The notes under the pieces: generated by a model
What the model was told of the DNA's origin: nothing
Database searches by the model: none
Seen by the model: the letters and a program-made list of their open reading frames with translations, nothing else
Part shown: positions 1 to 64,000 of the stretch, one piece after another
How the letters are laid out: every line of letters starts with the position of its first letter
How positions within the stretch are numbered: the first letter of the stretch is position 1
Source: Branchiostoma floridae
Taxonomy: Eukaryota > Chordata > Leptocardii > Amphioxiformes > Branchiostomatidae
Direction of reading: 5' to 3'
Assembly: GCF_000003815.2 (NCBI RefSeq)
Contig: NC_049980.1
Location: forward strand, 395,084 to 459,083
DNA length: 64,000 bases
Translations under genes and position numbers: made by a program

Positions 1-104
1 CAAGATATATATATATATATATAAATACATAAAAAAGCCCGATAAAAACGACTAAAAAAACGTTAAAAAGACAGCCGGAGCCTAACCTCTGCTTGGAGAG
101 TAGA
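1..104. repeat. Half of a foldback MITE
   Basis: The segment ending in CCTCTGCTTGGAGAG, preceded by an A-rich stretch and GCCCGATAAAA, matches the right half of the complete palindromic element at 43774-43936. The left half would lie outside the window or is lost. Confidence 0.55.
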
Positions 105-671
105 AAGGGGGCCTTACTCCTACTATAACCATTCCTACAAGACCAATAAGATATACAACTTAGCTTGCGACAAAAAACGGCTTTTGGCTTTTGCCAACTT
201 TTCTTTCTCATTGCGTGCACTGCAATGTTACTAACAGTACTTTGAAATCTTGCCTGCAGAAAAATTGTCCGGATTTCTAGTTGGTCATTGTAATGTGTTG
301 TCTTGTAACTAAAACAAAGTCTATTTTAGAGAATAGGTTCAGTCAGGTCGAGTCAGTGGTAAGGATGTAATGTTAATGTTAAGTACATTAGAATTGTGAG
401 TTAGAAAAATCTTCAAGATGAACTGTGTAAAACTGGATCCATTTAGTACCCTACAGCAGTAAATAAGAAATGTGTACTGCAATGCATATGAAAAAGCGAG
501 TAAAATTCATCTATGTCTTTATCTAATTGCGAAGTTACACGTAAGATGGCAATCAAAATTGATTTTTCAAAAACACAAGGCTGTTGTGCTCAGTAAAAAG
601 GGCCTTTCCAGTAACAACATGGGGTGGGGTAAAAGCAACATTTTTGAATGAAGTAAGTTATCATAATCATT
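105..671. other. Intergenic, nothing recognised
   Basis: AT-rich sequence without a long reading frame, splice-flanked coding segment or clear repeat. It ends where the LINE tail begins. Confidence 0.5.
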
Positions 672-3240
672 ATTATTTATTTATTTATTTATTTATTTCA
701 TCTTGAGATAGATGGGTTACCCCTACAACAGTGCATACAGTAGTTGATTTCCAAGGGGGCCCATCAAACATACATGTAAATAATAAATACAGGACAAAAA
801 CGTGATAACAATCAGTCAAACTTTGAACACCAGGGACAACATACAGTACAGAAAACATAAAACCGGTGCGTCAAAACATAATCAGTGTCCGTACTCATGT
901 CGAAAACGTTCCAAGGTCAAAATCAATATGTCAAGAGATGGGGTGGAGGTCAGAGGTCAAATCATATATCAAATCATGTGTAAAACGAAAATTAATGAAA
1001 CTGAAATTTACAAAGCATGGATACTAAATCATATGTAGAGATTGAACAAACAAAAAATGTAAAGAACAGTAAGGCACATCAGAGACAAAGGTGCTTTTCC
1101 ATACTAAGTTTCAATATTACTTGAGGTCAGATAAACATATGTTCTTCAGAGCTGTTTTAAAGCCTTTTAGTGTTGTGATGTTTCTTATGTTATCTGCTAG
1201 TTTGTTGTACTGGCTAGTGCCAGTGTATGCAAATGTTTTTTGTCCACATGTGGTGGTGTAGCTTGGTGGGTGTAGTTTAGTGGTCTGCCTAGTGTTGTAA
1301 GTATGGATACGAGAGTTGTGCTGAAATGTGGCGGATAGGTATGTTGGTGCCAAGCCTGTCAGACATTTGAAAACCATAATGCACGTGTGCTCAAATCTCC
1401 TATCAGCCAGGTATTTCCAGTTGAGAGTTTGGTGGAGGTTCACAGTGCTGATGTCCCGCTGCCTACGTTGTAGCACCACCCTAGCCGCTCTGTTTTGTAG
1501 TATTTGTAGTTGCCGTTGTTTGGTGGCCCCACAGGTTCCCCAGACAGTGTCACAATAGTCGAAAATAGGCAATATCATAGTCTTGTACAACATGTCAGCA
1601 ATACTGAAAGTCAGGCAGTGTCTGAGGCGTCCAAGTAGTCCAATCCTCTGTGACACCTTACTACAAACTTTGTCTATATGTTCATTAAAGGACAGGTGGG
1701 AGTCAAGGTACAGACCAAGATATTTGAACGTATGAACTCTTTCTATGATTTCTTGGTCAATTTTGACTGTCAAGGACTGTGCTTGCTTTAACCTGTTAGC
1801 AGTGCCAAATAACATCCATTTAGTCTTGGTTACATTTAATGTTAAACGATTTGTTTGGAACCAAGTGGCCAAACCAGAGAGTTCATAGTTCAGAATTGAC
1901 TCAATATGTTTTACATTGTTGCTGGGATAGAATATTGCTGTGTCATTAGCATACAAACATATTTTACATGTGGTAACTACATCAGGTATATCATTAATAA
2001 ATAAATTGAAGAGCAACGGGCCCAGTATGGAACCCTGGGGCACTCCCACTGTAACAGGTAAGTATTCTGACCTACAACCATTCAGAGAGACAATTTGTTG
2101 TCTCCCCGACAGGTAGTTACTGAACCAAAGATGCTCCACACCCTGAATCCCGATCCATGACAGTTTGGTTAATAATAGTCCATGATGTACAGTGTCAAAT
2201 GCTTTCTTAAGATCCAAAAATACCGCCCCCACTAGGTTACCCCTGTCCATGTTATGAAGCACGTAGTCCTTGGCATCCAGTAGTGTTGTTGTTGTAGAGT
2301 GGCCTGTCCTAAAACCAGACTGTTGGGTGGAGAGGATATTGTGTTGATGCAGGTATTCAACGAACTGTGTGTGCACCTCTCTTTCAAAGGCCTTCATGAT
2401 GACAGGTAGGACAGATATGGGTCTGTAATTGTTTGGGTCTTCTGTATCCCCCCCTTTGTGTAATGGAGTGACCCTTGCCATCTTCCAGTCTGTAGGAATG
2501 TGGCCAGAGGAAAGGGACAAATTGAAAATGTGTGTAAGCGGTTTACATATACTAGGTGCGGCTACCTTCAGGAGCCTTGCATGTATCTTGTCCAGACCAG
2601 TCGCTTTATTACTGTGCAGTCCCCTTAGTTTATCATACACTCCCACTTCACTTATTTGCTTAAAGTTGAAGGTAGTTTTTAATTCTTTGTATCTTGCGGG
2701 GCACTTAGGGACCGTAGCTTGGTGCTTGAACTTCTCTGCCAGTTTGTTTCCAACAGTTACAAAGAACTTATTGAGGCAGTTTGCAATATTCGGAAGGTCC
2801 AGGATATGTTTCCCTTCCCAGCGCAGTGATTTGGTAACTGCTTGGGTCTTTTTAGGTAAGACCTCCTTAATTGTAGCCCACAGTTTTTTTGAGTCTGTCA
2901 GGTTTTCTTCCAACTTTTGTTGGCAGTAACTGGCTTTGGCTAGCCTTACCCTCTTGTTTACATAGTTACGTTTAGCTTTGTAATCCTCCCAATCTTTACT
3001 TTGACCTGTTCTGCGTGCCCTGGCCTTCGTGTCATCCCTGACTTGCATTAGGCTTTTTATGTCGGGTGTGAGCCATTTTGGCTGGGCAGCTTTTGTGCGT
3101 TTGGAAATATATGGTGCATGCACATCACTAACTGTGATAAACAGAGACTTGAAAAGAGACCAAGCCTCCTCAACCATTCATCAATCATAACCAATGCCAC
3201 AGCATTGGATCATCCCTACCTGCCAACAATGGACTATCCC
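672..3240 (-). mobile_element. 5'-truncated non-LTR retrotransposon (CR1/Jockey type LINE)
   Basis: Read on the minus strand, this holds a reverse-transcriptase frame (1117-3177), then a 3' untranslated region that ends in an (AAAT)n tail at about 672-698. Microsatellite tails of this kind are common in CR1/L2-like elements. The apurinic endonuclease domain that normally precedes the RT is missing: an in-frame stop lies directly upstream of the first Met, and only about 60 nt of unclear sequence follow. This is the usual look of a 5'-truncated insertion. The 5' boundary is approximate. Confidence 0.8.
1117..3177 (-). CDS. Non-LTR reverse transcriptase, endonuclease lost, active site mutated
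   Basis: The 686-residue open frame starts in the linker that follows the endonuclease in LINE ORF2 (HAPYISKR, PKWLTPDIK). It then runs through the RT palm and fingers: RPISVLP, QSGFRTGHSTTT, FLDLKKAFDTVHH, GVPQGSILGPLLF, and ends with the C-terminal region typical of these elements. The catalytic YADD box reads YAND at residues 409-412, so the first catalytic aspartate is Asn411 (codon AAT in place of GAT). With the endonuclease missing too, it is probably dead, although the frame is otherwise intact, which suggests a recent insertion. The Met start is just the first one after a stop codon, not a demonstrated initiator. Confidence 0.85.
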   Translation of the reverse strand: MVEEAWSLFKSLFITVSDVHAPYISKRTKAAQPKWLTPDIKSLMQVRDDTKARARRTGQSKDWEDYKAKRNYVNKRVRLAKASYCQQKLEENLTDSKKLWATIKEVLPKKTQAVTKSLRWEGKHILDLPNIANCLNKFFVTVGNKLAEKFKHQATVPKCPARYKELKTTFNFKQISEVGVYDKLRGLHSNKATGLDKIHARLLKVAAPSICKPLTHIFNLSLSSGHIPTDWKMARVTPLHKGGDTEDPNNYRPISVLPVIMKAFEREVHTQFVEYLHQHNILSTQQSGFRTGHSTTTTLLDAKDYVLHNMDRGNLVGAVFLDLKKAFDTVHHGLLLTKLSWIGIQGVEHLWFSNYLSGRQQIVSLNGCRSEYLPVTVGVPQGSILGPLLFNLFINDIPDVVTTCKICLYANDTAIFYPSNNVKHIESILNYELSGLATWFQTNRLTLNVTKTKWMLFGTANRLKQAQSLTVKIDQEIIERVHTFKYLGLYLDSHLSFNEHIDKVCSKVSQRIGLLGRLRHCLTFSIADMLYKTMILPIFDYCDTVWGTCGATKQRQLQILQNRAARVVLQRRQRDISTVNLHQTLNWKYLADRRFEHTCIMVFKCLTGLAPTYLSATFQHNSRIHTYNTRQTTKLHPPSYTTTCGQKTFAYTGTSQYNKLADNIRNITTLKGFKTALKNICLSDLK

Positions 3241-4100
3241 TGTCTCCCTGTACAGAATACTCCAACCTGTGTTCACTGCTATTGGCAAATAATAAATAAA
3301 CAATGATACTCATTTGGTGGCTTGGGACAAAAAAAATGTCGTTTTGTTTTCGCCTGCCATGCTATTGGCTGTACAAGGTCTCTCATACTTTAATTATTAT
3401 ACAATATTACCAGTTTTATACCAGAAACGCTCAGTTCTTTGTCTTCTTTTCATAAAATATTTGACATAAATCCGGATCATAATGGACTGAAGAAATCAAG
3501 CTGCTAGTTCTATGTAGCAGCCCTCCAACCCCCAAAAACGAGAGATTCTTGTGTAACTGGCTGTGTGACAACCATTTTGTGCCTCAACAACCAAACCAAA
3601 CCAAACCAAACCAAACAACCGATGATATAAATGGTGATTTCACCACAGATTATTCAATATAATGTCAGGCTAAAGAACCAATCATACTAGTATCTAGTCA
3701 ATCCTGAAGAATGTGTCATAACATGTCTGAACAGCCGATAATACAATGTATTATAATAATTTTAATGGTAATTTCCATCAGAAAGGTATCATGATTGAAA
3801 GAAGTCAAAAAGCATTCCCGCCGCCAGTGTGCGTAGTGACCTTGCTTTGTATGACACATTTTGCGTCTGACATGCCAACTGCGCCCCCTGGTGGCGACAG
3901 CAGGAGGTGCAGAAGTCGTGGAAACGAAAACCGTTGATACACCTTTAAATAAAGTTTTGTGGAACCATTTGCATACTGACTGGAGACGACTTGCTTGTAG
4001 CTGGACTACTAAGCATGTGAGATGTAAACCTATGGTAGGACGTCAATAAACATTGGTTAAAAATGTAGCGCTATGTGTTTTTTTTCTAATTTTTGTACAT
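3241..4100. other. Intergenic with short (AACCA)n repeat
   Basis: No coding signal. A run of AACCA units lies at about 3588-3618. The rest is unremarkable. Confidence 0.5.
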
Positions 4101-4109
4101 GTGTTTGAT

Positions 4110-4445
4110 GGTCATGAATGAATGAATGGACCATGGATGGATGCGTGGATGGAAGGATAGATGGATGGATTGATGGATTGGATAGATGGATGGATTGAAA
4201 AATAGATGGATGGATTGAAAGATAGATGGATGGATTGAAAGATAGATGGATGGATTGAAAGATAGATGGATGGATGGATGGGTGGACGGATGAATGGATG
4301 GGTGGATGGAGGGATGGATGGATGGATGGATAGATGGATGGATGGATGGATGGATGGATGGATGGATGGATGGATGGATGGATGGGTGAACGGATGAATG
4401 GGTTGATGAATGGATGGGTGGATGGGCGGATGGATGGATGGATGT
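4110..4445. repeat. (GATG)n tetranucleotide satellite
   Basis: GGAT/GATG units, partly organised into higher-order ~20-bp blocks with GAAAGATA variants at 4195-4265. Long minus-strand frames here translate to Ile-His-Pro-Ser repeats and are artefacts. Confidence 0.95.
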
Positions 4446-4737
4446 TGCAGTGTAGTTTAAACTCTTGGGAGGCCCATTCTGAAACTTGATATTCGTTTTC
4501 CCAACTCCAGCCCAGATACCAAATACCATACGGTTGCATCCCAGCTTTTCGATTTGTGCTGTCCACATACACACACACCCAAACACACATGGCGCTGAAA
4601 ACATAATCTTCTTGGCGTAGGTAGTGAATTAAATAACAAAAATTAATAAACATGTACAGGAAAGTTTTTTTTTCCAAATTCTTTGAGGATTTAATAATGA
4701 ACACATTAATGTTACAATTAGTACCAACAAAGTAGTA

Positions 4738-4895
4738 ACATATCTTGGAAGAAATACATCTTAACTCTAAGTCAAACTTTTACGTATTTAGGCAATAACT
4801 CAATTATGAAAAAAATAGGAATATTACACAACAGTGTCGCAGTGAACGAACCCCGTAGTGCAGCAGTGGTGCCCCAGAAGCAGTGAGACACCACC
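4738..4895. repeat. Fragment of the CACTGC-type MITE family
   Basis: Contains AAGTCAAACTTTTACG and the terminal-like CAGTGAACGAACCC and AGCAGTGAGACACCACC, matching the complete copy at 61452-61669. Only one end is recognisable. Confidence 0.5.
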
Positions 4896-5156
4896 AATGG
4901 GGTGTATAAAAACAGACTATAGTACTTACTGAATGTTAAACCATTCCTTCATTTGAGCAAACCCTTCGTTAGCCACTACTTTACATACAACAAATGTGAT
5001 ATTTACTACGATAGAGTACAAAATATGGCGCTCCAACCGCGCCCACAAAACGTTTTAGCGTAGATTTGCAGTCGCATTTTGTCTAGGCACGAGTTTTCAA
5101 ATGGTATATAATATATAAACTCCTTTGTTACTACGTAATGATTTGAAAGGCAACGT

Positions 5157-5350
5157 TCATTTGTAAAAAGTGGCATTATGCATGCTCTCGGCTTTGTTAT
5201 CAGGCTCAGCTTGGACCTCTGCGACCCTCGGATGCCTAATAGTACTTTTCCCGAGGAACCCCTTCAGACGCTGCCACAGGTACTCCCACACCTCCAGGAG
5301 GGTCAGCAGGCTGGCTCCTATAAACAGGCCCATCATTCCTCCGATGTTAC
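5157..5350 (-). CDS. ASIC-like exon 12 (TM2 and C-terminus)
   Basis: Encodes [20 protein letters not shown], the pore helix with the GAS filter, then a ~40-residue cytoplasmic tail ending at TGA. Confidence 0.95.
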
Positions 5351-8300
5351 CTATGGGGTGGGGAGGGGGGCGTTCGCATTAGCGATTTTTGAGATGAAGC
5401 AAGCGTGATAGAAGGAGAAAAATGGCTGTGTATTGTACCCTTAGATATAAACAAAACACGACTGGACATTGTTATCAAAATCAAGAAAATGCTCGAGACA
5501 AGATCTGTTTCCTTGTCAGGGCTCCTCACCTTTGACATATTACCCACAATTCCTGTTCGTTGCGTTGTACTCGGAGGTAAAAAAGAGCTTCTTGACTGAG
5601 TCAAGAACTTTAAGGCCACAGCAAGTAAATGTTATGGATGACATCAGCGCGCGCATTAATTTTCGCCTGATTTCAGAAAAAAATAAGAATTTTCTTCTGC
5701 AGGTATGGTCAACATGACGATAAAGTACCAAAATGAGCAAGTATATTGTGTTGTAGCCTGGCTAATGATTGTAATTGTAGAGGTAACACTTGCAAGGTAC
5801 TCAGGACTGTAGTTGTAGAAATGAAACTTATTGGATAGTTGTAAAAGTGACACCAATATAGAAGCTATGAGTGTAGTTACCAATTTTGTTGGTAATGCCA
5901 GTCTACCACACTAGTCTCACTTTTACCACACCAGTACCACACCAGTCTTAAATACAGGAATAAATGCCTTGTTGGCTCTGACACCATGTTTTGTCCCTTT
6001 GATTCTTTTTACAAGTCATCACAACTTCATGGTGCCAATTTGTGAAAATGAAGCCATCTTTTTTTTTCACCCATCTTGTTTTTTTTTCGCCCTATCGCAC
6101 TATTTTTGCAGTCTGCAGAGGATGTCATCCATAAAATTTACTTGCTGTGGCCTAAAATCTAAAGAAAGATTCTAAGCATAAATAATCAATGCAACCATTG
6201 ATGTTGATAGTTTTGATTACCGAATGTGATGTTCGGTGTCAGAATGGATTGTCAGCAGACTCAGTAAATAACTTATGCATACTTGCAAGTTGTCCACCGT
6301 CCATAGCTTTCAGCTCCCGGATTTTCTGATAATTCAGTTGTTCGTAGAAGACGCTGAAGACAACACCATTTTCTCTGAAACAAACAACAGATAAATAAAA
6401 ACGGACGTGGTATTTCTACCTAGGAGAGGCAGTGTATGTTTGTGCGTGTGTGTGTATGTATGTGTGTGTGAGAGAGTGTGTGTGTGTGCGTGTGTGTGTA
6501 TGTGCGTGTGTGCGCGTGTGTGTGTGTGTGTATGTGTGTGTGTGTGTGTGTTTGTGTGCGTGTGTGCGCGTGTGTGTGTCTGTGTGTTTGTTTGTGTGTT
6601 TGTTGTGTATGCGTGGTTGTGTGTGTGTGTGCGTGTAGCTCTCCAGGCGTATTACACGTAGTTATTTATAACTGTAAACTCACGCCATGTAGTCTTTGTC
6701 GATGCCGTAAAGTTGAGTGATGTAGTCCCTGGTGTTTCTGTTTGGCCACCCAGCGTAGGACACAGACGTGCTGTACTTGATCATACTGCAAGGTACAGGA
6801 CAGTCACACTTCAGCTCACCAGAGATCACCCTCTCTGTTAGAAATGCCAAAAATACATTGTGAAGACATAGAATTCTTATAAACAGACCATACAAATAAC
6901 CTGAATATTGAAACAGGAAGATACCACAATGTAGCCCCTGACCAAAAGGTTCTGCCCATTTTGTCCAATGCGAATTAAAAGTGAATTTCCCTTTGTTATG
7001 GAGTGCCCTATTTATGATATGTTATGCAATAAGTTATTCACATTTCTATGTCTAAATACCATATATTATCATATAGCCAGGCGCCGCGGACCAATCAGAA
7101 GGCCCCGTTCCACTTTGGTTATGACGTCGTAATACTTAGATTCCCGCCAGCCCGGCGTGTATCGCCCTTCTGATTGGTCAGAATAAATCGACACCGGCAC
7201 CGGTGTCGATTTGCATTGACACCAGCACCAGTGTCGATGCAAATCGACACCGGTGCCGGTGTCGATTCATTCTAACCAATCAGAAGGAGCGATACACAAA
7301 GGATATGAAGGCATTGGCCAATCAAAAGGAGCGAAACATATTCCAGAGCAAAGGGAATAAGAACAGACTGCAAGAAGAGGGGAATGGCTCCTTCTGTTAA
7401 CATTGATAATGTTTTGTTGTTCTAAAGAGCCAAAGACTACGATGTTTCGAAAATTTTCTGTGGAAATTTTGGTTTCAAAATGCAATCTGTTATCTCCTTT
7501 TAAATGTATGTAACAAAGAACAAATTCGACAAAGGAATTCACACTTATGGTACCAAGGCATCTATGCGTCATACAGGAGTTTGTAAGTTAGGGTAGGCTA
7601 TATGATAACAACGTTACTAACCCGCCTGTTCCTCGGTGTACATGGTGTCATAACGTCTGGTCCTTTGCTATAACCACCTCATAAAGCTTCGCTCATTTGG
7701 TGGTTTTATTCGGTGGCTATAGCAAAGAACCAGGCGTTATGACACCATGTACACCTCGGGGCGGGTCATTAACTCTTAACTAAAGATACTAGATAACAGT
7801 AGATATATCTTCAGATCCGACAGCTATCATGATGCTAAGATAGGTTAATACATAAGATATAGCTTTGTAATTAGAAAATACAGTGACACTCAAGTTTAGC
7901 CCCACCTAATTGTATAGGTTTTTTTTCTTATTGTACTATATTGTTGACTGAGTGGAATCTTACTATCCTATATTTTTTATTAGTAGAATTGTAAGATGTA
8001 TTCTATATTCTTTCTCTTTTTTGTTGTAGTTTATAGTTGACCATACAAAAGTTGCTGTACTTTTTGTCGTGCCCATAAAGCTTGTTGTTGTTGTTGTGTG
8101 TAAATGGATGAATGTTTAGTGTAAGTTGCTTTAATTTTTTACTCCAAGTTGGCTGGCGCCATATAATTACTGATTGTAATATAGATACGTATTCGCCGTA
8201 TACGCATATAGACACTCACCTAGTACAGTTCTGACGCAAGTGGAGGTATTACCTGGGTCGCATAGTGGCGCTTTTCCTGGGGTAAAAAATAAGAAGAGAT

Positions 8301-11300
8301 TTGGTTGGTTTTTCAAGGAGGAAATAGACGTCTGGTTCCTTTGCACCAGGCAAGATTTAAAACATGATGAGTGATTAATTACTCAAAGTTTATCGTCCTC
8401 CAGTGTTAATTTTTATAGTTCGCTTCTTCCAGGCGACAGGTCATGATTGGTGGCATGTGCAGGGGGTACGTTCATAAGGACAAGACAAAGCTTTCACGCC
8501 AGGGACGAGGAAAAAGTTGTGAATATTATTAAACGATTAGTGTATTGTGTATACATTTTGTGGTGCCCCGACATTTAAGATAGGCCTAGTAAGCAGACTC
8601 AGAAAAAGGCTCATTTTCTCTAACCTTTCCTTGAAGTCACGCAGATGTACGACACATGTGTAAAATCATGACCTCTAAAAACAATATGGCCGAACCCAGA
8701 ATGTTCCATTGATAGTTTCTCATACAAAATAACATTTTTGGAATCGCTATGATTAATGAATTATGATTAAAATTGATAAAAAAACAGCAGTGATCCCGCC
8801 TATTGGCGACTCATTCGAGTCAATTCATAAAGTTTTATCAATTTCATTTTTTATAAATTTACAAAAAAACGTCATTTCAGCCGGAGTTGATTTGAGCCTG
8901 TTTGCAACCATTACAGTGCGAATGTTGCAAACAGTCGCGAACAGATGCAGCCCAGTAAAGAGAAAAGGTACCTGGCAAGGAGAAGGGCCGACAGCTGCAG
9001 TTCGCGATGACGTGTTTACTTCTGCACTCCAGATAGCAGCCGTTCATCGTGTAGGTGTCGTAATACTCCAGCTGTCGGTCCTCGCAGACCCCCCACGGTG
9101 GCACGTGGTTCTCGTACTGGGGAGAAGGAAATAGATCAATCAGATGCAGCGTTAAAAGTAACACTTTCCGCTCACAAAATGAATAGATTACCAGCCAGCT
9201 TGCATTCTATGCATGGTTAACATGGGTTGGTATGCGTAAATTCCATTATAAAAAGAAAGAGGTTTGCATATATAGCTAGCTAACACTTNNNNNNNNNNNN
9301 NNNNNNNNNNNNNNNNNNNNNNNNNNNNNNNNNNNNNNNNNNNNNNNNNNNNNNNNNNNNNNNNNNNNNNNNNNNNNNNNNNNNNNNNTTTTGGCTATGA
9401 GAAATCAGTCCTATGATCATTCTTATATTGAAAAGAATGGAATATGTATCATGATACCGGAAGTTTTACCGTAATCATGACGTCAGGAATAGGTCAAAGG
9501 TGTCCGGAAGTCTGTATCGTATACAATAAAACATTTTGGTACCCTACTGTCATTTTGATAGTAGTTTGATAGATTATTAATGAAAAAATAATAATAGGGG
9601 CCCTTAACGATTTGTGGGCATTCTTTGGTGTATTACACCATGAGGCATATTACTGAATATGGAATATAAACAAAGGCTATTTTCAGTGTTGGGGACTCAC
9701 CACTGTCCGCTTGACGCCGATGAAAGCGTGGCTCCCCGGTGCGAGGGCGATGCCCTGGGTTTCCATCATAGGAGGCTCATCTTGGTCATGAACCAGTAAC
9801 TTCAGTCCGATTTCAGAGTTCCCTCCTGAGAAATAGCTTTCCGTGTACTGATCCTGGGGGAGAAATTTTAAAAAAGAACAATCCTACAAAGAACTAACCA
9901 ATCAATCATTCAATAGAGAGGGAGGGAGGGAGGAAGGAAAAGGGATGCATCACCCACAAAGCACATCAAGTGACTGTCTCGTAACTCCCGCCCAGAAAAC
10001 TTGCCTCTGAAATGTTCATCCGTGTATACGTGCATAGTGAAAAAGAAGAAACTACAGCGGTTTGGCCATGCTACAAGTCAGACCTAAGGGCACTCTGACT
10101 CACACTATACTGCAGGGAAGGACAGAGGGTGCAGGGCTTAGGGGACGTCCTCGACGGACTTGGACCAGTGATTTGAAAGAATGGTCGGTACAAACAGTCC
10201 ATCATCTGGCAACCTTGGCTGAGGACAGCGAAGGTGAAGAACTTCTGTTGATGGAGTTGGTGCCCCTACGGCCGGTGAGGCTATGGAATTGGTGAGGTGA
10301 GGTATGCCTTAATGTCTTGGAAGGAAGTTGAGCATTGCACTATGATTGCTAACAACACAGATAAGCTTCCATCATATGTTCTGTTCTTCGTTCTTCAAAT
10401 AATGTCTATCTGCCTAGAAATGGACATGCACTCATGTGTTTGGCTGATACGAGAATGAGGTTCGCCAGGCCCCGATCCAGGTGATTTGTTGTGGCTCAAC
10501 AAGCTTACCTCCAGACAGAAAGCTTTGCTATATCGCCCACCAGAACATGGCCCTACTCTATTTCGAAGATGTGGTTGGCTCTTAAAAGTGCAAGGGGCGC
10601 GGATCCCCTTGGACAGGTGACGTCACATATAATGTGGATTTGGGGGTTAAAATTCCAGATATTATCCTTCACTGATTGATAATCTGCCACAATGTATCGC
10701 ATCATAAGACTAAGTACATAAAAGAGCATGGACACACGAATTACTTTAGCATATATGATGATCAATAATCTTCAAGCTCATTTCTTATATTCACTTACCG
10801 CTCTAACGTCCACAAAGACCATGAGACCATTTCCGTGCCCCTCCATCGTCTGCCATAGCGTGTTGGACTTGTCGGAGTTGAAGGTGTAACAGTTGCCGAA
10901 GGAGGTGTACGAATGTGTAAAGTTCTGTGTGAATGTACAGTATAATAAAAAGAAATGAAAAGAAAGATGTTAACTTTGATAGCAATGTATAGTTTTTTTA
11001 TAAGAGCAGTATCCCTAAGGATTTGGCTTGGGAGATTGAACACTGTAGGAGGGCTTAGTAACTGGCCTATCAGGTCGTAGCCAACGGTCAATCAGAAACG
11101 TGATTGGCCGATAACCTCCCTCTAGCTACAGAAGGCGAAGAATCTGAAACTGTTCACTGACAAAAGAGCCTCTAAGGTAGAACCTTGTATAAAATTGGCC
11201 AATATGGACGTTAGGCTCATGCATTTAATAGTAGTGAACTTTGCTTAACAGTGGCATTGGTGAACAACACAGTTCAACACGAGTTGACTTACCAAATAGG

Positions 11301-14300
11301 TGCAAGCCTCGTTTTTCCAGAAGCAGAGTGACATGCGATCTGGGTTGATGTCAAAGCCGTTTTGGAACACGATATCTTGTAATGTTATGTTCTGTTTCGT
11401 CCGAAAAAAAATAAATCAAATACCAATGGTTAGCAATGCACCTGTCCCACGGACATGGTATGTGATATTGGGTTTTCTTTTGCACAACCAGTTAAGTCTC
11501 ATATGATATACACAGTCGTGCGCACAATGCACACTGACCCATACGCATATTAATCGTTTTGTGTCAGTTTTAGGTACACAGGCATGTGCAGTACACACTG
11601 CCACCTGGTACACATAGCTAAATCAGGCACAAAACAACTTAGATGCGTACGAGGTGCGTATTGTGCAAAAAAGCGTAAATACGGACCTGATACGGACATT
11701 TGCACGCTCGTGTTACTGCGGCATAGCTTTGTGTACGGAAAGGGTATAGATGTATTACTATGTCACATATGAAGCTTCATTCGAAAGGCAAACAATAGTT
11801 TAATCCGTACTCACCCCTATGGTAGAGTTGATGGTATCGTCAGGATTGAAGCCGATGGCCAGGAGAGTGGGGATGTCTAACTGAGTTCTGTACAGGTACG
11901 GAGACAGGTAAGATGTCTCTACTAACGTCAGTTTCCCGGCATCAAACCTTCACGAAGAGAAATAACGGGCGAAACAATCAATGAATGTTAAAATATGATA
12001 TACCGGATTGCCTCCACAGCACGTGAAATGAAAGCGAGTCTTGCTTAGAGCTTAGCATTAGGAGTTTGGAAGTCTTGATTGACGAATCTAAAATGACGCC
12101 TATTTGATGCCACGGTGTTTTGTTGTATGGAGCAATGTGGATACCTGGAAAGAACTCCCAGTGTTTTCACTCGTAGGTCTACTTATAGTGGGGTCCCATG
12201 TTGAGTTTAACTGCGATTAAAAAAAAGTTCGGCCTTACTCCAAAATAGCCCAAGGGCAATGATAAGGTCACATCCGAAAGAACAGTAAGAAAGTGGCCCA
12301 CAAACTGCCTAGGGGGCCCCCCTTTTTCAAATTGTAGAGAGAGAGAGAGAAATGGTTTATTGGATTAAAAAACTGTTGCAGCCTAACGGCTGAATTGCAA
12401 TTTTGTACAATGATCACAAATTTCACATATACGTATACATATATATATATACAACATATTAAATACGCTGGACTGACATGTCCGATTCCTTTAAAAAACA
12501 CTGCAAGTTTTCATTGAGGAGTCTGACGCAATAGGAGAAAGTGCTGTTACTCAACCGGGACATCCTACATTTGAAACTGGTGTAGCTGGCATTATTCCTT
12601 AAAGTTCCTTAAAGTAGCTAAGCATTTGCAGGGCATACATATGTATACCGTGGATAGCCTTACTTAAATCAATGACGTTACGAAGACAATAATGAAAAAG
12701 TTCCCTAAACAAGTATTCTCGATCTGTTTCCACTTCAATTGTTACAGGGAATTGATTAGGATAAGGTCACGGGATACGTACATGTTCATGTTGCAGATTG
12801 TGACAGCCGGAAATGGTAAGCCATCGGTAAACTGCAACTTCGTATCGGTGATGGTGTCGTAGCTGAAATAGTCCATGATCCTGAACAGCGCGGAAGGATT
12901 TATTTTAGTCAGTGATGCAGCAAGCACATTTGAGATTTCTCAACTAAAATAGTTCCCTTTTCAAAAGATACACAGGTTTATCAATCAATCAATCAATACA
13001 TGTATCAATCAGTTTATAGCCTGGGTTCTATATGGAAAGTGGTACGCTCCGGCGTTTATTATACACTATATACAGTCGCTTCTCTACATTTGCAGAAGCG
13101 AACATAGAGCGAACTACTACCCTTATGGTACCCAGGCTAGTCAATTCATTAACCAATCAACAAATCAGTCAATGTACTTACATAGAGCTCAACATGTATG
13201 AGAATCCGCTATATGAAGCCAGAATGGCAAAAACCCACAGGACCCGGAAGTAACCGCTTGGGGCGATCACAATCTGGTGAAAAAGAATGAACAACAGATG
13301 CCTGAGATCCTCAAGACGACAAATGACACATAAATTATAAAAACTTACTCTATGGAAAGTTTGGAAACATTATTCAGCCCATTAGCCTTCTACATCAAAA
13401 TGTAGGCAGCTAATATTCATGGACTGTTATAACAAGACATACAACGATGTAACTATATCAAAAGTACGCTATTTAAAAAAAGAAAGAGTTGCCAACAATA
13501 TTCTAGGAAACATCACCAAGTTTCGTTATCCTAGAACAAGCCTTCTGGGAGTAATACTACGTCAAAGATGGCGCCGGCACGTTTTGGAACCTTGAAATAA
13601 AGGCAGCTTGCTGACATATACAATTACAGATATCACAAGTAGAATAACAGCAACAACAACAGCAACAACCCTTCAGCACAGTGACAGATATCAATTATTC
13701 AGATAGATCCAGTGAATATCGGGGTATTGTACACTTATCCCGGATCTACCGCAGGAAAGCCCTCTTTCTTTACATTATTTATCATGCTTTATCACCTTTC
13801 ATGCTAAAGCATTATCATCTTTCATGTTTTACATGCTGCAAATATATCAGTTGACAGAAAATCCTGGGTATGGCGGTCTTTAAAATGGTGGGATTTCTTC
13901 CTTTTTGTTCTAATTAAACAAACAAACAAACTCCAGTAGCGCAGAACGTCACTTAAGGGCCCATTATCAAGCTTGGCTTTTGTTTTCAGGACCCCCACCC
14001 ATCTTCTGAACATTATAAGGATATGTCCACAGATTCTTGCCATATGCTAGAAACGGATCAACTGATGATAAAATTTAACAACGCTCTTTGGCACTTGTAC
14101 AGAACGGCACACAGAACAATTAGAACAGTATGTTATTTTTACTGATGCTTGGGCAACCTTTGAGCGGCCAACCTTTGCAAGTATTTTACCGACTTTTAAA
14201 TCATTCATTTATATCATGGATTATATCCAAATAATGTGGTCCTGGATCTGACAAATCATAAAATTATAGATAACATTCGATTAATAAAGCGAAAAAAAAT

Positions 14301-14716
14301 AACATTGTTCAAACCAAAATTACTAAATGTTGTAAAAAAAAAATATTGTCATGCCAACAGAAAGAATTTGAAATTAATATTTTTTTGGAAATTGTTGCAA
14401 AGATATTTTAGGAAAAGTCACCAAGTGTAATTGTTCAGCAGAAGCCGTTTAGTAGTTATTAGACGTCAAAGTTGGCGCAGGCACCTTTAGAAGACCCCCC
14501 CCCCCACCCCATCCCGCCTGGATATGGTCAATGGAAGTCGGCATTTTCATGCCTATACAGACGCTGCTTTGCTGAAACAAATCAATTTCCGTCCACCCGT
14601 CCTTATTCTATTTCTCAGGTAATACAAAATGCAGCACATACCCTGTTAAGTCCGTGTAGAGTCGTGTTACCGGCGAACTCTTTCTCAGGGGACTCTTTCT
14701 CCTCTTGGGGCGACAT
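5157..14716 (-). CDS. ASIC-like DEG/ENaC sodium channel, 12 coding exons
   Basis: Amiloride-sensitive, acid-sensing-type trimeric cation channel of the plasma membrane. Exons in gene order: 14716-14642, 13273-13182, 12880-12782, 11947-11815, 11391-11293, 10924-10799, 9853-9701, 9116-8972, 8276-8220, 6834-6684, 6374-6283, 5350-5157. All introns are GT-AG, phases match and the total is 1416 nt (471 aa plus stop). Hallmarks: N-terminal TTLHGL with the HG gating motif (21-22); TM1 about 33-53; FPAVTICN after TM1; the extracellular Cys-rich domain with PPWGVC, NCSCR and CDCPVPC; TM2 with GLFIGAS (GAS filter 419-421). The histidine shortly after TM1 that contributes to proton gating in vertebrate ASIC1 is not conserved (DYFSYDTIT), and the glycine at the degenerin site aligns with Ser (QLASNIGG). 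Proton sensitivity is therefore uncertain. Amphioxus has many DEG/ENaC genes, so orthology to vertebrate ASICs is not proven. Confidence 0.93.
5614..6152. mobile_element. 539-bp MITE with ~32-bp terminal inverted repeats
   Basis: It begins GGCCACAGCAAGTAAAT.TT and ends AAATTTACTTGCTGTGGCC, which are inverted copies. Direct TAA flanks lie at 5611-5613 and 6153-6155. A three-base TWA target site is the habit of PIF/Harbinger, so this may be a non-autonomous member, though TA (Tc1/mariner) cannot be excluded. It sits in the last intron of the channel gene. Further copies are at 56471-56983, 46605-46660 and 62060-62390. Confidence 0.8.
6283..6374 (-). CDS. ASIC-like exon 11
   Basis: Encodes [18 protein letters not shown], matching the conserved FFEALNYEKI strand before TM2. 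The donor splits the Ser codon at the degenerin position. Confidence 0.92.
6428..6650. repeat. (TG)n microsatellite
   Basis: Long TG/TGTGCG run with poly Val-Cys shadow frames in the last-but-one intron of the channel gene. Confidence 0.95.
6684..6834 (-). CDS. ASIC-like exon 10
   Basis: Encodes [25 protein letters not shown] and [13 protein letters not shown], the CxCPxPC motif and the segment leading back to the membrane. Confidence 0.93.
7066..7775. mobile_element. Palindrome-rich DNA element
   Basis: Two nested inverted repeats are visible: 7168-7289, centred on CGACACCGGTGCCGGTGTCG, and 7621-7768, where about 60 bp beginning CCCGCC and containing ACATGGTGTCATAACG folds onto its inverse. 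A shorter copy with the same left end (AGCCAGGCGCCGCGGACC) and right end (GGGGCGGGTCATTAA) is at 36681-36925, and a right-end piece at 46200-46305. Confidence 0.75.
8220..8276 (-). CDS. ASIC-like exon 9 (57 nt)
   Basis: A 57-nt exon encoding [18 protein letters not shown], between acceptor ACCCCAG and donor GTGAGT. It is too short to show as a frame of its own but is needed to connect [11 protein letters not shown] with CDCPVPC. Confidence 0.88.
   Translation of the reverse strand, partial: EKRHYATQVIPPLASELY
8972..9116 (-). CDS. ASIC-like exon 8
   Basis: Encodes [23 protein letters not shown] and [11 protein letters not shown], the thumb-domain cysteine cluster. Donor GTACCT splits a Gly codon. 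Confidence 0.93.
9289..9388. other. Assembly gap (100 N)
   Basis: A run of exactly 100 N in an intron of the channel gene. No coding sequence is expected there, since the flanking exons join in phase. Confidence 1.
9701..9853 (-). CDS. ASIC-like exon 7
   Basis: Encodes [11 protein letters not shown], then [15 protein letters not shown], the palm strand with the H-x-Q-DEPP signature, and [16 protein letters not shown]. 51 codons, phase 0. Confidence 0.93.
10062..10290 (+). pseudogene. LINE ORF2 C-terminal fragment
   Basis: The frame reads [20 protein letters not shown] followed by LATLAEDSE and VPLRP. This is the signature found at the C-terminus of many RTE/BovB-like ORF2 proteins (GRPRxxWxDxIKEW..LAxDR). 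It is a short dead remnant in an intron of the channel gene. A minus-strand fragment of similar type is at 25985-26110. Confidence 0.65.
10799..10924 (-). CDS. ASIC-like exon 6
   Basis: Encodes [11 protein letters not shown] (conserved GxCYTFN motif) and [14 protein letters not shown]. 42 codons, phase 0 at both ends. Confidence 0.93.
11293..11391 (-). CDS. ASIC-like exon 5
   Basis: Encodes [20 protein letters not shown] and [12 protein letters not shown], matching the ASIC region DMLLxCxFRGExC. Phase 0 at both ends, 33 codons. Confidence 0.88.
11815..11947 (-). CDS. ASIC-like exon 4
   Basis: Encodes [20 protein letters not shown] and a variable finger segment with an NST glycosylation sequon near its end. 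The acceptor is weak in pyrimidines (GTGAAG), but the reading frame and phase fit exactly. Confidence 0.8.
12340..12720 (-). mobile_element. Degenerate LINE 3' end
   Basis: On the minus strand, a decayed C-terminus resembling [18 protein letters not shown] is followed by a 3' tail with a CAGCCGTTAGGCTG hairpin, CAATAAACC and a CT-rich tail. The layout matches the better preserved LINE end at 59868-60240. Confidence 0.5.
12782..12880 (-). CDS. ASIC-like exon 3
   Basis: Encodes [11 protein letters not shown] through [12 protein letters not shown], the conserved FPAVTxCN motif just outside TM1. Donor GTACGT splits the Met codon shared with the next exon. Confidence 0.9.
13182..13273 (-). CDS. 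ASIC-like exon 2 (TM1)
   Basis: Acceptor CACCAG, donor GTAAGT, phase 0 in and 2 out. Encodes [20 protein letters not shown], the first membrane segment. Confidence 0.9.
13487..13586. repeat. Fragment of TTAA/GACGTC element family
   Basis: GTTGCCAACAATATT...CACCAAGTTTCGT...GTCAAAGATGGCGCCGGCAC matches the right arm of the element at 18823-20062. Confidence 0.6.
14392..14527. repeat. Fragment of TTAA/GACGTC element family
   Basis: Same arm as at 13487-13586 but longer. It runs to GCCTGGATATGGTCAA, close to the terminal repeat of the 18823 element. It lies between exons 1 and 2 of the channel gene. Confidence 0.65.
14642..14716 (-). CDS. ASIC-like exon 1 (start, HG motif)
   Basis: Encodes residues 1-25, beginning MSPQEEKES and ending STOP-free at LHGLNR, followed by donor GTATGT in phase 0. 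The Met is chosen because [10 protein letters not shown] lines up with the ASIC N-terminus FASSSTLHGL and because the joined frame is complete. Untranslated exons further upstream cannot be excluded. Confidence 0.85.
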
Positions 14717-15006
14717 GGCGGAAGGTTATTGCTAATGCATAGAAATGACGAAAAACCGCTGCAGACTTTTGTTGTTCTCTCAGCTCTGCGAATGAAAAGG
14801 TTGAGAAATTTGCATAGAAATAGGCATGGGCGTAATGTTATTCTAGGGTCTACAGGATTTTCTATACTAATGCTGGATCTTTTGTTGAAGTGGCGACTTA
14901 TAGCCAAGTTAAGCTTGACTCGTGGACCTACAGGTCACGGGATCGACTCAGGGCCTTCCTGGGTAGATTTTGTTTTCTTGATGAGAAATGTATTTTACAC
15001 GACTTA

Positions 15007-15316
15007 ACGGGGCCGCCCTAAGATGCCCGCTTTTATTACGCGCTCGAACTCACGGCGCTCCATCACTAGTTGCCAAAGAGTGGTCAAGTTTTGATCAATG
15101 AATTTTTATCACATTCATCTAGAGACCATACTTGAATAAGGAAGGCATCCTTACTGTTCATGGACCCTTCACCCTCTGCGTTATAACTGGCACCGAGGAC
15201 GTTATCGTGAATATAAATTCCGATTTTGAGCTACGTTAGACAGTGCGCCCTAACTTGCCAAGCTTTTGGAATTTTCTCTCTTCTTAGGGAAGGGCACATC
15301 TTAGGACGGCCCCCGT
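15007..15316. mobile_element. ~310-bp MITE with inverted ends
   Basis: The left end CGGGGCCGCCCTAAGATG is inverted at the right as CATCTTAGGACGGCCCCCG. The flanks are TTAA on the left and TTAC on the right, so a TTAA target is possible. Confidence 0.65.
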
Positions 15317-16659
15317 TACATGTAATAGGTGTACAAGTAATCGGTACCTGACTTTGAAGTTTCAAGCGACAAATTGGCGACCTGTTGGCTCCTGATAGCG
15401 AATGTATTTCGATCAGCTTTACAGCGTTCGCAGTCTTTGTGGCAAATTATGCGGCGACGGTTTAGTTGAGGAAGGCGACCTTTACAGACATGGAGCGATA
15501 CGCCCCGTCCCGACTCTTTGCCAAGACCTCAGAGTCCGCCCGCGACTGCGGAACCTGTACATTTTCTAATATGGAATGATACCTCATGTTTTTTTTTTTT
15601 TGGTCTCCAAACCCTAACTGTATTTACATAAACGCCGAAACGAAGATCTTCATTGTCAATGAAGAGAACCATGGTACGATGACTCCAGACCTTAAAGTAT
15701 TTTGTATATTATACACGCAAGAACAAACCTAGACCTTCGCGGGTATTTCGAATCCTTAAAAAATTTCCAAAAGCATGACATTCCTTGATATACAGTTACC
15801 TTCTGACGCATTTGGGACGTACGTCAAGTATGGCAGATCGGGTGGGAACCGTTCCATCTAAATTTATTTGGAATTTACACGTCAACGTCTAAACATATCC
15901 AAACAAACAACAATCATGTATTCTTTATTTGTACATTAGGCAATGCTGATTTGTTTATCTAGATGACATGCTGTAGCGTGACAATTTTCGCCCATACCCT
16001 CCCACCAAGAAAACATTTTTTGCCCTGACTCACGGTAATCGCACAAAAACAGCAGTGAAATGACCAAATGTAGTTCGGCTAAGACCCCCATACGGATCTC
16101 CTACGTACTTAATTATATGCATAGCAGAACTCCCCGTAACATCCCCATCCAACAAGGACAGGCACCTGCGCTGCGACCTAAAAGTTTCCAGATGGTTCAA
16201 CGAATTTCATATATGGAAAATAATTTTTCACCCTTTGTATATATGTGTCTTTATAGCGTGGCCTGTGCAGTCGACATTTGCCTAAAACTGGACGTTAAAA
16301 TAGTCTTGTTAGGTGTAAGCTTTGGAGAATGTAGGACGCCATTAATCCTCAGTTTGGGGCACTTTGTGTTGGGGTACGGTCATGCAATCATCGTACGATC
16401 GCTAACTTCGAGCATGAAATCATGTAAGTCTCATGCAATGCTGTTTTGGATCCATGTCAGTGGTTGGTTCCCTCTGGTCTTGCTTGAAAATCAAAATTGT
16501 ACAACCGTCGCACGACATTTGTGACCGCGATCTAAGACACTGTTGTGAAACGAGTCTCACAGAGCGCCACGTATAAGAGTTATTATGGAATGTCCCGGTA
16601 TATATCATTTAAACTCCTGGCTCTGATTGACCAAGGTGCTTTTATCATTGGATTAACTT
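15317..16659. other. Upstream of the channel gene, nothing recognised
   Basis: No coding segment or repeat recognised. The promoter of the ASIC-like gene is expected somewhere between 14717 and here, but no motif is clear enough to name. Confidence 0.4.
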
Positions 16660-17098
16660 ACTATAGTCCCCTGGAGACCAGACTCAAATCCGGTGAAGGG
16701 CATATATGCATATCGTTTGGGCTGCACTGTTTTCAGTAATTCATAAGGATGGGATGTTTTCATAGTTTATGTGGTCCCTGAAATTGTGGAGCTACATTTT
16801 TTAAAACAGATTTAGGAATTGGAATAACGAAAGTGCTAAGATTCTTCTGTTTCATAGATCCAGCTGCGAAATGCTGCTTTATGAACTATGGAGACCCGAC
16901 TCAAATCCGGTGAAGGGCATAATATGCATATCGTTTGGGGCTGCACTGTTTTCAGTATTTCATAACGACGTTTTCATAGTTAATGTGGTAACTAAAATTG
17001 TGGAGCTACATTTTTTTACAGATCTAATGATCGAAATAACAAGTGCTAAGATTCGTCTGTTTCATAGATCCAGCTGCGAAATGCTGCTTATAAGGACA
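16660..17098. repeat. Two-copy tandem duplication, ~225-bp unit
   Basis: GACTCAAATCCGGTGAAGGG...GCATATCGTTTGG...CTGCACTGTTTTCAGTA occurs at about 16680 and again at about 16900. Both copies run on to TTTCATAGATCCAGCTGCG. Confidence 0.85.
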
Positions 17099-17199
17099 AC
17101 GAACAAACGAACCCTAAATGAAAAAAACCCATACCTATACTGTGGTCAGACATTAGTGAATATACCAGGTACAAATGCAGATGGAGATATACGATAAAG

Positions 17200-18180
17200 G
17201 GCGGCTTTTTTTCAGGAATTTTCCAGTCATTTATTAGTTACTGGACTTGATACACGTCGAAAAGCGCTGTGAAAGTCCTTATGACATTATATTTTTGTAT
17301 ACATGTATGCCATGTGTTTGAAACCAAATGGCATTACAGTAAAAATAAACATAACGATTGGCATTCAAGTACATACTTAAAAGCCACGTGTACTCTGTTT
17401 TTATCAAAGTAGGTCAGAATTAGAAAGGCGATTTTGACATCTTTAGTCAAAATTCCTTCCAAATGGTTTTTAACACTCAAACACACCGAACTTACCTTAA
17501 TTTTCAGCACTGCTTGGCTACCGGTAAGCAATTCTCGTCCTCTACCCAACGTTTGCGAGTTAACACATGTAGTTGTGATCCCTTTTTGGGAATCCCGTGC
17601 AGGTAACAGTGATTTTAAAACGTCGGATTTCGTTTGTTTGAGCAGCAGATGTAGCGTCTTAGCTCGACACGTTTGGCAACTTTTGAAATGACCTCAACCG
17701 TTCCGAGTTACACGCTTTTAAGAACGCCCTCTAGAACGAGCGCCTTTGTTCGCAGCCAAGGCGCGAAGCCCGGTATCTAGGTTTGTTGACGGACCAAGCC
17801 AGGCGGTCGTCTGTGAAACTCCTGAGTAGTTTGTTTATACAGACTGTTTGTTGTCTCCCATGAAAACGCTGCTTATTTTGGCAACGGCCTTTAGGCGGCT
17901 TCTGTAGCTACGCTAATTTTCTTCTCATATCCCTGAAGTACGACTATACCAAGGCCAGACAGGGCTATTTGCGAAAGGGATAAATGATGTTTGCTTTGTT
18001 GTCTTTTATGAAAACTAAAGGCAATTCTAGAGTGCAGTTGGACCTTTTTTACGTTATCCCGGCAGTTCAAATACACGTTCGCATTTGGGCCGAAAAGAGT
18101 ACGTACGCCGGGCTGATTTAGAAATAAACAACATTTTCAACACATGAACAGACTAAAGTAGACAGCACCTGGTCACTGAC
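17200..18180. other. Intergenic, nothing recognised
   Basis: No splice-flanked coding segment or clear repeat seen. Confidence 0.4.
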
Positions 18181-18189
18181 CCTCAGATT

Positions 18190-18690
18190 CAGGTGTACTT
18201 ATTTCCACGAACCTTGTGAAATCTGTACGAATCTTATGTGATACGTACGAATCACTATGTGACACGCACGAACCTTATGCCAACCGGCCTACCGCTACTT
18301 TGGGGTAGGGCATGTTTATAGTGTTTATTTTTAATTTCAAAGCATGGAAATGACATGTACCGTCACGAAGATGTATCTAATAGCCCGTGACTTATTCTTT
18401 TGCTCCATTTCGTCGCGTCACATCGTATTTTCACTTCGCCGAAGATCGAAGCCGCTATCTTAAATGTCCCGTCCGTCTTGCACGTGGCCCTGGCAGCGGT
18501 TTGCCGGTTTGCTTAAGGTTCGTGCGTATAGCATAAGATTAGTGCGTTTGCCGCAGTGATTCGTGGGTATCATATAAGGTATACGTAGGTACGTTTCCGC
18601 ATAGTGATTCGTGCGTTTCTCATAAGATTCGTGACTTTTCGCATAGTGATTCGTGCGTTTCACATAAGATTCGTACGACTTTCATGAGGT
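18190..18690. repeat. Inverted minisatellite arms (ATTCGTGCG units)
   Basis: The left arm (about 18208-18280) repeats ACGCACGAA(T/C)C..TATG units; the right arm (about 18500-18690) repeats the inverse CATAAGATTCGTGCGTTT. The layout suggests the subterminal repeats of a DNA transposon, or a foldback element, with a ~220-bp middle. Confidence 0.6.
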
Positions 18691-18822
18691 TACTGCTAAT
18701 GCTTAGGCACCCTTAGTACCGAAGCACATTAGAAATACAAACATGAGCGATTCTGATGTATTATTTTATTTCTCTACCTTGTGTGCCAGAGTCCATTTCA
18801 AGCCACTGACATAGGTTTTTAA

Positions 18823-20062
18823 CCCTATCTAGACCGGGCTTTTTTGGTATACCTGGGACGGGGGGGGGGGGCTCTTTTGACCCCCCCCTTCGTAATTTCA
18901 AAACGGCTTGGGTTACGATNNNNNNNNNNNNNNNNNNNNNNNNNNNNNNNNNNNNNNNNNNNNNNNNNNNNNNNNNNNNNNNNNNNNNNNNNNNNNNNNN
19001 NNNNNNNNNNNNNNNNNNNNNNNNNNNNNNNNNNNNNNNNNNNNNNNNNNNNNNNNNNNNNNNNNNNNNNNNNNNNNNNNNNNNNNNNNNNNNNNNNNNN
19101 NNNNNNNNNNNNNNNNNNNNNNNNNNNNNNNNNNNNNNNNNNNNNNNNNNNNNNNNNNNNNNNNNNNNNNNNNNNNNNNNNNNNNNNNNNNNNNNNNNNN
19201 NNNNNNNNNNNNNNNNNNNNNNNNNNNNNNNNNNNNNNNNNNNNNNNNNNNNNNNNNNNNNNNNNNNNNNNNNNNNNNNNNNNNNNNNNNNNNNNNNNNN
19301 NNNNNNNNNNNNNNNNNNNNNNNNNNNNNNNNNNNNNNNNNNNNNNNNNNNNNNNNNNNNNNNNNNNNNNNNNNNNNNNNNNNNNNNNNNNNNNNNNNNN
19401 NNNNNNNNNNNNNNNNNNNNNNNNNNNNNNNNNNNNNNNNNNNNNNNNNNNNNNNNNNNNNNNNNNNATGACGACACACTGACGCCTATATGACCTCAGA
19501 AAATGACGTCATTTGTCCGCCATCTTGGATCGACAAGCTTGAATTTTCAAAAATACGATTTTTTCCACATATAACCCCAAAACCCAATAAAACTGGACTA
19601 AAAAGGTTCAAGTTATTGTGTTTTGTAAGAAAATAAAAGATTTTGACGGTATTTCAGTAAAAATAACATGTATTTATCATTGAAAATGTCATTGTCCGCC
19701 ATCTTGGATTTTGACCCATGACGTCATCAAATTAGCATAAATTATGAATATTTAATTAGAAATGTAACTTAAAATTACACAGGATGTTAATGATATAGAT
19801 AAAAAAAGTTTGGTCTAGCAATAAAACCTTGAAATCCCATAATTCAAACTGAAATTAGTAAATTTGGTAAAATATGCCTGTCAGAAACCCGTTGCCATGG
19901 CAACAGGAAAAATAACAAACTAAATTTTTTTTCACAGAATTGTTGCCAACAATATTTTGGGAAAAGTCACCAAGTTTCGTAGTCCTAGCATACGTCGTTC
20001 GGCAGTTATTTGACGTCAAAGTTGAAGCAGGCACTTTTACCCCCCCCCCCGTCTGGATAGGG
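18823..20062. mobile_element. Non-autonomous piggyBac-like element with TTAA target site
   Basis: TTAA at 18819-18822 is followed by CCCTATCTAGACCGGG. At the right, CCGTCTGGATAGGG is followed by TTAA at 20063-20066. Ends in CCC...GGG with a TTAA duplication are the piggyBac habit. The interior carries TGACGTCATCAAATTAGC and GCCATCTTGGAT motifs, shared in inverse orientation with the element at 20916-21876. No transposase frame is visible, but 548 N hide part of the interior. Confidence 0.75.
18920..19467. other. Assembly gap (548 N)
   Basis: Unsequenced interior of the TTAA element. The open frames that cross it are artefacts of N translation. Confidence 1.
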
Positions 20063-20066
20063 TTAA

Positions 20067-20911
20067 GACAATATTTGCAATAAGTTTGAATTATTTTGAA
20101 CAAAGAATGTTAGATTACAACTCTTCTATTTCTAGATTTGATATAAAAATTCATTTGAATCCCTTTTATATTAGAAACCTAATGAAGATGATATGCAATT
20201 ATCTATTAACAAATAAAATTAAATCCGAAACATGTACATTATTTATAACATTTTGGAGGAGTTTGGTTACTGTGCCAAATTAAGCATGCCCTATCGCACT
20301 TACTTCTGTTTTGAAATTTTACTCCTATTCTGTATACATTTTGTTAGTCATCGATGTATGACGTCCAACCATACTGCAAGGACATGTGACTTGCTTTCTT
20401 CTCAGTTCACTAACCTACTTACAAAATGTTACATAAAATGGTACAAACGGAAAGTAATGGTGAAATACAGCTATTCTTCAGAAATTATTGAAATATCCTA
20501 TTTCATATCATGAATATGAAATGATCGACACTACTCGGAAACGTCGAAACACACCAGATATTTCAGAATCAAATCTCGCAGACAAATAATTACAAAGATT
20601 TGGGGACATTTGTAAATAATGACTATTACAGCCTAAGTTACCTGCATTGACTAAGGATGTACTTCATGGAAAATGTGTCCTTCGTAGCCATGGCTCCGGG
20701 CATCGTTTCAAATTATCTTCTTTTCCAAAAACTCAGGCACTGTACATTGTCAGATCAGATTGGCCTACAGCTCCAGTGGTCTCTGTTTTGCTTCGTTAGG
20801 AAACGGTAGTAGTTATTTTCGAAACAGGAAGTAATTAGTAACGCTCCTAGTCCATTACGTCAGGCAACGGACAATTTGACAGATTTCTCAACAAATTTCA
20901 TAGATATGGCG
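20067..20911. other. Intergenic, nothing recognised
   Basis: AT-rich spacer between two DNA transposons without a supported gene. Confidence 0.4.
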
Positions 20912-20915
20912 TTAA

Positions 20916-21876
20916 CCCTCAAACCACCGTAGCTTTTTTGTGACGTAGATTACCGTATGGGGTCAAAACTGACCCCAAAACATTTTGTACAAATACAGTT
21001 TTTTGCATGAATCTTTTTGTGAGTAGTATATATGTATAGTTTTATTAATCTATGTGGGACAGTCTGACATGATTGGGTGAGAATACTTCAAGCTCATTAT
21101 CATAATTTATGCAAAAGATCATGAGGACCACATTTCGCACCAACGCTAGTCAGACCGGGAAGGAGGATTTTGATGCCTGAACCAGCTTCAATGCCATATA
21201 GCGCCCGAATGGCTTATGCTAGGGCCACCAAACTTGGTAACTTTTTAGAAAATGTTGATAGCAAACATTTTTAGTGAACAAAGTATGTTCAACATTTTTC
21301 ATGTTGCCATGGCAACGGAATTCTGATAGACATATTTATTACGAAATTTTCTAATTTTGTATTAAACATTTAGGTTTTGACTTTTTTGGGGCAAATAACA
21401 ATTGTTTATCACATCTTATAAAATTCAACATAAATTTCAGGACTCAGTATTCATAATTTATGCTAATTTGATGACGTCATCAGTCAAAATCCAAGATGGC
21501 GGCCGATATTACCTGGATGACGTCATAATGTCGTCATATGACATGGTAATGATACAAAAGTTGTTACAATAATTTTGGCTTACATGTACATCATTCTCTG
21601 AAAATTTCGTGATCCTACGACAAGTAGTTTAGGTGTGGGTTGCAAAGGTTTGTTTAAAAAAATGCTGGGGTCAGTTTTGACCCCACTGGACCATGCATAA
21701 ACTTTCGAGGATAACTTAATCAACAATGAGTCAATCTCAGTAAAAACGTATAAGAAGTTATAGGACAGATATACAAACAAACTTCTGGAAGGAAACTTGT
21801 TGTCGACCAGAAGTGACATAGTGGCAGACATTGATATACGCCTGGGGTCAGTTTTGACCCCATACGGTGGTTTGAG
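20916..21876. mobile_element. ~960-bp DNA transposon with 'TGGGGTCAAAACTGACCCC' ends
   Basis: The left end (TTAA)CCCTCAAACCACCG and the inner box ATGGGGTCAAAACTGACCCC are inverted at the right as GGGGTCAGTTTTGACCCCAT and CGGTGGTTTGAG. The left TTAA is intact; the right flank reads ATTA. The interior shares the TGACGTCAT/AAGATGGCGG block with the neighbouring element, so the two are related or one captured the other. Confidence 0.75.
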
Positions 21877-22257
21877 ATTACTTTAACAGAGACACAGAGA
21901 CACAGACGCTACTTTATGTTAATTACAATAAGGCAATACGACTGAGACAATTAAACATTCGGCTGAGTCCAATTTTTGCGTTGGATACCACAGTTAAACT
22001 AGATCAACAATAAAATATCGCCATGATCGTCATCAAACACTTCTAACAAGACTTTTTTTGATAATACAGTGATCACTACCAAACTATACTTGAAACTTTT
22101 GCTGTACAGAATCTGAACTTACAGTCAGGAACATCTGTTGCGGTCCGATATAGCGGTAATATTTGACCTCATTCAGTATGTATTACTATGCAACAGGAGA
22201 AATCTTTAAATATTCGTTTGTCCTCGAATCTGTTTACTACACATCAACATCTGTCAC

Positions 22258-22386
22258 CTGTATAGCGGCAGGATGTACCTGTTGTTACATCTGTATAGCG
22301 GCGGGATATACCTGTTGTTGCACCTGTATAGCGACGGGATGTACCTGTTGTTACATCTGTATAGCGGCGGGATGTACCTGTTGTGG
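22258..22386 (-). repeat. 33-bp tandem array of GPCR C-terminal codons and stop
   Basis: Four 33-nt units, in coding sense CAACAGGTACATCCCGCCGC then TATACAGATGTAA. Each is the last ten codons (QQVHPAAIQM) plus a TAA that exists only because of the repeat. The paralogue at 49957-51093 has a single unit and continues PAVDV before its stop. After the last unit here, a decayed GTTGATGTGTAG still matches that ending. Confidence 0.9.
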
Positions 22387-23460
22387 CGGGACGAGACGTC
22401 TCCAGAGACGGACCGCTCCGTTCCTGAGACTGTTCGACACCACCCTCCTCAGCGCCGGCAATCGGAAGGCGTACACGAGAGGATTCACGATGGGTGCCAA
22501 CCAAAAGACGACAAGAAAGACGAACCGAAACTGCAGATTGACACCGATACCCATCAGACTGTCCCAGGTGTTGTAGATGGTCACCAATATCGTCACTTGC
22601 CACCACAGAAACAGAAGCCAGGTGATCAGGAATACGACTATTATAACGAGCACGCTTCTTGCCTTTTTCGATGCGGAGATGATGTGCTGCTGGTTCATAT
22701 GTACGCACCCGACTTGCTGATGATTGTTCCCGTACGCAGATATGTTCAGCCGCCGTCTGAGCGTCACGAAGACGCGTGCGTTCGTGGACACCACCACGAC
22801 AACCCCTGTCGCACACAGAACCGTCATGAACACGATGTAGCTCCCCTCTACAGCGCCGAGGAAGCACCTATCGTTGCTGGTGTTCGTCCCTTTACAGTTC
22901 CATCCCATCATCGGGGAGAAGCAGAGCAGAGCGGCGGACACCCAAGCTCCTGCCACCGCCACCAGTACGTGCCCTCTGCCCACGGTGCCGTGGTAGAAAA
23001 TGGGGTGCTGGACGGAAACATACCGGTCCACGGACAGAAGTACCAGCCCGGTCAGAGACAGGATCACGGGGAAGTGCACCACCGTGACTAAAAAGACCAT
23101 AAACATTCGGTACGTCACAGCTTCCGTTAGCTCGAGCATGACATTGCCTACAATGTTAGTCACGATATCGGTTACGGCCAGATTTGCGATCAAGTAGTAC
23201 AGCGGTTTGTTTTGCTGTAACTTAGCAACGCCGAAGACAACAAGGCTGTTGAGCAACATGCCGATGACACTCAATACTATGGTCACGCTTTTCCTTCCAG
23301 GAAAACCGAACGGAGCCCACCCTGATATTGCACAAATCGTCCTCACAGTCTCGAATGTCAGGTTCTCGCTGAGGGCATTTTCCGCGAACCATTCCAGGCA
23401 CGGGCCCGTGGCGTTGGGAGGAGCGAACCCGGTCGTGGCATCACTGATGTTTCTCTCCAT
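22351..23460 (-). CDS. Class A GPCR, MECA type (S1P/LPA/cannabinoid-like), copy 1
   Basis: Seven-helix plasma-membrane receptor of 369 residues; ligand unknown. Visible marks: N-glycosylation sites in the N-terminus; TM1 with LLNSLVVFG; TM2 with NLAVTDI (Asp2.50); TM3 ending LLSVDRY; an extracellular loop with GWNCKGTNTSNDRC; TM6 FLITWLLFLWW; TM7 NPLVYAFR. There is no cysteine at the start of TM3, and the loop carries its own Cys pair after GWNC, which is how S1P, LPA and cannabinoid receptors are built. The upstream Met at 23478 is rejected because TTTCAG, a likely 3' splice site, lies between it and this Met, and because the paralogue starts here. Compared with the paralogue, the tail is five residues shorter, owing to the 33-bp array. 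Confidence 0.9.
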   Translation of the reverse strand: MERNISDATTGFAPPNATGPCLEWFAENALSENLTFETVRTICAISGWAPFGFPGRKSVTIVLSVIGMLLNSLVVFGVAKLQQNKPLYYLIANLAVTDIVTNIVGNVMLELTEAVTYRMFMVFLVTVVHFPVILSLTGLVLLSVDRYVSVQHPIFYHGTVGRGHVLVAVAGAWVSAALLCFSPMMGWNCKGTNTSNDRCFLGAVEGSYIVFMTVLCATGVVVVVSTNARVFVTLRRRLNISAYGNNHQQVGCVHMNQQHIISASKKARSVLVIIVVFLITWLLFLWWQVTILVTIYNTWDSLMGIGVNLQFRFVFLVVFWLAPIVNPLVYAFRLPALRRVVSNSLRNGAVRLWRRLVPPQQVHPAAIQM

Positions 23461-23924
23461 GTTCTCTGAAAGATGCATACAGTGAAAGTTAAACGGATTG
23501 TGGTACTGTTAGATCGGCAGCTGCAGATGGAAATGTGTTTCTCCTCTGAGTTCGCTAGCACTTTATGATAGTGTATCAGCGTAGGCGTTTCTGTATCACA
23601 TTTTGATCACAGCAGGTTGTCCATGAAAGCTCGACATGGAATACTGTTCAGGCCAATGGTCATCACTTGCATCTTCTTGGCGGATGGATTAAGTTAATTA
23701 GATGAATTTTCTTGGCATTAGCGACTGCTTTGTCGATTATTAACGTGGTTAACACAGATGTGCTTGCCTTTATCTGGAAGCAGGTATTTCACTGCGTCGA
23801 ACTTTTCAACACAAATCGCTTAAACCTTTTTACTAAATCTTCCAATACCTTCTTACCTGATTTGTTTTTCCTCTTCTTTCTTCTCTATCTCGTCTGATTT
23901 CGCCCTCTGTGGGGGCTCGATGCG

Positions 23925-24245
23925 CATCTATGAATCAGTCTCAGCGATTAATGGCGCAAATACATGTGACACGAAAGAAGATTAGACGGGCAAAATGCGC
24001 TGTTTTGATACCACTCTACTTCCCCGGTTGCCAGGTGTGATTATAGAAACATTTTGCTGTTAGTCCATGATGTAATCGTCTCTGTGGGGAATCAACTTTA
24101 TAAAGATTAGACCGGCTTTTTTCCAGATGTGCCCTTTTTCATCTTGCCGAAACTACACCGAAAGCAAAACATGTTATTACCATCTCCAGCTAGATTAAAC
24201 ATAAACCTTTCTTTGTGTATGACGCATTTCCAGGATCCTGTATCC
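23925..24245 (-). promoter_or_regulatory. Conserved upstream block of GPCR copy 1
   Basis: From GATTAATGGCGCAAATAC to GACGCATTTCCAGGATCCTG this matches, in inverse order, 49135-49445 upstream of copy 2. It lies about 0.5-0.8 kb 5' of the coding start, so it is either the retained promoter or just the arm of the segmental duplication. Function is inferred from position only. Confidence 0.55.
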
Positions 24246-24430
24246 TACGCAGGTGCAAGACAGAGTCACTTTGTCTTATGATTGACGTGTATGACCTCCT
24301 TTTTCACTTTGCGGCTTTATAAGCTCGTATGCTAAGACCAAATGGTGGCGTGCGCAGTACGTAGTTCCCGTGTGCCTGGAACTTATGATCGTGTTATACG
24401 CGTAGGCGTTTCTGTATCTAATGTTGAATT

Positions 24431-24721
24431 TTGAACCCGTTTTGCCACTTCCATGGAAGCAAGGCATCCTTTTTCCTCCACAATCCTCCCGAAAGGAGGA
24501 AGGTTCACGCTGAAGGCTTCATTCCTATAACTACATCGTTATGGAATAAGCTTCCGAGGACTTGCTTCCCCATGGGGTACAATCTGAAACTGTTTAAGTC
24601 AAGGTTTAACAGATATCAGGTATTTTTTTCTTGTCGCAAAGGAATTTATTTTCCTAAAATACCTATTGTTACTCTTTGTCAGGCGCATTGTTTCCAGACT
24701 TTGGCTCGTATTGCTTATTAG
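24431..24721 (+). pseudogene. LINE reverse transcriptase C-terminal fragment
   Basis: The frame contains RRKVHAEGFIPITTSLWNKL, then PRTCFP and LKLFKSRFNRYQ. This is the F-x-PRTSxLWNxLP...FKxRxxxY ending of CR1/Jockey-type RT proteins. It is only about 95 residues, with no upstream RT. Confidence 0.55.
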
Positions 24722-25000
24722 TTTCATAAAATACATAAGTTTATGTGATTTTCGAATACATTATGTATTTTTACTTCGATGACGTCGTATTTTTCCGCTA
24801 AAAACAAAAGTGGTAGCTGATATCAACTGTTTAATGCTTGTTGCATACCTTAGTATTTTTCGAGATTATTCTTTTCCCATTGTTTCAACCAGTAAAAACA
24901 CATAAATGACGTCATAATGGCCACCTGCAGTAAGCCTATAAGGGGCAATTGTCGCCGTTTCAATTGTGTTTCTTTTTTTTATTGTTTTGTAATGTTTTAA

Positions 25001-25125
25001 CCCTTCCAGACTGGGCGGGGGGAAGCTAAAAGTGGCTGCGCCAACTTTGACGTCGTTTAGCTCCCAAACAGCTTGTGCTAGAATAACCAAACTTAGTGAC
25101 TTTTCCTAGGATATTGTTGGCAACA
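25001..25125. repeat. One end of a TTAA-type element
   Basis: TTAA at 24997-25000 is followed by CCCTTCCAGACTGGGCGGG, then GCGCCAACTTTGACGTCG and GTGACTTTTCCTAGGATATTG. This is the inverse of the arm at 14392-14527 and 19935-20062. The opposite end was not found. Confidence 0.55.
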
Positions 25126-25129
25126 ATAG

Positions 25130-25984
25130 CAAAAAAAGTAAGTTTATAAATAGTACCTTCAATGTGTGTTACCTGGTCCCTAGAGAGCTATTTTTTTACC
25201 CGATGAATGTTGGACTAAACGAGGGGCGTCTTCCGGGATAAATATGCATAACAAAGTTATTGTTTTGAACCACATACTCGGGTCAATCCTGATTACCCAA
25301 AGGCATGTTTCATAAAATCACCTAGAATAGGATCTACCTATTTAAAGGCGTACATGGTATAGATATGTTCTAAAAGGCCGTGTTTTATGAGCTCAAATGT
25401 TGAAATGATATTGAATAAGCCAACAATATGACTGCTGTAATCCCGCATGTGTGAGAGAATCGACCAATAGCATTAAACAATTTTGCTCATTTAAATAATA
25501 GTGGCCTGGCTGCTAACTGTGGTTGCTCTGTGGATTTCAAGACAACTTACGGGGAGACGCAGCCATCAGAATTTTCCCCAGTAATACATGCAATCCAATG
25601 GGAGAGTTGAGGAAACAAATATGCAATTATCTCAAGAATAAAAAAGTTCAAGCCATACAAACTTACCTTCAAATGATAGCCTACTATGGCCAGTCTCAGC
25701 AAATTCATAGGCAAGAATTTCTGCACGGCTAGTCTTTTGATACACCCCCCTAATTAGAGCCCTTGGATTGGCCCATTTGGCTGAAAACAGCATTCTGGCG
25801 ACGATACCACTAATTCAGGGGGGCGCGGAAACCCCCTCGATGGAGAAAGGTCATTTTTTACAAGTGTAGGGTCTATCCTACCGCAGCCACTCCCAAAATG
25901 CCCAGATTTAACATAAAATCCCACCAAGAAACTTTAAGGCTTTTCAATGGTTTAAAGCCTTGTTTTTTTAACCGGGGGCTCTAG
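25130..25984. other. Upstream of p38, nothing recognised
   Basis: No supported gene. The p38 promoter and any 5' leader exon should be between here and 26174, but no motif is decisive. Confidence 0.4.
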
Positions 25985-26110
25985 GCGAAGGCGCTAACTG
26001 TTGCGTCACCCCTTACCTCCCCAGTCCCGTAGTCGGTGGCCGTAGGGGCAGTCAGACTGTTCACAAAAGGGCGGTCCACTTCTGGCGGTCGTCGGCCACT
26101 CTAGTCAGAT
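25985..26110 (-). pseudogene. LINE ORF2 C-terminal remnant
   Basis: On the minus strand a short decayed frame reads VADDRQKWTALL, followed by sequence matching CCCCTACGGCC...GGGACTGG of RTE-like ORF2 ends. It lies 64 nt upstream of the p38 start codon, so the p38 leader may include it. Confidence 0.5.
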
Positions 26111-26173
26111 GAGACATAGCGAGAACCAAAGAGCATTTGGGAGTCAAACCCTTTAAAAAATCCGCTTTGAAAC

Positions 26174-45122
<18,949 letters not shown>

Positions 45123-46199
45123 CTCCCTACAACAAACATATCAACTCTATATTATGGTGTCCTTTTGTATTTATTCATTTTTCATTAAGATAGGCAAAAA
45201 TATACAGACATTACAAACACAAAGAAATGGAGCCTCCCTTTGCGGATGTGTTACAGAGAAAATTGATAAATGATAACATGGTGTGGTAAAAAAAAAAATG
45301 CAACTTAAGTGTTACATAAAGATCGCCAGTTACCCCGGTGCCTCTCCAAGACGCAACAAAATATTCTGTCTTTTCATAAAATAATACATGTGAGTACTAG
45401 CTTTTGGAAGGAGTTGAAATTTAACCTTTTAGAAGTTCTTGACAAAAAAATAAAAATTTTGCCTGATAAAGTTGTACTATTTGCTACAGATGATGGATTT
45501 GCTGATTGACTTGACTTACTTGACTTTTGTCGGGTGTCGCTCCTCCTCTGCCTCCTTAACCACTGTAGCAGACCAGAAGACTCGCTGATAGGACTCCAAA
45601 ACAATAATAAAACTGGTTAAATGGATATTTAACCCACATTCCTGTAATAACCATTCCCACACTTTTCTCTAGTAGGGGAAAACATAAATACATTCATGAA
45701 AAAATGTACATAGCTGTCCTCATGGAGGTTGCAAAATGAACAGTTCCAGATTCGTGGCATCCTGTTTGCAGGCAAATATCTACATAGCTGACGGAACTAA
45801 AGGTATCTTAAACTACGATGTATGTAGATTTTACAAGGTTTATAAAAACTGATTTCCAAAGAATGGGTGTATCAAAATAATCAAACCAGGAAAGTCTGAT
45901 TTTGTGAGCTTTGTTTGGTTCATAGATAACAATAATATTGTAAATAGATTTGTTTATCTTAACTCAACTTAACCACTCTTAATGATTATTTTGATCAGGT
46001 ACACAGACTAAATTTCTTGATAATTCTCTACTTAGCGAATGTTTACCACTTCGATGGTACATGTATCATGATTAAAATTGTAACCAGCTTATTTTCACTT
46101 GGATGTCACTACTTGGTATTTTCTTACAGAAAACATCCATGTGAACGTTTTCAATCCATTTTCACGGGGTTTTAGCGTTAAATGGTAAAAAAAATTATT
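45123..46199. other. p38 3' flank, nothing firm
   Basis: 3' untranslated sequence is expected from 45123; AATAAAA occurs at about 45606 but no cleavage site can be set. TTTATTCATTTTTCATTAAG at 45170 may be a LINE tail. Confidence 0.35.
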
Positions 46200-46305
46200 A
46201 AAAAAATGAATCGACACCGACACCTTCGCTCAGTCGGTGGTTTATTGGGTGGTTTTAGCAAAGACCCAGGCGCTATGACACCATATACAGCTCGGGGCGG
46301 GTGAA
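46200..46305. repeat. Right-end piece of the 7066 palindromic element
   Basis: GAATCGACACCGACACCTTC...AGCAAAGACCCAGGCGC.ATGACACCATATACAGCTCGGGGCGGG, matched in broken form to 7700-7766. Confidence 0.7.
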
Positions 46306-47878
46306 CTGAATTGAGTTGAACTTGCAGTTAAAATTAACCCAATACCATCGTAGGTCAACCAGAATTTTATGCTTGTCAGAGGATCTGCTCCCCATGGTAT
46401 AACGGCACTTCGTACGTGCATATAGGGCTGCAATACCCTTGTTAAAACATTATGAAGCAATAGCAAACATTATTGAAACTTCGATGATTGTTCCTTTTGG
46501 GCTTACTGAAGTTGATTATAAAACAAAACACGCCTGGGAAATAAGGGACTGGATGTTTAGTCGCATCTTGTAGCAGCATTTTTGTGGCTTAATATTCCTC
46601 AGAATTAGTTTTGGGGTGTCCAGAGGATGTCATCAATAAAATCAAGTCATTGTAGCCAATCAAAACAAAAATTGAAGTAATATGACGCCACTATTGCGTC
46701 CTTTATGTGATTTTATTGTCTGGAATCATGGTAAAAGATTAATCTCGGAAAACGTCAAGTTTTACAGCAAACATTTATCAGTTAAGTTAATATCAGCTGT
46801 TTTCAGAAGCAAAAACAACAACGTCATTGTAAGTAAAAATACATACAGTATTCCACTCAATAGCCCACGAGCAAAAAATATTATTTATTCTATCAAACTC
46901 CCCTCTAAAAGCAATCCCAGCTAAAGGCTGGTAACTATGTGCCTGACAAGGCGTCAAAAAAGTTAGGTTAGGAAAATAATTTTCTGGGAGACGAGAAAAG
47001 AAATCGCCTTGTCATGTATATGTGCTCTTTGATCTTTGATTTCAAATTGGTTGCCTCTAGCCACTGCCATACTGACTACGTCGTATAATAGGGAAAATCA
47101 TTTGCCAGGGGCAGTTTTGCTATCAAAGCGTTTGTATATCCGCACCTATTAGATAGCGATACGAACCCTCAACAATGTAGTCACTTGGTAGGGTCTAGCT
47201 ATAGGTTGCCTCGGTTTGTTAATACTGCAGCAGCCCAGACAATTAACGCTGAAATGAAGTATATATACATGCATAGGTAAAGTTTTCATGGATATTTTGA
47301 ATTCTGCAAAATGCCTGTTGAATCTCATTGATGTATCATCTATTTGAAAAATAACACCCACTTTTCTGTTTCTATCCTATCAGAGTTGGGGGGTCCTAAG
47401 ATCGGAATACAGTCCGCTTACACCTATAAGAGGATCAAATCATAATTACATGCTGATCCCATTTGTGCTTTCATCTGGTTTACACAACATTAAGCGTTTG
47501 TACCATTTGAATTGGTTGGGGTGTGTTTTCAAGGCCAACGTTGGCCCATTTTGACAGCAAGGCAGTAAATCTTGTCATTTTCATTCAAACATCCCTAAAA
47601 TAAATGACAAAATACAGTTACCAGTCTGATTCTAAATTGGTCGTCTGGTACGGCTATATTGAACCAGTTTATCGCTAGTATATCTCACTGAAGAGATACT
47701 TTTTTACTAGTCATGACAAAGAAGACTTTGCTGCTTCTAGTTCCAGGCGGGGTTGCTACCTACTGGACTACAGACGCTTCAATTTTGGCGAGCTTATGAA
47801 ACCACAAAGAGCAAAACTAGGCCATACACGTCAATCATAGCCATAGGGCAAGATAACTCTGTCTTGCACCTGCGTAAA
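46306..47878. other. Intergenic, only a MITE end
   Basis: A single end of the 5614-type MITE at about 46618-46660 (GAGGATGTCATCAATAAAAT). Nothing else recognised. Confidence 0.4.
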
Positions 47879-49122
47879 GGTCCCCTCTCACTTGACGTGG
47901 GGCACGCTTGCGGCATTGCTGCGTTCGAAAACGCAGATGTACCCCCACGGAACCTAGAGGTGCCCCCACGAAACCTAGAGGTGCCGCAAGCAAACCTAGA
48001 AGTGCCGGTTGCAAGCGCGACGTTTTTTAAAAAGTTTAAAAATAACGCAAGTGGCAAGATGCCCCAACAGTGCCCCAATAATGCTCCCACAGTGCCACCA
48101 CCACACCCCAAACAGTATCAAGGATATATTTTGCCTATTTTACACCAAGAATAAAACCAAAAGTAAACATCCTTTTATCACCGAAAAGCTAGTTTAGATG
48201 CATTTCTAATACTTAACAGCGGTTTTCGATCCAGTTACAGCATTGCGAATTCCACAAAACTTACCTTGTATCCGTATTCAGAGTTAACTTGAAAATACAT
48301 CTTTTGATTTATTCAATAGAAAGTAGGTCAGTATTTTATACTTGAAAACAAAAAAATTAAGTAACTGGTTTATCGATCAACCTACGGATGTAGAGAAAAA
48401 AATTATCGTACAACGTTCAAAAAGAAATTATTTATGTTAGATGATAACGTTTGTTTTTGAGTTTGCGTTATAACGTTACAAGCAGTGTAATAATTGCTGG
48501 TAGCCTGCCGCCGATAAAATACAAAATTGCAGTCATTCGGACCCTTGGGCCATATTTTTCTCACTTTTTACAAATATGATAGACTTAGACATCATCGATA
48601 GGCTGGCAAGCCATCCGCCGACAATGAAAATACTCCGCGTCATACAAAAAAAAGTATGAAATATCAAGCATTTTCATTTTAAAAAATTGCAAAATTGGTG
48701 ATTATACATCAAGTAGCTTAATAAACATATAAATATACATCATTACACATAGCGTTACATGGTGCAAAACGTACACGTCGAGTCAAATCTGGTATATGGT
48801 TCATGTCCGTTCATTCGGGTCATTTCTTTTACTGTAAAAGTTTTTCAAGGTTATCTGTAGCATATGTATCATATAGTTCATTATCATAAGGGAAATCTTT
48901 TCAATATAAATCTCATTTTGGGCATTCTCATCATTTTCCGGTGATTTTTCATAAATTGACAACGTTGCAATTGTCAATAACATGTTCATTTAGTCTAGAA
49001 ACGCAACAGTGCCGCACGTCAGTGTGAGTGCAAGACAAAATCGGCGAAATTAACACAACAGTACCGCAGTGAACGAACGCAGCAATGCCGCAAGCGTGCC
49101 CCACGTCCAGTGAGAGGGGACC
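47879..49122. mobile_element. ~1.24-kb non-autonomous DNA transposon, ~55-bp inverted ends
   Basis: GGTCCCCTCTCACTTGACGT then GGGGCACGCTTGCGGCATTG is inverted as CAATGCCGCAAGCGTGCCCC then ACGTCCAGTGAGAGGGGACC. The right flank is TTAA (49123-49126); the left flank reads TAAA. TTAA plus GG ends would fit the Kolobok superfamily. An internal 18-bp repeat (CCTAGAGGTGCC/CCACGAA) is at 47940-48005. No transposase. Confidence 0.8.
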
Positions 49123-49134
49123 TTAAGATACAGG

Positions 49135-49445
49135 ATCCTGGAAACGCGTCATACGCAAAACGAGGTTTATGTTTAATCTACCTGATCATCATCATAACAG
49201 CAATATAATGTTCTACTTTCCGTGTCATTTCGGCAAGATGAAAAGCGGTCACATCTGGAGAAAAGCCAGTCTAATCTATACAATCTTGGTTCCCCACTGT
49301 GACGATTCCATCATGGACTAACATCAAACATGTTTTATAATCTCTCCTAGCAACGAATGTGTTACAATAGTATCAAAATAGCGCAATTTGTCCGTCTCAT
49401 TTTCTTTGGTGTTTCACGCATTTGCGTCATTAATCGCTTAGGCTT
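49135..49445 (+). promoter_or_regulatory. Conserved upstream block of GPCR copy 2
   Basis: Inverse match of 23925-24245 (CAGGATCCTG near the outer end, GCGTCATTAATCGCT near the inner end). The TTAA element inserted directly at its outer edge. Confidence 0.6.
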
Positions 49446-49956
49446 ATCCTCTGATGTGTATTGAGTCTCTGCAGTGGGCATAGAGATTGTGGTAGAGATT
49501 AATGAGAAGGAAGAAAAGGCTCTCGGCCAGCAGTTTCAGTTTTCATTGCAAGGCTACTACTGTCAGGTGGTATGGGAAGATTTTAGGATAGATTGAAGAG
49601 ATTTTGGTAGTCAAGAAGAGCTTGTCACCGATTCTCCGGACTAGGATGTGCTCATTTGAGGTCTAAACGTATTGACCTCGCTTCTTACTCTTTGTCCTCG
49701 ACCAAGAGGGGAGCTTAAGACGGGCATGTGTTGACTGTTTTGGAGTTAACTACTGCCTGAGCGTCTCTCATCAGAGTGTTTTGGAAAGGAGACGGACAAG
49801 AGCAGCGGTTACCCCTCCACGGCCATTTTCTTCTATCCAATGCAACCTCCAGACCACCTCATTTACAGACTTGGCAAGACAACAGGCATTCGACCAAGCT
49901 GTCATTGTTATTGTTATATACAGGGTTGTTGCAACTGCGTGAACATCTAACGAAAA

Positions 49957-51093
49957 ATGGAGACAAATCTCAGCGCTACCCTCAACGGGTCGGCTCTAGC
50001 CGCTCCTCCTAACACCACGGGACGATGCTTCGAATGGTTTGCGGAAAACGGCCTGAGTGAGAACGTGACATTCGGGACTGTGGTGAAGATCTGCGGGAAC
50101 TCTTCGGGCTGGGGTCCGTTTGCCTTTCCCGGCAGGGAAGTCTTGACGATTTTCTCAAGTTTTCTTTGTGTCCTTCTCAACGGCCTCGTTGTCTTCGGCG
50201 TTGCTAAGTTACAGCAAAACAAACCGCTGTACTACTTGATCGCAAATCTTGCAGTAACCGATATCATGACCAACATTGTAGGCAATGTCATGCTCGAGCT
50301 TACGGAAACTGTGACGTACCGAATGTTTATTGTCTTTATAGTCACGGTACTGCACTTCCCCGTGATCCTATCTCTGACCGGGCTGGTACTTCTGTCCGTG
50401 GACCGGTATGTTTCCGTCCAGCACCCCATTTTCTACCACGGCACCGTGGGCAGCGGGCACGTACTGGTGGCGGTGGCAGGAGCTTGGGTGTCCGCCGCTC
50501 TGCTCTGCTTCTCCCCGATGATGGGATGGAACTGTAAAGGGACGAACACCAGCAACGATAGGTGCTTCCTCGGCGCTGTAGAGGGGAGCTTCATCGTGTT
50601 CATGACGGTTCTGTGTGCGGCAGGGGTTGTCGTGGTGGTGTTCACGAACGCCCGTGTCTTCGTGACGCTCAGGCGACGGCTGAACATAGCTGCGAACGGG
50701 AACCATCAACAGCATGTCGGGTGCGTCCATATGAACCAGCAGCACATCATCTCCGCACAGAAAAAGGCAAGAAGCGTTCTCGTCATTATAGTCGTATTCC
50801 TTATCACCTGGCTTCTGTTTCTGTGGTGGCAAGTGACAGTACTGGTCTCCATCTACAATAGCTGGGAAAGTTTGGTCAGCATAGGCATCAATTTGCAGTT
50901 TCGGTTCGTGTTTCTTGTCGTCTTGTGGTTGTCTCCCATCGTGAATCCTCTCGTGTACGCCTTCCGATTGCCGGCGCTGAGGAGGGTGGTGTGGAACAGT
51001 CTCATGAACGGAGCGGTCCGTCTCTGGCGACGTCTCGTCCCGCCACAACAGGTACATCCCGCCGCTATACAGATGCCAGCCGTTGATGTTTAA
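49957..51093 (+). CDS. Class A GPCR, MECA type (S1P/LPA/cannabinoid-like), copy 2
   Basis: A single-exon 378-residue receptor, close paralogue of 22351-23460 and inverted relative to it. TM1 about 62-84 (Asn75), TM2 92-114 (Asp102), TM3 121-150 ending DRY (149-151), TM4 167-188, TM5 210-234, TM6 272-298, TM7 312-337 with NPLVY (330-334). There is no TM3 cysteine; Cys193 and Cys203 in GWNCKGTNTSNDRC can pair within loop 2, as in S1P/LPA/CB receptors. The TM6 motif is TWLL, not CWxP. The tail ends PAVDV, and Val-Asp-Val could be a class II PDZ ligand, lost in copy 1. The start follows CTAACGAAAA. A 5' leader intron is possible (TATATACAG at about 49921). Ligand unknown. Confidence 0.92.
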   Translation: METNLSATLNGSALAAPPNTTGRCFEWFAENGLSENVTFGTVVKICGNSSGWGPFAFPGREVLTIFSSFLCVLLNGLVVFGVAKLQQNKPLYYLIANLAVTDIMTNIVGNVMLELTETVTYRMFIVFIVTVLHFPVILSLTGLVLLSVDRYVSVQHPIFYHGTVGSGHVLVAVAGAWVSAALLCFSPMMGWNCKGTNTSNDRCFLGAVEGSFIVFMTVLCAAGVVVVVFTNARVFVTLRRRLNIAANGNHQQHVGCVHMNQQHIISAQKKARSVLVIIVVFLITWLLFLWWQVTVLVSIYNSWESLVSIGINLQFRFVFLVVLWLSPIVNPLVYAFRLPALRRVVWNSLMNGAVRLWRRLVPPQQVHPAAIQMPAVDV

Positions 51094-53032
51094 CTTAAAG
51101 TATAGACAGTTTGTGACAATTACGTTGATCTAAGCGTTTCGGCTGATCCAAGAAAAAGAAATCTATTGTAGCCCTTAGATGACAACAAAATACACAAAAA
51201 GTAAGAGCATTCGTTCTTTATCTCCGGAATTCGAGTTGTATGTTGTGCGTTGTAGCTAGGTTTAGTATATTTCGAACTCCGCAGTGCCGCACAAGTACCC
51301 AAAGTGCAGTGAGATACCACCTTTAGCGGTCGGGGGTGAATTACTTGAAGCTTATAGTTAGTTTTATTTTGCTAGTGTCTGTTATATAATGCCAAACTGT
51401 AAACGGTGTCAGTTGACATCAATACGACAGTAATTGCTTCAGTTGTGACCACTGGAGTGTAAGGTTAAGGAACACTTAAAACGGGAGGAGCCTACTGTTT
51501 TCGATAACAGACCGCATCAGAATTTCCAACTGTTGCTGCAACTGTTTATTTTGCGTAAATATTTTTTTCAACATTAAATAGCCAGGCCTATATGGTTTGG
51601 TAAGTATAATTATATTGTATTGAGACATTAGACAATTGTATTTCTAGTGTCAGAAGCAAAGTGTAACATGATAAACATTGAGATTTTATTGTATGATAAC
51701 CTTTAATTTCACACAAAGCGTTTGTAATGTTGGTAATGTAAAATGTACAAACCGTCTTAACGATCTTCAGTTTTCGATATTGCCAATTTGTGGTGCAGTA
51801 GACGTTTTTTTACCTTCCAAAACACATTCTGTGTGATCTTTTAGTTGTTAGCACCGTCTTCTATTCGAATAGCGTGTATGGCGGCCTTGAAAAGGTGTCT
51901 TCTGAAAAGAAACAACTGTTCCGCCATATCTTCTACTGTATTTTGTACCTTGATATTAAATATACATAAATAAATGCGATCACTCTGTTGCCTTACTGTG
52001 ACCAAAATTTGATTTGTGTTAACACTGACTTCATATGCAATATCATGCAAAGGTGTAAACAAACATGAGTAAAGAAAGCATCAAAACACACAGGAGTACG
52101 TTCACTGCGGCACTCTTATGTTATTTTCACAGATTTTTTATTATTTACCTGCTTTAAAAAAAACAGGAAATGTTTTTGGTAGGGATCACGATTTGGAGTG
52201 TGTGATTCCGGACCGATACTTTAGGACCTCTGGATGGATTGCGATCATGTTTGCTGTGGGGTTAGATATTGTAAGCCATTGTGCATTAGAAGTTTGCTGC
52301 AGTTTTGTCGTTCGTTTGAAAAAAAAATTACACCCCTTTTTAACAGTAGATTGGTCCCAATAACTGATAACTGAATACTATCTAGAGCAAGCCAGCTGGG
52401 CAACTAGGCACCCCTATCACCACTGTGTGCGGGGTGAATCACTACATACACATTAGGGATATAACGCCGATGGCTGCACAGATCCACAACTAGTAGAAAG
52501 AGTAACTGTGACCATCCCTGTGTGAAATGAACCATGCATTTATATACACATTAGAGATATGTGCCAGGTGTAGGTGTAACAATAGGAAATGAAAAGGAAA
52601 TGGTGAGGTCATTACAAAGGTGTGGTTTTGGACCTCAAATTTTACCATAGGTAGGTATAAAAGAACAATGGTGGAATAATTTTCACAAACATCAAACCAT
52701 GTCAACCCCACAACACACCATACGCACCATCACAATACAAAATATTTCATGCAGGTTTGAGTTTCAGACTCTTGTTTCAAGTGATTTTGATATTGCGCAA
52801 TACGTAAAAGTATGACTTAGCAGACAACAAACTACACAAATGTAAGAAAATTCATTCTTTATTACTGAAATTCGTTGAGCCATTCGGATCTATTAACCCC
52901 GCTAACCGTTGCCCAAAGTGCAGGGAGATACCACCTTAACTGTGTACTTCAAACTTTCTCTGTACGTGTTGGCTGCGCCTTTAATCCCTGAAAACGCTAT
53001 AGTGTCTGCTATGCAGGCCATACCCTGCTTGA
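51094..53032. other. Intergenic with two CACTGC-family MITE fragments
   Basis: Fragments at 51165-51345 and 52830-52945 both carry ACAAAATACACAAAAAGTAA-like and AATTCGTTCTTTAT-like cores and end AAAGTGCAG(T/G)GAGATACCACCTT. No gene seen. Confidence 0.5.
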
Positions 53033-53555
53033 AGGGGCATTCCACTCCACACGGGAGTGTTATTTTCCGATAGATATTACTTTTAGGAAGTAATAAATGC
53101 ATTCTTCTTCACATTATACGATAAAGTACCCAGTTGCTCCACTTGCCTCAAAAGCATAAAGTCTTCTACTAAACTCCCAAGGTACCCTCTAATTGAATTA
53201 ATCCTTTGGCTAAATACAATGCAAAACTTTTAGAAAAGGTTACAAATCTAATTTCAGGATCGCTAAAAAATCTCGTTTTGTTATGTGTTCTTTGCAATCT
53301 TATGAGCAATGTGCTTTCTCGGTGTACTTAGCGATCCTCATTAATTCCGAAAATATGCACGATAAACAAAGTGTCTATGCGTATAAGGAATGCATGGGTA
53401 GGGTCTGCATGGGTTTAGTGAGTGTCATATTGTTTTACAGAACAAACATCGCGCAATTCATCCCAAGGTGAATTCAACAAATTTCGTCTGGTTATGTATT
53501 CATTGACACATTATCTATTGGAAAACACCACCCCCTTCTGGAGTGGAATGCCCCT
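53033..53555. mobile_element. ~520-bp MITE, ~45-bp inverted ends
   Basis: AGGGGCATTCCACTCCACAC...TTTCCGATAGATA is inverted as TATCTATTGGAAAACACCAC...GGAGTGGAATGCCCCT. The right flank is TTTAG. A small internal frame at 53283-53471 is not credible as a gene. Confidence 0.75.
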
Positions 53556-53989
53556 TTAGTAGTACACAAGCCAAAAAAAAAAAGGACAACAATATGATAG
53601 AAATGATTATATATGTATTTCTTCTTTTAACCAGTAGGACACTTGTCTGAAAATCAGTGACCGGGAACTTTCATTAGTGTTTTCGTGTCTTAAAAAAGTT
53701 TAAAACATCAAAATTTCAAAAATGTTGTCTTAACTTTTGTTTACATATAGCTTGCCTCTTTAAACTGTATAACTGCGCTCTTGAGATAACTCGAGCGTTC
53801 GAACTGTTAAACACCAAAATCTGAAAATGTTTTGACACAGTCAGTTTGTACATATCAACGCATAAATGTTCAATTTATATACCTCTTTAGCTTCTATGAC
53901 TTACTGAACAGTCATTGGCTAATTTTTTAGACGCCACACTTATTATTCACACATTCTGGTGGTGATTGGCTACGCATTTGATGTTAATA

Positions 53990-54135
53990 CTCCTCCAGAA
54001 GTTCTTTTAATCGTTGGTTGTCTCAAACATTGATTGACCGGGCGTTGGACGTCATTGAATCACTCCTGTAGATCGTGCCATACGTTTATTGGTTGTCAAG
54101 GTACTAAATTTGTGATTGGTTGTGCGCGCGTGACG
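53990..54135 (-). repeat. Decayed tandem copies of the C2 gene's C-terminal codons and stop
   Basis: On the minus strand the coding end reads CCAATCAACGTCTGGCACGA then CCTTATGGAGGCCGAGTGA and GACGTCA. At 54060-54092 CCAATAAACGTATGGCACGA then TCTACAGGAGTGA repeats it and still translates PINVWHDLQE-stop. Weaker CCAATCA/GACGTC copies follow to about 53990, roughly 60-80 bp per unit. Confidence 0.75.
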
Positions 54136-54452
54136 TCACTCGGCCTCCATAAGGTCGTGCCAGACGTTGATTGGCTTTCCCCGATGACGTACCGCCCTCC
54201 GAACGTGCTGCAGTTCGCTCTCCTCGGTAGCCATCGCCCCGAGCCGAACCTGTCCGATCACTCCGTCGGCAAGTATTCGGGCGTGATCGTAAACAGTCAC
54301 GATGAAGCTGCAGTCCGCGAAGACGTCGGATGGAAACTGGAAACTGAAGGCCTCCTTGAAGACAGGGTCGCACGTCTTGCGCTGGATCTTGGTATGTCTC
54401 GTGTCGTCTTCGGCGCCATCAGGTCCGTGCATGACGATCTTTACATAAGAGT
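54136..54452 (-). CDS. Synaptotagmin-like protein, last exon (second C2 domain)
   Basis: After TTTTCAG, the exon encodes (D)SYVKIVMHGPDG, KIQRKTCDPVFKEAFSFQFP, FIVTVYDHARILADGVIGQV, and ends GKPINVWHDLMEAE-stop. This follows the C2B order DPYVK...T.NPxFNESFxF..VxVxDxDxxxxNDxIG..PIxxWHxL. Of the acidic Ca2+-binding residues only some remain (YDHARILADG), so Ca2+ binding by this domain is doubtful. C2B domains of this family bind membranes or SNAREs in vesicle traffic. The exon starts in phase 1 and needs an upstream partner. Its 3' edge is tandemly repeated downstream. Confidence 0.85.
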
Positions 54453-55129
54453 CTGAAAAGAATAAATGAAAAAATTTAGTCGAATAAGTTTTCGCTGAGC
54501 TAAGTGAATGGTACAAAAAGACATAAATTAGATACATTGCTAAAAGTACCGTGGTCTAGCATATGAGCTTGGCTTCATTTTGCTTATATGTAAAGGTGAA
54601 ATAGTAAGATTAGTTAGCTATAGTTGATTTGGTCAAAGCGCATCATTAATATTTTCAGTGGTATATAGTTAGAATGCAAGCTAGAACGTTTAACAAAAAA
54701 GACAACATATAACGTCAAAAGATTGAAATTATATGCAGATGAAGTAAGCAAATTGTCAACCGGCACCGATTTCTTCTTTAAATATCTTACAATGAAAATT
54801 CGCGTGCCTTTGCTTCAAAGGGTCCAGTAATAGAAATGAAATACGTTGCCTATGAAGACAGTCTTTTTTTTTTCTTTACAAAACATTAGGATTATATAAA
54901 CGTTTGTTGAAATCAGCTAAGCTCGTGAAAGCCTGTCTCCTTGGAGTCTCATCTGGCGGGCGTACATCACACACAGTCCGTGTGTGCTCTTTCTAACCCC
55001 AATTACTTCCCATGGAACCTCGGGGGAGGTTGCGTTAAGCTGCACTCGGAGGGATCGTCACATAATGTGACATTTTGTCTATTTCGAAATGTAATCGTTG
55101 CCAAAATATCTATCAACCATCCACTAATA

Positions 55130-55487
55130 CATCCCTGTACCCATCCGTTCCTCAATTGATCCATCCTTCCTTAAATCTATTCATCCATTCCTCCGTTCGT
55201 CCATCAATCCATCCACCCGTCCGTTCATCCATCCATCCGTTGATCCATCATCCTTCCTTTAGTCAATTTGTCAACTCTTCTGTTCGTCCATCCATCCATC
55301 CATCCGCCCGTCCGTTCATCTATCCATCCGTTGATCCATCCTTCCTTATTCAGTCTATTCATCCATTCTTCTGTCCGTCCATCCATCCATCCATCCATCC
55401 ATCCATCCATCCATCCATCCATCTATCCATCCATCCATCCACCCGTCCATCCATCCATCCATCCCATCCATCCATCTATCCATCCCA
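55130..55487. repeat. (CCAT)n satellite
   Basis: Same tetranucleotide type as 4110-4445, in the opposite orientation. Ser-Ile-His-Pro frames are artefacts. It abuts a candidate C2 exon. Confidence 0.95.
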
Positions 55488-55556
55488 CCACCACGGATAC
55501 CATCATGCTGCAGCTCTTGTTCGATAACACATGGACAAGCTCAACATCCCAAGGAC
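55488..55556 (-). CDS. Candidate exon start of the second C2 domain, cut by satellite
   Basis: After TTTTTACAG the minus strand reads [20 protein letters not shown] then VVVG, like the first two strands of a C2B domain (GELxVSLxYxxxxxxLxVxVxxA). The frame then enters the (GGAT)n satellite before the ~15 residues needed to reach SYVKI. Either a short exon is unrecognised, or the repeat destroyed the exon, or the match is chance. Confidence 0.4.
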
Positions 55557-55562
55557 CTGTAA

Positions 55563-56470
55563 AAACAAACACACATATCAATAACGGATACTTATGGGTT
55601 ATGCGTATTTTTATTTGCTTCAAGACAGACATGAACAATGTGGAACTCGCGAGAACTGAGACTAGTACATTCTCCATGACGAAGATGTGCTGGTAGACAT
55701 CGAAAATTTGAGAGGTATGTACTGTAACTTTACAAAACAGTCATTGATTGAAGAAAATTGTTGTAACCCCATGAACAATGTGGTATTGTACTAAAGTTTC
55801 TATCTTATTGTATACCATAATGCATTCGTTCAGTCATTTAATGAACCTTTACTCTTCCTTACGTCTTTTTATAATAAAGGAAACTTTTCCCACCCTCCAT
55901 TCGTTTTCGCATGCTTGCATTAGTTTTGGGATGCACAGGAAGTGTTATCCATTCAGTCGAATTCGTACGTCCTAAGGAAAAACAGGAGTTGCTAAAATGT
56001 TACGTTGCTACCTACGTAAAAAGTGCCACCTGGCGTTATTATCTCGCAATGCATCTTAAGACTAAAGTGCCACATTGCACTTTCGTCGGGTAAATCTGAC
56101 AGGGATTAGCTTTAAGCCATCACACATCCATTGCATTTGTACAAAGGTCTAACGTGTGTTAGCATTTGCCATTTCATCAAACATGGGGCCGACACTTTTC
56201 AAAGCATCTTACCGAGGGCTTTGGCTGTGCTTAGCTTTGATATTGAGATTGTCCATCAATGTCATATAAGCGAAAGTACGAACGAAGTCTGGTGCGAACG
56301 GTGTATGTTTCAAATTCCTTATCTTGAAATACGTTTTGCATGTTTGAAAGTCATATCATGGCACGGACCGGGTTTATAAATCCCCACATTATTTATCTAC
56401 ATTAGATCTTGGTATGTTTCATTATTATTTAATATAATTATATCAGGCAACACTTGAGATGTCTTACTTA
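55563..56470. other. Presumed intron of the C2 gene
   Basis: A segment at 55690-55775 (GTGCTGGTAGACATCGAAAA...AAACAGTCATTGATTG) matches 63342-63430 loosely. Nothing else recognised. Confidence 0.35.
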
Positions 56471-56983
56471 GGCCACAGCAAGTAAATTTATGTATGGCAT
56501 CAGCGCGCGCATTACTTTTCGCCTGATTTCAGAAAAAAATTCTCATGCAGGGATGGTCAACATGACGATAAAGTTCCAAAATGAGCAGATGAATGTGTTG
56601 TAGCACAATAATTGTACTTGTAGAAGTGACACTTGCGAGGTACCCGAGATTGTAGCTGCAGAAATGAAACTTATTGGATAGTTGAAAAAGTGACACCAAT
56701 ATGGAAGCCATGAGTGTGGTCACCAACTTTGTTGGTGATGCCAGTCTACCACACTAGTGTCACTTTTACCACACCAGTACATGTCTTAAATACAGGAATA
56801 AATGCCTTGTTGGTTCTGATACCATGTTTTGTCCCTTTATTTCTTTTTACAACAGTCATCACAACCTAATGGTGACTATTTTTGATCATGTAGCCATCTT
56901 GTTTTATTCACCCATCTTGTTTTTTTCGCCATGTTGCACTTTTTTTGCAATCTGCAGAGAATGTCATCCATAAAATTTACTTC
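56471..56983. mobile_element. Second copy of the 5614-type MITE, right end clipped
   Basis: GGCCACAGCAAGTAAATTTA to CATAAAATTTACTT, same orientation and layout as 5614-6152, with a TTA left flank. The last ~12 bases of the right repeat are missing. Isolated ends occur at 57888-57900 and 58119-58150. Confidence 0.8.
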
Positions 56984-59271
56984 AAAAAAAATTATGGCGA
57001 TTCGCCAAACCCTTCTTGAGATATTCTCATTCAAACTCATGATAAAACGGCTCTTTCAGCACCAAAAAGCCGCTTGAGGGCCCAATCTACACCACTTGCC
57101 CTCTGCCCTAAGAGCTACCTAATACTCATAAATAAAGACAACAGCACATCACGAACTCGAAATACTAAAACCGTTAGTCCCGCTGCAGTACCATAACAAG
57201 CCGCTGGGCTCCCAAAGTCTAATGATGTCAAGTTCTCATCAAGACCGACGCACAAGTAAAGGAAATAACCAAAATGAGTAGACGCGAACTATGAACCCTA
57301 AACATTCACTCTACCACATGTTTCGAAACTAATTGGCGAAGGTAATATTAGAATCCATTCAGAAATACATTTATAAGCAAACACAAGGAACGTTTGAAAT
57401 CATCCCTGACAGCAGCTGGCTCACTAGTCGAGACACTTATCCATAGCCTGATGGAACACAGATGTACCTGGTATAACAAATACACGCTGTTAGGCTCTCA
57501 ATATAAATGTGGCAAGCCGCAAGCATTGCTTACACATATCAAGGCCATGTTGACTCTTAAAATGGATGACATCACTTTTCAAATTTCTTCCGTTTTGAAA
57601 AAGAAAATAACTTGTTTTCGATCGTACTGTACATCGAAAAAAAGCAGCGGATTAATGAAGGAATATTTCAGAACGGACACTGATTTCATAAAATATAAAA
57701 ATCAATTTGATAGGGGGGAAGAATAAGAATAAATGATCTATCGTTCGGTATACCGTGTGTTTACTTTTGTTTATTTGTTCAAGCTTTCTGACCATTTGGA
57801 TTTTTTGTACTATGAAGGCAATTACCTAGTACCTTTTTGGCACGTTTGTTTTTCGTAAGATTGGATGCTCAGTGTTTTAGGTTCCCGAAGGATGTCATCC
57901 AGCATAGCGTAACGTATAGGGGAACCACAAGAGAGAAAAACAACGTTTAAATAGCATGCAATTTATTGTAAGATGAGTCTTCACAATCCCGTTCACGTTT
58001 TTAGAACACGTTAATTTGTTCACGAGGGATTTGTTAGTAATCCCTGGCAGCTGAGATGGCATCCTTAGTAGCTCAGTGGATACCACGGTGTGAAACACAC
58101 TATGAATATCCATTACTGGGGCCACAGCAAATAAATTGTCTTGATGACATCCTCTGTAGTCTAGAAATTTCATGCAAGAGGGGTGACAAAAACAAGACGG
58201 ATGAAACCATAGCAACATATCTTGATTAGAAAGCAAGTGGATCCAATGGACGGCATCCTCTACAGATCCCACATTTAAGAAAAAAAATTCAACCTTAAGG
58301 ATCCTTTGCATACGTAGAGAAATAAAAAAATGTCAGAACCAGCTGTCACATGAATTTAGTATAAAAACCGGAAGATTCCCCAAAATTCCTATTTGATAAA
58401 GGTTTTCTTTCATTTTGTCCAGAGCTAATTGAGGACGAATTTAGTTCCAAATATTTTGATATATAAGTACGTAACCACACACAAGACTGCCATCTTATAC
58501 ACAAGGGACTTGTAGAGAAAGTTAATAATAACATGTGACAGACCCTGCATGATCTATGTAAGAAAATATAAAATGACGTTAAAAGTTTCTCCAACGTTAT
58601 CACTATTATTTAATGCTGAACGTTTGAAAAAAAAAGATGGGAATCAAAAAGATATAAGATCGATCGGTAAAAAACTAACATGAATATTAACTATCTACGC
58701 ACCATGATATTTTAACAAGAATTAAAGCAATAAAAGATGGTATCACGGCCCAAAAAAGTCAAGTAACTACCGATATGCCAAAATAGGATCTTGATATATA
58801 GCACAAACATAGTTAACCCCTGTTGGAGGTGAATCTCTTCTTCCCAAAGGTAACGAACTATCTCAATCACCAAGTCGTCAAGAAGAAAGCGGCGAGGCTT
58901 TGGCGAGGCAAATCCCATAACCCGAATCTCCAGGGTTGGAGGCGCTGATGACAGACTTACTACCGGGATCCTGATCCCTTTTAAGTACATCCAGTCATTC
59001 CTAACCCCTTCACCTTCGCAATGACTGTCATCAATCACTCCGCGTTCTGTCACGGTGAATTCTAGAGAGTGCATTTACGTCGGGCAATGTTTTGTTAAAG
59101 GTGCATCGTGTATATCAAGTCCGAACATGGTCCGTATGGATTTCTTTTATACGTTAGCACATACAATTCATACCTAATTGGGAATATTAATAGTATTGTG
59201 AACGTTTTAAGAACGCGTACTGAGTTGTACTGTACGCATGCTTGAGTACCTAGACTACGCATGATACTTAT
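56984..59271. other. Presumed intron of the C2 gene, no supported exon
   Basis: Open frames at 57394-57726 (+), 57895-58311 (-) and 58712-59074 (-) are of chance size and match no family I recognise. The 57895 frame overlaps MITE ends. Confidence 0.4.
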
Positions 59272-59480
59272 GGTGCACTCTCACTGCAATTGCGTCAAGA
59301 TTGCGTCACTACGGGGTTCGAAAGATATTTAACGAATTTCAGAGATAAAGAACGAATTTTCTTAATTTTTGTGTATTTTGTCGTTTTCTTAGTCACGCTT
59401 TTATGTATTAAGCAATCTACAAATTGTAAAATATCGGAGAAGAGAACAAAGCACTGACGCAAGTGCAGTGAGGGTGCACC
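59272..59480. mobile_element. CACTGC-family MITE
   Basis: GGTGCACTCTCACTGCA...TGCAGTGAGGGTGCACC termini, ~209 bp, core TTAACGAATTTCAGAGATAA. Flanks TTAT and TTTA. Confidence 0.75.
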
Positions 59481-59639
59481 TTTAGTATGTAGTAACACAA
59501 TAGGGAGTGACAAAGCTCTATAGACCAAGTCTGTAGGCGCAAATATTTCATTAGACGAAAGATATCAGCAACGATAAAACTGTCCCGTCTGACTTATATG
59601 ATAGCCTCTAGGATTGTAGAGCTTTCTTAAAGAAAGTCA

Positions 59640-59760
59640 CTACACGTTTGAAACGATAATGATACGCCTATGAACTTCAAAGGGTTTGAGCCTGCCCTTA
59701 GTGCTGAATTCCTCGGAGTGGTTATGACTCTAAAAGCGTTGGTTTTATGTGACAAGTTAA
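59640..59760. repeat. Outlying unit of the 60.5-61.2 kb tandem repeat
   Basis: TTTGAGCCTGCCCTTAGTGC then TGAATTCCTCGGAGTGGTTA, as in the main array. Confidence 0.7.
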
Positions 59761-59867
59761 AGGTAACGTAAGCAATATAAGCCCAAGTAAGCGTTGTAGA
59801 AGTTCAAACATCTATTATTAGTAGTATTACTGAATTCTTTTGGGCAATTTTCTAAGTGATAAGATGA

Positions 59868-60240
59868 TACCTTTATTCCTTTATTAGGACACCCTTCAGC
59901 CCGTAGGGCTAGTCTTCCAGGGTTCGAACAGATACACCACAAACGTACATGTAAATATATATATATATATACATAACAGATAAAAACATTCACAATCATA
60001 AAAAAAAACTATCAACTTGAGAATACATGATGGTAGATTGTCGTTTTAAATCGTGAAATGTTGGGCAGGGATCTTTTGATGTGTGTCGGTAGGACATTCC
60101 ATAGACTGATGGCACGGTAGAGAAAAGTTCGCTTTTTTGAGTTTGTTTTGGGCTTAGGCAGTTTAAAACTGAAGGAATCGGATAATCTAGTTGAATATGT
60201 CTGGGAACTCTATTCCGTTCCATACAAACATTCAATTAAG
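59868..60240 (-). mobile_element. LINE 3' end with RT C-terminus
   Basis: One minus-strand frame reads KRTFLYRAISLWNVLPTHIK then RSLPNISRFKTTI, the (R)TFxYRAxxLWNxLPxxI..FK ending of CR1-type RT. It is followed by a 3' tail with AGCCCTACGGGCTG and AATAAAGGAATAAAGGTATC. The insertion interrupts the 250-bp repeat. Confidence 0.65.
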
Positions 60241-60479
60241 GAGCACAAATCTGACGCCACAGCGGCGCGAGGACGATATAAAGTCTAATTTCTGTAGGTT
60301 ACAATCTTTAGGGAATCCTAGTGAGGATTGTTTATGGCCCGTTTTTAACCGCTTGAAGTAGGAAACAATGATGTAAATGTGGAAATATTTTGAATTAGAT
60401 ATCAAGTCATACAGATTGCCTTATCGAGATTTTGTCCACTTTTAATGCTCTAATATTGCTTAGGTTGCCTTTCAGGAAG

Positions 60480-61200
60480 GTTAGATATAAAAGTAAACGA
60501 TATCTAAAATGATTCAATTTCTTAAACTGGATCATATTCGAATTTTACCTCTGGACGTTTCAGGGACATCCATCACTATTCTACAGCCAGTTGAAGATAG
60601 AGACTATAAATATACACCTATACACTTCAAATGGTTTTAAGCCTCCCCTTGCGGCTGAATTTCCAGGGGTGGTTATGACTCTGAAAGCATTAATTTGTTC
60701 TTCATGACGAGTTACGCTTTGGGATGATAGACATCTGTGTGAACGATATCTAAAACTAATTCAATGTCTAAAACTCCATATAAGTTTCGGAGATTACTTC
60801 CGGATGCTTCAAGTGACATCAATCACTTTTCCACAACCACTATACGGTAGGGACGATAAATATACACTTATGCACTTCAAACGTTTGAAGCCTGCCCTTG
60901 GTGCTGAATTCCCTGAAGTGGTTATGACTATTAAAGCATTAGTTTTACTAGACGAGTTACGTTTATGAAGGTTAGACATTCAGGTAAACGATATCTAAAA
61001 ATAATTCAATTTTCTACAACTGGATATAAGATTTGGAGATCACTTCCGGACGTTTCGAGTGACATCCATCACTATTCCACAGCCACTACACGATAGAGAC
61101 GATAAATATACACCAATGCACTTTAGACGGTTTTAGCCTGCCCTTGGTGATGAATTCCTCGGGGTGATTATGACTTGGAAAGCATTAGTAGGATGGAATC
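60480..61200. repeat. ~240-bp tandem array, about three units
   Basis: Each unit holds AACGATATCTAAAA, TTCCGGACGTTTCGAGTGAC, ATC.ATCACT.TTCCACAGCCAC, GATAAATATACACC and CCTGCCCTTGGTG.TGAATTCC. Starts are near 60495, 60740 and 60975. Confidence 0.85.
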
Positions 61201-61451
61201 CGCTTAAAATTACTGTAATGTATTTCTAAAAACATTACTTAAAACGTTGACATAATCCGATATTCAAAATTTCGAATGTTCTTTTTTTAGGTTCAACAAC
61301 ATTTGCCTGTTGCTAGGCAAAGTGCTTTGTTAAGCATAAAAAAGCAGTTACTCGAGCAACTAGATACCGTTTTGGAAACGGTCATACGTTACAAAAATCC
61401 ACTATCTTTCGTCTGTGACAAATTTTAAAATCACTTTTTCTTAGGCCTTAA

Positions 61452-61669
61452 GGTGCCCTCTCACTGCACTGGTGCTACGCTTGCGTCACTGCGGTGTTCC
61501 AAAGATACTCAACGATTTCAAAGATATCGTCGTCTTCTAAGTCAAACTTTTACGAATAACACATTATCTAATTTGTAAAAAAAAAAGAAGAAGAAAATTA
61601 CAAAACAGTTACGCAGCTAACCAAGCCCGAGGTGACGCAAGCTTGACGCAAGTGCAGTGAGAATATACC
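61452..61669. mobile_element. 218-bp MITE with TTAA target site
   Basis: TTAA at 61448-61451 and 61670-61673 flanks GGTGCCCTCTCACTGCACT...AGTGCAGTGAGAATATACC. This is the cleanest copy of the CACTGC family and fits a Kolobok- or piggyBac-type TTAA integrator. Confidence 0.85.
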
Positions 61670-61824
61670 TTAAGCTAGAAGCACGTATGACACAGTAGGA
61701 GTCAAACAAAGCTCCAGACAAAACTAGCAGGCGTCTGGATTTCATTACAGGGAAGATGCCGAGAGAAGATAAAATTGTGCCATTTCGACCTTTATCCCCC
61801 TACAGCGGCGTGGGGAGCGCGTAG

Positions 61825-62400
61825 TATTCTCCGAGTATGCCGCTGATAATGGAGGCGATAAATAGTACCTCCGGTACTCGGGAGTTACTAGCCTGTCCTT
61901 GGTATTGGATTCCTAGTAGCTAGTATTCTCCGAGTATGCCGCTGATAATGGAGGCGATAAATAATGTCCCTGGGTACTCGGGAGGTACGAGCCTGTCCTT
62001 GGTACTGAATTCCCGATAGCTATATCGTCTCTGATGGCAGTGGCTTCACTTGATGTGGTAAGGTCGCGGCAAGTAAATTGTATGGGTGGAATTAGCGCTC
62101 AAAACTTTTCGGTGTATTTAAAAAATAAAATTTTATAATTTGACCCCAACGGGAACAAAAATAAAATACGAACAATTATCGTGTAGCATCCTGGATTGTA
62201 CATGTACATGTGGTAATAGTGAGAAACATGCATTCATGACTTAAAATAATGTCCCGGGTACTCGGGGGGTATTAGCCTGTCCTTGGTACTGAATTCCCAG
62301 TTGCAGTATCGTCTCTGATGGCAGTGACTTCACTTGATGTGGTAAGGCCACGGTAAGTAAAATGTATGGATAAAATAAGCGTATTCAATGATTTCCAATT
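61825..62400. repeat. ~95-bp repeats mixed with 5614-type MITE ends
   Basis: TAGTATTCTCCGAGTATGCC...GGGTACTCGGGAG..AGCCTGTCCTTGGTACTGAATTCC occurs at about 61825, 61920 and (partly) 62260. GGTAAGG(T/C)C(G)CGGCAAGTAAA MITE-like ends follow at 62060 and 62341. Confidence 0.75.
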
Positions 62401-63133
62401 ATTCGAAAAGCAAAGAAACAATAATTTTACCGGGATGATGGGCATTAACAAACAAAAAAGTAAAAGTATATTGTAGTATACCTAGCAAGTCTCTTTGTAA
62501 GTTTTGTTAAACGTTCTGGAAAGTTCTAGATGTCACAGACTTTGCCATGGTAGGTGAAGAAAAATAATGTTGCGGGAGCTCTGCTAGGCACGCCCTGTTC
62601 GAACGCCCCATAATTCACTTGTAGATGAGAGGGAGTTGATCAATTGTCAATGATTCACGCGAGTAGAGATCTCGTTAGGGTTCATTCCACTGTGATGTTG
62701 GTGGGAATATTCTTAAAGAATGTGACAGCTGGTCACTGCTGTACTACACACATATATCAATTTGCTTGTAAATAAAGGAGCTTTTTATGCTTCGTACTTC
62801 TTCTGCCATCTAATCCCCGGCACTCAAAAATGCCGGTGACTTTTGATTAGATTTTACTGTAAATATGAACGAAATACTAGCAGTAAAAGAAAATATTAGC
62901 GGATGTACCAAATACAAAGAGGTCGGGGCGGAGTCCAATGATAAAGTATTGTGTGTAATTATTTTGGCATAAGGCTAATTACTAGAAGGGAACCGTCCTG
63001 CATTTTCTCAAAAATGTTGTCTTTCTAGGTATCCTGCGATGGCGTAATTTAATGAAATTATTTCGGATATATAAATTAACGTATAGCACCAGTAAAATGT
63101 GTAAGTGGAGAATTTAATAAAACGATTGTTTAC
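62401..63133. other. Presumed intron of the C2 gene
   Basis: No coding segment or repeat recognised. Confidence 0.35.
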
Positions 63134-63292
63134 CTCGGAGTCTGTCTTGGGCTCGAGATTTCTCCAGAGGCGGTTCTCGTGACTCAGGTCCAGGGTACCC
63201 AGCACCACCTGCACCTCACCCAGCAGCTCGTCTCTGCGCAGGTGCGGAGTCTTGCTGAACACTTTCATGCGCAGCTTCATGTCGTTCAGCAT
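63134..63292 (-). CDS. Synaptotagmin-like protein, exon of first C2 domain
   Basis: 159-nt exon, phase 0 at both ends, between CATTAG and GTAAAC. It encodes MLNDMKLRMKVFSKTPHLRR then DELLGEVQVVLGTLDLS and NRLWRNLEPKTDSE. This fits the last strands of a C2A domain (LxVxDxDRFSRxDLIGEVxxxLxxxDLS...LWRxL). The Asp residues of the usual DxD are absent (VFSKTP), so this domain too looks Ca2+-independent. The leading Met is internal, not a start. Upstream exons should lie beyond 63293 or outside the window. Linking it to 54136-54452 is inference from order, strand and domain sequence; at least one exon between them is unidentified, because the phases (0 here, 1 there) do not join directly. Confidence 0.75.
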
Positions 63293-64000
63293 CTAATGAT
63301 CGTTAAAGAGGTTCATCAACCACGCATCAACCAGCCCAAGCTGTGCTGTCAGACATTGGAAATTTTGAGGTATGTATCTTACCTTTAAAACAGTCACTAT
63401 TGGAAGGAAATTGGTAGTAACAGCATCTGAAGAAAGTTAAAAACCAATTAACTCTCAAACACCATCCATCTGGGAGGGGGCCAGAGTATAGGGAGGTAAA
63501 CAGAATAACTCGCTGGATAAAGGAGGCAGTTTGGATCATAAAGTCAGCTATAAGTAGCAGCTAGAAGCAGGCCCAGCCAGTCTAACACTTATAATGTTAT
63601 CTGACAACCATCGAAACTTTGAATTTGAGTACTATCCTAACTGTGTCTAAGAACTTTAGTATATTCTCACCACTGAAAACACCAGGTTTGTTTCATGTGA
63701 CAAAAGGTAGAAGATGGTCCAAATCTAAACAGACCCCGTTATATTTAGCTCAGTGATATCTTTTTGTTAATTTTTTTTGTGGGCATTGAACATTTATTGC
63801 TCAATGAAACGGGGAGTATACAATAATATCATAAGTTCTGTGGTTTTCAATGTAAGTGACGGTTTAAGTCTTTAAACAATGTATATTCCTTAATTTTGCA
63901 TTAAAAATTACACTTTGACAACTTGCCGAATGATACCAAGTTAGGTATTATCCTAGGAAAAATACATATTGAGGGCAACCAAAAATATTATATTTTGCAA
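63293..64000. other. Window end, no supported exon
   Basis: Upstream side of the C2 gene. 63342-63430 loosely matches 55690-55775. No further exon recognised. Confidence 0.35.

Follow-up and report, generated by a model that had tools for sequence, protein, structure and literature searches.

Tandem arrays whose units span an exon-intron boundary have been described in amphioxus under the name of mirages. The earlier note on the DNA analysed here had pointed to such structures, and they are in print (PMC3087553 and PMC3902484, in the parts of both texts available). The available text of PMC3087553 describes mirages in the Branchiostoma floridae globins BflGb6 and BflGb9 and cites Adh3 and other loci. 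According to this source, the length of a mirage differs between haplotypes and splicing is apparently normal, RT-PCR for the globins suggesting that it is undisturbed; intron gain from mirages, as raw material for new introns, is proposed. Mirages in PGBD5 are described in the available text of PMC3902484, in which Adh and troponin C are cited. A genome-wide survey of mirages was not found in the literature searched.

The window, by which we mean the whole 64,000-nucleotide stretch analysed (C2:395084-459083), is part of a B. floridae genome of 513 Mb in 431 contigs. It contains a p38 kinase gene (26201 to ~44231, + strand), two related GPCR open frames (copy 1, 22354-23508, - strand; copy 2, 49951-51090, + strand) and a C2-domain exon (54139-54555, - strand). 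At 1120-3177 (- strand), a reverse transcriptase domain (PF00078) in an open frame of 686 codons marks a retroelement. Six repeats in these genes had been proposed each to hold a coding-exon edge. Two of the six are clean exon-edge minisatellites, both of them in p38 (exon 7 donor and exon 8 acceptor); those at p38 exon 11 and the C2 gene are weak, that at p38 exon 4 is not supported in the form proposed, and that at GPCR copy 1 is not a stop edge.

The exon 7 donor array (37837..38422, + strand), first described as ~77 bp x 7-8, was recovered by TRF as 78 bp x 7.5, with unit lengths of 77-80 bp. The donor CAG|GTGTGT is intact at six of the seven junctions listed, and the exon part of the units carries substitutions and one insertion. 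Beside the array lies a run of N (37391..37827), which coincides with a gap in the tblastn match: neither p38 residues ~150-189 (human numbering) nor the functional edge of exon 7 were found in the window sequence, and both presumably sit in this gap. A genome search with three of the units returned, besides their own locus, a single 78 bp match of 95% identity on contig C5, where another p38 gene has its exon 7 edge; as this search skips very common words, a single-locus outcome for exon 7 or exon 8 units is not proof of rarity.

In the piece of the C5 paralogue that we compared (L090, 431 bases), exon 7 and its donor are present once, and the next best 30-base match reaches 16/30. Seven units of the window align to this piece, starting 37-40 bp ahead of the donor and reaching ~36 bp past it (53-69 identical positions in 71-74 columns), and one alignment extends across the following CAGCAG. 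The ~900 bp between the array and position 39328 have no counterpart in L090, and the intron common to both genes resumes at 39328..39567 (+ strand; alignment score 179, compared with a maximum of 27 in 100 shuffles). Since C5 has a single copy and the intron continues at 39328-39567, the exon 7 unit consists of the final 37 bp of the exon followed by ~40 bp of intron. At the level of sequence, the paralogue confirms that the unit spans the exon-intron boundary, and the C5 gene is the one that keeps the single-copy state of this edge. A tblastn fragment in the stretch that separates the exon 7 array from exon 8 (39608-39640, + strand; E 0.066) may be what is left of an additional, alternative exon 8, because exon 8 is matched twice in the C5 p38 gene (16216385-16216456 and 16217211-16217288).

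The exon 8 acceptor array (40240..40494, + strand) was delimited by TRF as 31 bp x 8, in agreement with the size first given, and the functional acceptor, at 40486, is preceded by seven decoys. Every one of the seven copies contains the acceptor region and matches the exon over 9-16 bp, so that this unit, too, spans the exon-intron boundary. The AG is intact in six of the seven decoys, and use of any of the seven is predicted to lead to a stop after 10-32 codons. Used as a genome query in the same search, with very common words skipped, the array matched its own locus only. The window and C5 p38 genes are 79% alike across exon 8 and into the following intron when aligned from 17 bp before the acceptor. 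The view that the units at exons 7 and 8 consist of the gene's own edge plus intron is thus upheld by genome matches that lie at their own locus, plus the C5 exon 7 edge. An assembly error could be suspected where the N gap adjoins the exon 7 array, and a dispersed repeat would be another source of such units. We consider both very improbable: the copies differ from one another, matches to the units in the genome are limited to this locus and the C5 exon 7 edge, and the same structure has been published for other genes (PMC3087553 and PMC3902484, available parts).

The two other p38 repeats are of a different standing. The array at the exon 4 acceptor (36127..36283, + strand; TRF 40 bp x 3.9) abuts the acceptor and ends where the intron ends; it has at most 4 bp of exon in common, and 12/500 shuffles equalled its best exon match, which leaves a copy of the exon edge unsupported. 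The exon 11 donor (intron from 44230) has one copy 128 bp downstream (44205..44380, + strand; 21/30), with 18 bp of exon and 6 bp of intron matched. Its score was equalled by none of 500 shuffles but by 16/178 intronic 50-mers of p38; the proposed doubling of this edge therefore stands as one decayed copy that other intronic sequence of the gene can match in score. Local-repeat windows amount to 10.7% in p38 introns, 6.0% in the whole window and 4563/194077 in the gene sample described below, and p38 also holds TRF arrays that touch no modelled edge, e.g. at 30485-30860 and 32731-33087. The p38 intron sequence at 41160-41282 gives a 94% match to its own reverse complement and matches dozens of genome sites, as a dispersed fold-back element. 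In the strict test described below, one of 16 modelled p38 edges was flagged; as the exon 7 edge itself lies in the N gap, it was added by homology, giving 2/17 edges. This compares with 0.54 expected at the gene's own intronic rate (P 0.10) and corresponds to P 0.025 at the edge rate of the sample; counting both weak edges (4/17) would give P 0.002.

Two repeats had been put forward as copies of a stop-codon edge. The GPCR copy 1 array (22258..22384, - strand; TRF 33 bp, or 11 codons, x 3.8; stop TAA at 22351-22353) is real, but it is an in-frame coding repeat and not a copied stop. GPCR copy 2 has the C-terminus PPQQVHPAAIQM-PAVDV-stop. In copy 1, coding sequence common with copy 2 is followed by in-frame 33 bp units with the codons TAA, CAA and TAA between them, and the last unit is followed by VTDVDV-stop, the counterpart of MPAVDV-stop in copy 2. 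In copy 1, the sequence corresponding to the C-terminal tail of copy 2 is at 22237-22260 and thus lies beyond the in-frame units, which indicates that the repeat grew inside coding sequence; as the array precedes this coding tail, a copied stop edge was ruled out. The copy 1 protein now ends at the stop of the first unit junction. In-frame coding minisatellites are a known general class, which the GPCR repeat resembles in that its 33 bp unit makes 11 codons in frame, and from which it differs in that a stop at a unit junction now terminates the protein.

For the C2 gene, the stop edge (54120-54179) has one decayed copy (54034-54097; together 54034..54179, - strand), 82 bp away and including the stop region. 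Its score of 43 compares with a maximum of 30 in 500 shuffles and was matched by none of 188 other noncoding stretches. The repeat described there (~60-80 bp, decayed) is therefore present above both backgrounds, but as only one decayed copy. The proposed stop-codon version fails for the GPCR array, and for the C2 gene it has this single copy in its favour. Downstream of the C2 exon, the region 53900-54200 contains several ATTGG (inverted CCAAT) and GACGTCA-like motifs, which is unusual for a 3' end.

Exon edges elsewhere in the same genome were sampled from Pfam matches (kinesin, myosin head, CCT, globin and SNF). Their positions were set by profile-match ends and splice-site scores, not by transcripts, the splice-site weights being taken from general knowledge. 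An edge was scored positive when the 30 bases centred on it had a copy of at least 24/30 within 1 kb, low-complexity sequence excluded. Two batches of loci consisted of the 30 best-scoring matches each, so that long, conserved exons are over-represented; further regions were picked for exon density, and L084 was picked because its rows looked duplicated. Exon rows were chosen by eye, in the first set 56/134 for kinesin, 61/142 for myosin and 9/9 for globin, and in the second 44/60 for CCT, 14/103 for SNF and 28 for kinesin. Four decoy copies in L028 were dropped, as were eight duplicates (369 edges becoming 361), and many of the myosin loci form one tandem gene cluster and are not independent. 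Removal of the 18 globin edges (known cases) and one L084 edge (targeted) gave a set of 342 from kinesin, myosin, CCT and SNF genes.

The spread of edge copies to other genes was borne out, as 8/361 edges carry them, globins and L084 included. An excess of edges over shuffled positions was not found in either set of this gene sample: 5/211 edges had a copy in the first, compared with a permutation mean of 3.8 (P 0.34), and 3/158 in the second, compared with a mean of 5.1 (P 0.90). With known and targeted cases left out, the rate was 5/342, or 1.46% (95% interval 0.5-3.4%), compared with 2.1-2.7% for intronic positions 15-900 bp from edges. In the exon interior, 20-100 bp inside, 22/9234 windows (0.24%) were positive with globins and L084 left out; the corresponding count for the first set, with globins and the L028 copies included, was 21/2395. 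With the threshold set at 22, 23 or 26 of 30, the positive edges numbered 7, 6 and 3 of 342, and in each case the intronic rate was higher. In this small sample local duplication is thus no commoner at edges than inside introns, and the general edge-aimed process that had been suggested is not supported.

Exon edges might nevertheless be preferred starting points, for instance if splicing-linked RNA:DNA hybrids, breaks or the splice-site sequence itself favoured slippage or repair copying. A stricter background, limited to windows with copies on one side so that an array counts about once, gave 2.74 edges expected and 5 seen (1.8-fold, P 0.14), and 2.9 expected and 8 seen (P 0.01) when known and targeted cases were kept; an edge excess of about two-fold is therefore possible, in a sample that is small. 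Copies that extend outward only were found at 1.46% of edges, 2.08% of positions 15-60 bp away and 0.68-1.12% of those farther in, and p38 has its own clustering. A rise of outward-only copies close to edges is to be expected in any case, however, because copies cannot extend into the exon, and the plain measure shows no peak at edges at any threshold tried. On balance we regard such a preference as unlikely.

The new cases are found at two kinesin edges (donor L022, copies at +174 and +479; acceptor L028, copies at -154 and -305), a myosin donor (L036, copy at +86), a CCT acceptor (L075, copy at -78), a CCT donor (L076, copy at +134, with 20/21 exon and 16/16 intron positions matching) and an SNF donor (L084:374-542, copy at +168, with 80/80 exon and 22/28 intron positions matching). 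For the SNF transporter copy, conversion or a used alternative exon are possible readings of an identical exon beside a diverged intron. The two globin loci have edge copies of the published sizes, a 157 bp donor copy and 158 bp acceptor units. All eight positive edges of the sample, including the known and targeted ones, have their additional copies on the side of the intron (downstream for donors, upstream for acceptors), and the copies at p38 exons 8 and 11 have the same direction. In L022, L036, L066, L076 and L084 the spacing exceeds the length of the matched block, and therefore not all cases are clean head-to-tail units; L076 and L084 could be short copy-and-paste events. An insertion with target-site duplication was considered for L076, where the spacer is partly a dispersed repeat, and was rejected as this repeat starts inside the duplicated intron part. 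Near a myosin exon, the units of a 43 bp x 6.9 array (L033:75-361) carry CAG|GTATGT on the strand of the gene, perhaps another donor mirage, at an exon outside the modelled set. Close to a globin exon, a 17 bp x 16.8 array (L065:1084-1369) spans no modelled edge.

An exon copy as exact as that of L084, together with the six of seven exon 7 junctions and six of seven exon 8 decoys that are intact, would fit with decoy splice sites being kept for a function, be it slower splicing, unproductive transcripts or alternative exons. We think this improbable, given the stops predicted from all seven exon 8 decoys, the substitutions and insertion in the exon part of the exon 7 units, a C5 paralogue that does without the exon 7 array, and the undisturbed splicing that RT-PCR suggests for the globins (PMC3087553, available part).

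The explanation that we consider probable is that mirages are ordinary local duplications that happen to span an exon edge and are filtered by coding selection, so that no mechanism aimed at edges would be needed. A segment comprising the end of an exon and the start of an intron would be duplicated, as the single-copy C5 paralogue shows for exon 7; the extra copies would then multiply as an ordinary minisatellite, to judge from copy number and the similarity of units. Extra copies are observed on the intron side, where they would survive since splicing can go on using the edge attached to the exon and the protein is unchanged, and duplications inside exons would mostly be lost to selection. 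Edges may then only appear special, because the source is easily recognised on the exon side. The GPCR array is separate from this, an in-frame coding repeat shortened by a stop at a unit junction. Against ordinary local duplication can be set the L084 contrast between exon and intron, which simple neutral decay does not predict, as well as the one-sided counts, the 2/17 edges of p38 and the outward-only rates near edges; the short matched blocks of the five loci listed above count against clean tandem duplication in particular.

We entertain, as a tentative and rather doubtful possibility, that edge duplications, at ~1.5% of edges, occur often enough to keep spare splice sites in steady supply, and that edges are also favoured about two-fold. 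For genes with ~14 internal edges, that rate would amount to perhaps one gene in five, and the birth of introns and exons could then be followed directly in lancelets. With a rate measured against controls and a single-copy paralogue, the idea of mirages as a source of introns (PMC3087553, available part) becomes countable. The lack of a clear edge excess is also a warning against deducing a targeted process from striking single loci.

Intron gain by tandem genomic duplication (the subject of PMC4974935 and PMC3443670) resembles the present cases in that a duplication copies splice signals, and differs from them in that the present cases show no new intron. The p38 exon 7 and exon 8 arrays are real new members of the known mirage kind: like the amphioxus mirages of globins, Adh3, troponin C and PGBD5, they have a unit that spans an exon-intron boundary. 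Compared with those mirages, as far as the available parts of the published texts describe them, the present analysis adds new genes (p38, two kinesin, one myosin, two CCT and one SNF), a paralogue with the single-copy state, and a rate with controls.
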